This document shows, piece after piece, positions 1 to 64,000 of a DNA stretch of 64,000 bases (positions within the stretch are counted from its first letter, which is position 1; the number at the start of each line of letters is the position of its first letter). The notes below the pieces were generated by a model. The model did not search any database, was not told the origin of the DNA, and saw only the letters and a program-made list of their open reading frames with translations. Source of the DNA: a virus; IMG/VR virus record IMGVR_UViG_3300025168_000053, positions 16,262-80,261 of that record, one strand, 5' to 3'. The position numbers were made by a program, and so were the translations under genes.

Positions 1-29
1 AGCGGGATGTCGCTGCGGATAAGAAAAAT

Positions 30-260
30 ATGGAGAACAACATGATGAATGATCCAAAGAACTTTGGTAAATCAAAGGATGTTGTTTTTGACACTTCATG
101 GGATTTGATGAAGTTTGGCGATTGCCCAGTTTGTCTTGGCGATCATATGGCTTGCCCTACACCTGATGTTCCAATGTCAGCATGTGGGACTCGAAGAAAC
201 GCAATTAAACACATGATGCGAGGCAAAGGTGGAAGACCCCCAATGATCCTCCGCCAGTAA
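30..260 (+). CDS. Small zinc-binding protein with WDLMK tag (5' end may lie outside the window)
   Basis: Encodes 76 residues from the ATG at 30, but the frame stays open to the window edge, so this may be the C-terminal end of a longer protein. Residues 20-28 read FDTSWDLMK, a clean copy of the tag shared with ten other proteins here. It is followed by CPVC and two more cysteines (CPTP, ACGT), spacing that suggests a small zinc-binding unit, and a basic tail. The family is not recognised. It sits directly upstream of the neck/tail genes. Position and tag suggest a virion-related or accessory protein; this is inference. Confidence 0.6.
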   Translation: MENNMMNDPKNFGKSKDVVFDTSWDLMKFGDCPVCLGDHMACPTPDVPMSACGTRRNAIKHMMRGKGGRPPMILRQ

Positions 261-315
261 GGAGGGATAGACGCTGCCAGAAATCTTCAATCCAGGTCAT
301 CGGCCAAGTTCGCCT

Positions 316-1854
316 TTGTTCCCAGAAGAACTGGTATATTGTAGCGTTGATGACGTTGCCAATTTTCTTCAACTGCCCCTCCCCGATCCAGTGGCACTAT
401 CTGGCGATAGCATCGTTGCTGGTGATAATTTGAAATTGCCAATAACTGGTGCAAATTACAGGCGTTGGAAAATTGAGAAGGACACCTCAATTACTGTTTA
501 TGATGATGCAAATGCGCTTGGCGATACCTACACTGTATTGACCGTTGAAAGCGGCAGTAGTGGCAACGTCAATGTCATTGTTGAGCAAATAGCCAGCGAA
601 ACATATTCCACCGCCAATGGCGCACAAATACAAATCAATTCGGCATTAACCAATAGCAAAGAACGTGGATTGACGAAATCACAGGTTGAATCACTTATCC
701 GTGAAAAGCAAGATTACATTGATACCGTGTGCCGTATGACATGGAGGCCGCATATTGCTTCTGATCAGTATTACAATTTCACCACCTTCAAACCGTATAG
801 AAGACGGTATTATACTGATTATGTGGGTGCTGTTTATCTTCGACATAGGGCAGTTCAAAGAATCCTTCGTTTGAGCGTTTGGCAAGGCGACAAATACCGA
901 GAGTTGGGTTCGTCAATTGCTAAGTTTGAAGTTAAGCATAATTCAATCACCGCTACGGATAAGTTGTTCCTATGCCCTGGTGTGCCTCATACGGCTACGC
1001 TGGAACGTGGAAAGACTTTGACTACGTGGGATGGGGATTTTGGGCATAAAACAACCGCACAGAACATTGCGAATCTCATTAACAAAGATACGGCAACTTC
1101 ACGTGGAGATATTGCGATTGGGACTTTGACTGAGAATAGCAAACAACTCAATGTGGATAATGAGTATTTGGCAACGGCCAATAGTGATGAAGGAGATGGA
1201 TTTGTCACTATCTCATCTATGCGTTCAACAGAAGAAGGTGAGGATTCAACCATTGCTACAACCAATCGAGAGGCTTTTGAGTTCTCATTGGTGCATGACC
1301 CTGAAAGCGCAATCACTAATGTTGATGGATCGAACTTTACCGTTGCTAATGGAAGCACCTTTAGCGAAAGAATAGGGTTGGTTTTTTACACCAAATCGGA
1401 AACAACTTATGTTGCTCGATGTAGCCGTTTGGCGAATGTATTCACTGTTCAAGCCGAGTTGGTGGCAGGTTTTACATCAAATCTGGCAACTGATATTGTA
1501 GTGAAGCAATTGCGATTCAAAACCGACATCATAGATGAAGCCCGTCAAAAGGATTGGTGGGCTATGGAGGATAACGGGGCAATCATGTTCAACAATCAAT
1601 ATCCGTTCTATGAAAACCATTCAATCAAAGTATCATACATATTTGGAGAGCGATATTTGGATAAGGTCATTAAAGAGGCTTGCATCAAAATGGTTTGCAT
1701 GGATATATACCTCACTGATGATTATACAGTTCTTTTCCCAGAAGGAACAAGCAACATAGACTTGAATACAAAAGTGCAAAAGTTGGATGAAGAAGTCAAG
1801 CGAATGTTAATTCCTTATCAAGAAACAATCATTGTTGCAGGGATGGGTGGTTAA
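316..1854 (+). CDS. Putative head-tail adaptor (connector) protein
   Basis: Encodes 512 residues. An N-terminal helical segment around residues 115-145 (KSQVESLIREKQDYIDTVC) followed by a WRP strand is of the type seen in gp6-like neck adaptors. A long inserted region (about 200-400) looks beta-rich and Ig-like, and the C-terminus returns to a helical ending. It is the first gene of a neck/tail order (adaptor, small coiled coil, terminator, tube), which supports the role more than the sequence does. The TTG at 316 has no ribosome binding site. A CTG at 274, in frame, lies 7 nt after a perfect GGAGGG (261-266) and would add 14 residues; this is a better start if CTG is used. Function is inferred from order. 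Confidence 0.55.
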   Translation: MFPEELVYCSVDDVANFLQLPLPDPVALSGDSIVAGDNLKLPITGANYRRWKIEKDTSITVYDDANALGDTYTVLTVESGSSGNVNVIVEQIASETYSTANGAQIQINSALTNSKERGLTKSQVESLIREKQDYIDTVCRMTWRPHIASDQYYNFTTFKPYRRRYYTDYVGAVYLRHRAVQRILRLSVWQGDKYRELGSSIAKFEVKHNSITATDKLFLCPGVPHTATLERGKTLTTWDGDFGHKTTAQNIANLINKDTATSRGDIAIGTLTENSKQLNVDNEYLATANSDEGDGFVTISSMRSTEEGEDSTIATTNREAFEFSLVHDPESAITNVDGSNFTVANGSTFSERIGLVFYTKSETTYVARCSRLANVFTVQAELVAGFTSNLATDIVVKQLRFKTDIIDEARQKDWWAMEDNGAIMFNNQYPFYENHSIKVSYIFGERYLDKVIKEACIKMVCMDIYLTDDYTVLFPEGTSNIDLNTKVQKLDEEVKRMLIPYQETIIVAGMGG

Positions 1855-1881
1855 ATGCTCTTTCTTTTTATGGAGATGTAT

Positions 1882-2127
1882 ATGAAAGAACTATCAAAGT
1901 CTTTCAAGGACATAGCCCGTTCAACTGAGGCTGCTATCAAAGGCGAATCGGATTATCGAAAACAAATTAAAGATCGTGAAATTAAAATGGCTGAAGCCGA
2001 TAGTGATAGCATTGAGATGGATGATGAAGAAATTGATAGAAACGTATCTATACTTGCAGAATCAAGCCCTTACAAGAGAAAGGTTGATGAGGATTTGAAA
2101 CGCACTTTGAAAGCGATGAATAGGTGA
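1882..2127 (+). CDS. Small charged helical protein of the neck region
   Basis: Encodes 81 residues, highly charged and predicted helical, with alternating acidic and basic stretches (for example EIDRNVSILAES). The ATG at 1882 is chosen because GGAG at 1872-1875 lies 6 nt upstream; an earlier ATG at 1855 directly follows the previous stop. No family is recognised. It lies between the putative adaptor and the putative tail terminator, where tailed viruses often carry a small head-closure or neck protein, but the sequence alone does not show that role. Confidence 0.55.
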   Translation: MKELSKSFKDIARSTEAAIKGESDYRKQIKDREIKMAEADSDSIEMDDEEIDRNVSILAESSPYKRKVDEDLKRTLKAMNR

Positions 2128-2133
2128 TAATTT

Positions 2134-2571
2134 ATGGCTAAAGATGCTTTGTTTGCTATTCGAGATTTGTTGGACTCAAATTGGAATATCTCGCCAAAAC
2201 CTTCTATTGAGGATATTGCAGTATTGGATCGTGGCGAAGGTAAAAGAGGCCGACTTCAAGATCACGATGTCATCCGACTTTTTGAAACGGCTCATAACGA
2301 GGCGCAACCAGAATTGCTCTTTGATTTTGTAAATATAAACGTCAATTTGACGATTGATATTCGCACCGTCAAGAGTCGAGAGCGTCTTGCCGCCCTCCGT
2401 GACGAGGTTCGACGCATCATTCATAAGCACAGAAAGGGCAACAATACCGACTTTGATAGGGTTATCTTCAAGACGAGAACCGATTTGTCGGACCGTAGTA
2501 AGAGGTTCTTTCGATACACAATGCAAGCCGAAGTGATCACGTTTGCTGATGCTTTAGAAACAATAACATGA
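2134..2571 (+). CDS. Putative tail terminator/completion protein
   Basis: Encodes 145 residues starting at an ATG preceded by AGGTGAT. The order (helix, strand with a dense run VNINVNLTIDIRT, helix LRDEVRRIIHKHR, then strands ending in YTMQAEVITF) fits the small alpha/beta tail terminator or completion proteins of long-tailed viruses. It sits immediately before the tail tube gene, the usual place for the terminator. The family is assigned from fold pattern and gene order, not from a diagnostic motif. Confidence 0.5.
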   Translation: MAKDALFAIRDLLDSNWNISPKPSIEDIAVLDRGEGKRGRLQDHDVIRLFETAHNEAQPELLFDFVNINVNLTIDIRTVKSRERLAALRDEVRRIIHKHRKGNNTDFDRVIFKTRTDLSDRSKRFFRYTMQAEVITFADALETIT

Positions 2572-2581
2572 GGAATGAAAA

Positions 2582-4771
2582 ATGGTTGGAACGATATTCA
2601 AGGGTGACGTAGCCGAAGTGTCATGGGGCAAAGAAACAGGATTGATGGCGACTGGCACAGGTTCAGCAACAGGATGGACTCACACCTCTAAATCGGGCAA
2701 TACAAGCCTCATCACCATTGGAACAGCCAATTATTGGCATACAGGAAGTGGAAATGATGTTGAAATCCCAGACAATGCTCTTGTTGGCTGCATTATGAGA
2801 ATTACAGGTGGAAGTGCCTTCGCATTAGATGACCATGCTTCAACAAAACGCACGTATTATGTGATTGCTAACGATACTACGGCTGGAACAATTACCGTTC
2901 AACCCTCGCTTGTCACCGCAGCAGGTGGATCTTCACACGCCGCCACAACCGATTTGCTTATTCTTGATTCACTACGATCTCCAACTTTTGAATCGGCTAT
3001 GACCGATGCTGCACAGCAGGTTAAGACTGATCAGTTCTTTGGACTTCTTGACAACTTCTCTCTCCCTGAGCCTGAGATTGATGTTCGCAAACAACACATC
3101 ATCGGCATGGGTCGAGATGTCAATGTTTTGACAAGTGGCCGTGAAACGCTTGCTGGCGGTTCTTTCGCCCTTAACGCTCACACCCTTCGGTGGATGAAGT
3201 ATGCGCTTGGAGGCCATGTAGCAAAGAGCAAAGGCGAGTTTGTCACGCTTTCCGATGGCTCAGGCGGCATTACAGGCGGAGAACAACCGCTTAACATCAA
3301 GGCCGCAACTAAAGTGTATCAAGCACAGCAATACGGAACAGCCGACACCGATACCCTTAGTGCTGTTTCATCAAGCACTTTGACAGGAACAAGCAGTTTG
3401 GTTTCAGGTGATCATGTTCTTGTTGGGGCAAAGACCAACACTTCAACAGATGCAGCAAGTATAATTACACTTCTCACAAACATTGCCGCCGACACTCACG
3501 TATCGGTTGATACTTCAAATGGAGGCATATTCAAAACCCTAAGCAACACAGGCGATGTTTTGTTTGGGTCATATACAGGCATTGACGCACTAAATCTAAC
3601 AGGGGCGGCAGATATTGATACTGGCGCATTAGCAAGAGCAGCAGCATCAGGGAATACCGTTTATCTCCTTGCCCCTCTTACTGCCGTCATATCTCGAAGA
3701 GATGTTCGAGTAAAGGTTGGTGCAACAATACGGGCATTATTCACAGCAGGTGATTATATCCAAATCATTGACAAAGATACGCACACTATTCCTGGTCAAG
3801 ACGACACCTTGCCGACAGTATTCAAGAATGAGATTCGACGGGTTATTGCTGTTGATGGTGATTACGTTTATGTCGAAGAACCGTTCTTTTTCGCTCACGC
3901 TGTTGGATCGGCTGGTGTTGAAAGACTTCAATACACCGCAACGGATTTAAGAGGAAGTCCAAACATTGATGCAACAACAAAAGAACTCCAATTCGGCGTT
4001 GAACACACCCTATTTGGTGACACTTCTCTTCCAACATTTATGATTGAGCAATCATTCCGCAGGGATAACGCAACACCTGGTTCTAATCAGTTGCTACGCC
4101 TTTACAATGGATGCAAAGTTCAAGGAATCTCCTTTGCAGCAAATACTGAGGGTGAAGTTAAGTTGCAGGTTGATTATGAAGGTGGCCGACACTACACAGA
4201 TACGGCAAATGCGTTCACGCCTCACCGCATGTTTGAGAATACTGCAAACACAGCAATTAACAGGAAAGCATCTGGAATTGCAGTTAATGGAGAGAAGCCA
4301 TACCTATTCCAAGACTTGAACTTTGAAGTCTTTGGCCGACCTGTTCTAAGAGCATCACAGGTTGATTTTACCATCGCTAATGGGAATCAAGCACGACACT
4401 TTATTCGAGGGTATGAAGGGGCTACAACCGATTCAGATCAAGTTCAACTTGGTGCAGTTCAAATGCCTCTTGATATTACAGAAGCACAGCGAGAATACAC
4501 CTTTTCCTTTACTGCCATGATCGAAGATGACCAACTTTGGGAACAGATTCGCACACGCAAGCATCATCAAAACACAAACGACATTACATTGAGCATGAAA
4601 AAGCGTGGAAGCAGTAGCACACGTGAAAATGCAACAATTACAATTGAGGATTATACCATCATTAAGGCCGACCATCAAATGCCAGAAGACAAAGGGGCAG
4701 TTATGGTTCAAGTCGAACTGGCGGTCCGACACCTCAAAGTGACGGAGAACTCGCCTTATTTCACGCTTTGA
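2582..4771 (+). CDS. Major tail (tube) protein
   Basis: Encodes 729 residues, long for a tube protein. The first part (MVGTIFKGDVAEVSWGKE) and especially the C-terminal part, with FRRDNATPGSNQLLRLYNGC, KVQGISFAANTEGEVKLQVD, FEVFGRPVLRASQVDFTI and a final TIEDYTIIKADH stretch, follow the pattern of tail tube proteins, in which a receptor strand, a G-x-SF strand and a long hairpin recur. A large Ser/Thr/Gly-rich insert (about residues 210-430) may be an exposed decoration domain. It starts at an ATG 10 nt after the upstream stop and is followed by the candidate promoter at 4775. High confidence that it is structural; the tube role fits its position before the chaperone pair and tape measure. 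Confidence 0.65.
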   Translation: MVGTIFKGDVAEVSWGKETGLMATGTGSATGWTHTSKSGNTSLITIGTANYWHTGSGNDVEIPDNALVGCIMRITGGSAFALDDHASTKRTYYVIANDTTAGTITVQPSLVTAAGGSSHAATTDLLILDSLRSPTFESAMTDAAQQVKTDQFFGLLDNFSLPEPEIDVRKQHIIGMGRDVNVLTSGRETLAGGSFALNAHTLRWMKYALGGHVAKSKGEFVTLSDGSGGITGGEQPLNIKAATKVYQAQQYGTADTDTLSAVSSSTLTGTSSLVSGDHVLVGAKTNTSTDAASIITLLTNIAADTHVSVDTSNGGIFKTLSNTGDVLFGSYTGIDALNLTGAADIDTGALARAAASGNTVYLLAPLTAVISRRDVRVKVGATIRALFTAGDYIQIIDKDTHTIPGQDDTLPTVFKNEIRRVIAVDGDYVYVEEPFFFAHAVGSAGVERLQYTATDLRGSPNIDATTKELQFGVEHTLFGDTSLPTFMIEQSFRRDNATPGSNQLLRLYNGCKVQGISFAANTEGEVKLQVDYEGGRHYTDTANAFTPHRMFENTANTAINRKASGIAVNGEKPYLFQDLNFEVFGRPVLRASQVDFTIANGNQARHFIRGYEGATTDSDQVQLGAVQMPLDITEAQREYTFSFTAMIEDDQLWEQIRTRKHHQNTNDITLSMKKRGSSSTRENATITIEDYTIIKADHQMPEDKGAVMVQVELAVRHLKVTENSPYFTL

Positions 4772-4774
4772 TGA

Positions 4775-4786
4775 TGAGGCTTTAAG
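4775..4786 (+). promoter_or_regulatory. Candidate promoter element TGAGGCTTTAAG
   Basis: The 12-mer TGAGGCTTTAAG lies 3 nt past the tail tube stop codon and about 26 nt before the ATG at 4812. The same 12-mer occurs on the minus strand at 40676-40687, with near copies at 44649-44659 and 48342-48353, each 20-45 nt upstream of a start codon. The T/A core after a purine-rich stretch resembles an archaeal BRE/TATA pair. Promoter function is inferred. Confidence 0.4.
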
Positions 4787-4811
4787 ACAAAAGAAAACAA
4801 CGGTGAATACA

Positions 4812-5168
4812 ATGCGATTAACGGGAACTGTGAATGTTGATGGAAAGCGAGTAAGTTTAGATTGGCGAATTGACGGCATATCTGTCAAGGCTGGACCAGG
4901 GCTATCAGCCGATGATGTCCGAGTTCATACCTCAATTCCCGATTTGGCGGCATCTGTTCGTGGCGCACCTGCGCCTCTAAAAGAAGTCGAAACAAACCGA
5001 TGGGATGCAATGACTGTCACCGATCTTCGAGTCGAATTAACAAACCGAGGATTGACTGTATCTGGTAAAAAGGATGAACTGATTGCACGTTTGCTCGAAT
5101 ACGATGCCGAACCTGTTGAAGAAGAAGTTGTTGAAGAAGGAGAGGATGAGGATGAGCAATCCGAATAA
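4812..5168 (+). CDS. SAP-domain protein in the tail gene cluster
   Basis: Encodes 118 residues from the ATG at 4812 (GGTGA 5 nt upstream; a GTG at 4803 is the alternative). The N-terminal half is a small beta domain. Residues about 65-100, with MTVTDLRVELTNRGL and SGKKDELIARLLEYD, form a clear SAP motif (helix-turn-helix DNA/RNA-binding fold with the usual GxKxxLIxRL core). A short acidic tail ends the protein. Its place between the tail tube and the tail chaperones is unusual for a nucleic-acid-binding domain. It overlaps the next gene by 17 nt. The role is unknown. Confidence 0.65.
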   Translation: MRLTGTVNVDGKRVSLDWRIDGISVKAGPGLSADDVRVHTSIPDLAASVRGAPAPLKEVETNRWDAMTVTDLRVELTNRGLTVSGKKDELIARLLEYDAEPVEEEVVEEGEDEDEQSE

Positions 5169-5511
5169 TCCCTTTGTATTAAGCAACAAACCTCAACGCC
5201 ACGAATTAGAAACCCCAGTTGGTTTGTTGGTTGTTTATGTCAAACCCTTGTCTTGGGTTGAGCAGCAAGAGGCCATGTCACAATTCGTTTCATTCAAAAC
5301 AGGAGAAGATGGAGGACTTGCGCCGAACATTGATTTGGGCGGTTATTGGAAATATGTCTTGACGAATTGTATTCAAAAGACTGAGCCAAACCTCAGCAAA
5401 AAAGACCTTCTCAATCTTACGCCAGAAGTAGGGGCTGTTATCAAAACAGTTCTCCCAGACCTCAATGAAATCATCGGACAATTTGCGGCTGGTGTAAGCC
5501 CTTTGGATTGA
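5152..5511 (+). CDS. Tail assembly chaperone, short form (gpG-like)
   Basis: Encodes 119 residues beginning MSNPNNPFVLSNKPQ; the ATG at 5152 overlaps the end of the SAP-domain gene, and a purine-rich GGAGAGGATGAG lies upstream. Its location two genes before the tape measure, its size, and a slippery heptamer two codons before its stop (5499-5505) identify it as the G part of a G/GT pair. In the known systems the short form and a minor frameshifted long form coat the tape measure during tail assembly. No sequence motif alone proves the role; the call rests on arrangement and frameshift site. Confidence 0.6.
   Translation: MSNPNNPFVLSNKPQRHELETPVGLLVVYVKPLSWVEQQEAMSQFVSFKTGEDGGLAPNIDLGGYWKYVLTNCIQKTEPNLSKKDLLNLTPEVGAVIKTVLPDLNEIIGQFAAGVSPLD
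5499..5505 (+). other. Programmed -1 frameshift slippery site (CCCTTTG)
   Basis: In the reading frame of the short chaperone the bases read C CCT TTG, a perfect X XXY YYZ heptamer, two codons before the TGA at 5509-5511. The -1 frame is open from 5469 through the next ORF to 5870. Slippage would therefore give a fused product of about 239 residues. The lambda G/T site, GGGAAAG, has the same form. The downstream ORF's own TTG start overlaps the stop, so a fusion explains its expression well. Confidence 0.65.
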
Positions 5512-5870
5512 CTTACGAGGATTTAGTTTCATTCCTCGATGAAGATTTAGATGAAGATGAGCGACCCGATCTCAATGTCACTCAGGCAACAATACTTTCT
5601 TATCAAGCAATCACTTTTGGTCTTGGAACTCATTTTGGTTGCCCCCCTCACTTTTGGGATGATCAACCACCAGACCGTGTTATGCTTGATTACATGATTA
5701 TGCGAGCAGCAAATGAAAAGAAAGCGGAGATGCTTGAGAGAATGAAAAAACAGGCTGAAAGGCAAATGAAACACGGAAGAGGCAATAAGGGGCAACCTAT
5801 ACGCACAACGAGCGATGGCGACTCTTTAGATGATTTCTTTGAGCGACATAATCAAAAAGTGATGGAGTGA
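5508..5870 (+). CDS. Tail assembly chaperone, T part (expressed by -1 frameshift)
   Basis: Encodes up to 120 residues, starting acidic (FLDEDLDEDERPD), then a hydrophobic helical part (ATILSYQAITFGLGTH) and a basic charged helix (EKKAEMLERMKKQAERQMKH). A TTG at 5508 is the only local start, and it overlaps the stop of the short form. Expression as a -1 fusion at 5499-5505 is more likely than independent initiation. It ends 4 nt before the tape measure start. By analogy, the T part recruits the tube protein while the G part coats the tape measure. Confidence 0.6.
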   Translation: MTYEDLVSFLDEDLDEDERPDLNVTQATILSYQAITFGLGTHFGCPPHFWDDQPPDRVMLDYMIMRAANEKKAEMLERMKKQAERQMKHGRGNKGQPIRTTSDGDSLDDFFERHNQKVME

Positions 5871-5874
5871 TAAA

Positions 5875-7302
5875 ATGTCCGATGAGATGAATAAGTTTCT
5901 ATCGGCACAGTCCAAGTTGAACACCCTTGCGAAAGAACAGGGTAAATCAATGAACATTCTTAACATGAAATACAAATTGATTAACAAAACATTAGGTCCA
6001 TTTTATCGCAAGTATGTTGATTTGAAAAATACTGCTGAAACCGTAGTGGATGTTTTTGAAGAGGTCGGTGCTTCGACTGAAAAATTGGCTAAGGCAACCG
6101 ATCTTCTTCTAAAGCCAGTGACAGGAGTTTTGAAAGCATTCACCCAAATAAACACAATTATGATTTTTGTTTTAGGCGCATTTGCATTGGTTGGTGCGGC
6201 TATATTTTTACTCACCAAATCATTTGGAGGTGGTGAATCGGCCTTTGCCGCTTTCGGAATGGTTGTTGAGGCAGGTAAAGGTGTCATTGAGGCTTTTATG
6301 GGTGTTGTAAGTGCTGTCGGAGATGCGGTGGGCGGTATTGACTTTGAAGGGTCGGCAGGGGTGTTTATACCAATGTTAGAAGGTATTTTTGTATTCCTTT
6401 CAAACATCCTCACCTTGTATCTTACTTTCATTGGTGCGGTATTGACTGGAATTGGAGATATTGTCACACGTATGGATGAAGCGGGTATGTTTCAAAGGAT
6501 CGTGGATGCCTTCGGAACATTCTTTGGTCTTGTCGGCATGGCTTTAGGAATCATAATGGATGCGTTTGATGATACAGGAATTACAATGGATGATTTAATT
6601 TCAGGTATTGAGAACGCTGTAAATGGATTTGTCAATTTCTTGTTCAACAGTGGACTCATTGAGTTTGCAGTTCAAGTGATTGAATACGTTGCGGTGTTTT
6701 ATGGCGTATTAGCAGTTGTTATTGCTTCTGTTATTGCACTTTTCATCAAGATTTGGGGAATTGTTGGCCCCCCATTGGTTCGATTTGTTAGTGCGTTTTT
6801 CAGTTTCCTTGAGCCAATTATTCGGATTGTGACGGGAATAATCGGACTAATTATGAATGCAATTATGGGGCTTATTGGCTGGCTTGCGCCATATTTTGAG
6901 GATGCGATGGATGGCCTAATGTATATCCTTGAGCCGATTCTTGACGTTATCACCACGATTATTGATGGGGCTTCGGAAGCACTTTCATTTGGAGGCGATC
7001 TATTGGGCGGTGCTGCTGATTTCATGGGCTTTAATGACGGCGGAGTAGCAAGTGGACCGAAAAGCGGCTATCCAGTCACACTACACGGAACGGAGGCAGT
7101 TGTCCCTCTTCCAGATGGTCGAACAATCCCCGTATCAATCAAAGGCGGCATGGGGGGCGGTTCATCCACCAATACCAACATTACAATCAATGTAAGCGGT
7201 GGAGGGAATGCTAAAGAAATCGCAAAGGCCGTCAGCGATGAAGTAAGTAAAGTCATGAGAAACCGTTCAAGGGGCGGCAACTTCACAAGAGGGGTGATTT
7301 GA
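5875..7302 (+). CDS. Tape measure protein
   Basis: Encodes 475 residues. The N-terminal 90 residues are helical and charged; a hydrophobic region about residues 94-390 contains several transmembrane-like segments (IMIFVLGAFALVGAAIFLL and others). The C-terminal part has GGVASGPKSGYPVTLHG and TEAVVPLPDGRTIPV (about 393-420), a typical tape measure ending, then a Gly/Ser/Asn strand region. Tape measures set tail length at about 0.15 nm per residue, so this one predicts a tail of roughly 70 nm; that figure is an inference. The ATG follows the chaperone stop by 4 nt and the gene is followed without gap by the distal tail gene. Confidence 0.8.
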   Translation: MSDEMNKFLSAQSKLNTLAKEQGKSMNILNMKYKLINKTLGPFYRKYVDLKNTAETVVDVFEEVGASTEKLAKATDLLLKPVTGVLKAFTQINTIMIFVLGAFALVGAAIFLLTKSFGGGESAFAAFGMVVEAGKGVIEAFMGVVSAVGDAVGGIDFEGSAGVFIPMLEGIFVFLSNILTLYLTFIGAVLTGIGDIVTRMDEAGMFQRIVDAFGTFFGLVGMALGIIMDAFDDTGITMDDLISGIENAVNGFVNFLFNSGLIEFAVQVIEYVAVFYGVLAVVIASVIALFIKIWGIVGPPLVRFVSAFFSFLEPIIRIVTGIIGLIMNAIMGLIGWLAPYFEDAMDGLMYILEPILDVITTIIDGASEALSFGGDLLGGAADFMGFNDGGVASGPKSGYPVTLHGTEAVVPLPDGRTIPVSIKGGMGGGSSTNTNITINVSGGGNAKEIAKAVSDEVSKVMRNRSRGGNFTRGVI

Positions 7303-8583
7303 TTGCCAAAGATTCAATTGATACGAAGGGATAGCACTATCATAGAACTCGAAGCAACAAGCATCGGCATTTCGATCCAACGCAACGTTTTGGTTCACCC
7401 TATTCCTTTGTTGGCGACACGTGCAGCGTTGGACCTTAACCAACCTCAAGTTGGCATTGTTATTGATGGAATTATTACCGATGATGAAGAAGCAAAAGGG
7501 GCTTCGGCTGCTGAATTAACTCTTGATTTATCCCTTGCATTTGGAAATGCAGGTGCAACTTCATGGTATCTATCCGCCCTTCCAAACGGATTCGCATTGG
7601 GTGGCGGTCTTGGCGCAAATTGGCCTAACATCAAAACACAAATCCATTTAGCAACAATCAAGTTTCAAACCAAAGGCCAAGTTGTGGCTGGACTGGGTGA
7701 AGCAAATGAAATTAGGCTGTATAATGGCAGTTTAGCGAATACAGTTGCTACAAAAAGCGTCATCAATGTGAACGTTTCATCCACCACCAACACATCAACG
7801 CTTTCAACGGCCATTGTAAATGCTTTGAATGCGGCAAGTATCAAAGTTGATACTGCAACCGTATCTCTTTCATCCCATGTCACCGTTTCAACCAAAGCAG
7901 GTCAAGCGGCGGCAGTATCATATCAAAATCAAAACGGTTCAATCGGAACATACTCGAATGAAATGATTTCAATAAGAAACGTTCAAACAGGAGAATTAGG
8001 CAATACGATTACAAACGTGATGAAACAAAGTGGAACGAGCAATACCTCATGGGAGAAGCAATTCTTTGTCACCAATATGACTGGCGGTGTTGATGGAATA
8101 CAGATGACACGTGGAGATAAATTACAAGACCTCATCAACGCTGTGACAAATCCAAGTGCTGGTGGTGCTTTAATTAGTCCACAGGTATTGACTGGATCGG
8201 CAATTGACTTGCCAGATTCTATTGCTTCTTTTGATTCAGCGCAATTTTTACGCATAGATCAAGCAAAGTCTGTTAAAAAATACATTGTAGGAGTTCGCAT
8301 CCCCTATGAATCGCTTGTTTCATCAGCATCAGGCAACAGGGAATTGAGGCAATTCTTGATACCTGCTGGACCAGGAACCGACCATTCGGCAATATCGAAT
8401 ACTGAATCTTATGACCCAGTGGATATTATCAACAACAAGGCAGTTCGCCCAAACCCGTTTTTGAGGCAAGGTGTGGCTATACCAGTTGTTGTTCAATCCT
8501 TCGACCCTGGTTATGAAGCGGGTGATTCGGTGTGGACTTATCAAATCAACCTCGCACCAGTTGAACAGTTGGTGGGGTTGTGA
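7303..8583 (+). CDS. Putative distal tail/baseplate protein
   Basis: Encodes 426 residues from a TTG that directly follows the tape measure stop. The beginning (strand-rich, PKIQLIRRDSTIIELEATS) and the closing part (KSVKKYIVGVRIPYESL and YQINLAPVEQLVGL) look like a beta-sandwich tail tip protein. The middle is Ser/Thr/Asn-rich. The first gene after the tape measure is commonly the distal tail (Dit-like) protein, which is the main reason for the call. No catalytic motif is visible. Confidence 0.5.
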   Translation: MPKIQLIRRDSTIIELEATSIGISIQRNVLVHPIPLLATRAALDLNQPQVGIVIDGIITDDEEAKGASAAELTLDLSLAFGNAGATSWYLSALPNGFALGGGLGANWPNIKTQIHLATIKFQTKGQVVAGLGEANEIRLYNGSLANTVATKSVINVNVSSTTNTSTLSTAIVNALNAASIKVDTATVSLSSHVTVSTKAGQAAAVSYQNQNGSIGTYSNEMISIRNVQTGELGNTITNVMKQSGTSNTSWEKQFFVTNMTGGVDGIQMTRGDKLQDLINAVTNPSAGGALISPQVLTGSAIDLPDSIASFDSAQFLRIDQAKSVKKYIVGVRIPYESLVSSASGNRELRQFLIPAGPGTDHSAISNTESYDPVDIINNKAVRPNPFLRQGVAIPVVVQSFDPGYEAGDSVWTYQINLAPVEQLVGL

Positions 8584-8584
8584 A

Positions 8585-10942
8585 ATGGGGCTTCACAGAA
8601 TCAAGAGCAAAGCCATTCGTTTCAATGGTTTTACGGATGGAATAGTCGTTCCAACAGGGCAATTCAAAGAATCGGGAGTCAATTTACTCCGCCCAACATA
8701 CGCAGGTGGATCGGCAACCACCACCAGTCAAGCAACCAAAATTGGTCGAAAACATTTGCCAAATGAAACGAACCCTCTCAATAACATATTGGGTGCATTT
8801 ACAATCAATGCTTACGTTGTTCCAAATTATGGTGGAACTGTTGTTGTTAAGCCAGAATGTTTTGAACTGAAAGTGGGCGACCCTTTCAAAGCAGCACCAA
8901 TTCAGTTCTCTATACATTGTATTGGCAGGGTTTTTACTTTGATTACCCCCTTTGACGTTAATACATTGATGGAATCTCATTCAGGGGCATATACTGGGGG
9001 TGAACACCTTCCAAATGACCTATCCGAAGGGGCGCAACCATTGATGCTCATTACTGCTCAATTTACAGGAGATGCAATGCGTTTGTATGTCAATACAAAT
9101 CTTGTTGCTTCATTGAATCTAATTGAACAGCGTATTTTAGATAACGTTTCATCGGATTTGTTTATCGGCGGGAGAGGGGGAGAGTTTCGAGGTATAATCG
9201 AAAGTATTCGCATTGACAGTGGCGAAGATATGCCAATCCTCGCCCCATTATCGGTTATTGATGATACACTGGGTTTTTGGGATTTTGAAGATGAGTTGCA
9301 TATACCCAATTTACATTTTTTCAATAACAGAAACGAAGCCACGCCGTATCAAGGAAGAGATGGAACTTCCGATCACAAAGAGAACTTTGAATTGCCTTTG
9401 GTTTTTATTGGATATGATTTTCAAAACATCAACGATTTGGGATATTTCAAGGTATATCAAAAGCCAGCACATCCAAACGGCAACGATGACTCATACTCAG
9501 CATTGGAAAAAATTGCTTCTTTTGCTACGGGAATTGAACTTGAAAAAATAAAAGAACAAACATGGTTTTCCACTTCTTTGAACTTAAACGCATACGCTTA
9601 CGGAACTAACATTGGAACGTTGGATTACTTAGCATCGGATCGAATTAAGCATTCAACGTTAAACGCAGTTATCAATCAATCTGGAACGCACCCAATAACT
9701 GGCCTTGCTAAAAGTGCAAGTGGTCGTTTAATCAATATGACATCAGGCTCGGACATAGCACTTGCCAATATCGCTGATTTAGATCCGATGGTTAATCCAA
9801 TTGAAAGAGTTCGGATTATCGCTCTCGATTTTGCTAATGACAGAATTATTTGTCAATCCGTTCACCTTGCTAATGATGCTACAAGCGGGGCTACAACCGA
9901 TAATCACCCAAAGGGTCAAGGAATGTTATTCGATCATGATGACGGAACTCCAATTTGGTTGGTTTTAGGGAATGCTGATTTGGTTATTGACGATGGGAAT
10001 AAAACGACATCGGCGGCGGTTGGGGGTCAAGTCACAAGACAAAAAGATGCTTTTACAAGAGCCATTTTTACTCAAGGGCAAAGATTCAATGATAAAAGCG
10101 GAAATGGCAATACTGCTTTTTTTACTTCAATTCAAAGTCGAATACCTTCAACTCTTGCAGCCTCACCGCCTTCAACTGAGGTATCATTGCCCGACCCCCC
10201 AAAGTTCAGTTCTTCATTGATTATGTGGCTTCCAGTAAGTGCTTTGACTGGTTTATCGGATGGGGCGACAGTCACGCATCTTCCCGATTATAGCGGGAAT
10301 GATTTTGGAGTTTATACCGTAGGAACATGGGCTTATGAGGCTCAAAGTGCAGTATTCAATTCATTCCCTGCATTGAAAATTACCTCAGCAACGGGCGCAT
10401 TGGTCAATATCGGAACTAACGATGGTGAATCAAAGCAAATAACTCACGATCTCACTACAAATGGTTTTACTGCCTTTTTCATGGTTCAAAGACCGTCTGG
10501 AACGTTAAGTGCAAATTATGATTTGATAGGGGAAAACGCTTCCACGCAAAAGACGTTTTTCGGACAAGACCCAAACCCCGATAAGTTCTTTTTGACAAAT
10601 CATGGGGCAACTACAATTGTAAGTGGTGCGAACTTGACTCAAGCAGGTTTGTTTTCAATCACCTTCAATCACACAACGACCAATGCGACACTTCATCATC
10701 ATTCAAATGCAGGTGGAACTTTTGTTGGAAAGGTTGTCGCAAATTATCGCTTTGACAATCGTTTGTTTGGTCTTTTCGGCAGGGCTTTAAGCACCAACCC
10801 TGCCGCTAAAACAGGAACGGCAAGCGATAAAGCCCCCCAAAATATGAGATTGGCTGAGTTCTTGCTCTATGACAGGGTTCTTACAGATGCGGAAAGACTT
10901 CAAGTTCAAGGTTATTTTATTGACAAATACACGGTGATATGA
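8585..10942 (+). CDS. Tail tip/fibre protein with two LamG (ConA-like) domains
   Basis: Encodes 785 residues. The ATG at 8585 lies 1 nt past the upstream stop; the frame is open further upstream inside the previous gene but that is not needed. An N-terminal jelly-roll (about 60-240; IQFSIHCIGRVFTLITPF, AMRLYVNTNLVASL, ESIRIDSG) and a second copy from about residue 542 (MWLPVSALTGLSDGATV to LAEFLLYDRVLTDAERLQVQ) follow the LamG/concanavalin pattern, with the typical ending D-R-x-L-T-x-A-E-R. Such domains bind glycans or proteins at the cell surface. It probably belongs to the tail tip and takes part in host recognition (inference). Confidence 0.65.
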   Translation: MGLHRIKSKAIRFNGFTDGIVVPTGQFKESGVNLLRPTYAGGSATTTSQATKIGRKHLPNETNPLNNILGAFTINAYVVPNYGGTVVVKPECFELKVGDPFKAAPIQFSIHCIGRVFTLITPFDVNTLMESHSGAYTGGEHLPNDLSEGAQPLMLITAQFTGDAMRLYVNTNLVASLNLIEQRILDNVSSDLFIGGRGGEFRGIIESIRIDSGEDMPILAPLSVIDDTLGFWDFEDELHIPNLHFFNNRNEATPYQGRDGTSDHKENFELPLVFIGYDFQNINDLGYFKVYQKPAHPNGNDDSYSALEKIASFATGIELEKIKEQTWFSTSLNLNAYAYGTNIGTLDYLASDRIKHSTLNAVINQSGTHPITGLAKSASGRLINMTSGSDIALANIADLDPMVNPIERVRIIALDFANDRIICQSVHLANDATSGATTDNHPKGQGMLFDHDDGTPIWLVLGNADLVIDDGNKTTSAAVGGQVTRQKDAFTRAIFTQGQRFNDKSGNGNTAFFTSIQSRIPSTLAASPPSTEVSLPDPPKFSSSLIMWLPVSALTGLSDGATVTHLPDYSGNDFGVYTVGTWAYEAQSAVFNSFPALKITSATGALVNIGTNDGESKQITHDLTTNGFTAFFMVQRPSGTLSANYDLIGENASTQKTFFGQDPNPDKFFLTNHGATTIVSGANLTQAGLFSITFNHTTTNATLHHHSNAGGTFVGKVVANYRFDNRLFGLFGRALSTNPAAKTGTASDKAPQNMRLAEFLLYDRVLTDAERLQVQGYFIDKYTVI

Positions 10943-13900
10943 TGGTTGATCTCAAAGAATCCAATGAAGACGGACTGGCTGGAATGTCAGGAATGACCGC
11001 ATACAACAGGGTTGATGGAGAGTTTTTCTTACATCAAATGCCGATTCCAGAAGAACAGGTGGTGAAGCAAACAATTCAAGGCGTTGTTGATGAGTTCATT
11101 TATTCCAGCGAAGAAGTCTCTCTTCAATCAATTCTAAAACAAAATGAGCCAGTCAAGATAACAGAAAACACATACATTGGTGAAACAAAGTCGGTTTATA
11201 ACCGAACTGAAACATCATACTCAACCGATTCAGGCGGCGATCCTTTCAACCGAATTATCATTCAAGGTGGTGCAGGTTCTTATGATGAAACATTGGCTAC
11301 AAATCTATCAGCATCAGTTCACGATGAGATAATTGCAGTTGCGGTTGATGACATAAGGCCATTTTTAATCAAGGGTCTTGATACAGATTACACAGGCGAA
11401 ATTAAAAACGACAAACCAACAAATGACGGCTACATTAAGCACTTAACCCCTACGGATCGAACTGTTATTGCATCAATTAAATCCCCTGCTATACTTACCT
11501 CAGCAGGTGGTCCAAGTCGCATATTGGTGTATTATGATGCAATTGATTTGACGGGAGAAGTTGTTGCTGGAACAGGTTTGACTCCTTCTCAAGTCAATCC
11601 TCGAATTAGGCCATATCATGTTCAAAGCAATAAACCATATTTGGTTGTAAAAAAGACTGTTCCATCTGGTTCAACACTGTTCAATATAGCGGGAACATAC
11701 CGTTCATTATCCGATATTTTGTTGAAACCCTACACCTCGGCACCTGGAACTGCTTCGGATGTTCAGTTGGAAGTTATTGCAGCAGGGGGCATTGTTGAAA
11801 TACCAACACAAGATTTCAAACGACCTATCAAATCTCATTTATTGAAGGCTCATGGTTTCGATGGTTCTTTTCCATCACCTTTCATCAACATTGAAAATTG
11901 CGTTTTAACCATAAAGGATGGTTTATCTGGATATGGTCGGCCTAAAGCAATTGAAAACACCAATACTCCCGATCCAACCGCCAATCCCTCACATCACGTT
12001 ATGACTGTTTCATCATCCGTTGGAGAAAACCTTACTGCTTACACAGGAACAACACAAACCCCTTCATCTTTCGCACGTTCCTCTTTACAAGTGTTCAACA
12101 TTCTTGATAATGAAATAACGCAAAATCAACATTTCATTTTAGTTGCACCAGCAAATCCCAACCGTTATGCTGGACTTGAAGACTTCTTATCGGCATCGGA
12201 ATCAGTAAATCCGCCATTGATTACAATTGAAATTGCTTTACTCAATGGTCGTGCGGAAGAGTTCAACACTTTGATTGGAAACGAGGGCGCAAGCCTTGAG
12301 ATAAGAGGCCGTTCAAACCTAATGGATGTGACCGATTCGGAGATCAAGCGCAACTTAAATCTTGGTGAAACAACTCCACTTAAAGAAATTGGGGATTTAG
12401 GAACTCCTACTGTCTCAATGACTTTAGGAGGTGTCGGTCAAGGTGGTGTTGATGTCAAGACTCAGCGAACTGAGCATGATTCATTAAAAGGATGGAAGGA
12501 TAAAATTGTCAGTTCTGGCAACGTTTCAGTTCGCAATGATAAGCAAACATCAACTGATTACGCATCAACACGTGCTTTGGTTGAGTTGCCTATTTTTCCG
12601 ACAATGTTTTTCGATAAAAAGGGGTTGTATGAGGAAATTGATGGAATTACAACGGGAGTCCACGCAAGAGGTAAAGAGTTCAAGATCGGAATTGATTGCA
12701 CTATGACGGCAATGAATCGGGTTCAAATGCAAACCTATGAGGCTCGAAATGCTGTTGATTGGGGGGCAGTTGGAGGGGCTACAATTACTTACAATGATCG
12801 AACCGCTTTGAGTAAAACAGATACCCCTTATTCATTTGGTTTGAAAGCGATTCACCCTAAGATTCAAGCCGTCATTGCGTCTATTGGAACGCCTGGGGCT
12901 GCAATAGATTACATCACTGTGGATAGTGTTGATGCCTTTGTAAATGACACCTTACAAGGCGTTGGCGGTATAAATCGAAATACAAGTTCAGGGGAACTGG
13001 GGCAAAAGTTCTATGTTCTTGTTGGGCAAGGAGAAGTTTCAGCAACAAGCACTTATGATTTAAGTTATGCAACTTACTTCCACATGAGGGTTTGGAAAAT
13101 TGATACCTCGAACAACCGTCTTTACATTGACAAGGCTTTTTTGCGCCACCCAAGAGCCGACATTACACAAAATCTTACTTCATCTTCACCTGCGGCATCA
13201 GCACTATTGCGAGTTGGAATGTCAGTTCAAATGGGCGGCGTTATTGTCAATAATTTAGCATCACATAACGCTGAAATGGCGGTTGATTGGGGGAATGCAA
13301 ATATCCCCGCCGCCGCAATTCAAACGGCTATCCAAGAATGCGTTGGCATGTCTTCCTCAATTTGTTCATTTCAAGGGACAACTCATGAACTTGGGATGGG
13401 TTGCCTCGAATGGGATGTTTTCAATGAATGGGGGCATGACAACAACAGGCAGTTGAAAGAACCAATTGAAGTAAAAAGTGTTTCAAACGGTTTGGCGGGG
13501 ATTAAAAGTGATGGAACAGGACTCACCTCAGTTCAAGTTCAACATATCAATTTTCGACATATCGCCTTAAAATCCGCCAGTTTTGAAGAAGCCGTGAATA
13601 ATTTGATTCGTAAAATAAACATGGCGGGTCATCCAGATGCAATTGAGATCGGTATTTTCGATGCGAATGATGCGGATTTGACACCAGGAAGTGCTTACAC
13701 ATCCCACATGGGTTATGTTCGTGCCTTCTTAGGTGATGCCGTTGAATCAAGAGATGGTGAAGACGGAGTTTCTATTGTCATTCATAGCACAGTTCCAGGT
13801 GCGTCAGGTCGCAACTTTGCTGTCACACTATCAAACGACTCATATTATCCTTATCGCCCAATTCAGGCTTTTGGTCATGGTGGCTTATTGGCTACAAATA

Positions 13901-15882
13901 GCAGATCATACCAATTGAACTCATTCCCTGCACCTATGCCTATTGGTGCTGATGGAGAAACATACGCCCCAATAACGACATTTACTGGGGCGGTTCACGG
14001 ACCAATTACCCACCCCCATGATGCTTTGAATACGCAAAGAACTTACAATGGCATTGGGCAAAGAATGACAGTCACGACTAAGGCAACGAGTTCGACACTT
14101 AGCGCACCCTATTCATGGGATGCTGGAAATAATCGAATGAGTTATGTGGTTGTTGATGGGAAGGCTGCGGATTACAGAATGAGGGCGAATGGAACTGGCA
14201 AAGGAGGCATTGTGAGAATCAATGGTCGGTATGCAACCTTTGACGATTTAAGAGTAAATTATGACTCAACCGTTTATAATCATGATGAGATGTATTTTAT
14301 CAACGTCACACCATTGATTGAACCTGATAAGTTTGAAGACAGTTTCAAGAACTCAGGAGGAACAAATGTGACAGGTCTTGAGGTTGAAATTGTATATCCC
14401 TTGATGGATTCGGAAGGAATCATTTTCTTTGGTGGAGGGCATACTGGCCTTACATTCGACATAAGCGATGGATCGAAAAACGATTATTCCAATTTTTACA
14501 AACACCCGCTTGCCAACGGACCAACTGGTTTTTCTGGTTTCCAAAATCTCGGCAGATTCAGCCAAGCCCATGCTGTATTGGATTTTACCGATATTGTCAA
14601 TGAAGATACAATCAATGACGATACGCTTAGAGGGCTACATCATAAAACCATATTTAATTCAAACAATGAGCCAGAAGGAAAGTGTGCTTTCTATTGTCGT
14701 GTCGCTAATGGCGTTCATATTGGAGAGGATGTGTTTTACAATCCCTCCGCTTCTGGATCCGCAGCAGCGACCTACAATATGCACACTTCAAACGGAGTTC
14801 AACCAGGAATGAGAGAGGAACTTTACAATCGAAAGGTAAGACTCTCAGGTGACTTTGTTAATGATCTTGCAGGTCCAACGAATGGAACAGAAGTCACTCC
14901 AACGGGGGCATCTTTAGACATTAAAGAGTTCATGTTCGGCCATTCAATTGCTCTTTTCAACAATAACGGTGGAACAATCGAACATGAACATGGAGAAGTC
15001 AAAGATTTTGTTGTAGCAGGGAATACGGATTGGTGCGTGTCATGTGTTGTTAAACAAGGGTCGCATCAGCCATATTATCCAACTGGTCCAATTTGGCATG
15101 GAATTACGAATGATGGAACTACGGCTGGAAAGCCGTATGGATTGCATTTAGGGGCGCAACCAACTACTGCCAGCCCTGGTGCAGCAAACGTATTCCCAAT
15201 CACTTTTGCGATCTCATATCCAAAGCCAGTTGGGAGTCCAGTCGCAGTTAGCGTTCTTTGCCCTGCCGCAACGCCATCTGGAACTGTTGAAATCCGAGGT
15301 GGCGGTTGGACTTTCATAATGGCTGGAAGAGTCGGAGGTTTGTCATTTTTGTATTTAGGAAATACTGCGGGGATTACAAATCCATTGTCAGGGGCAAGCG
15401 AAGTGGGTATTTTTGATTATTCGGATTTTCTTTTGAATACGACAGATAACAATTATCTTGTAGGGATAGGTCCAAACGCAAGATCTTCATTTGATACTCG
15501 TTCCAATTCATACGGAGGGGGTGTTCCCGATCACCCTAATGTTTCAGCAGGTCAAAACACAATAAGAGATATTGATATGACTTTGATTGGAGGTGCTTTA
15601 ATTGGTGCGCCTTTCATCCATCACCTTGCGCCAACTACGACTCAAGGAGGGCATACACAGCCACCAATTTCAGGCTATTTTACTGAACTTGCCTCCCCTA
15701 CACAAACCTATGGGGTTGTTGCTGCTCAAGCATTTGGTTCAGGAACGGCAACTCATGGCACTGGAACAAACCATGCTGGACCAATTCATTTCAACGGATA
15801 TTTAGGCGAAGTTGCTTTATGGAAGCGCAGTTTGTCATTTGCTGAGGCGCAAGAATGGTTCAACTCCAGAACCGTGTGGTGA
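10939..15882 (+). CDS. Large tail tip/fibre protein with C-terminal LamG domain
   Basis: Encodes 1,647 residues; the ATG overlaps the previous stop (ATGA). It is rich in Asn, Thr, Ser and Gly throughout, as expected for an extracellular beta-rich structural protein. From about residue 1,310 a ConA/LamG-like domain can be seen (DWCVSCVVKQGSH, WTFIMAGRVGGLSFLYLGN, and the closing FNGYLGEVALWKRSLSF followed by AEAQEWF). Earlier regions (about 150-400) contain strand-rich repeats without a recognised family. It is likely a baseplate or fibre component working with its LamG-bearing neighbours. Confidence 0.6.
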   Translation: MMVDLKESNEDGLAGMSGMTAYNRVDGEFFLHQMPIPEEQVVKQTIQGVVDEFIYSSEEVSLQSILKQNEPVKITENTYIGETKSVYNRTETSYSTDSGGDPFNRIIIQGGAGSYDETLATNLSASVHDEIIAVAVDDIRPFLIKGLDTDYTGEIKNDKPTNDGYIKHLTPTDRTVIASIKSPAILTSAGGPSRILVYYDAIDLTGEVVAGTGLTPSQVNPRIRPYHVQSNKPYLVVKKTVPSGSTLFNIAGTYRSLSDILLKPYTSAPGTASDVQLEVIAAGGIVEIPTQDFKRPIKSHLLKAHGFDGSFPSPFINIENCVLTIKDGLSGYGRPKAIENTNTPDPTANPSHHVMTVSSSVGENLTAYTGTTQTPSSFARSSLQVFNILDNEITQNQHFILVAPANPNRYAGLEDFLSASESVNPPLITIEIALLNGRAEEFNTLIGNEGASLEIRGRSNLMDVTDSEIKRNLNLGETTPLKEIGDLGTPTVSMTLGGVGQGGVDVKTQRTEHDSLKGWKDKIVSSGNVSVRNDKQTSTDYASTRALVELPIFPTMFFDKKGLYEEIDGITTGVHARGKEFKIGIDCTMTAMNRVQMQTYEARNAVDWGAVGGATITYNDRTALSKTDTPYSFGLKAIHPKIQAVIASIGTPGAAIDYITVDSVDAFVNDTLQGVGGINRNTSSGELGQKFYVLVGQGEVSATSTYDLSYATYFHMRVWKIDTSNNRLYIDKAFLRHPRADITQNLTSSSPAASALLRVGMSVQMGGVIVNNLASHNAEMAVDWGNANIPAAAIQTAIQECVGMSSSICSFQGTTHELGMGCLEWDVFNEWGHDNNRQLKEPIEVKSVSNGLAGIKSDGTGLTSVQVQHINFRHIALKSASFEEAVNNLIRKINMAGHPDAIEIGIFDANDADLTPGSAYTSHMGYVRAFLGDAVESRDGEDGVSIVIHSTVPGASGRNFAVTLSNDSYYPYRPIQAFGHGGLLATNSRSYQLNSFPAPMPIGADGETYAPITTFTGAVHGPITHPHDALNTQRTYNGIGQRMTVTTKATSSTLSAPYSWDAGNNRMSYVVVDGKAADYRMRANGTGKGGIVRINGRYATFDDLRVNYDSTVYNHDEMYFINVTPLIEPDKFEDSFKNSGGTNVTGLEVEIVYPLMDSEGIIFFGGGHTGLTFDISDGSKNDYSNFYKHPLANGPTGFSGFQNLGRFSQAHAVLDFTDIVNEDTINDDTLRGLHHKTIFNSNNEPEGKCAFYCRVANGVHIGEDVFYNPSASGSAAATYNMHTSNGVQPGMREELYNRKVRLSGDFVNDLAGPTNGTEVTPTGASLDIKEFMFGHSIALFNNNGGTIEHEHGEVKDFVVAGNTDWCVSCVVKQGSHQPYYPTGPIWHGITNDGTTAGKPYGLHLGAQPTTASPGAANVFPITFAISYPKPVGSPVAVSVLCPAATPSGTVEIRGGGWTFIMAGRVGGLSFLYLGNTAGITNPLSGASEVGIFDYSDFLLNTTDNNYLVGIGPNARSSFDTRSNSYGGGVPDHPNVSAGQNTIRDIDMTLIGGALIGAPFIHHLAPTTTQGGHTQPPISGYFTELASPTQTYGVVAAQAFGSGTATHGTGTNHAGPIHFNGYLGEVALWKRSLSFAEAQEWFNSRTVW

Positions 15883-15888
15883 TGATTT

Positions 15889-18800
15889 ATGGCTGAAACC
15901 TTTTCACGTGTTCTTGAACCCGCTAAGAATGAATCTTGGGGAAGCACAAGCACTGGAAAATACCCGTCTGGCGTATTTGCGATACACCTTACTTACCCCG
16001 ATACTGGATATTTAGACAGCGTGACAAATTGGGTATCTGGAACTAATACAGGGAGTTGGAAACAAGGACTTACAGTGCTTGTAAAAACACCATTAGCCGC
16101 CACAGGTTCAACAATAGCGGAAGCATCCAATGGAAACGTTATCGCTGTTGATTTGAAAGCGGCGGCTACGGCGGCTCTCACTGGTGATGGGAGTTGGGAT
16201 TTAGGATCGGAAAATGCAACCCGTATGATTGCCGCTAAAATCAATTCAAGACGAATAAAAATGATTGGCGGTCATAGTCGGACAAAATACTTGAAAGCAA
16301 CTTATGTTCGTCAATCTTTGCCTCATAAATACCAAGTTTTGAGCGCAAGGGCTGGTGCTGGTTCAGCAAACGTTATCAATTTAGAATTGGCAACGTGTAG
16401 TCGAAGTGGATTCCCAACTGAATTGAAAAACGATTTTATTTTACGGGTTGAAAATGCAAGCAGCACGAAAAATGTCACTAACGGTGATTATCAAAATCCC
16501 GCTTTGAGGTGGCTACGATCTCCCGATGGAGGGGCGTTTAATGCGGTTGTTGAAGCAACTATTGGTTCTTCAAATATCAATGGATCTCCAACAGGCGGGT
16601 TAGCACTTGCAGGTGATGTCTTAAACAACGATTTCACACTTATTGGCGAATCTCCAAAACATACAATTGTCCTTTCATGGCTTCATAAAGGTCCAACAGA
16701 TGGGGATTATTGGGGTGAGCAAAACGGAGGTCCATTTATTCAAGGAATGGGGGCAATCGGAGTTCATCGTTTAGTCGCAAAACCGATGGATGGCGGGAAT
16801 AGAGGAATACCTGCTGTTAATTATTCTTCATCAAATGGTAAGGCGGCAACAGCGCATACTACGGGAGAAGGATTCAACCGTTTTTCAATTGAAGGTCTTA
16901 ACTCATGCAATATGCCTGATATGCCCCCCCCTGATTTTCATTCTATATACCCTACAATTCGAGGTATCACGACAGTTCATCCAAATGCAAAGACGGATGC
17001 GGTGACAAATAACAGATTGAGAATACAGCCATTGGAATATGGAACTGAGTTCCCGATAATGGGAACCGCAGGTGGTCAAGGGATTGGCGTTGAAACAGGC
17101 TATAACCACGCATTTTCTGGAACGGATGCTCAAGCCTATGTTCCGACAGGTTCTAATGGCATTCACATCAAAAATATATCCGTTTCAAATACCAATTATA
17201 TTGCGTCAATCTCAAGTTCATTATTCTCGGATTCGGGCTATGCACGTGAGATAATGACGACTATGACCGTGAATGATGAAAAGGTCATTGGTTTTCAAAT
17301 CAGCAATGAAGAACGTGTTTTTGAGGACATCGAAGTTATTGATGATTTAGGGAATACAATGACCCTTAATGGTGGCTCACCCTTTGGAACTGTTATTCGA
17401 GATTACAAAATAACAAATGAAAGAGAAGATAAATCAACTGGCAACCTATTTTTAGGTCCATCAAACCCTGGTGGTGAAGTTGAACCGAACTTGCGAATCC
17501 AACTCCCAAAGCAAGAAGATATTCCTGGTGGCATATTTGTCCGAAGCGGTCATGATCGTGTGCAAGCATGGTCGAATCAATCATGGGGCATGGGTGGCCT
17601 TTCAGCACCAAATCCGCAAGTGGCAGGTATTCTTGAAGCAGATGGAAAACCTTCTCAGTATGACACCCATGACCGTTCTTTGATTTTTCATTGTCAGCGA
17701 ATTATCGGAGATCACATTGAAGACATATTCGGATTATCAGCGAATCAAGAAAATGGCGGTGCATCATCAGGAGAAACCCGCATCTTTTCAGCACATCGGG
17801 CATCTGATCATGTGGAAAGAGGAAGCCTTCTAAGACAGACAAATAATGGAGTCGAAACAGGCAATTTATTCCCCCATCACAGAATAAGATTTGGAAGACA
17901 GGGGCATTCTTTTGTCATGCCTTTTTGTCATCGTGGAACTCCTATGTCGTTAAGGCGACAATTGCACCGATCTCACGGCTCGGCTTATTCTCTAATGTTT
18001 GAAGGTGAAAGCGAGTATAAGCATCATGGATTTGGAAATGGTGCGGCAACAAATACCTCATCTGTATTCCAACTTGACACCATAGACGTAAAGAACTCAG
18101 GGAGTTTATACGATACTGGGTCTTTTGCATCCGATGGATTACCTCTTGATGAAATCAAAGGAAAAAGACATTTTGATGCCGACGTGAAATACACCTCAGC
18201 GACCCATAGAAGTGTTGCTGATTTCTTATTCGCACCAGGTCAAAAACACACCAATGTTGAAGGAACTCCTGAGTTTGTATCGTTTGCTGAAAGCGGCATT
18301 GATGGTTCAATTCCAACTGGTTCAGCAACTAAATTAAATCTTCAAGGAAGCACTTTTTCTGTAAGAAACAGGCATAATACAGCCAGTGAAGTTATGGTAA
18401 ATGGATTTTTTATCAACAATTATATTGGCATGGGAGGAAGACCTGAGCCAATTAAGATAATGGCGCAAGATTCTCAAAACAACTTCTTTGTTAGAGGCCA
18501 CCATGAAGGAATCATTATACCACGTGTAGCGACTGAATTAGCCACTGTTCCTCCACTATTGGTTCACGATCCAGAAAGGATGAATGCAAGTCGAGATGAC
18601 GGCCAACGTGATTTTGGTTTAATCAAAGGAAGTGAAACCATTTCAGGTGGAACACCAGACGCATTCCTTTGTCATTGGTTGGCTGAGTATAGCCATCCGA
18701 TTTATTTTGGAACTACAAGAGAGCATTACATGACATTCCGTTATCGTGAATCGGGTATGCCACGTGCCGTTAGTTATCCATCTGTAAATGGATTGCTTTT

Positions 18801-21800
18801 ACGCAATCATTCTAATTCAACAACTGAGGGGCAACCTGAAAAGGCTTTGCCATTTGAAAGAATGTATGTTGCTCAATGGCTACAAAATTATGGCTACAAT
18901 GCCCTAAATGCAGGGGGTCATGGGAACGTTGAAGGCTTGAGAGCGTGGAATGCTGTCATGATGGGGCATACAACAATTCGAGAAGCAAATGGAACTATTC
19001 AACTGTATAATCAAAATGGAACTAAACGCCTTTCACGTGGAGAAGGTATTGGAGATTCTTTGAATCCGAGCAGAATACGTGTCGTAAAAGGTATTGACTT
19101 AGATGGTGATTCGGAGGACTTAAACCGCTTATTCTATGTTCCAGAACCTTATGTTGGAATTGATATTAGCCGAAGATTGCCTGTTAGAGCATGGGGAATA
19201 AGAGGTGCAACAAATCCTATCACTATTTTAGGCGGCGATCCTACGGAAAATCAAAACACGTATGCAAATCATCTCCCTGTGAGATTCGATGGTGGGCCAC
19301 AAGACTCACAACAAGAATCGGCTTACCCTATATCGGCGGTGGATGTTTCCTCAATGCCAGTTCCAAGTGGAGGTTCTAATTATGTTGAAAAATCAGTTCC
19401 AGTTGGATTTGTTGCTAATGACTTTACGACTGAGGCTCACCCCTTTGAAAGAAACATAAGGCAAAGCAATGACCCAATTAGGCAACAAGAAGTTCCAATT
19501 GGGATCGGTGCGAGTTTAGGTATTACTCAAAATGGAATGCTCGCCCCTGATGCGATGGCCGCAGGTGCTTGGGATTATGAATTGAATGATTTGAGGCCAG
19601 AAACATTACCCCTTAGCAATCCTGTGTTATGGTTGAAGGCTGATTCTTTGAACTTAGACGATGGCGCATCTGTCGCTTCATGGACTGATTCATCACCCAA
19701 TAAATGGGCATTTACTCAAGGAACTGCCTCAGCGCAACCATCTTTGGTTAAACGTGATGCTGATTTCAACCTAAAACCTCATGTTCATTTCGACGGGGGA
19801 GATAACCTCGCTGTTTCTTTTGATGCAAAATTGAACCCAAATAACATGACTGTTTTTGTTGTATCAACTGTTGATTCGGACAATAACGCATATCATGGAA
19901 TCATAGATAATATGAATGGGAATACTGGGTGGCTTCTTTACGCCAAGATGAGTGGTTCGGACAATTATTGGCAATGGAGAACTGGAACTGGTTCTGGGCA
20001 AACAATAATTTCAGCCGCCGCCGACACCGTAGTTCCAAACACACCTTCGATAGTGACATTGAAAATGCAGGGAAGCAACGGGGCAGGTGGGGGAACAACA
20101 ACTCAAACATTATCTGTTAATGGCAAATCCGAGGCAACATCAAGTGCGGTATTTACTAAGAAAACGGCAACAACAAGCACACCAATGCTCGGCAAAGTCG
20201 GGTCATTCCAATTAACGGGTCAAATGGCCGAGGTGATTATTTATGATCGAGATTTGACTACGGCTGAACAGTATGAAGTTGAAGCATACTTGTCTCGAAA
20301 ATACGGAGTTTCAATATCAACATCGGCATCATCGTCACATACAGGAATACTGCACCCAGTTGATACAATCCCAATCAACAAAGGGAGTGATCCTTTCATT
20401 GACCTTGTTCAAAGAAGTGGAAGCCCAAGTTATCCTCAACAGGATTCAGCAGGTGCATTCTTGACTCCTGATGATAGAAGATTCGGTCATGGAAGCAACT
20501 TTTACCATCTTAGAGGCAACGCTTTACACGCTAACTATCACGCCATAAATGAAACAAAAGGGCGTTTTTCATATCCACCAGGCGGAATTGCTGAGGCCGA
20601 AATCGCTTCAAATGCAATTTCACGTGTGACTCCAGATTTAATGGCTGAAATCTCCGATACACGACAGATACAATCTCGAACAGAACCACGCTTAGGATTG
20701 GTTATGGAGGTTGAAAGTGAGCGTAAAGAAAATAAGAACGTGGATTATGCAGTTGTTGGAACAAGAGCAGTTTCGCTGCATACCGACAAAATGTTGGGTT
20801 ATCAATTCCCAGTTCTTCCATCGCACGTCATAAATACTTACTTCGCAAATAGCGGATTTACGACGAATGGAACAGGTTCAACATCAACGAAACCTGATTT
20901 CTCTAAAAAGCCAACATGGAGTCCAGATTCCAATTCGGCTAAAGGTGATGTGTTGGGGGCATTTTCAAGCGATACGACCAGAAGCGATTTCAAGACTCAC
21001 GCTTTAGACGCTTGGGCTGTTCGTGGCGTTTCCGATCTTCCCGCATGGGGCGGAGTATATATTCTCCGAAAAACATACTTGAGGCGTGAAGAAGATAGCG
21101 ACACTTTGAGAACAGAAGTGGATGGCGGCAATGGAAAGGCAACTCCTTCTCACCCAACCAGAAGGTATGTTGATTACATTGTAAGACCTGTAAGGCCGTT
21201 GAAAATGTTTGGTTTTGCATCCGATGTATTACAAGACGGTTGGACTCTCGGACCAAGATGTAAGATTTCAACGGCTGGATTTAATCATCAGCCGTTTGCA
21301 CGTGACAAGCGGTATGGAATCTTTGAAATGAATGCTTTGAGAGGGGTCAATGGCATCGAACCTATCACCTCCGCAACCTCGGCCTTTACAATGGATTATC
21401 CAGATGCAAACGATTACGACGTGACTTGGCATCTCATACCTACTGCAAATATGCTTCAACATTTCAAATCCGATGCACACCGATTCGATGATTCAGGAGA
21501 GTTTAACTCAAAGATTGAGGCTCGCTATTCACAAGCAACTCATACTGGCGGTGGCGAACCAGTCTATCAGTCGGAAACCAAGTATTCAGTTCAAAATGGA
21601 ATAATGGGAGATCATTCAATACACGCCAAAGAATCAAAAGCAACACAAGCAAAACAAGCGTTGAGGATTTACCCAAATGTCACCGTAGTTGCTCATAAAG
21701 GGGGAAGCGTGTATTCAGTTGATGAAGGATCGGTTCTTCCAGCAGCAGGTTATCTCCTTGCCCTTGATTTCAAAGGGCTTTTGAAATACACACGTTCTGG

Positions 21801-23424
21801 AAACGACCTTACTTTTGATTTTAGCGGTTATCTATTGTATAATCAATTGAATGCTGCCGTGAGCGATTACACAGGGTTTGTTTTGTATTATTCGGATGTA
21901 TCGCACACTTACCATCCCACAGATATGCCAATTCGCACTATAAAGGATGTAAGAAGCAACCCTGTTGTTATGCAAGCCGTGTCTCCAACCTTTGTTGATA
22001 ATGCAGTTGTCGCAATGAAGATACAAACGCAATCATGGTATCATTTCGATGAGATAAGAAATACTGTGAGCAAAACCGCTTTGAATTATCGTGGTCTTAT
22101 GCACTATGAACCCAGTGATTTCTTTATGGTTTCACAACAAGCATTCAACATATTCGATGGCAAGGATCGTGGCGTTATTGAGCATTTGAATGGTTCAAAG
22201 GATATTTATGTTGATGGAACTAAATTGTCGCCATCTTACTTCCCCCCTTATTTGATTGATTCAAACAACATCAAATGGCGTGTTGCTGAGATTACCCAAG
22301 TGCAGAAAAATACCCTCATGAACTTCAAGGGTATGTCTAAGAAAAGTTTGAGCGAATCAGGAATGGCCGTTGGAGGGGTCTTATCGGGGCAATTGGGCTA
22401 TATTGGCATTAGAACCACAGATGCCGCTTTGCACCTCTTGAATGACGCAGGGGGCAATAAATCGGGCGTATCAATCACGCCAACAGATGAGTTCCATAAA
22501 AACACAAGAGATGTTGAAAATTATTTGGGCGCACATCCTATGATTAGGCAAATCAATGATCACAGCACACGCTACGTTGCACGTGATACGAGAGGACTGA
22601 ACACAATGGAGGTTATGAGAAACCTTTCACAACTTGATGGTCGGCAAATAATGAGCGAAAAGAACGGAACCATACTCTTCTCAAATGATGTATTCAAAGA
22701 AAGAGGCTTGCGTATTGGAAGCGATAACGGTTCCGATCTCATTGAAGTCAGCAAGTTATTTGATTCGCCAAATGAAATCGTCATTGTTGGTGACGTTATC
22801 GCAGGGAATGAAATTGTATTCATTCGAGTTCATGATACCGAGAAAATCCGAGAAGCCGCCGCAAGCGGGGCTGAGGGTGTAGTCAAGACGCTTCGACAAA
22901 GCATACCTGGAATCAAGAGCGTTGCAGCCGCAAGAAAGTTGGCTAAAACCCTCTTAGCAAGGGCTGAAAACGGTGCGCCGATGATTAACATAAAAGGATT
23001 GATGAACGCCACTTCTATTGTTGCTGGCGACATCATAGATGTCAATTTACCAAATCAAGGGGTCGTTGGAAAGTTCGCTGTGTTTGAAGCAAAACATAAG
23101 TTCCAATCACTACGTTCCGATTTGGTGATCGGCCAGTATGAAAAAGGAATTGAAGGTCTGTTATCCGATGTCAAGACAGATACGATTGACATAAGCGGTT
23201 TGAGCGAAAGCGTAGGTGATAAGGACATCACAGATAACCTCACTATGTCGGCATCAGTCAATGTCGTTTCAGTTCACAGAATCCGTGTTCGCAACGTCAA
23301 TGAAACAGGTTTCATCATCGGTGCAAAACACAAAAACGGACTTGGGAAGATAGGTGTTAGGGATGATAATAAAAGAGCGTTCCCTATCGGCATGAGTAAG
23401 AGTCGCAACTTCGTGGTGAAATGA
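15889..23424 (+). CDS. Giant tail hub/receptor-binding protein (2,511 aa) with embedded LamG
   Basis: Encodes 2,511 residues. A complete LamG domain sits in the middle (about residues 1,244-1,475: NPVLWLKADSLNLDDGASV, MTVFVVSTVD, MAEVIIYDRDLTTAEQYEVE). The last 300 residues resemble the tail hub fold of siphovirus Gp37/gp44-like proteins: IEVSKLFDSPNEIVIVGD, repeated Ala-rich helix (SVAAARKLAKTLLARA), then IVAGDIIDVNLPNQGVVGKF. Joining a hub-type domain, a lectin domain and more than 1,200 residues of other beta-rich sequence in one chain suggests one protein that both closes the tube and contacts the host. It ends the tail operon; the next ATG is 2 nt after the stop TGA. Confidence 0.6.
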   Translation: MAETFSRVLEPAKNESWGSTSTGKYPSGVFAIHLTYPDTGYLDSVTNWVSGTNTGSWKQGLTVLVKTPLAATGSTIAEASNGNVIAVDLKAAATAALTGDGSWDLGSENATRMIAAKINSRRIKMIGGHSRTKYLKATYVRQSLPHKYQVLSARAGAGSANVINLELATCSRSGFPTELKNDFILRVENASSTKNVTNGDYQNPALRWLRSPDGGAFNAVVEATIGSSNINGSPTGGLALAGDVLNNDFTLIGESPKHTIVLSWLHKGPTDGDYWGEQNGGPFIQGMGAIGVHRLVAKPMDGGNRGIPAVNYSSSNGKAATAHTTGEGFNRFSIEGLNSCNMPDMPPPDFHSIYPTIRGITTVHPNAKTDAVTNNRLRIQPLEYGTEFPIMGTAGGQGIGVETGYNHAFSGTDAQAYVPTGSNGIHIKNISVSNTNYIASISSSLFSDSGYAREIMTTMTVNDEKVIGFQISNEERVFEDIEVIDDLGNTMTLNGGSPFGTVIRDYKITNEREDKSTGNLFLGPSNPGGEVEPNLRIQLPKQEDIPGGIFVRSGHDRVQAWSNQSWGMGGLSAPNPQVAGILEADGKPSQYDTHDRSLIFHCQRIIGDHIEDIFGLSANQENGGASSGETRIFSAHRASDHVERGSLLRQTNNGVETGNLFPHHRIRFGRQGHSFVMPFCHRGTPMSLRRQLHRSHGSAYSLMFEGESEYKHHGFGNGAATNTSSVFQLDTIDVKNSGSLYDTGSFASDGLPLDEIKGKRHFDADVKYTSATHRSVADFLFAPGQKHTNVEGTPEFVSFAESGIDGSIPTGSATKLNLQGSTFSVRNRHNTASEVMVNGFFINNYIGMGGRPEPIKIMAQDSQNNFFVRGHHEGIIIPRVATELATVPPLLVHDPERMNASRDDGQRDFGLIKGSETISGGTPDAFLCHWLAEYSHPIYFGTTREHYMTFRYRESGMPRAVSYPSVNGLLLRNHSNSTTEGQPEKALPFERMYVAQWLQNYGYNALNAGGHGNVEGLRAWNAVMMGHTTIREANGTIQLYNQNGTKRLSRGEGIGDSLNPSRIRVVKGIDLDGDSEDLNRLFYVPEPYVGIDISRRLPVRAWGIRGATNPITILGGDPTENQNTYANHLPVRFDGGPQDSQQESAYPISAVDVSSMPVPSGGSNYVEKSVPVGFVANDFTTEAHPFERNIRQSNDPIRQQEVPIGIGASLGITQNGMLAPDAMAAGAWDYELNDLRPETLPLSNPVLWLKADSLNLDDGASVASWTDSSPNKWAFTQGTASAQPSLVKRDADFNLKPHVHFDGGDNLAVSFDAKLNPNNMTVFVVSTVDSDNNAYHGIIDNMNGNTGWLLYAKMSGSDNYWQWRTGTGSGQTIISAAADTVVPNTPSIVTLKMQGSNGAGGGTTTQTLSVNGKSEATSSAVFTKKTATTSTPMLGKVGSFQLTGQMAEVIIYDRDLTTAEQYEVEAYLSRKYGVSISTSASSSHTGILHPVDTIPINKGSDPFIDLVQRSGSPSYPQQDSAGAFLTPDDRRFGHGSNFYHLRGNALHANYHAINETKGRFSYPPGGIAEAEIASNAISRVTPDLMAEISDTRQIQSRTEPRLGLVMEVESERKENKNVDYAVVGTRAVSLHTDKMLGYQFPVLPSHVINTYFANSGFTTNGTGSTSTKPDFSKKPTWSPDSNSAKGDVLGAFSSDTTRSDFKTHALDAWAVRGVSDLPAWGGVYILRKTYLRREEDSDTLRTEVDGGNGKATPSHPTRRYVDYIVRPVRPLKMFGFASDVLQDGWTLGPRCKISTAGFNHQPFARDKRYGIFEMNALRGVNGIEPITSATSAFTMDYPDANDYDVTWHLIPTANMLQHFKSDAHRFDDSGEFNSKIEARYSQATHTGGGEPVYQSETKYSVQNGIMGDHSIHAKESKATQAKQALRIYPNVTVVAHKGGSVYSVDEGSVLPAAGYLLALDFKGLLKYTRSGNDLTFDFSGYLLYNQLNAAVSDYTGFVLYYSDVSHTYHPTDMPIRTIKDVRSNPVVMQAVSPTFVDNAVVAMKIQTQSWYHFDEIRNTVSKTALNYRGLMHYEPSDFFMVSQQAFNIFDGKDRGVIEHLNGSKDIYVDGTKLSPSYFPPYLIDSNNIKWRVAEITQVQKNTLMNFKGMSKKSLSESGMAVGGVLSGQLGYIGIRTTDAALHLLNDAGGNKSGVSITPTDEFHKNTRDVENYLGAHPMIRQINDHSTRYVARDTRGLNTMEVMRNLSQLDGRQIMSEKNGTILFSNDVFKERGLRIGSDNGSDLIEVSKLFDSPNEIVIVGDVIAGNEIVFIRVHDTEKIREAAASGAEGVVKTLRQSIPGIKSVAAARKLAKTLLARAENGAPMINIKGLMNATSIVAGDIIDVNLPNQGVVGKFAVFEAKHKFQSLRSDLVIGQYEKGIEGLLSDVKTDTIDISGLSESVGDKDITDNLTMSASVNVVSVHRIRVRNVNETGFIIGAKHKNGLGKIGVRDDNKRAFPIGMSKSRNFVVK

Positions 23425-23425
23425 T

Positions 23426-23923
23426 ATGGGCGCATTTGAACAAACATGGGCGTTTATCAAGTTTGATGATGAATCACCAACGCCTTATTTGAGCAATTCT
23501 TGTAAGCGTTGCGAAGAACAATACCCGTTAATGCACGACCCCGACATACCCCCTTCAAGTCCCGACTTTCCAATACATGAACATCTCGCAACTTCTATGT
23601 GTAAAAAATGTCGCCACGATAAATTATCGGAATTAAAATGGACTCACGAAAACCACCCCGCACCAGACGTTATTGGCCTTGATGATCGACGAATGCTTAA
23701 TCACCTTGTTGATATTGGGAAATTAAAGGATGGGCAAGAGTCCACACAGAATGAGTTGGACTTTTTGAACACCCCTTGTATGATGAGTCAAACACGGTAT
23801 GAAAATGACAGGGAAGATTCTTCGAGAGCATGGATGAAACCTTTGCCCCCATGCACTTGCGGAGGATGCCCACCTCTAAGGTGGTATGAACGAATGCAGG
23901 GAATACCAGAAGGGATGGAATGA
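23426..23923 (+). CDS. Zinc-binding protein with N-terminal WAFIK tag
   Basis: Encodes 165 residues. Residues 4-12, FEQTWAFIK, form a copy of the shared tag at the extreme N-terminus (W-A instead of W-D). CKRC (about 27) pairs with CKKC (about 59), and further cysteines occur near the C-terminus (CTCGGCP), suggesting two zinc sites. It follows the giant tail gene by 1 nt and is the first of the accessory row 23,426-27,287. The family is not recognised. Tag plus position suggest a virion-associated accessory protein (inference). Confidence 0.6.
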   Translation: MGAFEQTWAFIKFDDESPTPYLSNSCKRCEEQYPLMHDPDIPPSSPDFPIHEHLATSMCKKCRHDKLSELKWTHENHPAPDVIGLDDRRMLNHLVDIGKLKDGQESTQNELDFLNTPCMMSQTRYENDREDSSRAWMKPLPPCTCGGCPPLRWYERMQGIPEGME

Positions 23924-23924
23924 A

Positions 23925-24530
23925 ATGAGCGATGGGAACTGTTATCAATGCGCTTTTCAAGCACTTATGACTGGAAATCCTGATTGGAAAAACCCACGTT
24001 TGATTCATAGCGACATAACGCATTCCAAAACAGGTGAACCATATTCTCATGCCTATGTTGCTTATGATAAGGAACTTGAGTTTCCTGAACCGATGCCCGA
24101 AGAATGGGGTGGGAACATTCCAACAATGCAATTTGTTCACGACCAATCCAATTCATTCAAAGGATCAGGCGATATACCACGTATGTTTTATGAAATGAAT
24201 GCAAAGCCAATACGTGATACAATGCGTGAATACACGCTGGAACAAATGATGGAACAGGCAATGAAGCATTCACATTACGGACCCTGGCCTAATGAAGAAG
24301 CATTTGGAAAATCATGGGATTTGATGAAATCAGGGGTCAAACGCCTCAATACCAATAAGAAAGTTCCTATGCCCTGCCCTGAATGTAGGGGTCCGATGGA
24401 ACATCAAGATGGTTATGTTGGTTCAAGTGGCCGTTATGTTGAACCTGCCTATATGTGCATGGACCCCAAAACAAGTTATTGCGAAGCAAGAAGGCATGAT
24501 GTGAAAAGTTCATTGAAGGAGATGAAATAA
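23925..24530 (+). CDS. Papain-like fold protein with WDLMK tag and zinc ribbon
   Basis: Encodes 201 residues from the ATG at 23925 (1 nt after the previous stop). The first 75 residues carry NCYQCAFQALM, then IHSDITHSKTGEP, SHAYVAYD and later FVHDQSN, which matches the Cys...His...Asp layout of papain-like or transglutaminase-like domains seen in phage and toxin proteins; Cys6 or Cys9 would be the nucleophile. Residues 127-135 read FGKSWDLMK, the shared tag. After it comes a zinc ribbon (CPEC ... MCMDP ... YCEA). The tag thus separates a putative enzyme domain from a zinc domain. Activity is inferred and untested. Confidence 0.55.
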   Translation: MSDGNCYQCAFQALMTGNPDWKNPRLIHSDITHSKTGEPYSHAYVAYDKELEFPEPMPEEWGGNIPTMQFVHDQSNSFKGSGDIPRMFYEMNAKPIRDTMREYTLEQMMEQAMKHSHYGPWPNEEAFGKSWDLMKSGVKRLNTNKKVPMPCPECRGPMEHQDGYVGSSGRYVEPAYMCMDPKTSYCEARRHDVKSSLKEMK

Positions 24531-24871
24531 TGCCAGTCCTCGACCCCCTAAAAGCCGCTTTGACCGACCACCTCCAAACGCTCATCAAGAAGTGTTCACT
24601 TGGTTCTGGGGCTTCCGATGCCTCAAGCCGTGATGGAGGCGCAGGGAATACAAAGATGAGTCAAAATACACTGGTTCAACGCATTGATGATCGAACCATC
24701 TCAGTTAGTGCGTTGTTCGATTCGCAATTGAGCAGCGAACAGGCGATTACCGAAGTTGTTCTTCATGGGGAAAACCCTCTTGACTCACCATCCTTTAGGG
24801 CAACATTCATGCCAATAAACAAGAACGGCACAAATGAAGTCCGAATTGATATTCTAATGGAAGTGAGATAG
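24530..24871 (+). CDS. Hypothetical virion-type protein
   Basis: Encodes 113 residues; its ATG overlaps the previous stop by 1 nt. The N-terminal half is helical and Ser/Gly-rich; the second half is a compact beta unit (AITEVVLHGENPLDSPSFRA, INKNGTNEVRIDILMEV) of a kind often seen in tail-fibre or decoration proteins. It lacks the tag carried by both neighbours. No specific family is assigned. Confidence 0.5.
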   Translation: MPVLDPLKAALTDHLQTLIKKCSLGSGASDASSRDGGAGNTKMSQNTLVQRIDDRTISVSALFDSQLSSEQAITEVVLHGENPLDSPSFRATFMPINKNGTNEVRIDILMEVR

Positions 24872-25224
24872 TGTCCGATAAAAAATCCGAAGAAAAGAAC
24901 GATGAAAAGATAGCCCCAGTGGTTGCAGGTGCGGCGAGAGTCGGAGTTGCAGCAGCAAAGAATCCAGCAGTTCGAGGGGCTGTTGGTGGTGCGGTTCAAG
25001 GAATGATGAAGAAACGGATTGATGAACCATTTGAGATGACATGGGAATTGATGAAAAGCGACGAGAAGGGCGACAACGCCCCAACCAACCCTGGTCTTTG
25101 GTCGCAAGCCAAATCAAAGGCACGTTCTAAGTTCAAGGTTTATCCATCAGCCTACGCTAACGGTTGGGCTTCTAAATGGTATAAATCCAAAGGCGGCGGC
25201 TGGAAGAAAAAGAGCAAGGAGTGA
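24871..25224 (+). CDS. Basic protein with VYPSAYANGWASKWYK motif and WELMK tag
   Basis: Encodes 117 residues from a GTG that overlaps the previous stop by 1 nt. An Ala/Gly/Val-rich segment (about 16-45) precedes the tag FEMTWELMK at 54-62. The C-terminal part has FKVYPSAYANGWASKWYKSK and a Gly/Lys-rich end; this motif is widespread in marine and giant phage proteins, where it accompanies DUF5872-type domains, of unknown function. Strong positive charge would suit DNA or nucleoid contact inside a capsid (inference). Confidence 0.65.
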   Translation: MSDKKSEEKNDEKIAPVVAGAARVGVAAAKNPAVRGAVGGAVQGMMKKRIDEPFEMTWELMKSDEKGDNAPTNPGLWSQAKSKARSKFKVYPSAYANGWASKWYKSKGGGWKKKSKE

Positions 25225-25229
25225 ATGTC

Positions 25230-25424
25230 ATGGTTGAGTTGAAGAAAAAAGAATGTTGCTGTGGTGCAACTGAAAAAAACCCATGCGCTTGTATGAAAAA
25301 AGGAATTATGAAATGTTCCGCAAAAGTTCCTATGTGTCAATGCTACAAAGACCTCAAAAAAGAAGGCAAGCATCCTGATGATTTGAAAAAGGCATTTACC
25401 ATTGCGTGGGATTATACATTCTAA
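25230..25424 (+). CDS. Cys-rich small protein ending in a partial tag
   Basis: Encodes 64 residues from the ATG at 25230; a GTG at 25221 overlapping the previous stop is the alternative. Eight or nine cysteines (CCCG, CACM, KCSA, MCQCY) suggest zinc binding. The C-terminus, AFTIAWDYTF, is a shortened tag that has F-x3-WD but no final lysine. This shows that the tag may sit at the very C-terminus. No family is recognised. Confidence 0.6.
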   Translation: MVELKKKECCCGATEKNPCACMKKGIMKCSAKVPMCQCYKDLKKEGKHPDDLKKAFTIAWDYTF

Positions 25425-25435
25425 AGGTGATATAA

Positions 25436-25966
25436 TTGATTGACGTTCCTATCGCCGATCTCATCTCAAAGGATTTGAGGCGATGGTTCAAAGAAAAGTG
25501 GGTGGATGTTGGCAGTAAGGACAAAGACGGCAACCACCCTCCCTGTGGCCGTAGTGACGCAAAGACTGATAGCAAAGGCTATCCCAAGTGCCGACCATCA
25601 AAGAAGGTCAGCAGCAAGACCCCTGAAACGACACGTGGCATCAGTTCAAAGGAGAAGAAGGCTATGACTCGAAGAAAGCGTTCAAAGCCACAGGGCGTTG
25701 GTGGAAAGCCAACGGTGGTTAAGAGCGATCCATTTGAAGCCGTATGGGATTCAATCATCAAAGGTCGCTTTCGAGGCTACACGCAATCAAACATCGGTGA
25801 CAGGCCATACCGACAGGCCGAACATAGAATCTGGGATATATCCCGTAAAGTCAAACGTGAGCGAACAAAACGACGATATAAGCGCAATAAAAGCAGGGGA
25901 ACTGTTCGGCCAGCCATGCGCCGTCAATTAGGCGCAGGGGGCAAAAGAGCCTCCACAAAGAGGTGA
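25436..25966 (+). CDS. DUF5872-like basic protein with WDSIIK tag
   Basis: Encodes 176 residues from a TTG preceded by AGGTGAT. Residues about 12-70 (RRWFKEKWVDVGSKDKDG, PCGRSDAKTDSKGYPKCRPS) match the DUF5872 pattern W-V-D-V...PCGRS...YPKCRP found in many phages; function unknown. The tag FEAVWDSIIK is at 100-109, followed by a strongly basic Arg/Lys C-terminus. The next gene's GTG overlaps its stop. Basic nature and tag would fit a DNA-associated internal virion protein (inference). Confidence 0.7.
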   Translation: MIDVPIADLISKDLRRWFKEKWVDVGSKDKDGNHPPCGRSDAKTDSKGYPKCRPSKKVSSKTPETTRGISSKEKKAMTRRKRSKPQGVGGKPTVVKSDPFEAVWDSIIKGRFRGYTQSNIGDRPYRQAEHRIWDISRKVKRERTKRRYKRNKSRGTVRPAMRRQLGAGGKRASTKR

Positions 25967-25974
25967 GGCTTGAT

Positions 25975-27177
25975 ATGATTTTTGATGCTGCATGGGATAT
26001 GATGAAAGCCGACATTTTTCATGAGGGGCGAGCCTATTCCAGCATGGATGATTTGATGCCTAAATTGAATCAGCAAATTGAAGGATGGGGGGGAAGCAAC
26101 AAACAATTGTCGCCATTCCCATTCCCGTATAAAAGCGGAAACTATCGGCATAAATCGTGGAAAGGAATGTCAGATCGAGGGCTTGATGATTTCATAAATA
26201 AAAATCCAGGTTTCAAATCAAGCAGCGAGATGTTGCCAGCAATGATGCCCTGGGTTGGTGGAAAAACACAAATCCAGCCATACATTAGGGGTCTTGCCGA
26301 TTTTTTCCCTAATGCCCGACCTGCTGAACTTTATGGGGGAAGCGGTTCGACAATTCTCGGTATGAACAGGGGAACTGGTTTTTATGCAGACATAAACCCC
26401 GATAATACTAACGCATTTCAACACTTAAAAGATGGTTTAGGGGTCGTTGAAATCCCAAAAACAAGAGAGCGTATGGCTGAGATGGTTTCAAGAATGAATG
26501 ATTTGAGATTTAGGCGTGATGTGAAAGGAGAACAATTGTCAAGCGATGAATTATCGGAACTCGCATCTCATTACATTGGAACAAATCATCAAGCATTTGG
26601 CAATTTGAAATATCCTAATCAAAAACAAAGGAAAAACTATCCTGAATGGTATGGTGGTTCACGATATACCGAAGGACCAATTATGGATAAACAAGGATGG
26701 CGTAAGAGTTCGGTGAGAGTTATGCCGCACAAAGTCGGAGGTCTTGATTTGAGCGCATACCCAGATAGGATGCGTGATGTTGAGATTCATACTGGGGATC
26801 TTCGAGACACACATAAATTGCTACAAGGCGACGAATACCTTTACCTCGACCCTCAATATATTGACCGAATGCACCAATATGGAGGTTCGGATGAACAACT
26901 ATCAGGTGGGGGTTATGACCAACTTCAACGAGACACCATAAGGATTGGTGCTGAACATGACGGGCCAGTTCTTTATTCAAATTATTTGGTTGGTCCAAAA
27001 TCAGGTTTGCCCAACGAAGAGATGATTGCAGATCTGCTGGATAGTGGTTTCGATGCACATACATGGATGAGAAAACCAAAGGGCAACTCAAGACCCGTAG
27101 TTGAAGTTCTTGGATTGAGAAATCATCCTGAACACGTTCAAAGAGGATTGAAAACAAAAAGACTTTTTGATTACTGA
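25975..27177 (+). CDS. Dam-like (D12 class) DNA adenine methyltransferase homologue with N-terminal WDMMK tag and DPQY motif
   Basis: Encodes 400 residues. The ATG at 25975 puts the tag FDAAWDMMK at residues 3-11; a GTG at 25963 is an alternative. From residue 92, PWVGGKTQIQPYI, then ELYGGSGSTIL and GFYADINPDN, match motifs of D12-class adenine methyltransferases that bind AdoMet. The catalytic motif, normally DPPY, is D292-P-Q-Y295 (YLYLDPQYID). A Gln here is very unusual; activity may be lost or changed. A long non-family segment of about 90 residues separates tag and methyltransferase domain. It may modify host or viral DNA if delivered with the virion; that is a hypothesis. Confidence 0.7.
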   Translation: MIFDAAWDMMKADIFHEGRAYSSMDDLMPKLNQQIEGWGGSNKQLSPFPFPYKSGNYRHKSWKGMSDRGLDDFINKNPGFKSSSEMLPAMMPWVGGKTQIQPYIRGLADFFPNARPAELYGGSGSTILGMNRGTGFYADINPDNTNAFQHLKDGLGVVEIPKTRERMAEMVSRMNDLRFRRDVKGEQLSSDELSELASHYIGTNHQAFGNLKYPNQKQRKNYPEWYGGSRYTEGPIMDKQGWRKSSVRVMPHKVGGLDLSAYPDRMRDVEIHTGDLRDTHKLLQGDEYLYLDPQYIDRMHQYGGSDEQLSGGGYDQLQRDTIRIGAEHDGPVLYSNYLVGPKSGLPNEEMIADLLDSGFDAHTWMRKPKGNSRPVVEVLGLRNHPEHVQRGLKTKRLFDY

Positions 27178-27287
27178 TGGCGAAGAAAATGGATAATCTG
27201 GATAAGGTGTTAATCCCAATTGTCATCGTTGCCACAATCATTTGGATTTATTCAATTGTGATGCACCACGAATGGTTGAGGAAATAA
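27177..27287 (+). CDS. 36-residue single-span membrane protein
   Basis: A short ORF whose ATG overlaps the methyltransferase stop (TGATG). It encodes MAKKMDNLDK, then the hydrophobic span VLIPIVIVATIIWIYSIVM, then HHEWLRK. One transmembrane helix with a basic end on both sides is visible. It ends exactly next to the stop of the convergent gene at 27288, leaving no room for a classical terminator. Role unknown; a small membrane protein at the end of a late operon could act in lysis or in virion membrane contact (speculation). Confidence 0.6.
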   Translation: MAKKMDNLDKVLIPIVIVATIIWIYSIVMHHEWLRK

Positions 27288-27563
27288 CTAACTCAACGGG
27301 TTTTGCACATTACGATCACCAAGAGTCCATCGGAGGGTCTTGATTACACCCTCCAATGCTTTCTTGTTTCGAGCGCATTCTTTCATCATGTCTTTGTCGC
27401 TGTTTTGCTTTGCTTTATGGAACTTGAGAATCCAGTCGTTTTGCTTAGATTCCGCACGAACTAACATCTGTTCGATTTGTTCCCATGAACGGTCATAGGA
27501 GAAGATTTCATGCTCTAATTGCATCATGCGAACAAAGTTGCCGCATCGTTTCAAGTATATCAA
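27288..27563 (-). CDS. Hypothetical helical protein
   Basis: Encodes 91 residues from a TTG overlapping the upstream stop by 4 nt; an internal Met pair at residues 13-14 is an alternative start. It is predicted entirely helical and charged, with a likely coiled coil (WEQIEQMLVRAESKQNDWI). No family is recognised. It is the last gene of the minus-strand block and meets the plus-strand block without a gap. Confidence 0.5.
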   Translation of the reverse strand: MIYLKRCGNFVRMMQLEHEIFSYDRSWEQIEQMLVRAESKQNDWILKFHKAKQNSDKDMMKECARNKKALEGVIKTLRWTLGDRNVQNPLS

Positions 27564-28708
27564 GCGTGTTGCGAATGAACATAAGTGATATGAACAAAAG
27601 CAGCAGGTATTCCAAGCGGTGCGGGATCGAGAAGTGTCAAATCGCCAGCATTCATAGCGAAATGATGAGGATGAACCAACTTTCCTAAAAAGTTGTTTGC
27701 ACCGTCAAATACATCCACGCTAACCAAAGGTTCGACCCCATCCTCTTCACTTAACAATGGCTTGTAAAGAAGCCCTGCTGGTGCTGCTGCGCCGAAAGGT
27801 AAAACCTTTGGCGCACCTGGGGTGAAAGGAATTGCAGTTGTTTTTGATGTTCTGTGAACGGGAGTTAATTGATATGTTCCACCGCCGCCAGGATGCAAAC
27901 CAACCCCCACATCGGATTGATAAAATAAGTGAGTTTGACCGCCTCCTTGAACTGTGGAAAAGAAACCATTAGGATTTCGTGCAAATAAGACTCCGAGATC
28001 GGTGATTGGCAAGTTGGCGGCATTGAAACCTGCGACAAAATCATTCCTTAGAGAAGATTCCGAACCGTCGCTATGCTCAATTGCCGACAAAGCAACTGGA
28101 CCAGGGCGAACAAACACCCTCTTGTCCTCTATGGCGAGGATAACAGGCCCAGATGAACCCTTGCCGACTCGAACTGCTGCCAAGACTGTATTTTGTAAGA
28201 CAAGGTGATTTGAAGGGGATTGAGGGTATAGCCCTGTGGCAGTATCAACATACGAACCGTAAGTGAAGCCAACATTACTTGGTTTGCGAGGATCAACATA
28301 AGCCAAGAGAATTGCCTCATCTCCAGGGTTTGTTCCGTTGGGTATGGCTGAACCATGATATGTTGATTGATAGTTCGTTGCAGCCGCAATATCCAACACT
28401 GAGCCAGAACCGACGTTGAAAAACATTCCATCGAGTTGAACTACGCCAGCATCAACATAAAGTTGCGAGGTGCTTCCCAATGTTCCGTTTGGTCGAACAC
28501 AGCAATTGCCGCTAACAGGGTTGTTTCTATTCGCTTCATCATATCGGTTGAGGGTGATCGGAATCACGCCGTTGCCAAGTCCACGTTCAACGTTGTTTGT
28601 CAATGATGGGCTGGTAAGGACATCGGAATCACGGAGGCCATCGTTTTGATAGGTTGATGCACCCGTAGCCGTTTTTTCATGACCCTCAGCCAGATTGGTG
28701 TTAGACAT
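27560..28708 (-). CDS. Putative virion (tail fibre or baseplate-like) protein
   Basis: Encodes 382 residues, Asn/Gly/Ser/Thr/Pro-rich and beta-rich, typical of virion surface proteins. Segments such as YVDAGVVQLDGMFFNVGSG and ILLAYVDPRKPSNVGFTYG look like a repeated beta-sandwich found in baseplate and fibre proteins, and the C-terminal half has Gly-rich loops (GVGLHPGGGG). It has no tag. It is encoded with two other virion-type genes on the minus strand, apart from the main tail cluster. The precise role is not assigned. Confidence 0.5.
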   Translation of the reverse strand: MSNTNLAEGHEKTATGASTYQNDGLRDSDVLTSPSLTNNVERGLGNGVIPITLNRYDEANRNNPVSGNCCVRPNGTLGSTSQLYVDAGVVQLDGMFFNVGSGSVLDIAAATNYQSTYHGSAIPNGTNPGDEAILLAYVDPRKPSNVGFTYGSYVDTATGLYPQSPSNHLVLQNTVLAAVRVGKGSSGPVILAIEDKRVFVRPGPVALSAIEHSDGSESSLRNDFVAGFNAANLPITDLGVLFARNPNGFFSTVQGGGQTHLFYQSDVGVGLHPGGGGTYQLTPVHRTSKTTAIPFTPGAPKVLPFGAAAPAGLLYKPLLSEEDGVEPLVSVDVFDGANNFLGKLVHPHHFAMNAGDLTLLDPAPLGIPAAFVHITYVHSQHA

Positions 28709-28712
28709 TCAA

Positions 28713-29093
28713 TCAATCCTCTTCCAATTCCATCAATCTTTTTATCCTTTCACGCATTTCAACGCTCATGATGTCGCCTTTGTCGTGCATTCGATACTCA
28801 GGATTGGGCTTTATGATTTTCCCTGAACCATCTTCCATCAATCTTTTCATCTTTTCACGCATTTCAACGCTCATGATGTCGCCTTTGTCGTGCATTCGAT
28901 ACGGAGGATCAATCATTTGGGTTTTTCCTGAACCAGCCAGTGCAGCAATAAGATGAGGCGGCGCACCACCTTTCCCTGCATAGGCATTCATGACCTTGAG
29001 TTGTTCTTCGCTCATTGGAGGTTTTAATTCTTCATCATTCGTGGTTTCCCACCAATCGGCCTTCATCAAATCCCATGCTCTTTGAAAAACCAT
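28713..29093 (-). CDS. Tagged protein with a 35-residue internal duplication
   Basis: Encodes 126 residues from an ATG that overlaps the upstream stop (ATGA); a GTG 12 nt further upstream is possible. The tag FQRAWDLMK is at residues 3-11. The C-terminal half contains a repeated unit YRMHDKGDIMSVEMRE(K/R) ending in KRLME, two copies 35 residues apart, encoded by near-identical DNA (28731-28797 and 28836-28902). A short Ala/Gly-rich segment (LIAALAGSGKTQM) precedes it; it resembles a P-loop but has no Walker B or other ATPase features, so it is probably not a nucleotide site. Function unknown. Confidence 0.6.
   Translation of the reverse strand: MVFQRAWDLMKADWWETTNDEELKPPMSEEQLKVMNAYAGKGGAPPHLIAALAGSGKTQMIDPPYRMHDKGDIMSVEMREKMKRLMEDGSGKIIKPNPEYRMHDKGDIMSVEMRERIKRLMELEED
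28731..28902. repeat. Two-copy direct repeat inside a coding region
   Basis: Copies at 28731-28797 and 28836-28902 (about 67 nt each, offset 105 nt) are nearly identical; the right-hand 47 nt (28751-28797 versus 28856-28902) are a perfect match. The offset is a multiple of three, so the reading frame is kept. The perfect match at DNA level suggests a recent duplication or ongoing gene conversion. Confidence 0.85.
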
Positions 29094-29620
29094 CAACAAT
29101 TCCACCTTTTCAATGCTGCACCTTTCGGAGTCATTTTGCCACCTTTACTGGTCGGACCTTTGACTCCACCCATTCGAGCGCAAAAAGACTTTCGCCTCTT
29201 GGCCTTCTTCGATCCAGCCTTGAGTTTGCTTGGTTTAGTGGTGACTGGGGGCTTGAGATTTGCACCTTCTTCACGCTTGAACTTGGCTCGACCCTTTGCA
29301 TTTAATCCACCTTTACGGCTATGCTTGTTTGGGTTGTAGCCGTGAAATGGTTTTGACTTCTTTTTACCTTTGAGTAAAGCATCAACCAATAGTTCGTCGG
29401 ACTTTGTAAAAGAACGTTTCCTCCATTGCGAAGGTTTTGTTGCCCTCATCGTTCCGTATGGTGTGCTTTCAAAGCCGCATCCATCGCATTTAGGAGTTGA
29501 GCCTTTTCCATTGCATTGACCGCACACGTGCTTTCCTTTCTTTGCATCGGGGGTTGGCTTTTTCTCACGCCCAATAACGGTTTTGGTTAAGAGGTTGCAG
29601 GTATCGCAATCACACGTCAT
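29093..29620 (-). CDS. Zinc-finger and basic protein of DUF6321-like type
   Basis: Encodes 175 residues. The N-terminus has C-D-C-D-x-C and a CGQC...CDGC zinc finger. The C-terminal part (KGGLNAKGRAKFKREEGANL, KRRKSFCARMGGVKGPTSK, ALKRWNC) matches a pattern common in phage proteins, R-K-G-G-L-N-x-x-G-R ... RRKSFCARM-x-G, that I associate with DUF6321; function unknown. A degenerate version of the tag, FTKSDELLVD, lies at the boundary between the two parts but lacks the tryptophan. Probably DNA-associated and virion-related (inference). Confidence 0.6.
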   Translation of the reverse strand: MTCDCDTCNLLTKTVIGREKKPTPDAKKGKHVCGQCNGKGSTPKCDGCGFESTPYGTMRATKPSQWRKRSFTKSDELLVDALLKGKKKSKPFHGYNPNKHSRKGGLNAKGRAKFKREEGANLKPPVTTKPSKLKAGSKKAKRRKSFCARMGGVKGPTSKGGKMTPKGAALKRWNC

Positions 29621-29789
29621 TGTTTTTCACCACAGGTTTTGGCTTGCGCCAGATAAATTGACACAAAGGACATTCCCATAAAAAGATTCTATCTCGACTC
29701 CCCGCATAAAACCCGTTTATACGAATTGCCAAAACATCGGTATCGCAACTCGAACAGGTTTGCATTACCCGATCACGATACTCTTTCAT
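29610..29789 (-). CDS. Small zinc-ribbon protein
   Basis: Encodes 59 residues: two CxxC knuckles (CSSC near residue 12 and CPLC near residue 40) separated by a beta-like segment, a typical zinc ribbon. The ATG overlaps the upstream stop (ATGA), and its end overlaps the start of the next gene by 11 nt. Such ribbons recur in this minus-strand operon. Partner unknown. Confidence 0.6.
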   Translation of the reverse strand: MKEYRDRVMQTCSSCDTDVLAIRINGFYAGSRDRIFLWECPLCQFIWRKPKPVVKNNDV

Positions 29790-30430
29790 TCCTCTTCCGA
29801 CCCTAATTTGATTCTTTTGTGCTTGCCGTTTTCATCCTTTACATTCAGGGATTTATGTTTGATCATTCGATAAGTCAATTGAGATACCCATTTTAATTCA
29901 CTTCTCAACTTTTTGACAATGTTTCTTTTTGAACCATTGAACCAATCGGTTATGATTTTTAATTTGTTAAATTGAAACACATGAGATATTCTTGATGCGT
30001 CTTCACAGGCGTTCCAAAAGGCTAAATTGAATAATTTATACCTTTTTCCTGTCACGTCTGTTATCATTTTCGATAAATCAATTGGGTTTGGATTGCCCCA
30101 GACATGAGCCGATTCACTGGGTCGGCAATTAGCATCAAGCAATTTTATTGTGAACTCTAAATCATAACCACATAGAGTCATTCCTTCAATAAATGATGGC
30201 AACTCGCTGAAAGGATGCGACTTTACTCTTTGTTCTTGAATGACAAATTGTTGTTCGGTGATGTCTTGAAACACATGGAAATAATCGCTTTTGTGAACCA
30301 TCACCATGTCAAGAGAGAACTTAGATGGATCGGAATATCCTGTTTCTAATTCGGCTGCTTCTGTTGATGAGAAAATGGCGATTGGGAGTATGTTGTTTTC
30401 TGTTAAGAACTTCTCAACTTTACGCTTCAT
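29786..30430 (-). CDS. Hypothetical protein, possibly RlaP-like nucleotidyltransferase fold
   Basis: Encodes 214 residues. The order of segments (an N-terminal alpha/beta part with SLDMVMVHKSDYFHVFQ, then CGYDLEFTIKLLDANCRPSE, then a helical C-terminus with LRSELKWVSQLTYRMI) recalls YcgL/RlaP-type nucleotidyltransferases, in which the G-x-D-L-x-x-x-L-x-L-L helix follows the active site. The G-S and D-x-D catalytic signature is not clearly present, so if the fold is right the enzyme may be degenerate. The call is tentative. It is downstream of the AAA+ ATPase gene with a 4 nt gap. Confidence 0.45.
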   Translation of the reverse strand: MKRKVEKFLTENNILPIAIFSSTEAAELETGYSDPSKFSLDMVMVHKSDYFHVFQDITEQQFVIQEQRVKSHPFSELPSFIEGMTLCGYDLEFTIKLLDANCRPSESAHVWGNPNPIDLSKMITDVTGKRYKLFNLAFWNACEDASRISHVFQFNKLKIITDWFNGSKRNIVKKLRSELKWVSQLTYRMIKHKSLNVKDENGKHKRIKLGSEEE

Positions 30431-30434
30431 GTCA

Positions 30435-31886
30435 TCACCAATTCATTGCTATGAAAGCATTTCGACCATCCATGAGCCTGTCAGCATCAGGGGATTCAGT
30501 CAATTTCTTCAACCTTCTTTCAGCCGTCTTTTTGCTTACACCTTGATTGACGGCATAAACACTTTCCAATTCCTTCTTCGCAACGCATTCACGCTTTGAA
30601 CGTGAATGTGCCAACTTCTTGCATTTGTTGTATGCAATTTTCCATTCGTGGAGGCTTGCATCACGCTTTTTCTTTGCTTTGAAATCCTGTTTCTGTTCGA
30701 GCCAGATAACCAGGTTGTGCAAGTTGTCATAGATAATTTCAGTTGCCATCATTATGTGGTCGGCTGTGATCACTGTCGAACCCATGATGGTTGCGATAAT
30801 GTTTCCAAATGTGATTGTGTAGTTCTCTATGTTTGGAATGAAAGATGTAGCAGTTTCTTTGACGTTTGGATCGTGTATTTGATTGACTAATTCATAATAG
30901 TCGGTGGTCGCATTGAGCAACGCTGCGTGGTATGATTCATCAACTGTAAATATGTCATAACAATGACGATTGGCAATCATATCTCTATCATAATCCTCCA
31001 ACTCATCCCATTCTTCAAGGGTCATTTTAGCCGCTTTCAATAAACGTGTTCGCACATCATCCCTTCTTTCGAGGATAAATGCGGCAAGTGCATCATACCC
31101 CCATACCTTCTCAGGAACGGGAACATAAGTGCCTTGAAGTCGGTGTTCGCTGGTGGTTTGACGCAATTCATTGCTTACGTCATTTTGATATAGGAATACA
31201 CGCTGGAAGAATCCCTTTTCCAATACGTGGTGCATGATGTCCTTTGGAGGGAATGTCGTCGCCCAAATTGATACACCAGAAGTCACTTGAATATCAGCAC
31301 CTTTCAAAACCTTAGCCAAATTGTTTGTCGCCGATCCTATGGGGGCCATCGCCTCTTGAAGATACAGAATCTTTTCCGAGAAGTATGACTTTTTATCATC
31401 AAGCAAAACACTTGCTTCATCGAATAGAAGGGTCTTGTAGCCGTTAAGCAAACCTTTGGTGACGACATACTTCATTTTCCCTGTTGGCTTTCCCGCTTCA
31501 TCATACTCAGGTTCAGCATCAACGTGACCTAAAAGCCCTGCATCCGAACCAGATGTGAACTTAGCACTTTCAACCTCGCAAGCGTCAAGCAATTGCTTGG
31601 TGAACTCATAGGCTGCTGATTTACCAGTTCTTGATTGTTGAATCCAATAGACGTGAACCCTGGTGTCGAGATGAGTTCCGTGAATTGGAACTCGAACATA
31701 AGGAGAGATAACTTGGCCGACTACATAGAACAAAGAGAGCATACCTGCGAACTCATTGAAGAAAGAAACAGTGTTGAATCTCTCAATGTATTCTTTGATG
31801 TATTTGCTTCCTTCGTATGGTGTCTTGACGAGCGAGTAGTCAAACCATTTGCGATCTCCTGAGTCCGATGTGGGTTTCAATATCAT
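30435..31886 (-). CDS. AAA+/MCM-like replicative helicase-type ATPase
   Basis: Encodes 483 residues from the ATG at 31886, chosen because AGGAGGA lies 7 nt upstream, a strong Shine-Dalgarno. A P-loop, QQSRTGKSAA, at about residues 83-92 and a Walker B, TLLFDEAS, at about 152-159 are clear. A helical N-terminus and a helical C-terminal half with a winged-helix-like end (GVSKKTAERRLKKL) resemble MCM-related or DUF3987-type viral helicases. It probably unwinds DNA with the primase and nucleases encoded next to it. The candidate promoter ATATACCCT lies 47 nt upstream. The exact family is uncertain. Confidence 0.65.
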   Translation of the reverse strand: MILKPTSDSGDRKWFDYSLVKTPYEGSKYIKEYIERFNTVSFFNEFAGMLSLFYVVGQVISPYVRVPIHGTHLDTRVHVYWIQQSRTGKSAAYEFTKQLLDACEVESAKFTSGSDAGLLGHVDAEPEYDEAGKPTGKMKYVVTKGLLNGYKTLLFDEASVLLDDKKSYFSEKILYLQEAMAPIGSATNNLAKVLKGADIQVTSGVSIWATTFPPKDIMHHVLEKGFFQRVFLYQNDVSNELRQTTSEHRLQGTYVPVPEKVWGYDALAAFILERRDDVRTRLLKAAKMTLEEWDELEDYDRDMIANRHCYDIFTVDESYHAALLNATTDYYELVNQIHDPNVKETATSFIPNIENYTITFGNIIATIMGSTVITADHIMMATEIIYDNLHNLVIWLEQKQDFKAKKKRDASLHEWKIAYNKCKKLAHSRSKRECVAKKELESVYAVNQGVSKKTAERRLKKLTESPDADRLMDGRNAFIAMNW

Positions 31887-31932
31887 GTTGTTTCCTCCTG
31901 TTGTTCTTTGGGCATCCCTATCCACCGTAAGT

Positions 31933-31942
31933 AGGGTATATG
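31933..31942 (-). promoter_or_regulatory. Candidate promoter ATATACCCT upstream of AAA+ ATPase gene
   Basis: On the minus strand CATATACCCT lies 47 nt before the ATG at 31886, in one of the few real gaps of this block. The same core with the same type of spacing occurs at 47964-47973 and 53633-53642. A T/A core at this distance fits an archaeal TATA element with a short leader that keeps the strong Shine-Dalgarno. A TGAGGCTT sequence lies directly upstream of it. Confidence 0.45.
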
Positions 31943-31955
31943 AAGCCTCACTAAA

Positions 31956-32666
31956 TCAAGCCCTCGACATCTTCACTTTCTCTTGAGCAATTGGTTCTTC
32001 ACTGTTGAAAGATGCAAGGATTCTCTTTGCTCTTACCTTGCCAATCCCTTCAACCATTTGAAGTTCCTTTTCAGTAAGAGATGAGATTTCAATAACTGAT
32101 CCGTATTGTTCGAGTAAGCGTTTGGCGATGGCTACGCTGCAACCAGCACCCTGCAAAATATCAATCCTCATATCCTCAGTAGCGGTTTTTCTAAGCAATT
32201 TGTATGTTGATGATGACCCAAGCGTTCCATGCTTCTCAAAACGCTTACAGATGAAACGTGCTGCTGTGGATTTATCAGGGAAAATTAAAATCGAAACGTC
32301 AAAGTCGGTGTGATAGCGAGCAAGCGAGCCAGTGAATGATGCAAATGCGGTTGGGTATCGAATCTTTCTTCCTCTCTTAACCGATTTAGCAACATACTGA
32401 TCGAGCGTTCCATGAATCAAAAGAACTGGATTTGTATAATTGTCCTCAAGATTTTGCAGTTGTCTTTCGAGATGACCAGAATACATACTGCTCATGTAGT
32501 CCTCAATTGATTTAGCCTCTATTCCCACATCAGCAAACGAATAATCCGTGATGATTGTTTGTCGAACTTCATATTTGAGTTTCTTCTTATCACAATACTT
32601 GATGACAAGACCTTCCAAGCCTGAACGCTCTCGATTGTCAATGAAGAGTATTCTTTCAGTTGCCAT
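31956..32666 (-). CDS. XPF/Hef-like ERCC4 nuclease with C-terminal helix-hairpin-helix
   Basis: Encodes 236 residues from the ATG at 32666 (AGGTGG upstream). The nuclease domain has IDNRERS (D-x-R-E), TDYSFADVGIEAKSIEDYMS (in the family G-D-Y...ERKxxxD) and HLERQLQNL. The conserved Arg of ERK is Ala here, while Glu, Lys and the later Asp remain, so metal binding may persist. A tandem HhH near the end (LLEQYGSVIEI and VEGIGKVRAKRIL) binds branched DNA. Archaeal XPF and Hef cut 3'-flap and fork DNA; here it likely processes replication or recombination intermediates. Confidence 0.75.
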   Translation of the reverse strand: MATERILFIDNRERSGLEGLVIKYCDKKKLKYEVRQTIITDYSFADVGIEAKSIEDYMSSMYSGHLERQLQNLEDNYTNPVLLIHGTLDQYVAKSVKRGRKIRYPTAFASFTGSLARYHTDFDVSILIFPDKSTAARFICKRFEKHGTLGSSSTYKLLRKTATEDMRIDILQGAGCSVAIAKRLLEQYGSVIEISSLTEKELQMVEGIGKVRAKRILASFNSEEPIAQEKVKMSRA

Positions 32667-32910
32667 CGCCAACCACCTGTTGTGCGAGAGTTATACTGTT
32701 CAACATATCCACGACCAAGTTCGCCCAATTTGGGTCTTGAGTTATCGCAACCATGTTTTCTTTTTGGCATATTTCAAAGAAGCCAGATTGATTGTTTCGA
32801 CGGAATGACCAGTCTAACACTTCTGGCGGTGCTTCACCCTTATGGTGTGCTTGTAGCATTTCTTCGGCTTTCTTTCTTCGGATTTCTTCTAATTCTTGTT
32901 CTTCTGTCAT
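32656..32910 (-). CDS. Hypothetical small protein
   Basis: Encodes 84 residues. The N-terminus, TEEQELEEIRRKKAEEML, is a charged helix reminiscent of the start of archaeal PDCD5-like proteins, but the rest does not follow that family. It starts within an ATGA overlap with the primase stop and overlaps the nuclease gene by 11 nt, which suggests coupled translation of primase, this protein and nuclease. Role unknown. Confidence 0.5.
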   Translation of the reverse strand: MTEEQELEEIRRKKAEEMLQAHHKGEAPPEVLDWSFRRNNQSGFFEICQKENMVAITQDPNWANLVVDMLNSITLAQQVVGDGN

Positions 32911-34007
32911 GCGGTTGCCCCCTTTTCATCATAATACGGACACTTGCCAACGCACAATCCCTCATGGTAAATCGTGGGGCAAGTTGGAGTCAAATAATAC
33001 CGATCAACACCATGTTGGAGGTATTTTGAGGTTTCTTTTGGGCTATAATCCGACCATTCTAAAGAACGTATGAATGCGTGAGTCAATGTCAAGACCTCGC
33101 TATTGGGAACTATGGCCTCTCTCGCAGGTCTGGCGAAGTTCCTGAAATAGTCCATTAGATACATCATCAAGTAAGATCGTGGCTTGTGTGGAGGGTTGCT
33201 GCCCTTCTCACAGGCTGCTTGAGCCAAACAGGGAAGCATTGGAATGTTATTGATTCTTTGAATATCAACTTCTAAATCCTCCATCTCAAATGTTCTTGTT
33301 TCGCTGTTATATCTCCCTTTGAACATATCCACAGAATCACGTTCAACAATTTCAAGTTGCATTCCTCGGCCATCATAGAGGTGCATACCAGGGAGGGGGT
33401 TGTCGGCTTTCTCAACGATAAAATCCCAACCTTGTTCTAAATCCTCATGTTGAATTGGGATGCCCCAGATTTGACGTTTGAAATTGTATGTGTTTGGAAT
33501 GCGTATGTGCCTGTCTGGTCGAAACGATACCACAGGATCAAGAGTTTTCATATTGTATTGCTTGACCCATTCATTGATTTTCATTCGGCCTGAGAATAGC
33601 AAGTCGGCCATCTTATCAGGTGGCAAGACATACTCCCTGTCAAGTTTAGTCCAAATGTGGAATCCTCCGCCAGTGAACCAAATAGCGTGGCGATAGCCTT
33701 TTCTTTTGAAATGTTTTGAAAGAGTCAAAACCTCATCACAGCACTTTTCCTTTGCGACTTTCTCATCCAGTCCGTGAACTCGAACACCTTGATCGGCATC
33801 GAAGTCCATAACAAAGTGAGGGATAATCGCCGTGTTGTATTCACATCGGTTTCCTTTAGGCTTCAACGCTCTAAATCCATACACAGTCGTTGTAAGGTTT
33901 CCCTTGCCGTTGGTGGTGTTGATGTAGTGCTGCAACTGTTTTTCGGTGGAGATAACCTTTCGAGTCCTCATGTCAATTTCACGTGGGAAATGATTGAATA
34001 GAGCCAT
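32907..34007 (-). CDS. Archaeo-eukaryotic (AEP) primase with PriL-like Fe-S region
   Basis: Encodes 366 residues. Residues 65-72, FVMDFDAD, give the catalytic D-x-D; IWFTGGGFHIW (109-119) is the S/T-G-x-G-x-H triphosphate motif, and RHIRIPNTYN follows. The C-terminal 110 residues have LPCLAQAACEKGSNPPHK and later CPTIYHEGLCVGKCPYY, four or five cysteines like the iron-sulfur domain of the large primase subunit. A single chain joining PriS-like and PriL-like parts is known in some archaeal viruses and plasmids. It makes primers for viral replication beside the AAA+ ATPase. Confidence 0.8.
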   Translation of the reverse strand: MALFNHFPREIDMRTRKVISTEKQLQHYINTTNGKGNLTTTVYGFRALKPKGNRCEYNTAIIPHFVMDFDADQGVRVHGLDEKVAKEKCCDEVLTLSKHFKRKGYRHAIWFTGGGFHIWTKLDREYVLPPDKMADLLFSGRMKINEWVKQYNMKTLDPVVSFRPDRHIRIPNTYNFKRQIWGIPIQHEDLEQGWDFIVEKADNPLPGMHLYDGRGMQLEIVERDSVDMFKGRYNSETRTFEMEDLEVDIQRINNIPMLPCLAQAACEKGSNPPHKPRSYLMMYLMDYFRNFARPAREAIVPNSEVLTLTHAFIRSLEWSDYSPKETSKYLQHGVDRYYLTPTCPTIYHEGLCVGKCPYYDEKGATA

Positions 34008-34011
34008 ATAA

Positions 34012-35106
34012 TCACCATAATTTCATCTGTTTAGTTGCTTTGGGATTATCCCGATTTGAAAGGTCTATTGAATCCAACATATCAATCCTCTCTCCGATCC
34101 ATCGCATGACTGGAACGGCCATGCTATTGCCTAATGCTTTGTATCTATGAGTGTCTGGGCATTCTTCAACAGTTTTTCCTTTCCATGCAATCTGTGTGTA
34201 GTTGTCAGGGAAGCCCTGCAATCGCTCGCATTCCATCGGCGTGAGGCGGCGAACCAAAACCTCTTGCATAACCGCAGGTGCGCCATGCCCGCCAGCCGTT
34301 CTTAATGGGCAATGCACATCGCCAGTAAGTTCTTGGTTGTATAAATCAACACCAGTTCCCTTTTGCACAACCAATGCCTCATGCTCAACTCTTTCGTTTC
34401 CAGTCCGTGAATACGGTGGACCAGAACTCGTCATTGTTGGTCCGACTTTTTCACAATGAACTATTCCTCTTCGCTGAGGTAATCCCCTGCTCTCATCTCC
34501 AACGCTTCCCTGAGAGAAGAGGGTAGCACCTTTTCTCTTCGATCTGCTCTTTTTAAGATCCCTGCTGATGCTCGACTTGTCAAATAAAATCGCTGCGGCA
34601 CTTCGCCAATCTCCATCAGCACATCCGACAACAAAGACTCTTCGCCTTCGTTGGGGAACTCCGAAGTATTGAGCGTCAAGAACTCGGTATGCGAACCCAT
34701 ACCCGAGTTTCGCCACTTCTCCGAGGAAGGAGGCGAAATCTTCCCCTTCGTTTGAAGACAATAAACCTGGCACGTTTTCATAAATGAACCACCTCGGTTG
34801 AATGTTCCTAACAATTCGGAGATAGTGAAGGGCGAGGTTGCCACGTGGATCATCCATTCCAAGTCGCTTTCCAGCATGGGAGAAAGACTGGCAGGGGCTT
34901 CCTCCGACAATGAGTTCGCATTTTCCTTTGTATTGAGTCCAGTCATGTTTCAACACATCCCCCGCATTTGGAACTTCTGGATAATGATGCTTGAGAACGG
35001 CTGATGGGAACTCATCGAAATCAGCGAAAGCGACTGGTTGCCAGTTGAGGTCTTTCCATCCAACAGAACAGGCTTCGATTCCACTAAACAGGCTGATATA
35101 TCGCAC
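34012..35106 (-). CDS. DNA cytosine-5 methyltransferase
   Basis: Encodes 364 residues from a GTG start. The motifs are complete and in order: SLFSGIEACSVGW (AdoMet), GGSPCQSFSHAG (catalytic Cys in PCQ), FIYENVPGLL (ENV), the QRRRRVFVVG region, LTPMECERLQGFPDNY and ALGNSMAVPVM. It is therefore expected to be active. It probably protects viral DNA from host restriction, together with the DPPY methyltransferase at 36,124. The specificity cannot be read from the sequence. Confidence 0.9.
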   Translation of the reverse strand: MRYISLFSGIEACSVGWKDLNWQPVAFADFDEFPSAVLKHHYPEVPNAGDVLKHDWTQYKGKCELIVGGSPCQSFSHAGKRLGMDDPRGNLALHYLRIVRNIQPRWFIYENVPGLLSSNEGEDFASFLGEVAKLGYGFAYRVLDAQYFGVPQRRRRVFVVGCADGDWRSAAAILFDKSSISRDLKKSRSKRKGATLFSQGSVGDESRGLPQRRGIVHCEKVGPTMTSSGPPYSRTGNERVEHEALVVQKGTGVDLYNQELTGDVHCPLRTAGGHGAPAVMQEVLVRRLTPMECERLQGFPDNYTQIAWKGKTVEECPDTHRYKALGNSMAVPVMRWIGERIDMLDSIDLSNRDNPKATKQMKLW

Positions 35107-35107
35107 A

Positions 35108-36127
35108 TCAATTCCCCTCCGATTTTGCCCTCATTTCATGGGGCATCATGTGACGTTCATATTTAGGACAGAAACCTTTGACTCCACACCAGGGCTGGCA
35201 AAAATACCTTTCAGCACCAACTGGCTTTGTAGCAAAGTGCTTTCCATTCAAATCTCCTTTGTAGCGGAGATGTGCTGAAACAAGTGCTTTGAGATCGGTG
35301 AGCATATCGGCAACAATACCTGCCTTGACAGGTTCAATAAAGCGGTATATCTCATTAGGAGAGCCTTCGATGCCCTTTGTATGATCCCAACCCCAATAGC
35401 GGATATTCACGCCACCATGATTCGGTTGCTGCGATTTACTGAGCATATACACATAGAAAGCCATTTCTTTTGCCATGCTTTCATACTTGGTTTTCTTGTC
35501 TTTCCATAGTCCTGTTTTCAATTCGTGAACGTGATAGTCGCCGTTATCATCCATGAACAGGCGGTCAATGAATCCGTTTAAGTGAACCTGAACCTTTGTT
35601 CCGTTAATATCGAGTTCAACGATTGCATCAACGCCAAGTTCGTTTCCAACTGGTAAAAACGCATTTGGGTTTGAACCCATGAACCGCTTTGCTTCGGACT
35701 CCATCAATCGAGATAGGTGTTCAGGCTCGCCCAAATGATAATCTTCGCCTGTCGGCAAAGCGTATTCATCATCCCATCCTTTCTTGAGTCGTTCAAGAGG
35801 GATTAAAGATTCAAAATATCCTCTTACACCATCATAGCCATGTTCATTTTTCATCTGTGTTGCGTATTCAACATCAAGGCTACGATCCATAATGAACTCG
35901 TATGCGTCATGCACGTTTGTTCCTCGAATCATGTTATCGTTTTCAGGTTCTTTGACTCCAAGCACATATTTGATGAAATACTGTTGCTCGCAGGTTTGAA
36001 ATGTTCCAAGTGATGATTTACTCACACGGAGTATTTTATCATCGGCCATCTCAGGATGCCATGCGTATGTTGAATACAAATCTCCGCTTACGGGAACTGG
36101 TCTTGGTTGAGGCGGTCTAATTTTCAT
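35108..36127 (-). CDS. Cas4/RecB-like PD-(D/E)XK nuclease
   Basis: Encodes 339 residues. It has KSSLGTFQTCEQQYFIKYVL near the start, GTNVHDAYE (G-x-x-x-H), GFIDRLFMDDNGDYHVHELK (D ... E-x-K catalytic core), an SMAKEMAFYVYML helix, and C-terminal cysteines (FCQPWCGVKGFCPKY) that, with the early Cys, could hold an iron-sulfur cluster as in Cas4 and AddB. Such exonucleases process DNA ends in replication or recombination. It lies next to methyltransferase and recombinase genes. There is no adjacent CRISPR array. Confidence 0.8.
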   Translation of the reverse strand: MKIRPPQPRPVPVSGDLYSTYAWHPEMADDKILRVSKSSLGTFQTCEQQYFIKYVLGVKEPENDNMIRGTNVHDAYEFIMDRSLDVEYATQMKNEHGYDGVRGYFESLIPLERLKKGWDDEYALPTGEDYHLGEPEHLSRLMESEAKRFMGSNPNAFLPVGNELGVDAIVELDINGTKVQVHLNGFIDRLFMDDNGDYHVHELKTGLWKDKKTKYESMAKEMAFYVYMLSKSQQPNHGGVNIRYWGWDHTKGIEGSPNEIYRFIEPVKAGIVADMLTDLKALVSAHLRYKGDLNGKHFATKPVGAERYFCQPWCGVKGFCPKYERHMMPHEMRAKSEGN

Positions 36128-36678
36128 TTATCCCCCTCCTGAAAAAGAGTCGTTTGTTTTGCCGATGGGTAATTTGCTTTATCGCCTTTCACTTCAAGTG
36201 TCACGATTGTATCATTATGGTTGCCACCGTGACATACAAGCAATATGCGCTCTATTTTGAAATCGAGTGTCAAACCAATACCGCAGGTATTCCATCCAAA
36301 TGATATGACTTTTCCACCAGGTCTTACTATTCTGGCTATTTCTTTTTTCCAATTCGACCAAACCGAACTTTTTGTATCATGGAGAGGGATTCCTATTTTA
36401 TCATACACCTCCTTAATTTGACGTGGGGAATAGGGAGGATCAAAAAGAACTCCGTCAAGGGAATCATTCTCAAAAGTTTTCAAAAAGTCCAATGCTTCCA
36501 AATTAGATTGGGCTTTGGTGTTGGGATTAAGATCGTTTGTGTATTTCGCCAAATCTGTATTCCTTGCGAATGGATCAGCCCATTCCTCCCCTTTGATTTC
36601 TTCCTCCAAAAACAATTTTATTGGTTGGATTGAAAATGTAAGTGCATTTGGCATTGACCATGATCTATCAATTTTCAT
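36124..36678 (-). CDS. DPPY-type DNA methyltransferase (N6-adenine or N4-cytosine)
   Basis: Encodes 184 residues from the ATG at 36678, after a G-rich stretch. DPFARNT is the AdoMet loop and LFDPPYSPRQIKEVYDK carries the intact DPPY catalytic motif; PGGKVISFGWNTCG follows. It is a compact amino-methyltransferase without a target recognition domain, so specificity may lie in loops. It overlaps its neighbours by 4 and 11 nt and probably serves DNA protection with the C5 methyltransferase. Confidence 0.8.
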   Translation of the reverse strand: MKIDRSWSMPNALTFSIQPIKLFLEEEIKGEEWADPFARNTDLAKYTNDLNPNTKAQSNLEALDFLKTFENDSLDGVLFDPPYSPRQIKEVYDKIGIPLHDTKSSVWSNWKKEIARIVRPGGKVISFGWNTCGIGLTLDFKIERILLVCHGGNHNDTIVTLEVKGDKANYPSAKQTTLFQEGDK

Positions 36679-37648
36679 CAAAAGACCCCCCTACAATATC
36701 ACAGGTGATGTCCTCTTCTGGCTCAAGCAATACTTCGCAAGCGGTTGGTTCTTCATCAATGAACTTCTCATCAATACGTTCTATCGCATCATCGCTGTCA
36801 AAATCCTCTAACTTCATTTGACCGAGAGCAGTAAAAGAAACCGCTTTGCATGATTTACAATCGAACTTTCCTTTCTTTGATGGGGGTTTGTAGCCTTTCT
36901 TGAATCGTTCTTCCAATTCTTCAAGCAAATAACCATCCTTTCCAGGCTTCATGGATCGGAGGCCATGATTGCTCACTTTTACGCTCTCCTTATCCCAGTG
37001 CTTGGCTATCTCCCAAAAATCAGGATAGCCACGCCATAGATTCCACCATGATTCAAGCGGTTGCTTGATGCAATGGAAGCATCCTAAGCGGTCAAAGTGA
37101 ACGTAAAGTTCGTTCACCATTTCGAGTCCATCAAGGTATTCAATGCAATCCTTCTCAGTCCATCCCCATTCAACCAATGGGTATCTGTTCTTGGCGTTGC
37201 GTGGATCATCCTCTTTTCCGACACGGTGCGCTTCATCAGCAGCGATTCCAATGTATGCAAAATCCGCTTCCTTAGCGACTTTCTGTAAAGGCTGAACCTT
37301 TGCTTCTCTCGCCCAGTAGCAAGGATATGCTCGAAGAGGTGCGCCACGTTGTTTTCCTTTGTTGTTGCCCCTTTTCATCACGCCATAGAACCATTCATCC
37401 CAGGTCTTAGGCGAGCCGACCATCTCAAGTTCAAGGTTCTTTTCAGGATATTTCATGTTAATATATTTCATGACCTCTTTCATGTAGTCAAGCAATTCGG
37501 GGAACTCAAATCCTGTATCGGCAAAGACAATTCGATTGACGGGCATATCGGGGTCGTTCAATTCCAACATACGCAGCAACATAGCGGTGCTATCCTTACC
37601 GCCTGAAAAACAAACCAAACCGATCTTCTCATCCATAATATCAATCAT
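36668..37648 (-). CDS. PAPS reductase/DndC-like ATP-pyrophosphatase family protein
   Basis: Encodes 326 residues from the ATG at 37648 (another at 37636 lies 4 nt past the upstream stop). LVCFSGGKDSTAM is the PP-loop, VFADTGFEFPE follows, and RYPLVEWGWTEKDCIEYLDG and GCFHCIKQPLESWW are typical of phage-encoded PAPS reductase-like proteins. A zinc-like CKSC pair and an acidic tail end the protein. Members of the family reduce sulfate or transfer sulfur (as in DNA phosphorothioation); in phages the substrate is usually unknown. Its position between methyltransferase and recombination genes suggests a role in nucleic acid modification (inference). Confidence 0.75.
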   Translation of the reverse strand: MIDIMDEKIGLVCFSGGKDSTAMLLRMLELNDPDMPVNRIVFADTGFEFPELLDYMKEVMKYINMKYPEKNLELEMVGSPKTWDEWFYGVMKRGNNKGKQRGAPLRAYPCYWAREAKVQPLQKVAKEADFAYIGIAADEAHRVGKEDDPRNAKNRYPLVEWGWTEKDCIEYLDGLEMVNELYVHFDRLGCFHCIKQPLESWWNLWRGYPDFWEIAKHWDKESVKVSNHGLRSMKPGKDGYLLEELEERFKKGYKPPSKKGKFDCKSCKAVSFTALGQMKLEDFDSDDAIERIDEKFIDEEPTACEVLLEPEEDITCDIVGGSFDEN

Positions 37649-37907
37649 CCGTGTATGTCTTAACGACCACATCATATTCAAGTTTGGCTTCATCAAGACG
37701 TTTCTTAACGTGTTTCACAGCATCCTCTCTTGAGATTTCGTCGCTATGTCGTAGCGACCAGTCTAAGAACCAATCATAGCCCTTAGCACCATATCCTGTA
37801 TCGAAAGAGATTTTGTGGTCATCAATCAACTGGCCTCGGACACGAAACGCATCTTCCATGTCGCCAGATGTGATGGTAATTTGGCAACCTATTTTGACAG
37901 AAACCAT
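37641..37907 (-). CDS. Hypothetical protein
   Basis: Encodes 88 residues from the ATG at 37907, whose A is the last base of the upstream stop (TGATG). An alpha/beta layout is likely, with KGYDWFLDWSLRHSDEI in the middle and a Lys/Asp-rich end. No family is recognised. It is embedded in the replication/modification operon. Confidence 0.5.
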   Translation of the reverse strand: MVSVKIGCQITITSGDMEDAFRVRGQLIDDHKISFDTGYGAKGYDWFLDWSLRHSDEISREDAVKHVKKRLDEAKLEYDVVVKTYTDD

Positions 37908-38062
37908 CACTTCTTCACCCCAAGTAAAAGCAATCTCGCAACATCCGATTGGCCGCATTGATAGCAATAAACAGATACAGTCAATCCCTTATTGGGATCG
38001 GACTTGACATCAGGCAATGCTCGCCATTGATGCTTGCAGGTTTGATCCCCGCTTAGAATCAT
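37907..38062 (-). CDS. Small zinc-ribbon-like protein
   Basis: Encodes 51 residues (MILSGDQTCKHQWRALPD, later VYCYQCGQSDVARLL). C-x2-H and C-x2-C suggest a single zinc site. The ATG overlaps the stop of the upstream ATPase (ATGA), and its TGA overlaps the next ATG. Tight coupling on both sides supports it as a real gene. Role unknown. Confidence 0.6.
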   Translation of the reverse strand: MILSGDQTCKHQWRALPDVKSDPNKGLTVSVYCYQCGQSDVARLLLLGVKK

Positions 38063-39309
38063 TCCGAATCCTCAGTAATGAGTTCAAGGGTATCTTCTGG
38101 ATGCTCAAAGGAACCGTCTTGCAGCCCCTTGTAGCCAAACCATTGACCGTCTGTGCCGACCTCTTGCTCAAAGAGGATAACTGGCGCAGGGAGGCGCAGG
38201 GAGGTTCTATTGAACTTCAATTGCGCTCTTGATATGGTTTTGCCTGTGAGTTCTCCGATCTCGCTTCTTTCTTGCTCTAAAGAAACCTCAATCAATTGTT
38301 CGAGGTCACGCTCAGTATCTTTCATCCATGCCGCAATATCAGCACCCATGATTTCGTTTCCGTTGGAATCGTAAGATGGCTTTTGACCTGTGACGACATA
38401 GACGTGAACGTTTAGTCGGCTGAGTTCTTGGAATGTGTTCATGGCTGCTTGGTATCGGTTCTTTCGGAACTCCCAGTTGAAACGGCCAACCTTAGTGGCC
38501 GTCTTTCGACCAGAAACCTCAACCGCATCATCACCAAGTTCCAAATCCTCTATCTTCATTGCAGTTCCACAGATATGCAACCAATGATCCATTCCGTCGA
38601 AAACAAACGTCTTGAGGTATGGGTTTGGCATTTTACCGTGAATCTTGAAGTATTCATCCTGAGATTCAGCGACCTCAAGCGCATACAACAAATCATCCAT
38701 AGTCTTGTTGAATGTTTCAGGGTAATTGAAAGGCACACGGCTCTTGGATGCTTTGTTTGTAATCCAGGGGTTGAGGACAACGATGTTCTCTTGCTTGTCC
38801 TTGTGATGTGCTGATACGGTGGAATCACCGCCAGCATCAAAGTCCTCAAGGAAAATCATTGCGCCATTGGCGACTTCCTCATCAGTCAATGAATCAACGA
38901 GCATTCCAGATTTACCAGCCTTTCGAGGTCCGACAACGCCACAAAGAACCTTGCGGTCTGTTCGCACGTGGGCTGATCGAGCAGCAGCAATCCGCTTCCA
39001 TGCAGGGTTGGCTGATTGGGGCAGCGACCATGCACCGTTTGGTGCTGAGGCTACGATTGCATCCTCTTCAAGTTCTAATGGTGCTGAATCCACAAGGGCT
39101 TCCATTGGGAAGTCCTCAGCAGCGAATCCAGAAACCATTCCTGTTTGCCTCTCAGCAACAGAAACCCCTGTTGCCGAAATGAGGGGGAGGTTTTGAGCCA
39201 CCTCAGCAGTTGAAGGGAGGTTTGTAGCCTCAGCCTTCTTCTCTTGCTGAGAAGGTTCTTTGTTCGTATCAACGGGCTTCCAATTGTCTAAAAATCCTGT
39301 TCCAGTCAT
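38059..39309 (-). CDS. Sak4/RecA-like ATPase (putative single-strand annealing/recombination protein)
   Basis: Encodes 416 residues. After a disordered N-terminus of about 95 residues, VVGPRKAGKSGMLV (P-loop, about 126-139), MIFLEDFDAGG, and TFVFDGMDHWLHIC (Walker B) follow. Later VHVYVVTGQKPSYDSNG fits a RecA-like core strand. The layout is that of phage nucleotide-binding Sak4-type proteins, minimal RecA/RadA relatives that anneal or exchange single strands. It is directly downstream of a possible ssDNA-binding protein gene, a common pairing. Confidence 0.65.
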   Translation of the reverse strand: MTGTGFLDNWKPVDTNKEPSQQEKKAEATNLPSTAEVAQNLPLISATGVSVAERQTGMVSGFAAEDFPMEALVDSAPLELEEDAIVASAPNGAWSLPQSANPAWKRIAAARSAHVRTDRKVLCGVVGPRKAGKSGMLVDSLTDEEVANGAMIFLEDFDAGGDSTVSAHHKDKQENIVVLNPWITNKASKSRVPFNYPETFNKTMDDLLYALEVAESQDEYFKIHGKMPNPYLKTFVFDGMDHWLHICGTAMKIEDLELGDDAVEVSGRKTATKVGRFNWEFRKNRYQAAMNTFQELSRLNVHVYVVTGQKPSYDSNGNEIMGADIAAWMKDTERDLEQLIEVSLEQERSEIGELTGKTISRAQLKFNRTSLRLPAPVILFEQEVGTDGQWFGYKGLQDGSFEHPEDTLELITEDSE

Positions 39310-39318
39310 ATAATCACC

Positions 39319-40632
39319 TCAAAAGTTGCTTGTGTGGGAAATGTCGTTTGCATCGTCTGGGGCTTCTTTAGCGACGATGGATCGGAGAGGCATAGCATAC
39401 ACGCTCTTTGCATCCATGTTGAGATTGACGCTGCCATCAGTGCCTTGCCATGTTCGAGAGCGAACAATGACCCACAGGCGGCTTCCACTTGCATAATCAC
39501 GCCATCCACTGGCCTTCTTGACCTGGAATGCGTGTTGCTTCTCAACAAGGTGTCGGGACACATCAACCCAAAGACTTGCGTTGGCATCCTCTCTTCGGAG
39601 GCTGTTTGAAGTAAGGGTGATTGAATGTTTGAATCCACCCTCGGTGTAAAGATTCTCTTTCCCTGCGTGGTCAATGTAATCAACAGTTCCACTGATAGCG
39701 AAGAGGGGGCCGAAGTCCTTACCAGATGAAAGGATTTTGCGCTCGGCCATGTGATAATCAAAGACATCGGCCAAATCAACAGACGGCATGAAATTAGCAA
39801 CGAACTGGTCTGGGGCAAACAAAGAGGCGACCTTTGGGCGGATTGATTCTTCAACCCAATCGAGGCCATACGTTGCATCAATGTCAAGTGCGGTCAATTG
39901 GTTCTCATCTGGTTCATCCGATCCAGCAGGTTTCCATGCTTTTTCCATTTCAGCCTTGAAGGTGATTGGTCGAAGCATTTCGAGTTCGGCATCAGCCGCA
40001 CCGAAAGAACATTCAAGAGTCATAGGAGGCAAAGCACCTTCGCTCAAGAACTTCTCTTGGGTGTTGCCGATGAAAAGCCACTTGCGCTTGACCATGAATG
40101 CTCTCTTAGGAGAGCGATTGTCGGCCTTGAGCAAACAGATGTGGGATGCACCATTATTGATGGCAATGACCCAAAGAGGAACTTTGTCATCGGTTGCCGA
40201 TTCCTTGTAAAGCAGGGAATCATCAGCACTTTTCACAATCCATTCGCTGTTTTCCTTGACAACACGGCCAAGTCCAACGCTTCTGTCGTTTTGCTTGATA
40301 CCATAGCGTAATGCTTGACCCAAGTTGATTTCGGCTGCTTCAATGGCAGTATCACGCTGGCGTTCCATCATGTCACGTGTTCCATCATAGGCTACGATCA
40401 TTCCGACCCATGTTTCGCCTTTACCGCCAGAACCCTTTCTTCGGACTGAGTTCACTTCAAATGCTGAGGAAAAGAAATCCATGTCGTCTTCTTCAAGATT
40501 AGCGAGGACAGTTCCCGCTTGAGTCCATATTTCAGGGTAATTTTCTTTCACGAACTCGGAGAACGCTTTGAGCGTTTCTTCGTCAGTCCATCCTTTTTGC
40601 TTGCTAATTCGGGTTAATGCTTCATTCATCAT
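39319..40632 (-). CDS. Putative RPA-like single-stranded DNA-binding protein
   Basis: Encodes 437 residues (Met at residue 2 is an alternative start). Beta-barrel-like stretches such as GETWVGMIVAYDGTRDMM, VPLWVIAINNGASHICLLK and FAISGTVDYIDHAG suggest several OB folds, as in archaeal RPA. It precedes the Sak4-like ATPase with a 9 nt gap. No zinc motif is seen. The candidate promoter TGAGGCTTTAAG lies 44 nt upstream inside the preceding gene. The call is by fold pattern and context. Confidence 0.45.
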   Translation of the reverse strand: MMNEALTRISKQKGWTDEETLKAFSEFVKENYPEIWTQAGTVLANLEEDDMDFFSSAFEVNSVRRKGSGGKGETWVGMIVAYDGTRDMMERQRDTAIEAAEINLGQALRYGIKQNDRSVGLGRVVKENSEWIVKSADDSLLYKESATDDKVPLWVIAINNGASHICLLKADNRSPKRAFMVKRKWLFIGNTQEKFLSEGALPPMTLECSFGAADAELEMLRPITFKAEMEKAWKPAGSDEPDENQLTALDIDATYGLDWVEESIRPKVASLFAPDQFVANFMPSVDLADVFDYHMAERKILSSGKDFGPLFAISGTVDYIDHAGKENLYTEGGFKHSITLTSNSLRREDANASLWVDVSRHLVEKQHAFQVKKASGWRDYASGSRLWVIVRSRTWQGTDGSVNLNMDAKSVYAMPLRSIVAKEAPDDANDISHTSNF

Positions 40633-40638
40633 AGGTTT

Positions 40639-41133
40639 TCACTTCCGTTGGGATTTATCCGAAGGAGGTTGGGTTCTTAAAGCCTCACTAATGCTCTCGA
40701 TTTGAGCAAGGGCTTCTTCAACCTCTTCGTAATCAAGGGGTTGCGGCAATATACCATTAAGCCTATCCACCATTTTCAAGCCATTTGACTTTGAACTTAA
40801 ATTGAAGAAGCGAGAGAACGTATGGCATAATTTTGTGATGTCCTCAGTCCGAACAAAAGTCTGTTTCCAAGTAAGACCGATCTTCTCCAATGTTGAATCT
40901 AATTCTTCGGTTCGTTTGGAAAACCAAATAATGGGTCTTACCTCATAACCGCATTTGAACTTAGTTGAAAGTCGGCAGCGTATTTCGCCTCTCAGCAACA
41001 TAGCCGACATCAAAGTATTCATCATATCACTTTGTTGTAAAGCCATGCTATCGGGTAAAAAATCAGTATCAATATCAGCAAGACCAGACTCAGTGTTGAT
41101 ATTGCGAACATCACCATTGTTAATCTCAGCCAT
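40639..41133 (-). CDS. Hypothetical protein (start uncertain)
   Basis: Encodes 164 residues from an ATG at 41133 (GAGGGG 8 nt upstream), or 128 from an ATG at 41025 that overlaps the stop of the membrane ORF at 41022-41210 (ATGA). The core (RGEIRCRLSTKFKCGYEVRP, FVRTEDITKLCHTFSRFFNL) is not recognised. Its C-terminal coding region contains the TGAGGCTTTAAG element at 40676-40687. Confidence 0.6.
   Translation of the reverse strand: MAEINNGDVRNINTESGLADIDTDFLPDSMALQQSDMMNTLMSAMLLRGEIRCRLSTKFKCGYEVRPIIWFSKRTEELDSTLEKIGLTWKQTFVRTEDITKLCHTFSRFFNLSSKSNGLKMVDRLNGILPQPLDYEEVEEALAQIESISEALRTQPPSDKSQRK
40676..40687 (-). promoter_or_regulatory. Candidate promoter element TGAGGCTTTAAG (exact copy)
   Basis: Exact copy of the 12-mer at 4775-4786, here on the minus strand within the end of the preceding gene, about 44 nt before the ATG of the RPA-like gene. 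Being in coding sequence (Ser-Glu-Ala-Leu codons) it could be chance, but the exact 12-base match and its place before a major gene favour function. Confidence 0.35.
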
Positions 41134-41210
41134 CCTTTAATCCCCTCTTCCTTTACAGCCCATGAAGTCCATGAAAGCCATATTTTAGTCAGTATCTCCA
41201 TATTCTTCAT
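41022..41210 (-). CDS. Small membrane protein overlapping the next gene
   Basis: Encodes 62 residues (59 from the second ATG at 41201). An amphipathic N-terminus with tryptophans (TKIWLSWTSWAVKEEG) precedes a strong hydrophobic span (VMFAISTLSLVLLILILIF). Its stop forms an ATGA overlap with an ATG of the next gene at 41025, and its start overlaps the upstream stop, as do most genes in this operon. It overlaps the longer version of the next gene by 112 nt. Membrane location is likely; role unknown. Confidence 0.5.
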   Translation of the reverse strand: MKNMEILTKIWLSWTSWAVKEEGIKGWLRLTMVMFAISTLSLVLLILILIFYPIAWLYNKVI

Positions 41211-42630
41211 CCCATCTCTTTGTTAAGGCTTCAATTTCATCTATGCTCACACAGTCATTGAGTCCCGCACGACTGGCGACACCTTTAATCACGCCTTGAA
41301 TGTAAGCCCCGTAATCACCCCAACCAGATGAAATGACATTGACATTGACAAATACGGGACTGTTCATTGAAACCTGTTCTCCTTCGATTATTTTGTGTGG
41401 ATTTGTAAATCTCATCAATGACACGGTGGGATCAATATCAACAAGCCCCACATCATAATGCGAATCTCCATCTCGAACAGCGATGCGCCATTTGGAAAGA
41501 ACAGGCCTGGAAAGCGGATTCTCTTTGACATATAGCCCTCCAACCACCATAAAAACGGATTTATGCACTTGCTCAATGTTCATCAACGCTGATTCATAGA
41601 CCGAACTTTCGTATGTCAATATACCATTTGCATTCCACAGGATCACTGGTTGTTTAGTTCCAACGTGTTCAAGATAAAACGTAGCATCTTCAATTTCATT
41701 CATCGGTTTCAAAGCCCATTTGGGGCAACCGATCTTCTTACGCCTCTTTTCAAATGGCATTGTTTCAACAGAAGGAGTAAGTAAATCAACAAACATCATT
41801 TCAATATCCCTGCCACTTGCATATTCGACAAGATAAATCCCCTCTTTAACGCCAGACGCTTCAACAATCATTTGTAGTGTTGAATCTTCATCATCAATCC
41901 TTTCACCTGCAACATTGAACAATCTTATGTCGTCTTTGAGAACGTGCAAGGTCATTCTTTCACCTTCTGGAATCTCCAAGTAAGTTCTTCCAAAAGGAAT
42001 ATCTCGAACATTGCATATCGTCGGTGATGGAATCACCATCGGCATTCCTATGGCTGGCCTTAGAACATCGTGAATGCTTTCTTGACGTGATAACCGATCA
42101 CACACTTTCTCTAAGCCAATCAAAAACGATGCTTTCCTCACGTGCCTCATCAGCCCTCCATTAGCATGAGCCAATGCCTTTGTCACGTCATGCCTATTGA
42201 TTGCCCCCTGCCTATTGCTTAAACGGTAAAAGAAGCAAAGAAGGTCTTGAGAGGTTATCCTTGAAAACAAAGGTCTTATCAGGCTTGCACGTTGAACATT
42301 GTTTTCGCATGATTCTAAAACAGAATGAGTCGTTTCAAATACACGATCTATTATCGCAACGGTTTTGTTTGCTTTGGATAAATCGGCCAACATCGAAATT
42401 GGGTTGGGGTTCTCTTCGACTTCTTCTGGATAGAGATCGGTCAAAAGAAAATAGATTTCCCGTAAATCCTCGTCGGAGAGCCTATGCTTTGATGATGGGG
42501 CATGACACAGATATGCAATTTTCCATTGACTCAAAGGACACATCAAAAGCATATTTTTTATGACCTTTGATTTGTCTTTAGGTATTGCTTTGCATACCCG
42601 TATTGATTCGCTGAAAAGGCGATAGTTCAC
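41185..42630 (-). CDS. Degenerate ATP-dependent DNA ligase homologue (catalytic lysine lost)
   Basis: Encodes 481 residues. The N-terminus is like the DNA-binding domain of archaeal ligases (F-x-E-S-I-R...K-x-x-x-I-x-x-x-L...EIYFLLTD). Then GMPMVIPSP and YLEIPEGERMTLHVLKDDI align with the motif I region E-Y-K-Y-D-G-x-R-V-Q-x-H, with Ile220 in place of the AMP-accepting Lys and Glu222 in place of Asp. MPFEKRRKKI, QPVILWN (in place of E-G-V-M-V-K) and VFMVVGGLYVKENPLSRPV align with the following ligase regions, again without the catalytic residues. I infer a ligase-derived protein kept for a structural or DNA-binding role. Confidence 0.6.
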   Translation of the reverse strand: MNYRLFSESIRVCKAIPKDKSKVIKNMLLMCPLSQWKIAYLCHAPSSKHRLSDEDLREIYFLLTDLYPEEVEENPNPISMLADLSKANKTVAIIDRVFETTHSVLESCENNVQRASLIRPLFSRITSQDLLCFFYRLSNRQGAINRHDVTKALAHANGGLMRHVRKASFLIGLEKVCDRLSRQESIHDVLRPAIGMPMVIPSPTICNVRDIPFGRTYLEIPEGERMTLHVLKDDIRLFNVAGERIDDEDSTLQMIVEASGVKEGIYLVEYASGRDIEMMFVDLLTPSVETMPFEKRRKKIGCPKWALKPMNEIEDATFYLEHVGTKQPVILWNANGILTYESSVYESALMNIEQVHKSVFMVVGGLYVKENPLSRPVLSKWRIAVRDGDSHYDVGLVDIDPTVSLMRFTNPHKIIEGEQVSMNSPVFVNVNVISSGWGDYGAYIQGVIKGVASRAGLNDCVSIDEIEALTKRWDEEYGDTD

Positions 42631-42634
42631 GCCA

Positions 42635-43003
42635 TCACCTATTCAAGAAATCTTCAAACGATTGCTCATCAGGTATCAGTTCCAGAACAATACCTTTCGC
42701 CCAGTCGGTTTCAATCCATATCACGCTGTCCCTTCTCCGATCTTGATTGAATGGTTTAGTTCGTCTTTGAATAACCGACATAGCGGCATCTTTCATGTCG
42801 TTGATTGAACGTCTGTTGCCTGTCATGTGTGCAATCAAATAAACACAATCAACAATCAAAGACTTAGGAACTCTTGCTGCTTTCAAACGTGTTCGATTCC
42901 AAAGTTCGCTTACAAGATTAGCCGTTTCTTCTGGTAAATCCAAACGTGCAACCATCTGTGCAATGATTTCATTGTGATGCTCAATCCAACGTTCAATCAT
43001 CAT
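42635..43003 (-). CDS. TFB-like single cyclin-fold protein (putative)
   Basis: Encodes 122 residues, all helical. The stretch ARLDLPEETANLVSELWNR, ARVPKSLIVDCVYLIAH and NRRSINDMKDAAMSVIQRR follows the helix pattern of a TFIIB/TFB cyclin repeat (L-x-L-P...A...R-x-P...A-x-x-Y-x-A...). It has no zinc ribbon and no second repeat, so it would be a minimal TFB-like factor that could redirect host RNA polymerase or act as an inhibitor. The assignment is by pattern and uncertain. It starts just before a gene of similar type and overlaps it slightly. Confidence 0.45.
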   Translation of the reverse strand: MMIERWIEHHNEIIAQMVARLDLPEETANLVSELWNRTRLKAARVPKSLIVDCVYLIAHMTGNRRSINDMKDAAMSVIQRRTKPFNQDRRRDSVIWIETDWAKGIVLELIPDEQSFEDFLNR

Positions 43004-43289
43004 CCATCACCACCATTTCATCTGGCTCATCTTCCCAAGCATCATCATCATGTATGACTTCAACCAATTTATCAAGCAAAGCCCTTGCTTCATCTCTTGA
43101 AAGCATGAAGCCTTGTTTTGTATATCCTGTATATCCTCGAACAGATGGAACGACTCGATTCAATCTTAGATTCAATACTCTTGAATTGTATGCTTCACTT
43201 GTCATAACATGAAGTTCAAAACCAGGTGTGAACGATGTCGTGACGACACCAAAAACCCTCGATTTGAAATCTTTTTCATCGGCCATCAT
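42993..43289 (-). CDS. Hypothetical protein with acidic tail
   Basis: Encodes 98 residues. A beta-rich core (RVFGVVTTSFTPGFELHVM, LNLRLNRVVPSVRGYTGYT) is followed by a helix (MLSRDEARALLDKLVEVI) and a very acidic end. The layout is somewhat like a PC4-type ssDNA-binding protein, but no diagnostic match is visible. It lies next to the putative TFB-like gene, so a role in transcription is possible. Function not assigned. Confidence 0.5.
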   Translation of the reverse strand: MMADEKDFKSRVFGVVTTSFTPGFELHVMTSEAYNSRVLNLRLNRVVPSVRGYTGYTKQGFMLSRDEARALLDKLVEVIHDDDAWEDEPDEMVVMDDD

Positions 43290-43816
43290 TCTTCCTCTTT
43301 CGCAATTTGTATTTTCTGTTGGTTTATTCGATAGCCTCGATCATCAACAACAATGTGAACGCCTTTCAATGTCGGCTCTATTGTTTGTTCCTCTCCGCAA
43401 CATGGGCAGGTCAATGATTCTGGAACTTTCACGTATTGTTGTGCTGGACTCAGTGATTCGACACGGAATACTGCGCCACACCGATTGGCGCACACTGATA
43501 CCATGCCCACCAATTCATCAGGAATGTTGATTTCGCCATCATTGTCAGTCGCCATGAGAACGGCTTCTTTTACCTCCCATCCTATGTTATCAGCGAGCGT
43601 CATAATCCAATGGTGATTGTCAAAGACCGATTGGCCGAACTCATTTGTTTTAGGGTGTGAAAAGTGAATCTCTCGAAGAGTCAGTTCCTTAACGCCAGTT
43701 CGGACATAAGCACCAACATTCGGCAAAACCCATCGGCCATCGCCAACAGATAGAGAGTTCCAAAGGTAATATGCCCATTCAATGTCTTCTTGATCGGGCG
43801 GTGGCATTTCAGTCAT
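43286..43816 (-). CDS. Zinc-ribbon protein of unknown function
   Basis: Encodes 176 residues. CANRC near residue 108 and CPCC near residue 137 suggest a zinc ribbon in the C-terminal half. The N-terminal half is alpha/beta with HHWIMTLADNIGWEVKEA. Both ends overlap neighbours. Family not recognised. Confidence 0.55.
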   Translation of the reverse strand: MTEMPPPDQEDIEWAYYLWNSLSVGDGRWVLPNVGAYVRTGVKELTLREIHFSHPKTNEFGQSVFDNHHWIMTLADNIGWEVKEAVLMATDNDGEINIPDELVGMVSVCANRCGAVFRVESLSPAQQYVKVPESLTCPCCGEEQTIEPTLKGVHIVVDDRGYRINQQKIQIAKEEE

Positions 43817-43955
43817 TGAACATCCACCTCCGACATTGTTTGCATTGAACTATTTGTTCGTGCTTTCCTGTAAATGGATTGAACCTCTTATCGGCCAATT
43901 TCATTTCATTCCCGCAATCAGGGCATTTGTGTATTTTGATTGTGTAATCACCCAT
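43809..43955 (-). CDS. Small zinc ribbon (48 aa)
   Basis: Encodes 48 residues: CPDC near residue 11 and CKQC near residue 38 make a textbook zinc ribbon. Its ATG immediately follows the upstream TAA and its end overlaps the next ATG by 8 nt. Too short for most gene finders. Such ribbons are often transcription-related or protein-binding in archaeal viruses (general knowledge); the specific role is unknown. Confidence 0.6.
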   Translation of the reverse strand: MGDYTIKIHKCPDCGNEMKLADKRFNPFTGKHEQIVQCKQCRRWMFND

Positions 43956-44078
43956 TTATTCTTCCTCCGATTCAAACCTGCATTTTTTAGTGGCAATATA
44001 AGTGCGACAAAAACGATAACCAGGGTGAGCATTCTCATTGCATTCTTTACGAATACATGGTCGAGAAGTAAGCCTCAT
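43956..44078 (-). CDS. Small cysteine-rich protein (40 aa)
   Basis: Encodes 40 residues: MRLTSRPCIRKECNENAHPG, then RFCRTYIATKKC and an acidic end. Four cysteines plus a histidine could bind one zinc. It begins in an ATGA overlap and ends directly against the next ATG, consistent with translational coupling. Confidence 0.55.
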   Translation of the reverse strand: MRLTSRPCIRKECNENAHPGYRFCRTYIATKKCRFESEEE

Positions 44079-44329
44079 TCCTCTTCATCCTCCAAAGTGT
44101 TTCTCACGTTGGCAGCAAAGAACCTCATGCCGCTTGAATCAACATGAACACGTTCCCAACGCCATTCTCGTTTGTCGTTGTTTTGACGGAACATCAAATC
44201 CTCCACTAAGTATTTTTCAACATCCTTGAGTATTTGCTTTTTATCTAATGAAGAATGTATTCCGATCAACACCTCTCGCCAACCTGCATTGTTTGTTGGT
44301 GAAATCACAAGGTTTGGTTGATTGTTCAT
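44075..44329 (-). CDS. Hypothetical protein, possibly longer with a rare start codon
   Basis: Encodes 84 residues from the ATG at 44329, with no evident ribosome binding site. The same frame is open upstream to 44416 and reads plausibly as protein (GIEIQTQFEVLENETEDGSL), and a GGAGG sits there about 7 nt before an in-frame ATA. Initiation at ATA or ATT in that stretch, or a frameshift from the overlapping upstream gene, would give about 110 residues. The family is unknown. Confidence 0.45.
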   Translation of the reverse strand: MNNQPNLVISPTNNAGWREVLIGIHSSLDKKQILKDVEKYLVEDLMFRQNNDKREWRWERVHVDSSGMRFFAANVRNTLEDEEE

Positions 44330-44364
44330 CAATACAAACAGGCTTCCATCTTCGGTTTCATTCT

Positions 44365-44622
44365 CTAAGACTTCAAATTGCGTTTGTATCTCAATCCCTC
44401 CTGTTGTTTCAAATCTTTAATTTTGATTATTCGAGTATCAATCTCATTCAAAGCATCGAACTGTTCAACGCCCGACAAATCTTTGAATCGTGCGCTGCCA
44501 AGAAGCATTCCACGATCCGCAAACAATTCAACAAGCAATTCATCGTATGCTGAAATAAAGTTCTGGTGATCACTGAGAATCCTTGCGGCTTTTTCGATGT
44601 CACGCTTTACAAAAGGCCACAT
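44365..44622 (-). CDS. Hypothetical helical protein
   Basis: Encodes 85 residues, predicted as a helical bundle (IEKAARILSDHQNFISAYDE, EIDTRIIKIKDLKQQEG). The ATG at 44622 lies about 27 nt downstream of the TGAGGCTTTAAT element. It may overlap the extended form of the next gene. No family recognised. Confidence 0.5.
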   Translation of the reverse strand: MWPFVKRDIEKAARILSDHQNFISAYDELLVELFADRGMLLGSARFKDLSGVEQFDALNEIDTRIIKIKDLKQQEGLRYKRNLKS

Positions 44623-44648
44623 TATCTTAACCCAAAGCGGTTCGGCAA

Positions 44649-44659
44649 TTAAAGCCTCA
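44649..44659 (-). promoter_or_regulatory. Candidate promoter TGAGGCTTTAA that includes a stop codon
   Basis: The minus-strand TGAGGCTTTAAT begins with the TGA stop of the preceding gene (44657). It lies about 27 nt before the next ATG in a 34 nt gap. It matches 11 of 12 bases of the copies at 4775 and 40676. Confidence 0.35.
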
Positions 44660-44941
44660 CTGTTCTTTAATCATATCTTTAGTGGTTATTGCATACCGAT
44701 GATATGAGATATGCCAACGCTGATAAGCAACCCAACGTGCAATCAAGTTGATTCTGTTTTTAGGATATTTGCTGCCGCAATAAGGGCAATATCGGAATCC
44801 CTCTAAAACCCAATTGAGATCGACTGGATGGCCGCACTTCCAAAGTGCAGATATTTTGGCCGATGGTTTGCGTGGTCTTGCTTCTGGAATCTCAAGGACT
44901 GGGATAGGCGCAGGGGCTAATTTGTCCTGTTCCTGTTCCAT
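44657..44941 (-). CDS. Zinc-ribbon protein (94 aa)
   Basis: Encodes 94 residues from the ATG at 44941; a GTG at 44962 overlapping the upstream gene is the alternative. A Pro/Lys-rich N-terminus precedes a zinc ribbon: C-G-H-P and YCPYCGSKYP (Cys/His and CxxC). A basic helix ends it. Likely nucleic-acid- or protein-binding (inference). Confidence 0.55.
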   Translation of the reverse strand: MEQEQDKLAPAPIPVLEIPEARPRKPSAKISALWKCGHPVDLNWVLEGFRYCPYCGSKYPKNRINLIARWVAYQRWHISYHRYAITTKDMIKEQ

Positions 44942-44945
44942 CCCT

Positions 44946-45569
44946 TCACGCCCAATCTTCACCTAAGAACGAACTATTCTCATCAAAAGTTTCATCTAAC
45001 TGTATAGTCACAGGTATGCCCCTCAAATGTTGATCTTCGGCTTCTTCCTTATTCGACCATTCACAGGCTTCGCATTTATCCTCTTTCGGATTTCCTCTCC
45101 CGTCATTCATTTTAGGATGGCCGCACCATTGGCAATCTGTCACTAAATCACAAGTTCCAAAGAATGCGCCAGGGGTCATGTCGTATGATTCATCATCAGT
45201 TCTCAATTGGAAGTGTTTCTTCCAGTCAATGGCCGACCAAAGGATCGGCGTTGCTTCCCATCCTTGACTCGCAAACGATGAAAAGAAAATCGCACAATCA
45301 ACGTGTTTAGGATTCATCATATCGAAGTTCGCTGATACGTCATCTTTTGAAATCCAGCCCCGAAAGCCGTTTTCATCAATGAATGCAATGGCACGTTCCT
45401 CATCAAGAGCATAGTGTGGCAAGTCCAGATACGGGATGAATGCGATAACATCTCCTTTGCTTGGTCGAGCCTCGTATGAGCCTAAGAATTGGCGGCTTTC
45501 CCTGCATCGCATGAAAGACACCATGATCGGTGAAAGCGGTGCTTTCGGGAACTCAACAAGTGTCGCCAT
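44946..45569 (-). CDS. Hypothetical protein with zinc site
   Basis: Encodes 207 residues. The N-terminal 130 residues are alpha/beta (GDVIAFIPYLDLPHYALDE, HVDCAIFFSSFASQGWEA). Then CDLVTDCQWCG and KCEACEW give cysteine pairs for zinc. No family is assigned. It ends 5 nt before the next ATG. Confidence 0.5.
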   Translation of the reverse strand: MATLVEFPKAPLSPIMVSFMRCRESRQFLGSYEARPSKGDVIAFIPYLDLPHYALDEERAIAFIDENGFRGWISKDDVSANFDMMNPKHVDCAIFFSSFASQGWEATPILWSAIDWKKHFQLRTDDESYDMTPGAFFGTCDLVTDCQWCGHPKMNDGRGNPKEDKCEACEWSNKEEAEDQHLRGIPVTIQLDETFDENSSFLGEDWA

Positions 45570-45570
45570 T

Positions 45571-45864
45571 TCAATTCCTCATGGATGGTAGCATCTTCAC
45601 TACACTTTTCGCTGGACCTGTTAGAATCAATAAGTCTTGCCCTTCATCATCAAAAGAAATCTCCCATCGAGATGTGTTGGTGAACTCCTTCTCGCCCTGT
45701 TCGTTTTCAAACCATCTTCTGGCGGGAATCATCCTCATCCATGAAGGCGGTTGCCCATAGACTGAATGAACCATGACCCACACTTTGTTTGCTGCGGATC
45801 GGGATTTAGGTTTCTTTTCATACGTGGTCATCTTTGGGCCACTGTTTTGCTTTGGTCGGTTCAT
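45571..45864 (-). CDS. Hypothetical basic protein
   Basis: Encodes 97 residues. A lysine/arginine-rich N-terminus (EKKPKSRSAANKV) precedes a beta-rich part (RWEISFDDEGQDLLILTGP). Its start overlaps the upstream stop by ATGA. Nothing diagnostic is seen. Confidence 0.5.
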   Translation of the reverse strand: MNRPKQNSGPKMTTYEKKPKSRSAANKVWVMVHSVYGQPPSWMRMIPARRWFENEQGEKEFTNTSRWEISFDDEGQDLLILTGPAKSVVKMLPSMRN

Positions 45865-46031
45865 TCAACCGCCTCCAAAACACCTGTTCGCATCCATTCA
45901 TCCTGTATCACACCACGAAGGGCTTCAATGACACCATCACGGTTCACGACAGGCACACCATCTAAGGTTTCATCACATTCGGCCAATGAGCCGATGAGCC
46001 TTGTCAATTCACTAACCATCTCGTCGCTCAT
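45861..46031 (-). CDS. Small acidic helical protein
   Basis: Encodes 56 residues from the ATG at 46031, which lies 1 nt past the upstream stop (MSDEMVSELTRLIGSLAECD). The open frame extends upstream inside the previous gene, but the adjacent ATG makes the short form more likely. Unknown function. Confidence 0.5.
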   Translation of the reverse strand: MSDEMVSELTRLIGSLAECDETLDGVPVVNRDGVIEALRGVIQDEWMRTGVLEAVE

Positions 46032-46032
46032 T

Positions 46033-47919
46033 TCAAAACCCCATTGCGTTTGAAAAATTGAAACCATCAATGTCTTTGGTTGCTTCATCGTTTTCACGTT
46101 GTAGTTCGACTTCCTCATCATGCGCTGCTTGAAGTCCATAGTGGCCTTCTGGCATCACTGGATTGCCTGTGTATTCCGCCCAATGCTGTTCGGATGCAAA
46201 CCAACGCTCGCCAATGGCGGTCATGGCAATGAACTTTCCAGGCTCGGCTGATACAACACAACGCCCATTCTTTCCTTCAATGGCTGCAATGGGGGTGTCG
46301 ATCATTGGAACTGGCGTGAAATCACGTTCTTCGAGGCGAGCATACGTTTCAATCATCGCCTCAGCATTCATGGCCTTAATCATAGCATAGTCGGCTTCAA
46401 TTTCAGCATCGGTTTGCTCAGGTGCATATTCTGGTTCATCATCAATCAATGCCTCAAGAGGTATTGGATTGTCTGTGATGGCTGGAACGTTCTCAATGGG
46501 CTTTGCCTCATAGATTGCACGTTGAGCCGAGCGTTCATTTGTTTGTTCAAACCATTCATCATCCTCAGCCATACGGACAGCATGACATTCTTCACAAATC
46601 CAATCGGGGGCATCATCAACGGCTTGTTCCTTTGAGATTGGAGTTCCGCAATCAGGGCAAGCGTGGAGGGATGGATCGGTGTCGTCAGCCTCTTTGAGAA
46701 CTGGCGCATCGTCATCAACGGTTGGCCCACCAAAGGGCAAATCCCAAGCCTCACTAACCCTGAAAGAGATTGGTCGGCCACGTGCATAACGACCCGTTGG
46801 GGAACGCTCACAAGTGATGAGAAGGCGGAGGTTGTCGTTCAAGTTGAATCCGAGTTCGGTCCAGCCGCCACCGTGAACATTGTGTTCAATGTGATCCTCA
46901 GCCGTAATACTTGCCTCGAATTGGTCCAACACTCGCTTGATGGTTTGCACATGGCAACCTGCGAGTTCGGCAACATCCTCAATCGTGCGATTTGTTTCAA
47001 GCGGTCCGTCGTTGGAAAGCCAAAGAGAGAACATTTGCCACTTGATCCATTCAGTGGGTTGCTTCTTGAAATTGTGTGGGTTTTCCACGATCTCATCATC
47101 CACAGGTGGCGTTGGGTCAGCAACAACAACCACCACTTCTTCAACGTCATCGGTTTGCGGGGAAGCAACCTCTATCGAAGCGGGTTCAGGCTCAGTAAGG
47201 GAATGTGATACCCCGCCAACCTCCTGTTCCTCTTTGGGTGTGGAATCGTTAGCCAACAGTGCATCGGCTCTTGCAGCGAGTAAATCAGCAGGTGATGAAA
47301 TCGGCTCAATTGCGATAACTTCAACCTCATCTGGCTTCTCTTCGAGTTCTTGAACATCAATGGTGAAATGCAATTTTACGCTGCCAGCCGACTTGCTGAG
47401 GAATGTGCGCTTGAAGGATTCCATCATCTCGCCAACAGCAATTGGGTGGCGGAGGTCTGGAAGTAAGGATTGGTCGATCTTGACCCTGCCTTCATCATTG
47501 ACTTGCATGGCATTGTTGATTGCTGCATTGATGCCCTCAGCCCATTTGTAAGCAATGGTTGGGTCGCCTTCGCACATATCAATGAGAACGTCAATATACA
47601 TGCCAATCAACCATTCTCTCGGAATGATTGCAGGTGTGGCTTTGTCGCTCATACCCACTGGAATTGAAACCATCGCTTTGCTTTCATCGGTTGGTTCAAC
47701 CGTGAACAATTGGTTGCCAACACGGATTTGAATATCGGAACGTTGAACTTCGGCAATGGGCTTGCTGCCTCGGTCTTTGCGTTCCTCTTTGTTTAGATGA
47801 ATACCATTGGTCGTCTGGTATTGTTTGGTGAACACGTCACCAAGCAATTTCAATACTGGACCAATATCGGGGGTCAATTCAATGTTTTCGGCAACTTCGG
47901 TAATGTCTTTACGGCTCAT
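46033..47919 (-). CDS. Large multidomain DNA-binding-like protein with HTH and zinc ribbon
   Basis: Encodes 628 residues from the ATG at 47919 (a GTG 9 nt upstream is closer to AGGAG). An N-terminal domain (about 1-190), an acidic disordered linker (about 200-290), a helix-turn-helix (about 312-340: RTIEDVAELAGCHVQTIKRV), and a zinc ribbon (CPDCGTPISKE ... WICEECHA, about 425-455) can be seen, followed by a further acidic region. It lies just downstream of a candidate promoter. Likely a replication or transcription factor; no family assigned. Confidence 0.5.
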   Translation of the reverse strand: MSRKDITEVAENIELTPDIGPVLKLLGDVFTKQYQTTNGIHLNKEERKDRGSKPIAEVQRSDIQIRVGNQLFTVEPTDESKAMVSIPVGMSDKATPAIIPREWLIGMYIDVLIDMCEGDPTIAYKWAEGINAAINNAMQVNDEGRVKIDQSLLPDLRHPIAVGEMMESFKRTFLSKSAGSVKLHFTIDVQELEEKPDEVEVIAIEPISSPADLLAARADALLANDSTPKEEQEVGGVSHSLTEPEPASIEVASPQTDDVEEVVVVVADPTPPVDDEIVENPHNFKKQPTEWIKWQMFSLWLSNDGPLETNRTIEDVAELAGCHVQTIKRVLDQFEASITAEDHIEHNVHGGGWTELGFNLNDNLRLLITCERSPTGRYARGRPISFRVSEAWDLPFGGPTVDDDAPVLKEADDTDPSLHACPDCGTPISKEQAVDDAPDWICEECHAVRMAEDDEWFEQTNERSAQRAIYEAKPIENVPAITDNPIPLEALIDDEPEYAPEQTDAEIEADYAMIKAMNAEAMIETYARLEERDFTPVPMIDTPIAAIEGKNGRCVVSAEPGKFIAMTAIGERWFASEQHWAEYTGNPVMPEGHYGLQAAHDEEVELQRENDEATKDIDGFNFSNAMGF

Positions 47920-47963
47920 ATTTCTCACTTACTCCTGTGTGGGGCAACCAATCCACATAGAGC

Positions 47964-47973
47964 AGGGTATATC
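47964..47973 (-). promoter_or_regulatory. Candidate promoter GATATACCCT
   Basis: Minus-strand GATATACCCT in a 59 nt gap, 45 nt before the ATG at 47919. It matches the elements at 31933 and 53633 in sequence and spacing. Confidence 0.45.
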
Positions 47974-47978
47974 AACAT

Positions 47979-48317
47979 TTAGGACTCGGCAAGTAATTTC
48001 CACGAATTAGTTCCTTGATCTTCAAGTTCAGGATATTGTCGTAAAAGTGTTGCATTCAATCCCCACATAGAGATTCGATACCGATCTCCTTTGATGCCAA
48101 CCATTTGAGGTGCTTCTTCCGAAGTATGGCCCACCAATTTCACAAAGACTTGCTCTTTACCCAGAACGTTGTTGAGACTGTTTGTGGTGACTCCATGACG
48201 CATACTGTAAGGGCTTGAACGGTCATTAAGATAGTCGAAAATATCCGCCGTAGTAAGGTTCCCCAAGTCTTTCATCATTTGAATTATCTTAACTCTCGCT
48301 CGACTTGTTCTCGCCAT
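47979..48317 (-). CDS. Winged-helix-like DNA-binding protein
   Basis: Encodes 112 residues. RVKIIQMMKDLGNLTTADIF and a following GVTTNSLNNVL helix resemble a winged helix with a two-strand wing (DRYRISMWGLN). Size and layout fit a small viral transcription regulator. It lies between the thermosome gene and the 628-residue protein, with the TGAGGGTTTAAG element 25 nt upstream. Confidence 0.5.
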   Translation of the reverse strand: MARTSRARVKIIQMMKDLGNLTTADIFDYLNDRSSPYSMRHGVTTNSLNNVLGKEQVFVKLVGHTSEEAPQMVGIKGDRYRISMWGLNATLLRQYPELEDQGTNSWKLLAES

Positions 48318-48341
48318 AACTTGAAGGAAGGACCATTCGGA

Positions 48342-48353
48342 CTTAAACCCTCA
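48342..48353 (-). promoter_or_regulatory. Candidate promoter TGAGGGTTTAAG overlapping thermosome stop
   Basis: The TGA of this 12-mer is the stop codon of the chaperonin gene. It differs at one base from the exact copies elsewhere and lies about 25 nt before the ATG of the winged-helix gene, in a 33 nt gap. Confidence 0.35.
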
Positions 48354-49970
48354 CATTGGAGGCATTGGTGGCCCACCAGGAGATGGATTCATTCTAATGA
48401 CATCATCAATTCGGAGAATCATAATTGCTGCTTCTGTTGCTGAGGTCAATGCTTGAACGTGTAGTGCCAACGGTTCAACAATTCCTTGTTTCATAGCATT
48501 ATGAGGGTGTTCTTTTGTTTGAGGATCAACGTCAATGAAATACGAATAATCGCCATCAGCATTATTTTTGCACAAAGCGAGTAATTCATCAACAGGATCG
48601 AGTCCAGCATTCTCAGCAATCGCTGAGGGTATTTGTAGCAAAGCATCAGCAAAAGCATCAACGGCCATTTGAACACGGCCTTCTGGTCGGCAATGCTTCT
48701 TTAGAGCGTTATACAGGTATGCTTGAGTAGCACCGCCGCCCAAAAGGAATCCTTCATTCTTCTTCATCAGCCACGCCACGCCGACACAATCTTCGAGCGC
48801 ACGTTCCACTTCTTCGGCAACGTGCTTTGTTGCGCCACAGGCAACGATTGTTTGAATTGGCGAGCCTTTTGTTGTCAATAATATCAAATCGTGATCGAAC
48901 TTACCAGATACAAGGAAGTTGCATTGTGCCAAATCGAAGTCGTCTATTGGATTTGTAAGGCTGGAAACGATATTCCCCCGACCAATCCGACTGGCCGAAT
49001 CAAGGTCGGACTTCTTAACAGAATGAACGGCTGAAATGTTATGCTTTTTGAGGTAATGCAAAGCGAGGTCGTCAATTTTCTTTTGGGTCAAAACAACATT
49101 TGCGCCAGATTGGTGAATCAATTCCACCATGTCACGTATTGCGTCTTCTTCTTGTCGAAGGAACTCTTCAACCTGTGCTGGATTGGTAATTTGAACCTGA
49201 GCATCTATGTTGGTTTTCTTTGGCTCAATAGCGCAATCCAAAAGGAGAATCTTTGCGTTTTCCACTTGACGTTCCATTGTTCCGCTTGCTAAATCTCTCT
49301 CGATCACGATACCAGGCAATCGGTATGTATCTTCTTCATTTGTTCCGCTTGCTGAGGTATAATGAATGTCTTCAATGGAGTTGGCGTTCAAAGTGGCTTC
49401 CTCGGCCATCGTTGCCAATTTATTTTGGATTCCTTCGGCTGATTTGCCAGTTATGGAACTGAATGCTGCGAGATAGGCTATGCTCTTTAGCGAATCCTCG
49501 TATTCGTATGCCATCTCCGAATTGATTTTTGAAAGACCTTCTAATTCAGTTATGCAAAAGTCTCTTGCAGTTCGGAATCCTTTGCAGATCGTGGTTGGAT
49601 GAATGCTCTTATCCAACAAACGTTCCGCTTCTTCGAGAAGTGCGCCAGAAAGAACCACCGCACTTGTTGTTCCATCGTAGCATTGCGCTTCTTGAGTCTT
49701 AGCCACTTCAACAATCATCTTGGCTGAGGGATGCTCAATGCCAATCTCTCGAAGTATTGATACTCCATCGTTGGTAATGAGGACATTCCCAGTAGGATCA
49801 ATGAGCATCTTATCCATGCCCAATGGTCCAAGAGTTGTTTTGATAGCAGCACCAACCGCTTTGGCGGCTTGAATGTTGCTTCTTTGGGCTGCTGAACCGT
49901 TTGTTTGTTCAGTTCCCTTTTGCATGATATACACAGGCTGTTGGCCGTTGTTCGCAGGTTGCATGGTCAT
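48351..49970 (-). CDS. Thermosome (group II chaperonin) subunit
   Basis: Encodes 539 residues, near normal length for archaeal thermosomes. Signatures: [46 protein letters not shown] (the usual first Gly of GDGTT is Tyr; the catalytic Asp remains), later [14 protein letters not shown] and a short GGPPMPPM tail. Group II chaperonins are ATP-driven folding cages of archaea and eukaryotes; a viral copy points to an archaeal host and may fold virion proteins such as the very large tail proteins. The ATG overlaps the upstream stop (ATGA). Confidence 0.9.
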
Positions 49971-50377
49971 GGCGTATTGGTGTCCTTCTTATCAAGGCTC
50001 ACACACCATTCGGCATTAGGTTCACCCTCGTAGCCATCACGCCATTGAGGTTCAAGATAAGACCTGCGGCAATATCCACAGACTTCTATTCCAGATTGAT
50101 ACTTGGAGTCCAACAGGGCATACGTCTTGTTAATGTCCCACTTTACTCTTGATGTGATTTTGCCCCATTCTTCACTTGTCAATGGATCGGCAGGGCTTCC
50201 ATCAGCCATGACTCGGCCACCGCCAACGATGCCGCCTCCAACGAGTGCTTTTGCTTTGAAAGGTTTCTTCCCTGCATGACTCCTATGAGGTGTGCATTGA
50301 GAACAGTTTCCATCCTTTCGAGAGGGCATCATTTCAAGCAGGGGTGAATCTGGACCCATTGAATGAAATGTAGTCAT
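49967..50377 (-). CDS. Hypothetical protein with zinc-binding cysteines
   Basis: Encodes 136 residues from the ATG at 50377 (GGAGG 8 nt upstream and 1 nt after the previous stop). CSQC near the N-terminus and CGYC near the C-terminus suggest zinc binding; a Gly-rich middle (ALVGGGIVGGGRVM) follows a basic segment. No family recognised. Confidence 0.5.
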   Translation of the reverse strand: MTTFHSMGPDSPLLEMMPSRKDGNCSQCTPHRSHAGKKPFKAKALVGGGIVGGGRVMADGSPADPLTSEEWGKITSRVKWDINKTYALLDSKYQSGIEVCGYCRRSYLEPQWRDGYEGEPNAEWCVSLDKKDTNTP

Positions 50378-50378
50378 C

Positions 50379-50801
50379 TCAAGCCTCCATTTTCCATTCG
50401 TCGCCATCTTCGTCTTTTCCCGCCTTCGATGCCCTTATGACACCTGCTTTGACAATTTCTTCCATAGCATACGACCACCGCCAAGCCACAGGCTCAGGGG
50501 CGATAATGTAGCAATTAGGATCGGGAGGTATAGGTTGTTGAATCCATTCTTCAATCATATCCTCTCCCTCCATATCGCTTCGATAATGAGCGACAACATC
50601 AGCACCGCCAGTGAACTTCTTTTTCAGCCTTACAAGACCTTCAAAACCAGGTTTGATGACTTTGATGACTGAGCCATTGTATGCTGTTCCAGAATCGTAT
50701 TGATACATCGGAACAAGGTCGCCTTCGTAGTAAATTGTTTCGTCAAGCGTATTGTAAAAACCATGTTCGATCTTGAGGCTATTTTTTGCATCGTCGTTCA
50801 T
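50379..50801 (-). CDS. Hypothetical protein
   Basis: Encodes 140 residues from the ATG at 50801, which overlaps the upstream stop by ATGA. Beta-rich centre (GSVIKVIKPGFEGLVRLKK) and a helical, acidic C-terminus. Unknown function. Confidence 0.5.
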   Translation of the reverse strand: MNDDAKNSLKIEHGFYNTLDETIYYEGDLVPMYQYDSGTAYNGSVIKVIKPGFEGLVRLKKKFTGGADVVAHYRSDMEGEDMIEEWIQQPIPPDPNCYIIAPEPVAWRWSYAMEEIVKAGVIRASKAGKDEDGDEWKMEA

Positions 50802-50992
50802 GATAAATCCTCCTTTGGGAGTATATGCTTTCCACAGTCTATGCACAAGAGATAACCTGTTGCTTTCAGTTCGTATGTGCGTTTGTGTTCGCATTGATCC
50901 TGTGAGTGTTCTCTCTCATCATAGTATGCAGGGCATACGCCACGATGATCTCCACCGCATTTGCCACAATTTGAGCCGCCGTTTCTTCCCAT
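50798..50992 (-). CDS. Small zinc-ribbon protein (64 aa)
   Basis: Encodes 64 residues from the ATG at 50992 (a GTG at 51001 is possible). CGKCGGDHRGVC and LLCIDCGKH give two cysteine knuckles with a linking helix. Another of the recurrent short ribbon proteins in this operon. Confidence 0.55.
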   Translation of the reverse strand: MGRNGGSNCGKCGGDHRGVCPAYYDEREHSQDQCEHKRTYELKATGYLLCIDCGKHILPKEDLS

Positions 50993-50993
50993 A

Positions 50994-51500
50994 TCATTCA
51001 CCTTGTCCTTTGGTATTCAACGCCTCAGCCCATGCAGCATAACAATGTTCGCACATTCCTTTCATCCAATCTGGATGGTCGGCAGGGAGATTCTCACAGT
51101 CCAAGCAACCGTTGTCCTGTTCTTCATCTCGCACTTCGAGTTCGACAACAGCGTTGCCTAAAACAAAGTCGTGCGGCTGAAATAATTGCGTGATTGGATT
51201 GAGATGTTCTTTCACGTATGCTGCACGTTCCTCATCGTTTTCGAGCGCATAGAATGGTAATTTGGATTCCCCACCCATGATGATATTTCGCACTTTACCA
51301 GACATACTGATTTCATTTCCAAAGAGATCGGTATCAACAAAACCAATGCTGATGTCGCCTTGAACATAGAATTGAGGCGCATATTCAAAAAGACCTCCAA
51401 CCGCTTCTTGTAGCGTTGCGAGGCCTGGTTCTTCATCAGCCTCCACAGGGAGGACTGAGGACTCGCCATCAGGCTGAATCAATATCCACTTGCGAGTCAT
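50994..51500 (-). CDS. DUF3846-like protein with C-terminal zinc site
   Basis: Encodes 168 residues. SSVLPVEADEEPGLATLQEA, VGGLFEYAPQFY and DLFGNEISMSGK follow the pattern of DUF3846, a small domain common in phages, of unknown function. The C-terminal part has CLDCENLPADHPDW and CEHCYAAW, a zinc-type pair. Its start is in an ATGA overlap. Confidence 0.55.
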   Translation of the reverse strand: MTRKWILIQPDGESSVLPVEADEEPGLATLQEAVGGLFEYAPQFYVQGDISIGFVDTDLFGNEISMSGKVRNIIMGGESKLPFYALENDEERAAYVKEHLNPITQLFQPHDFVLGNAVVELEVRDEEQDNGCLDCENLPADHPDWMKGMCEHCYAAWAEALNTKGQGE

Positions 51501-51937
51501 TGAGCCACCTCCACGTTCTGTGTGATGCGGCAATCAGGATAACTGGAACAGCCCAGAAACACACCGTTGCGACCTTTCTTTGGCAACATGATTCCAGACC
51601 CGCACGTGCAGTTCTTTGGCATTGGAATGTCCTTGTAAATTGAGTCCACACGGCTCAAGAGATTCTTGCGCCAGTTCTGGGTTCGATGAACACGTGTGGT
51701 GGAATGGAAGCCCTGCCCTTGCTCATTGACGCACAGGACACGGATAGCATCGCCACCCGCCTTACGGCCCGATCCATGAGCGATGGTGGAATAGACCCTA
51801 ATTCGGAATCCATCGCCATACGGTGCTTCATAGACCGTTTCAACGCAAGGATGGCCTGGGTCAGCCTCAGCAAAGCCCAGTTCAAGCATGAATGATCCCA
51901 TCTGTTCAGCCGTGATGTCTTGATATTCAGCAGCCAT
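51497..51937 (-). CDS. Protein with topoisomerase-type C4 zinc finger
   Basis: Encodes 146 residues from the ATG at 51937, which shares its A with the upstream TGA. The N-terminal 90 residues are alpha/beta. The end, CTCGSGIMLPKKGRNG, then FLGCSSYPDCR, is the C4 zinc finger of type IA topoisomerase C-termini, which binds single-stranded DNA. No topoisomerase core is present, so it is a stand-alone DNA-binding protein. Confidence 0.65.
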   Translation of the reverse strand: MAAEYQDITAEQMGSFMLELGFAEADPGHPCVETVYEAPYGDGFRIRVYSTIAHGSGRKAGGDAIRVLCVNEQGQGFHSTTRVHRTQNWRKNLLSRVDSIYKDIPMPKNCTCGSGIMLPKKGRNGVFLGCSSYPDCRITQNVEVAQ

Positions 51938-52101
51938 CAAGCATCACCTCTTGTCGCCCCGCCCAATGCGGTGTGCAACGTCATGAGTTCTTGCAGGTCG
52001 CAAGCCTCAATGGAGGCTGAAAGAAGTGCTTCGAGATTGTCAATGACCTGTTGCTGAGTCATGTCCTCAACAGGCGTGGTGAAATCTGGTGTGCGGCTCA
52101 T
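51937..52101 (-). CDS. Small hypothetical protein (54 aa)
   Basis: Encodes 54 residues (MSRTPDFTTPVEDMTQQQVI and a helical rest). It starts within an ATGA overlap and just after GGAGGCGAGCGA, and ends by overlapping the next ATG. Its short size hides it from routine gene finding, but both junctions fit the local pattern. Confidence 0.55.
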   Translation of the reverse strand: MSRTPDFTTPVEDMTQQQVIDNLEALLSASIEACDLQELMTLHTALGGATRGDA

Positions 52102-52605
52102 TCGCTCGCCTCCTGAGATAGAAGTTCCAGTTCATCCTCTAAGGATTGCATGACCGCAGCATGGTTCTCAATGGTATTCATGGCTGCTTTCATTCGAGCA
52201 AGTGCCGTTGAGAAACAATCTTCCTGTTGCTTCATGCGCTTAAGGATTGCATTGTGTTTTACCATAGCCTCGTCAAGTGGGATCGGAACATAAGGCGTGA
52301 AATTGTAATGCTCATTCCATGCTTCTGTTTGCTTTGGTGACAGCATGGTGTTGAATGTTTGACCTGAATAGTAATAGACATACACACCGCCAACGCCATG
52401 ATCGGTTGCGTGTGCTTTCTGTTCATTGTTGTATTGAGGCCAAGAGCGTGTGTGTTCGGATGATTGAAGCCAACCGTCAGCATCAGCGTGTGGGTGGCGA
52501 GGATTGCTCATGACAATGCCTCTTCCATCGAAGAAGTCACCATAGACCGCACCATCGAAGGTTCGCTTCCAGACTGGCTTAGGATTGCTCATTCGCTCGC
52601 CTCCT
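52096..52605. repeat. Duplicated 19-nt gene junction (stop/RBS/start)
   Basis: On the minus strand AGGAGGCGAGCGAATGAGC occurs twice, at 52096-52114 and 52587-52605. In both places it encodes the last residues (EASE) of one gene, its ribosome binding site use, and the ATG-AGC start of the next. It suggests that a gene was inserted or duplicated together with its junction. Confidence 0.75.
52098..52592 (-). CDS. Hypothetical protein
   Basis: Encodes 164 residues. The N-terminal 90 residues (FDGAVYGDFFDGRGIVMSNP, GGVYVYYYSGQTFNT) look alpha/beta; the last 60 form a likely coiled coil (MKAAMNTIENHAAVMQSLED). It ends EASE like the gene upstream, at the duplicated junction. Unknown function. Confidence 0.55.
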   Translation of the reverse strand: MSNPKPVWKRTFDGAVYGDFFDGRGIVMSNPRHPHADADGWLQSSEHTRSWPQYNNEQKAHATDHGVGGVYVYYYSGQTFNTMLSPKQTEAWNEHYNFTPYVPIPLDEAMVKHNAILKRMKQQEDCFSTALARMKAAMNTIENHAAVMQSLEDELELLSQEASE

Positions 52606-53575
52606 TGTCAAGATGGGAATGCTTGGCATACTGCTGTTCATTGATGAAGAGTCTTCCTTGCATTTCAACAGCATCGGTGGTAAGTTGGTTCACTTGTTCC
52701 AAGATGTGACGCAATTTTGCCCGATCCAGTTCGATTTCACGCTTCAAATCATTCATTGCACGTTGCTCAGGTGAAACGACTGGCTCAGGATGGTAAATAC
52801 CGTTCTCATCAAATCGTTCTGGTTGCTCATCATGTAGGTTCTCCCAATGAGCATCGTCGGCTTCCTCGGCTGGCTTAGGATGTGAGGGGTCATCAACAGT
52901 GATAATCTCCCAACAATGAGGCATCAAACCAACGCCAGAACTCAAGCCAAACGGCTTAGTGTCATCGAGGTCAATGATGGCTCTAATGTGACGCTGAGGC
53001 CGTTCATCCGACTTGCTCAAAGACCACGCTTTGACAGGGAGTATTGCACCTGCCAATGCCTTGAATGAATCATCACATTGGTTGCGAAGCGTTTGTTCAT
53101 CGTCAGTAAGACGAATCCACGTTTCCTCCAACGGGGTGTTCCATGAGGAATGGTAATGCAAGCGTGTTTCCATCGTGATCGGGTTGAACACCTCGCCTTC
53201 GTATTCCAGAAGGGTGTCATAGAAGAATTGGTCATAGGAATCAACAAAGGCATTCAAGGCCGCTTTGGTGGAGGCTGCTCGAACATTGTCTTTCATGTCG
53301 GCTTCACGTGTGAATGTGTATTCTTTGGTGTATTCGCCAGCACTTTCAGTCTTGGACCATGAAGCATTGAACACCCATGTTTTGGTCGGATAAGCGGGAT
53401 GGGTCTTGTAATCCATGCCACAGTCCTTCATGCGGCCAACGGTGTATTTCCATCCAACAACGTTCTCGCCACCGATATTCGGCTGTAATTGGATAATCAC
53501 GTCACCTCCGCTTCTCCACATTCGGTATTCCCCTGTTGCTGTGCTGCGTGTTGTTTTCATCATATTATCGCTCAT
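52589..53575 (-). CDS. Hypothetical protein with C-terminal coiled coil
   Basis: Encodes 328 residues from the ATG at 53575 (AGGTGA upstream). An N-terminal alpha/beta region, then acidic linkers and a coiled coil near the end (LKREIELDRAKLRHILEQVN), finishing in DKEASE. The first 190 residues contain repeated short strands and aromatic residues without a recognised family. A candidate promoter lies 58 nt upstream. Confidence 0.55.
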   Translation of the reverse strand: MSDNMMKTTRSTATGEYRMWRSGGDVIIQLQPNIGGENVVGWKYTVGRMKDCGMDYKTHPAYPTKTWVFNASWSKTESAGEYTKEYTFTREADMKDNVRAASTKAALNAFVDSYDQFFYDTLLEYEGEVFNPITMETRLHYHSSWNTPLEETWIRLTDDEQTLRNQCDDSFKALAGAILPVKAWSLSKSDERPQRHIRAIIDLDDTKPFGLSSGVGLMPHCWEIITVDDPSHPKPAEEADDAHWENLHDEQPERFDENGIYHPEPVVSPEQRAMNDLKREIELDRAKLRHILEQVNQLTTDAVEMQGRLFINEQQYAKHSHLDKEASE

Positions 53576-53632
53576 TTTTTTCACCTGTTTCATATTGGGT
53601 TTCCTGTCCCATTCAGTATATCCACACCCAGA

Positions 53633-53642
53633 AGGGTATATC
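53633..53642 (-). promoter_or_regulatory. Candidate promoter GATATACCCT
   Basis: Minus-strand GATATACCCT overlaps the end of the helicase gene and lies 58 nt before the ATG at 53575. A second weaker match, GATATACTGAAT, follows at about 20 nt downstream. It is the third copy of the motif seen at 31933 and 47964. Confidence 0.45.
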
Positions 53643-56600
53643 AATAATCCTCTCCCGTAAGACCATCAATGGCCTTTGTTTCCACAAAGTTGCCCAGGGC
53701 AACATCATAGGCATATTTGGAATAGAGTTCGCCAATGTAATTGACAACCGCATCAGGGGATTGGGAATCGCCAGCATTGATGCCACCCAATTCCTTTGGG
53801 ATCGGGACATTTATTTTTGATTGTCTAACACCATTCGCCACTGAAATGCCATCCTGTTGCATGGCTGAGATGTGCCAGTATTGCGTAGCACCTCTCGGCA
53901 AAGAGAGAACGTATTTTTGGGCTGATGATGGCGACGAATCGTAGGTGTCGTTGCGATATTTCAGCACCCGTTGTTCTGTTTCATTGTGAATCAAAGCGTA
54001 TTGATACCCTCTTGAAACCTTACGGAGTAATTGGCTTGAGAACAAATTGTGATATTGAATTGGATTGGCTTCAACACGCTCAAAATAGAATCCTTGAACC
54101 TCGCCCTCGCTCATGTGCCGAGCCTGTTGAATGTCCTCATATTGAGGGTTCTGGGCTTCCCAGGCATCGAAGTCATCCATGCTCATTGCGACCACTTTAC
54201 CCTCAACGGTTTCGAGTTCAACGTATTCTGTTTCAGTAGTCCAGTCATGGCCGTCATCATCGTTGCCATCATCGCCACGATCCTCATCGCCGCCTTCACA
54301 GGATGAACAAACACGCTTGGATTCAAGTTCCTCAGTGGTGCTGTCAATCATCTCATCAAGGCTGATGTTCACAAGGACTGAGCCGCATGAATCAGGGGCG
54401 ATTTCACCGCCCATGTGCTTCTCGAACTTGCCAGATTTAGAATGGGTGTCATATCGAATACGGCAAAGGTGGCCGTCGCACTTGCAGCAAGTTCCGTGTT
54501 CCTCTCCCTCAGCGATGATGGTTTCACATTCAACGCACCGATCATCATTAGGGGTGTCGCATACGCAAAGTTCCAATCCACAGTCTTGACAGTCATCGCT
54601 CTCAGGGGTGTCCTGTGGCGACTCTTTGACCTCGTTTGGTATGTCGTTGCACATCAAGTCCATGTCGAGGTCATAAGCACCCTGTAATCGCTGTTCAACG
54701 TCTTGAGCGATTTGACCCTCAAGTTCACCATTGACAATGATGTTTTGCTTTTGCGCCCTGCTGTATGCAACGTAGCCCATTGACACTTCATTGACGGCTG
54801 ATTCTGGCGAGGCTTCACAGGCTCGCTTATTCATGAAACAGGATTGAACAGTTGGGTTGCCGTCTTCATCGTCTTCAACAATCGAATTGACAATGAACAT
54901 GACCTCGGCCTCATCGCCTTTGTAGCGATGGATTGTAGCGATGTGAACAGCATTGCCGCCACGCTCACTGAACAACGTATCATTGACCCAGTTCTTGAGA
55001 GCATCAGCGAGGTTCTTTCCTTTGACTTCACCATCGCTGCGAGATCGGTGAAGAGATACAAACGCCTCAAGGAGTTCGATGTTGCCCATGAACTCTTGAA
55101 ATGCGGTGGATTGAGCCATGCTCTTTGTATCACCTTTGAACAGGTCGGAGTATTTGGCGAGAGCAACCTTTCTAATGCTCTCAATGTCCCTCAAGAGCAA
55201 GGAATGTTGCTTGACCTTAGAAGCATCCATCTTGTGCCATCCAAGCCCAAGCATGGTCTTTCCATTCACATTCTTGTATGACTCATCCAAAGCCCCAGAA
55301 CGCATCATGTTGGCGGCTGAGAATGCTTGAGTGACAAGACCATCCTTGCCGCTTGGAGTTGATACTGGAATGCCGTTCATGAGGAACGTCTTGATGAAGC
55401 CAGCGAGAGGCTTCTTGAGGCGACAAAGGAGGCCAAACGTGGTGTCCTCACCATGAAGTTCTCTTGACTTGTGATATGCCTTGACAATCTCATCACCTTC
55501 GATTTGAATAGGCGCAGCACCGACAGGCCAGAAGTCATATCCAGCCTCAAGCGGAGATCGGTGTGCTTGATAATCTGGGAGGTCAATGTTGGCGTGATAA
55601 CGACGTGCAATATCAGCGAACTGAGCAGTAGCATACTTGACAGATTGAGCAACCATATCAGTGCCTCTCCAACAGATAGTCTGTGGATAGAATGTAGCAT
55701 CAATGGCCTTTGCATTGTCCGAAAATGCCTGACTTGAAGCCCCCGCAAATAAATAGATCGCCTGGCGCAAATCGCCCACCATGACCTTGTGTGCATCCTC
55801 TTTCACCAATCGCCAAACCAATTGAGCCTTGAGAACTGAGAGGTCTTGAACCTCGTCAATGAACATGACATCAGCCTTCTCATGCTGAGGGATTTGAAGA
55901 TCGAGAGCGTGTGGAAGGTAAATCTGGTCGGCCATGCTGAGAACCAACACACCCTTGCCACCACTGGTGGATGAGGATTCAACAACCTCTAACGACTCAT
56001 CATCAAGCATATTGTGGAACTCATCACCGAACTTCTCAGCGAGCAATGCAACGACCTTCTCAACACAATTGGGCTTGACAATGCCGAGTCCTAAAGAAGT
56101 GTCATAACGCCGCCATGTTTTGATGTTTTCACCATTGACAATAGCATTGCCGTTCTTTCCGAACTGAGTTCCGAATCCTTTTCCACCGATCTTCTTCAAG
56201 TGGCCTCCATTCTCAAAGGAATAGATGATGTGGCCTTTGTGCTTCTTGACAATGACCTTCGCCTCAGTATCAAATGACACCGACTTGACACCGCTTTTCT
56301 TCTGGGTATCAGCAGGTGGGAATCGGCAACCGCCTGTCTCAAGGATGGCGAACTCAGCCTTCTTGACCATGTTTGGGTCGGTGGTGCGAATCTGTTTTGA
56401 CATAGGCACAGCATCCTCCCACCATCCACGTTGATTCTTGTTTGGAACAACAGCATCCATGACGGACTTTCCATCGCCACAGAATGGCTTCAATTGAACA
56501 TTCAAGAATGCTGTTTCGATAGCAACGGCAAGGATCTCAACAACCAATTGGAACACCGATTGGTCGCCCAGATTGCGAGCAGGGTTCTCATCCCATGACT

Positions 56601-57411
56601 GATTGACACCGACTCGCTGAACAACCTCAGCAATGGCCTTCACGTCATCCTCATGGACTGTTGGAGGAATGTATGGGGTCGGAACTTCACGGTCAATGGT
56701 GGATTCTGGAACAAAGCCCTCATCCATCACCATGTTGGCAACCTTGACCAATCCTTCACCGATCATGTTGTTGAAGGCATGAGATGTGGTCTTGACCTGC
56801 ATGGCCTTTCGAGCGTTCTCAAGCAATGCTGAACGGTCTTCACGGCCCAACCAACCTGCAAGGGTCAAACGGGCGATTCTAATGTATCTGTCATCACCGT
56901 ATTTCAGCATTGAAATATGAGAGAATCCATCAGCATGAGCCTTGTTCAACAACAATTGGTTGCCACCTGCATTGACGGTGTTATTGTTGCCGAATATCTT
57001 GACATTCAATCCATCAGTGGATTGGAACTGGATGAGGATGTCTTTACTGGACTTAGCAATGTGGGTATTGAAGGCGGTCATGGCCGTCAAGAGTTCAGGG
57101 GCAAGCCTGGAAACAATGTGGGTCATGCCCTGCAATAGAGAGGTCTTACCTGAACCTGCTACGGCTGATACTGCGATTGAGATCGGCTTGCCACCATTGC
57201 GAGATTCATAGAGAGCCTTAGCGAATGCTCTCAGCACCCTCAGTTGTTCCCAAGACCATTTGTTGCCGTTCCTATCCACTTCTGGAATACCTGCCTCAGC
57301 ATCCCTATGCAGGGTGATGGCAAGGGCAAGGTTCTCAGCCGAACTGAGGAACGTGTTGAGGCTGATGAAGACAGCCATGAAGAGGGAGAGAGCGATGACT
57401 GAGAATATCAT
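53641..57411 (-). CDS. UvrD/Rep-like superfamily 1 helicase, very long, with zinc-rich C-terminal region
   Basis: Encodes 1,256 residues. Motif I: VSAVAGSGKTSLL; motif II: MFIDEVQDLS; motif III: GDLRQAIYLFAG; later HIATIHRYKGDEAEVMFIV (motif V) and YVAYSRAQKQNIIV (motif VI). A large insert lies between motifs I and II. After the helicase core, about 350 further residues include CQDCGLELCVCD, CVECET and CCKCDGHLC, a cysteine-rich zinc region, and acidic stretches. The first 40 residues (IFSVIALSLFMAVFISLNTF) are hydrophobic, odd for a helicase. The start is fixed by an ATGA overlap. It probably unwinds DNA in replication or repair. Confidence 0.85.
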   Translation of the reverse strand: MIFSVIALSLFMAVFISLNTFLSSAENLALAITLHRDAEAGIPEVDRNGNKWSWEQLRVLRAFAKALYESRNGGKPISIAVSAVAGSGKTSLLQGMTHIVSRLAPELLTAMTAFNTHIAKSSKDILIQFQSTDGLNVKIFGNNNTVNAGGNQLLLNKAHADGFSHISMLKYGDDRYIRIARLTLAGWLGREDRSALLENARKAMQVKTTSHAFNNMIGEGLVKVANMVMDEGFVPESTIDREVPTPYIPPTVHEDDVKAIAEVVQRVGVNQSWDENPARNLGDQSVFQLVVEILAVAIETAFLNVQLKPFCGDGKSVMDAVVPNKNQRGWWEDAVPMSKQIRTTDPNMVKKAEFAILETGGCRFPPADTQKKSGVKSVSFDTEAKVIVKKHKGHIIYSFENGGHLKKIGGKGFGTQFGKNGNAIVNGENIKTWRRYDTSLGLGIVKPNCVEKVVALLAEKFGDEFHNMLDDESLEVVESSSTSGGKGVLVLSMADQIYLPHALDLQIPQHEKADVMFIDEVQDLSVLKAQLVWRLVKEDAHKVMVGDLRQAIYLFAGASSQAFSDNAKAIDATFYPQTICWRGTDMVAQSVKYATAQFADIARRYHANIDLPDYQAHRSPLEAGYDFWPVGAAPIQIEGDEIVKAYHKSRELHGEDTTFGLLCRLKKPLAGFIKTFLMNGIPVSTPSGKDGLVTQAFSAANMMRSGALDESYKNVNGKTMLGLGWHKMDASKVKQHSLLLRDIESIRKVALAKYSDLFKGDTKSMAQSTAFQEFMGNIELLEAFVSLHRSRSDGEVKGKNLADALKNWVNDTLFSERGGNAVHIATIHRYKGDEAEVMFIVNSIVEDDEDGNPTVQSCFMNKRACEASPESAVNEVSMGYVAYSRAQKQNIIVNGELEGQIAQDVEQRLQGAYDLDMDLMCNDIPNEVKESPQDTPESDDCQDCGLELCVCDTPNDDRCVECETIIAEGEEHGTCCKCDGHLCRIRYDTHSKSGKFEKHMGGEIAPDSCGSVLVNISLDEMIDSTTEELESKRVCSSCEGGDEDRGDDGNDDDGHDWTTETEYVELETVEGKVVAMSMDDFDAWEAQNPQYEDIQQARHMSEGEVQGFYFERVEANPIQYHNLFSSQLLRKVSRGYQYALIHNETEQRVLKYRNDTYDSSPSSAQKYVLSLPRGATQYWHISAMQQDGISVANGVRQSKINVPIPKELGGINAGDSQSPDAVVNYIGELYSKYAYDVALGNFVETKAIDGLTGEDY

Positions 57412-57818
57412 TCAGCCACCTCCTTCACAGAATCAAGGTGTTCGCATATCTTCTTGACACAGAACTTGAATGCCTGTTTGATGCTGTGGAAGCGGTCTGG
57501 AAGGAACTCAGCCGTCACAGCGAAGGATGGGTGAACCCTGTTGAGAGCCATACCCTTTGCATCTCTCACCGTTCTCATTTGAGGGAATATCTCAGCATCG
57601 AATTGGCCGAAAGTCCAGCCCGATCTGCAATCTCGAACATCAACCCAACCATAGCGATTAGAGCATCCCTTTGAGGTGTGATAATTCAAGTCAATGAGGC
57701 CAATGACTTCATCCTTGAAAACGACTTCATAGGACTTCAAATCAGGGCTTTCCGATACTGTGTAATCATCAGCCGCTTCATAACTGAAAACGCCATGAGG
57801 TGTGGTTATGGAACTCAT
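57408..57818 (-). CDS. Hypothetical protein
   Basis: Encodes 136 residues with alternating strands (SYEVVFKDEVIGLIDLNYHT, RSGWTFGQFDAEIF) and a helical end (FHSIKQAFKFCVKKICEHLD). It starts and ends in ATGA overlaps, between a zinc-ribbon protein and the helicase. Unknown family. Confidence 0.55.
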   Translation of the reverse strand: MSSITTPHGVFSYEAADDYTVSESPDLKSYEVVFKDEVIGLIDLNYHTSKGCSNRYGWVDVRDCRSGWTFGQFDAEIFPQMRTVRDAKGMALNRVHPSFAVTAEFLPDRFHSIKQAFKFCVKKICEHLDSVKEVAE

Positions 57819-58342
57819 TCAACCACCCCGCCAGCAAGCAGATCGATGGAATCAACCGTTGGGAGGTCATCAACACAGGATGGAGAGCCAGAAACGGTTT
57901 CGCACCAATCATACATCTCTCCATTCCATCCACCATTGCCACAGACAACGCAGTAGTCATGGTAATCCCAGTGGAAAGAGCCACAGGAGGTGCAACGGAC
58001 ATTCCGAAGGCGAGAACCCTCTTTGGTGACAGTAGCAGCCCAACAGGACAAGGACTTGTTGTTGAGGTATTCATTGAGCGATTGACGGGTGAATCCGTAT
58101 TCTGGGTATCGTTGTTCACTGTGAGCATCGAAGGGAGTATCAGCCAGCATCATTGCATGGCGAGGTGTAAAGAATTGAACGTCGTTGAGGATGATTTGAG
58201 GCATCCCTCTCATCGAAGGGTCGGTGGTGTATTCACTGTGAAGGGAGATCGGCAAGTTCGGCCTCATCCATCGCAGTTGTTCATACACTTGGCTGCTGGT
58301 CAATCGGTCTTTAGGCATCATTTGGGTTGCTTCGTTTTCCAT
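57815..58342 (-). CDS. Zinc-ribbon protein, first gene of the minus-strand block
   Basis: Encodes 175 residues from the ATG at 58342, preceded by GGAAGTGA; the open frame further upstream reaches 58456 but has weaker starts. RCTSCGSFHWDYHDYCVVCG (about 115-134) is a zinc ribbon. Being the first gene of a 31 kb operon-like block next to the putative origin/control region, it is a candidate early regulator (inference). Confidence 0.55.
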   Translation of the reverse strand: MENEATQMMPKDRLTSSQVYEQLRWMRPNLPISLHSEYTTDPSMRGMPQIILNDVQFFTPRHAMMLADTPFDAHSEQRYPEYGFTRQSLNEYLNNKSLSCWAATVTKEGSRLRNVRCTSCGSFHWDYHDYCVVCGNGGWNGEMYDWCETVSGSPSCVDDLPTVDSIDLLAGGVVE

Positions 58343-58514
58343 TGTTTTCACTTCCGTTTTTGGGGTTAGGGCATTCATAGTGTTCGCCCCCTTATCCCCC
58401 ACCACACCATGCAGGGTTGATAAAGAGTTCCGACAGGATAGACAGGAGGGACACATTAGAGGACAAGCATGACCTCAGCATCAAACGATGCAGGGAGAGC
58501 GATGAGAGCCACCT

Positions 58515-58542
58515 CAAAGGACACAAAGGACACAAAGGACAG
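58515..58542 (+). repeat. Tandem AAAGGACAC repeats
   Basis: Three consecutive 9-nt units, AAAGGACAC, AAAGGACAC, AAAGGACAG, preceded by C. They lie in the control region about 180 nt upstream of the minus-strand block and could be protein-binding sites. Confidence 0.7.
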
Positions 58543-58847
58543 TTCGACAAAGAGAGAGGACAAAAGACAGGGTGTGAATAGGGGAAAAGAGAGAGAGGTT
58601 GAGAGAAAATATGTTGTTGTTTGTCATGTATTATTTGTCCTTTCATTTAGCCCCATGTCTTTGTTGTCTATCGTGTCTAATGTGGGCTTCCAATCGGCCA
58701 TCAAAACCAGGTGTCAAACCATGCGTAAATGACCCCCTGCTCACCACCTGCCGTGAGGGTCGGTGTGTTGATGTGATCGGTGGAAAATAAGACAAATGTT
58801 GCGATATATTGTCCGAACAGGCTCGCAGGGGGCTGAAATTGGGTGTC

Positions 58848-59178
58848 GAACTGGGTGTTTAACGTGGTATTGGACTGGGTGTGCCGCCAGCACGTGCCGA
58901 TAACGCCACAGATTGAGCCTAAATGAGCGTTGAACTGGGTGTTTGACTGAGTATCGGACTGAGTGTGCTGATAACGCCACAGAACACGCCCAGAACGCCG
59001 CCTATCGCCACAGAATGAGCCGTGTGGAGATGGACTGGGTGCATGACTGAGTGCATCGCCACAGAACCACCCTCGAACCCACCGATCTCTCGCAACAGAC
59101 TGAGCCGAGCGAGGGGGCGAGTCTTCGACTCGCCCGTATCACCACAGAACGCATCACTGAGAGCCTATGGACTGGGTG
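58848..59178 (+). repeat. Interspersed iteron-like repeats ACTGGGTG and CGCCACAGA
   Basis: ACTG[GA]GT[GA] starts at 58850, 58874, 58934, 58946, 58958, 59034, 59046 and 59171. The first five are spaced by 24, 60, 12 and 12 nt, all multiples of 12; the sixth and seventh are again 12 apart. CGCCACAGA occurs at 58904, 58975, 59006 and 59057 with a variant near 59140. Regular phasing of two interleaved motifs suggests binding sites on one face of the helix, as in origin iterons. Confidence 0.7.
59115..59135. other. Perfect inverted repeat (hairpin) in the control region
   Basis: GGGCGAGTC, TTC, GACTCGCCC: a perfect 9-bp stem with a 3-nt loop, GC-rich. It lies inside the repeat field. It could be a cruciform at an origin or a transcription stem-loop; there is no T-run directly after it, so a simple terminator is less likely. 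Confidence 0.65.
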
Positions 59179-59329
59179 TGGCGACCCAGTGCGGCCACGC
59201 AGCCCCCCGTTTTTTGCCAGTGCGGGGTAAGTCTGGAGATGTTTTTTTTTTTTTGCTGAGGCCGCCATAAGCCCCAGATGCTACACGGAAAAAAATTGGG
59301 AAAAAAGTTGTTAGGAATGTTAAGTAGTT

Positions 59330-59343
59330 GGGATGGCTTTATT
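59330..59343 (+). promoter_or_regulatory. Candidate promoter for the right-hand operon
   Basis: GATGGCTTTATTTC lies about 25 nt before the ATG at 59368, preceded by A-rich stretches (59285-59306). It resembles the TGAGGCTTTAAG motif (GGCTTTA core) and has a spacing typical for an archaeal TATA box with a short leader. Inferred. Confidence 0.35.
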
Positions 59344-59367
59344 TCAACCTGCCGTATGCGGTAAGAT

Positions 59368-60423
59368 ATGGTGAATGCTTTCAAGACGAGTTGGGATGCT
59401 CTAATTAAGAATCGCCCACAACGTCCAGATTATTTTATTGATGCTCAACCTGCTGATTCAAATGTTGATCTTGGCGAGATGATGCAAGACTTTTCGATGC
59501 CAGAAGTTGATATTAAAGACATAGGCGGAGATGGAGATACTTGCTGTGCCGATCTCCGAACAGGTATGGCAAATCTAATCACACATTCCGACAATCATTA
59601 CGGTGGTTTATCAGGGCAAATGGCTGAGGCTTTGCATGGGTCTATTGATTTTGATGAAGGCATTGAAGGGGCATCATGTGAAACATTGGTTGATGCTTTG
59701 AAAAGTGCAATAAGTTATGGTGAATATGCCTTTGAGCAAGGAGGGAACACCGTTGCATATTGGAAAGATTACGGGTTTGACAGCGAGCATCACGCAATGT
59801 CCGAGCATCGAGAACTTCATGATGATGAGGATGGCAAGCATGAGATGGATTTATTGAATCGTATGCGTCAATTAAAATTAGAATATGAGGCTTGTAAAAT
59901 GGGTGGATTTGATGATGCAAAAGAAAGTGAATCCACAGGGTTCTATGCAAGTGCCGAACCATTTGAATTGGCTTGGGATTCCATTCGTAAAGAAGAAGAA
60001 TACGTTGAAATCGAATATGAAAGTGGTGAAACAATTCAGTTAAGTTTCAAAGAGTTTGATAAAATCAAATTGGATTGGGAAAACGATGATGATATTGTAG
60101 CGGTTAGAACTTATCGAGGCGACGAAGTATCTCAAATCCTAAAATCGGATGAATCAGCCATTGAAGTTCGAGATCGTTCCCTCGCCATTCTCGCCAGTAT
60201 GGGTTTGAAGTGGGATGAGAACCCGCTAAGGCCGCAACATGAAATGCCCGTTCACGCTGATGGAAGAGATTTGTCGGATGATGAATACGAACAGTTGATG
60301 AAAGTTCCAGCGTTCAATAAAGCAGTTTGGGATTTGACTAATGTTTGGGCATTGAGCAATGAGCGAAGAGAACAAATAATGCAGTATGCAAGGGAAAACC
60401 GCATAGGTGGTTTTGATGTTTAA
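59368..60423 (+). CDS. Protein with two WD-type tags, family unknown
   Basis: Encodes 351 residues. The tag occurs twice: FKTSWDALIK at residues 5-14 and FELAWDSIRK at 199-208; a weak third likeness, FNKAVWDLTN, lies near residue 312. The region between the tags is helical with a cysteine pair (GDTCCADLRT) and histidines (SEHHAMSEHRELHDD). After the second tag a small beta unit (VEIEYESGETIQLS) and a helical part follow. The two tags suggest two fused tagged modules. No enzyme motif is visible. Confidence 0.6.
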   Translation: MVNAFKTSWDALIKNRPQRPDYFIDAQPADSNVDLGEMMQDFSMPEVDIKDIGGDGDTCCADLRTGMANLITHSDNHYGGLSGQMAEALHGSIDFDEGIEGASCETLVDALKSAISYGEYAFEQGGNTVAYWKDYGFDSEHHAMSEHRELHDDEDGKHEMDLLNRMRQLKLEYEACKMGGFDDAKESESTGFYASAEPFELAWDSIRKEEEYVEIEYESGETIQLSFKEFDKIKLDWENDDDIVAVRTYRGDEVSQILKSDESAIEVRDRSLAILASMGLKWDENPLRPQHEMPVHADGRDLSDDEYEQLMKVPAFNKAVWDLTNVWALSNERREQIMQYARENRIGGFDV

Positions 60424-60574
60424 TCTGTGGGTATTGTTTTGGCTTGCTTTCATTGCAGGTTTCTTTTCAATGTGGGTGTCTCTTGACGATCTCGGAAGCA
60501 ATGTAGTGATATTCACCAGTGATGAAGAACTGCAAGAACTTTGTTGGGATGGCTTGAGGAAGGGAGAGCCATGA
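60416..60574 (+). CDS. Small membrane protein (52 aa)
   Basis: A short ORF overlapping the stop of the previous gene and, by ATGA, the start of the next. It encodes MFNLWVLFWLAFIAGFFSMW, a clear N-terminal transmembrane helix, followed by an acidic soluble part (SDEELQELCWDGL). Coupling on both sides supports it. Role unknown; membrane location likely. Confidence 0.6.
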   Translation: MFNLWVLFWLAFIAGFFSMWVSLDDLGSNVVIFTSDEELQELCWDGLRKGEP

Positions 60575-62079
60575 TTAAGAAGTCCGACTTCAAGGTTGGT
60601 GGTCGCTTCTTAGGAGATAGGAGAAGGAATGATCCTTACGGCATTCATTTTAACGATGGACCGCAAACTTACCGTTATCGAGTTCCGATTGGAAAAGACG
60701 AGGATGGCAATTTGATTTATTCCGATTATGATCGTGAAGTGAGTAGTCGTGATTGGACTTACCCTGGTGAGATTTACAGACGGGCAAACGAAAGAGATAT
60801 TGTTTCACGTGAAGAATACAATGATATGTATTTAGATCCCGATATAAGCGGAGATCAGATGGGGCGAATCTTGCGAGATGCAAAGGAACAGGTAGCGATT
60901 CGCCAAATTGGTGATACGGCATCCCATGAGTCAGGGCATACCGCCCACGACATGACCGACCCTGAGCGACAAAATCACTATTGGGGGGAAAAACAAGCAA
61001 ACAGGCAGCGTGGAGGATATGGTTTGTTCGATACTAATTCGGACTCGGATGAAAAAAGTGTGGGTGAGTTCGTTGCCTATATGTCGGAATATCCGCATGA
61101 TAGCATCAAGTTTCGTCGAGGAATGAAGAATCATCCTGATGTTGGAGAACGTTATGTCAAAAGGATTAGAAATGCAAACATTGACGCAAATGAGAGTAGC
61201 CGAGCAAAAAGGAATGTTGTCAATGCAATTCTTGACCAAACGGCAACAACAGGAAAAAGAACTGGTGCTGGCAACTTCCAATTTGGCGACATTGATGAAG
61301 CAAGGAACAGGAAGAAGCAAGCCGAGCGCACTTCAAGAGCCTTGATTCGCCAAATCCAACAATTGCCAGATGAAGGAATTGAAGGCTTTGGTGATTTGCC
61401 GCAAGACATTCAAGAAGGGATTGGGCGTTTGCAGTTGCGAGATCAATTATCTCAATTCATGGATAACAATTTTGAAACGGCAAGGCAAGCAGAACTTAAC
61501 ACCTTGATGCACGATCCCAACTCGATTGATTTTGCTATTGCCAATCCTAAAATGTTCTTTGAGAACTATGACTCCGTTCCTGTTGATTGGGTGGAAGGAA
61601 AGGGTCGTTGGGATGATTATGTGTTGGGGAATGATGCGCTTTCAACCATTGCACACTATGACCATCATGGGCGTTATGACGAAAACCCAGAACTCCTTGA
61701 AGCATTGAAAGAAAGGTTTGGTGAGCCGACCAGCGATCAGGGTTGGGGATTGAAGCCGAAGGTCAAGTCAAATCCTTACATGAGAACGCCCTGGCAATAC
61801 TATGACCCTCGATTTGGAAGCGAGCCATTGCTTGACGACATAATTCATCAATACGGTTTAGCGGAAGATCGTGGAGTTGATTTTGATTCTTCAAGAGCCT
61901 TTATGAAATCTTGGGGCTTGATAAAGGCTGAACCTTTTTCGGGCAAGTTCCCTGCTAAATATCCAGGCAACTGCAAAGTCTGTGGAACTTATTTGAAACC
62001 AGGTCAAGAAGTGATGTATAATCGAATGCTCGGCGGAGTCACCTGTCCTTTTGATTGCGGGAGGGCTTACGTTGTCTGA
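60571..62079 (+). CDS. Zincin-like (HExxH) protein with WGLIK tag and zinc ribbon
   Basis: Encodes 502 residues from the ATG at 60571. TASHESGHTAHD (residues 117-128) contains HExxH of zinc metalloproteases; a following VGEFVAYMSE about 50 residues later could give the third ligand. The middle is helical and charged. The tag FMKSWGLIK (W-G instead of W-D) is at 444-452, and after it a zinc ribbon (NCKVCGTYLKPG, CPFDCGRAY) ends the chain. As with the papain-like protein, a putative enzyme is joined to a zinc ribbon through the tag. Proteolytic activity is inferred. Confidence 0.6.
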   Translation: MIKKSDFKVGGRFLGDRRRNDPYGIHFNDGPQTYRYRVPIGKDEDGNLIYSDYDREVSSRDWTYPGEIYRRANERDIVSREEYNDMYLDPDISGDQMGRILRDAKEQVAIRQIGDTASHESGHTAHDMTDPERQNHYWGEKQANRQRGGYGLFDTNSDSDEKSVGEFVAYMSEYPHDSIKFRRGMKNHPDVGERYVKRIRNANIDANESSRAKRNVVNAILDQTATTGKRTGAGNFQFGDIDEARNRKKQAERTSRALIRQIQQLPDEGIEGFGDLPQDIQEGIGRLQLRDQLSQFMDNNFETARQAELNTLMHDPNSIDFAIANPKMFFENYDSVPVDWVEGKGRWDDYVLGNDALSTIAHYDHHGRYDENPELLEALKERFGEPTSDQGWGLKPKVKSNPYMRTPWQYYDPRFGSEPLLDDIIHQYGLAEDRGVDFDSSRAFMKSWGLIKAEPFSGKFPAKYPGNCKVCGTYLKPGQEVMYNRMLGGVTCPFDCGRAYVV

Positions 62080-63205
62080 GTTTAACAAAAAGTGCAAAGA
62101 ATGTGGCGATTTAGTCAAGGACACCCATGAAGGCGTTCCATTTGTTGATGGAACGGCAATGTGCATGGATTGTTTTCTTGAAGATTACAAGCACTATGGG
62201 AAAAAGGTATTAGAAGCCTTAGAAGATGGTGGCGTGTTTGATGAAGAAATTGAAACCAGCGATGAGCAATGGTTTGACGACCCCGAATGGATCGAGATGA
62301 ATAGAGGCAAGCCTTTCGCTGTCGCTTGGGATTCCATCGCAAAAGAATGGAGTCCAAATTGGAGGGATGAGGCATCGAAGTTGCCTTTACATCAATTAGA
62401 TGAATACCTTGATTTGGATATGGGAGAAGGAACTGAATTGAGAACCTATGAACACCCGTCAAATCCTAATTTTGTTATCAAGAGGCCAATATCACTTGAC
62501 CCTACATTCCGTCGTCATTATGGAAAAAGCAAAGACCCTGAATTGGATCGGTTGAAGGAATTGGTTGAGTTGGGTTCAATTGAGATGAACTCAATAGAGC
62601 GTTTGCCTTACTGGGATGCTTTAGAAAGTCTTGGTTATCCTGTTGTTTCCTCCAAGTATTTTGGAACGGACCAAAGAGAATTAGGGAATTACTTTGTTCA
62701 ACCTCGAATGAGTTTGGATGAAAAAATGATTCCGCATAAAGTTGCAGATTGGAGAGTGAACCAAGATTTTCTTGAAGGAATAATGGAGAGCAATGGCAAG
62801 GGTGGCAAAATAGCCAACCCAATGAAAGACCCTGCGTTTGCAGCAGCAAATAGGGAATCACAAATCATAGATGAGATTTTGACGAATGCAGTTGGAGATC
62901 GGCATGGAGGCAATTTTGGTTTAGACCAAAAAGGCAATGAAAGAATGTTTGATCTTCAAATGCACTTTGGAGATGGAATCGGAGAATGGGATTCCGAAGA
63001 AATGCAACAAAGACAACAAACCTTGAACCAATATGGAATCCAAATCCCTGCCTCACGTATGTTGAACGCAATAACCGATGAGATGGTTGAAATTGACCCG
63101 TATGTTAGCAATTACAGGGCTTACCTTGAACGCCTTGAGCCATACTCGGATAACCCCAAGTATGTTGAAGTGGATGGTAAAGCAAAGTGGATGGAGGGAT
63201 ATTGA
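62072..63205 (+). CDS. Kinase-like protein with WDSIAK tag
   Basis: Encodes 377 residues from a TTG at 62072, chosen for GGGAGGG 7 nt upstream, overlapping the previous gene by 8 nt. CKEC and CMDC near the start form a zinc site. The tag FAVAWDSIAK is at 82-91. The rest resembles a protein-kinase-like fold: FVIKRP (Lys of the ATP site, about 135), NYFVQPRM (hinge), and VGDRHGGNFGL (about 274-284; D-R-H-x-x-N catalytic loop) followed by MFDLQM (Asp for metal, about 292). Distant relatives are HipA and PI3K-like kinases. Phosphorylation of host proteins is a hypothesis. Confidence 0.6.
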   Translation: MSEFNKKCKECGDLVKDTHEGVPFVDGTAMCMDCFLEDYKHYGKKVLEALEDGGVFDEEIETSDEQWFDDPEWIEMNRGKPFAVAWDSIAKEWSPNWRDEASKLPLHQLDEYLDLDMGEGTELRTYEHPSNPNFVIKRPISLDPTFRRHYGKSKDPELDRLKELVELGSIEMNSIERLPYWDALESLGYPVVSSKYFGTDQRELGNYFVQPRMSLDEKMIPHKVADWRVNQDFLEGIMESNGKGGKIANPMKDPAFAAANRESQIIDEILTNAVGDRHGGNFGLDQKGNERMFDLQMHFGDGIGEWDSEEMQQRQQTLNQYGIQIPASRMLNAITDEMVEIDPYVSNYRAYLERLEPYSDNPKYVEVDGKAKWMEGY

Positions 63206-63206
63206 T

Positions 63207-64000
63207 ATGATTAGGATTTTTGAAGTCGGACCACGTGATGGGCTACAAAACCTGCCGCATGTTCCATCCACCGAAGATAAAATCCAACTCATCAAACATC
63301 TCCGTGATGCTGGCTTAACTCGAATTGAAGTCACATCGTTTGTTCATCCAAAGGCCGTTCCAAACATGGCTGATGCTGAACAGGTGTGCGCTGCCTTCGA
63401 TGATAAGACAGGGTTCTCAGTTCTTGTTCCTAATCAAAGAGGGATGGATCGAGCGATTGCATCAGGCATGACCCATTACAACATTTTCTTTTCACCATGC
63501 GACACGTTCAATGTTTCTAATTACGGATTGAAGTTGGAACGCATTCTTGACAATTATGAAGAAGCCCTTGATGGGATTGACCCCGATATTGTCCGTGTGT
63601 ATATCTCGGAGGCTTTTGAATCTGGAAGCGAGGCTTTGTCTTTGGCAATTCAACATGGCTTGAGATTTGGAAAGCGCATTGTTCTGTGTGACACTAAGGG
63701 TTCGGCAACGCCATTCGAGATTACTATGGGTGTTGGGATTGCACAGGGGTTCACGCATGAACTGTCTTTACATCTCCATCATGGAAAGCATTTGATGGAA
63801 AACGTATCAACTGGATATTCACATGGAGTTCGAGAGTTCGATTCCAGCATCGGCGGTCTTGGCGGCTGTCCGTTTGTTGAGAGTTCTGGGGCGAACCTTG
63901 CGACTGAGGATTTGGTCAAGTGGTGTAAGAAGCGGGGCATTGACTGTGGAGTTAAGTTGTCCGATCTCAAAGCGGCTCGCAAGTTGGCGCACAAAATCAA
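63207..64000 (+). CDS. HMG-CoA lyase-like enzyme (3' end outside window)
   Basis: At least 264 residues, cut by the window edge. FEVGPRDGLQN (Arg and Asp of the active site), EVTSFVHPKAVPNMADAE, LCDTKGSATP, LHLHHGKHL (H-x-H metal site), GGLGGCPFVESSGANLATED (catalytic Cys loop and the Asn ligand) follow the HMG-CoA lyase family (DRE-TIM metallolyases) closely. HMG-CoA lyase splits HMG-CoA into acetoacetate and acetyl-CoA in leucine breakdown. It starts 1 nt after the kinase-like gene, so it is co-transcribed with viral genes. A virus-borne metabolic gene is the simplest reading; the substrate may differ. Confidence 0.8.
   Translation, partial: MIRIFEVGPRDGLQNLPHVPSTEDKIQLIKHLRDAGLTRIEVTSFVHPKAVPNMADAEQVCAAFDDKTGFSVLVPNQRGMDRAIASGMTHYNIFFSPCDTFNVSNYGLKLERILDNYEEALDGIDPDIVRVYISEAFESGSEALSLAIQHGLRFGKRIVLCDTKGSATPFEITMGVGIAQGFTHELSLHLHHGKHLMENVSTGYSHGVREFDSSIGGLGGCPFVESSGANLATEDLVKWCKKRGIDCGVKLSDLKAARKLAHKI

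What the first reader, a model, noticed from the sequence alone, without database searches (positions are those of the whole stretch)
58343..59367. Phased iteron-like repeats and hairpin between divergent gene blocks
Eight ACTG[GA]GT[GA] elements, five of them phased by multiples of 12 nt, interleaved with four CGCCACAGA copies, three tandem AAAGGACAC units and a perfect 9-bp hairpin lie in the only long gap, exactly where transcription diverges. This fits an origin plus early promoter region.
Basis: partly seen in the sequence, partly recalled or inferred. Interest (0 to 1): 0.6.

Follow-up and report, generated by a model that had tools for sequence, protein, structure and literature searches.

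The report
Archaeal virus origin-and-terminus control region
The one long non-coding gap in this marine archaeal virus is a conserved control region that probably combines the replication start, the two outward promoters and the place where the packaged genome is cut; it is a useful map for a virus group that nobody has cultured.

Summary
The repeats are real, far above chance, and conserved in relatives. The gap was recovered whole in eight other viral contigs and truncated in four more (three lineages).

Left half (58431-58712): GACA boxes converge on TGTC boxes across an AT-rich centre. In the closest lineages the spacing repeats to within 1-2 nt.

Right half (58750-59254): the ACTG[GA]GT[GA] and CGCCACAGA repeats plus a hairpin. 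The repeat word differs between lineages, and the hairpin keeps a perfect 8-9 bp stem through fully compensated changes (22 two-sided, 0 one-sided).

The four truncated contigs (three lineages) all begin at the homologous base (window 58750), 76-78 nt from the last TGTC box. This suggests a physical genome end (terminase cut), so the 'iterons' more likely belong to a packaging or terminal-repeat element. The nearest cultured relatives by capsid protein, Druskaviridae, have 585- and 739-bp terminal repeats.

Promoter-like motifs sit at both edges. Origin, cut type and binding proteins are inferred, not shown. Skew agrees but is confounded with gene direction.

The parts
57815..58378 (-). First gene of the - strand (replication) block, with a CxxC...CxxC zinc-ribbon-like stretch; start taken as ATG at 58378
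   Evidence: ORF; no Pfam or PHROG match
58417..58424 (-). TATA-like element (TTTATCAA on the - strand) of the leftward promoter; conserved context CCCTGCATGGTG
   Evidence: Sequence and alignment (G004, L147, L182, L226 have TTGATATACCCTGCA or similar); function inferred
58432..58465 (+). Box group A: GACA at 58432, 58441, 58450, 58462 (spacing 9, 9, 12)
   Evidence: same 9-9-12 spacing in G004, L147, L228
58520..58541 (+).
58559..58569 (+). Box group C: GACA at 58559, 58566
58570..58650 (.). Centre and right flank: purine-rich then AT-rich DNA, candidate unwinding element; least stable 60 bp of the gap is 58591-58650
   Evidence: least stable 60 bp overlaps the centre or inner boxes in 8 of 9 lineages
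58622..58677 (-). Mirror boxes: TGTC at 58622, 58636 (C') and 58656, 58665, 58674 (B'); includes TGTCTATCGTGTCTAATG, among the most conserved blocks of the gap
58749..58750 (.). Putative genome terminus / cut site: motif CNCYT|GCSG; contigs G002, G009 and G011 (= G012) begin at the homologous base
   Evidence: third B' box to terminus is 76 nt in six lineages and 78 in G010
58793..58816 (.). Inverted pair GACAAA-N13/14-TGTC just right of the terminus, conserved in the closer lineages
   Evidence: Alignment
58850..59178 (+). ACTG[GA]GT[GA] array (8 exact; 11 copies of GACTGAGTG with up to 2 mismatches in the right half)
   Evidence: lineage-specific versions in relatives
58904..59065 (+). CGCCACAGA repeats interleaved with the array
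   Evidence: also in L147, L182, L228, G002, G009 and (fewer) G004
59115..59135 (.). Perfect 9-bp hairpin / inverted repeat, 3-nt loop; stem kept with compensated sequence changes in relatives
59242..59254 (+). Run of 13 T, preceded by TGGAGATG; a run of 10 or more T is present in every relative recovered
   Evidence: archaeal-terminator-like (inferred)
59274..59311 (+). Conserved block GATGCTACACGGAAAAAAATTGGGAAAAAAGTTGTTAG
59328..59347 (+). Late-promoter candidate GGATGGCTTTATTTCAA, about 20-30 nt before the ATG
   Evidence: second copy before another structural gene in L182
59368..60423 (+). First gene of the structural block (351 aa)
   Evidence: distant homologues in G002, G004, G007, G009, G023

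Best explanation
The gap is a composite control region. SHOWN: it is conserved across at least nine divergent viruses and has two halves divided at 58749|58750, where several relatives' contigs end. INFERRED: (1) the left half is the replication origin. An initiator binds the GACA boxes and their inverted TGTC partners, and the AT-rich centre between them unwinds. (2) The outer edges carry the leftward early promoter and the rightward late promoter. (3) 58749|58750 is the terminase cut that makes a fixed genome end. The ~505-bp right half, with its lineage-specific 9-mer repeats, hairpin and T-run, is the packaging-recognition or terminal-repeat segment at that end, comparable in size and character to the non-coding 585-bp terminal repeat of HVTV-1. 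The T-run would also stop transcription crossing the gap before the late promoter.
For: Array: 10 GACA and 6 TGTC in a fixed order with no misoriented box in the window; 0/500 shuffles reach the score in eight lineages and 1/500 in the ninth; it is the densest 300 bp for these words in 64 kb (16 against mean 2.0). Least stable 60 bp lies at the centre in 8 of 9 lineages. Terminus: G002, G009, G011 and G012 begin at one alignment column, and no contig held ends elsewhere in the gap. The distance from the third B' box is 76 nt in six lineages and 78 in G010, to which G011's end maps. Right half: hairpin stem paired in 98.8% of cells with 22 double-sided changes; repeat words in excess in nearly every lineage. 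Precedent: MCP is 31-32% identical to Druskaviridae; HVTV-1 and HCTV-1 terminal repeats of 585 and 739 bp verified; the HVTV-1 repeat is largely non-coding and repeat-rich. Two oppositely transcribed blocks match the published magrovirus layout.
Against: No read data, so the terminus rests on contig ends. G011 and G012 may be re-assemblies of one sample: L240/L241 show that two assemblies can share an arbitrary end. No contig ending from the left side was found, and no contig shows the segment at both ends. Window, G004, L147, L182, L226, L228, G010, G015 and L243 all read through the site. G015 and L243 have the array and repeats but no recognisable CT|GC motif. No initiator gene (Orc1/Cdc6, Rep) was identified among the proteins scanned. 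Skew is confounded with gene direction. An operator function for the GACA boxes would give the same conservation.
Confidence: 0.5

Rival explanations
1. The whole gap is a regulatory region: GACA/TGTC boxes are operator sites of a viral transcription regulator controlling divergent early and late promoters, with no origin function. The T-run and hairpin form an attenuator.
For: Group A directly abuts the leftward TATA-like element; promoter-like motifs at both edges; T-runs terminate archaeal transcription (general knowledge). Spacing-conserved arrays also occur in operators.
Against: The symmetric layout around the least stable DNA 150-200 bp from the promoter is more origin-like. The reproducible contig end and the ~500-bp repeat half are not needed for an operator.
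Confidence: 0.25
2. One reading: the ACTG[GA]GT[GA] and CGCCACAGA repeats are the initiator-binding iterons and the hairpin is part of the origin.
For: Strong excess and 12-nt phasing; the triplet at 12-nt spacing is kept in G002, G004, L147, L182; position at the divergence point.
Against: The word changes between lineages (GACTGGGTG, GACTCGGTG, GAATGGG/CAATG types) while the GACA boxes beside it do not; this half is not AT-rich; it lies on the far side of the contig-end site.
Confidence: 0.12
3. The right half is transcribed as a structured non-coding RNA starting near the conserved AAAATAT element (~58610) and ending at the T-run (59254).
For: Covarying hairpin; conserved T-run; folding z-scores mostly -1 to -5 on the + strand.
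Against: z-scores are similar on the - strand; 0 one-sided (G-U type) changes in 81 cells; no Rfam match. The symmetry points to DNA inverted repeats.
Confidence: 0.1
4. Assembly artefact for the terminus: contigs break at this point because related strains share one side and differ on the other, not because DNA ends there.
For: Metagenome contigs commonly break at strain forks; G011 and G012 may not be independent.
Against: Three divergent lineages break at the same base of a conserved motif, and none elsewhere in the gap.
Confidence: 0.25

Closest known systems
Direct terminal repeats of Druskaviridae (HVTV-1 585 bp, HCTV-1 739 bp)
   Same: Nearest isolates by capsid protein (31-32% MCP identity); fixed genome ends; HVTV-1's repeat is largely non-coding, similar in length (585 against about 505 bp) and holds many short direct repeats
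   Different: No duplicated copy seen here; no sequence similarity noted; HVTV-1 and HCTV-1 repeats have no perfect hairpin of 7 bp or more; the HCTV-1 repeat holds an annotated gene; no GACA array was looked for there
Archaeal chromosomal origins with inverted origin-recognition boxes around an unwinding element (general knowledge)
   Same: Oppositely oriented boxes on both sides of unstable DNA, in a gap where transcription diverges
   Different: Box word is GACA(C) at 9-nt spacing, not an ORB; no Orc1/Cdc6 gene found next to it
Iteron origins of plasmids and phages (general knowledge)
   Same: Short phased direct repeats in a control region
   Different: Repeat word differs between relatives; no adjacent Rep gene found; repeats not beside the AT-rich element
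Phage pac/cos sites with terminase-binding repeats, and the hairpin intermediate of T7 concatemer processing (general knowledge)
   Same: Repeats and a structure-conserved hairpin on one side of a defined genome end
   Different: Cut chemistry and TerS binding untested; site is more than 20 kb upstream of TerL in relatives where both are held
Magrovirus genomes (Aoguangviridae, Apasviridae)
   Same: 90-110 kb, replication and structural blocks transcribed in opposite directions, chaperonin, ERCC4-type nuclease (PMC10768690, PMC12999244, PMC10160649)
   Different: Those profiles describe circular assembly with suspected terminal redundancy or permutation and mention no origin or defined termini; family membership of this virus not established

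Membership tests
Archaeal ORB-type replication origin | Inverted arrays of one box flanking an AT-rich unwinding element | tested here: met
   GACA versus TGTC groups, least stable 60 bp between or over the inner boxes in 8 of 9 lineages
Archaeal ORB-type replication origin | Adjacent or viral orc1/cdc6 initiator gene | tested here: inconclusive
   No such Pfam match among the proteins scanned; not every ORF was scanned and the record is incomplete
Archaeal ORB-type replication origin | Replication starts there in vivo | not testable with these tools
   No read-depth data
Iteron-type origin | Several copies of a short phased direct repeat | tested here: met
   8 copies against 0.07 expected, five on a 12-nt phase
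Iteron-type origin | Repeat bound by a Rep initiator encoded alongside | tested here: inconclusive
   Flanking proteins have no family match
Direct terminal repeat genome (Druskaviridae type) | Same segment at both ends of the linear genome | tested here: inconclusive
   Four contigs begin at the site but none held reaches the other genome end
Direct terminal repeat genome (Druskaviridae type) | Fixed genome end | tested here: inconclusive
   Coinciding contig ends in three lineages support it; needs raw reads
cos/pac packaging site | Terminase cut at a conserved sequence | tested here: inconclusive
   Conserved CNCYT|GCSG at the contig ends; cleavage not testable here
Structured non-coding RNA | Strand-specific structure with G-U tolerant covariation | tested here: not met
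   Similar z on both strands; 0 one-sided changes in 81 cells
Magrovirales | Gene set (PolB, ERCC4 nuclease, chaperonin, HK97 MCP, divergent blocks) | tested here: inconclusive
   Chaperonin and ERCC4 nuclease, HK97 MCP, divergent blocks; PolB not found among the proteins scanned; ICTV exemplars not in the collection

The most novel reading that the evidence does not exclude
A previously undescribed viral chromosome-end module: a conserved inverted-box origin lies less than 100 bp from the packaging cut, and the adjacent terminal segment carries a fast-changing 9-mer repeat family and a hairpin whose arm often matches the lineage's own repeat word. That would point to a recognition protein co-evolving with its sites, and to origin and genome end working as one unit.
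Probability: 0.3. Interest if true: 0.7.

Novelty: new variant of a known kind. Interest (0 to 1): 0.52.

Why it matters
These viruses of marine archaea are abundant, uncultured and known only from metagenomes. The published profiles say only that the genomes assemble as circles and may be terminally redundant or permuted. A named base for the genome end, a named box array for the origin and named promoter sites turn that into direct tests on existing read data, and give anchor motifs for orienting and completing such genomes. The lineage-specific repeat words beside an unchanging box array would also allow study of how a DNA-binding protein and its sites change together.

Tried and rejected
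Rfam: no match. tRNA scan: none. Single-protein scans with the helicase and the first right-hand gene found no relatives, so TerL and then a helicase alignment were used. ICTV magrovirus exemplars (PP497040, OR863078, ON649702) are not in the collection. Genome-contig scans for the promoter block and for the thermosome found nothing, so the host's own origins could not be compared and the host is not tested. PDB search for possible replication proteins gave nothing useful. GC and purine skew: the switch lies at the gap but coincides with the gene-direction switch, so it is not independent evidence. The G011/G012 agreement was first read as independent support and then discounted after L240/L241. 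A further search of TerL-relative records for the right half added only contigs already known. Structured RNA considered and downgraded.

Full report
What the window is. The window is bases 16262-80261 of an 80,261-bp IMG/VR virus record. The structural block runs on the + strand from 59368 to the record's end and continues at the record's start through terminase, portal and HK97 capsid protein. The replication block runs on the - strand from 58456 down to 27288. It holds a chaperonin of the thermosome/cpn60 family, an ERCC4-type nuclease and a UvrD-like helicase. The capsid protein is 31-32% identical to Druskaviridae. The two-block layout matches the published magrovirus profiles. This is a magrovirus-like tailed virus; family and host were not established here.

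The observation. All the repeats described are present and far above chance. Small corrections: two exact AAAGGACAC plus one AAAGGACAG, and a fifth CCACAGA.

Relatives. TerL found 80 related loci. From these, from the helicase and from DNA patterns, the gap was recovered complete in eight other viral contigs: G004, L147, L182, L226, L228, G015, G010, L243. It was recovered truncated in G002, G009, G011 and G012. The gap differs in length and has many insertions and deletions, yet keeps one order of elements. G002's right half is 87% identical to the window's; G010, G015 and L243 are very distant.

Left half. GACA occurs at 58432, 58441, 58450, 58462, 58520, 58529, 58538, 58546, 58559, 58566, and TGTC at 58622, 58636, 58656, 58665, 58674, 58712. 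Every GACA precedes every TGTC. G004 and L228 repeat the spacing to within 1-2 nt: 9-9-12, then 88 nt from group A to group B, then 9-9, then two boxes 7 apart, then a centre of 52-53 nt, then 14, then 20, then 9-9. L147, L182 and L226 keep most of it; G015, G010 and L243 keep a reduced version. Shuffles reach the observed orientation score 0/500 times in eight lineages and 1/500 in L226. The least stable 60 bp of the gap (up to the T-run) falls at the centre in eight of nine lineages. The most conserved stretches of this half are 58610-58640 and around 58670. This is the layout of an origin with inverted recognition boxes around an unwinding element. An operator array for the neighbouring leftward promoter is the main rival.

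The terminus. G002, G009, G011 and G012 begin at one column of the alignment, right after CT in a conserved CNCYT|GCSG, window 58749|58750. The distance from the third B' box to this point is 76 nt in the window, G004, L147, L182, L226 and L228, and 78 nt in G010, to which the G011 end maps. No contig held ends elsewhere in the gap. G011 and G012 may be two assemblies of one sample, so the evidence is three lineages. All four contigs hold the right side; no left-side end was found. Raw reads were not available, so this remains an inference, though a coincidence to the base in three lineages is unlikely by chance.

Right half. The repeats of the finding lie here. Best 9-mers (up to two mismatches) occur 8-14 times per lineage against 4.0-5.8 in shuffles (L228 and G009 weaker: 10 against 7.2 and 9 against 5.8), and the word differs: GACTGGGTG-like in window, G002 and L147; GACTCGGTG in L182; GACTGAGTG in L226; GGCTGGGC/CAATG types in G010; GAATGGG in G015. 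A perfect 9-bp hairpin (8 bp in G010 and G011) with a 3-4 nt loop occurs in ten lineages; G015 and L243 show only other, shorter stems. On the alignment of its variants 98.8% of cells pair, with 22 double-sided and no one-sided changes. Elsewhere such hairpins occur about once per 128 kb (8 in 1,027 kb). Where the repeat word changed, one hairpin arm often resembles the new word (L182: repeat GACTCGGTG, arm GGCTCGGTG; L226: GACTGAGTG and GGCTGAGTG). Folding z-scores are similar on both strands, so constraint on DNA, or a mutational process that perfects palindromes, fits better than an RNA. On the - strand most loops read GNA or GNNA, which form unusually stable DNA hairpins (general knowledge; not tested).

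Precedent. HVTV-1 and HCTV-1 records carry direct terminal repeats of 585 and 739 bp, verified here (PMC3950731). The HVTV-1 repeat is almost entirely non-coding and rich in short repeats. A right half of about 505 bp starting at the contig end would be the counterpart, but no duplicated copy was seen.

Edges. Leftward TATA-like TTTATCAA at 58417-58424; rightward GGATGGCTTTATTTCAA at 59331-59347, about 20 nt before the ATG at 59368 and found again before another structural gene in L182. The T-run and the block GATGCTACACGGAAAAA...AAAAAGTTGT precede it.

Verdict. A real, conserved control region. Confidence: conserved control region about 0.95, terminus about 0.65, origin core about 0.55, all of it together about 0.5. 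New variant of known kinds (origin, terminal/packaging site), described here for an uncultured archaeal virus group.

Noticed in passing
window ORFs 30-260, 23886-24530, 24871-25224, 25436-25966, 25963-27177, 28713-29105(-), 59368-60423, 62051-63205: A short motif F..[AS]WD.[MI][MI]K recurs in at least eight otherwise different proteins, often near the N-terminus (9 matches against 0.2 in shuffled proteins). It is also seen in first genes of relatives (G002, L182, G010). It looks like a shared tag, perhaps for virion incorporation or protease processing.
   Followed up: partly
window 53641-57411 (-): UvrD-like helicase of 1256 aa with a large insertion (roughly residues 100-490) between the Walker A region and the recognised UvrD domain; the insertion is shared by relatives.
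   Followed up: no
window 43817-44656: A stretch of about 840 bp in the replication block with only small ORFs on either strand; possibly a second non-coding region.
   Followed up: no
L240 and L241: Two IMG/VR contigs with different sample numbers differ at 2 of 14,475 positions and share the same end inside a coding region; re-assemblies of one sample can mimic independent agreement.
   Followed up: yes
window 58793-58816: Conserved inverted pair GACAAA-N13/14-TGTC just right of the putative terminus, in seven or more lineages; might be a further copy of the box system on the packaged side.
   Followed up: partly
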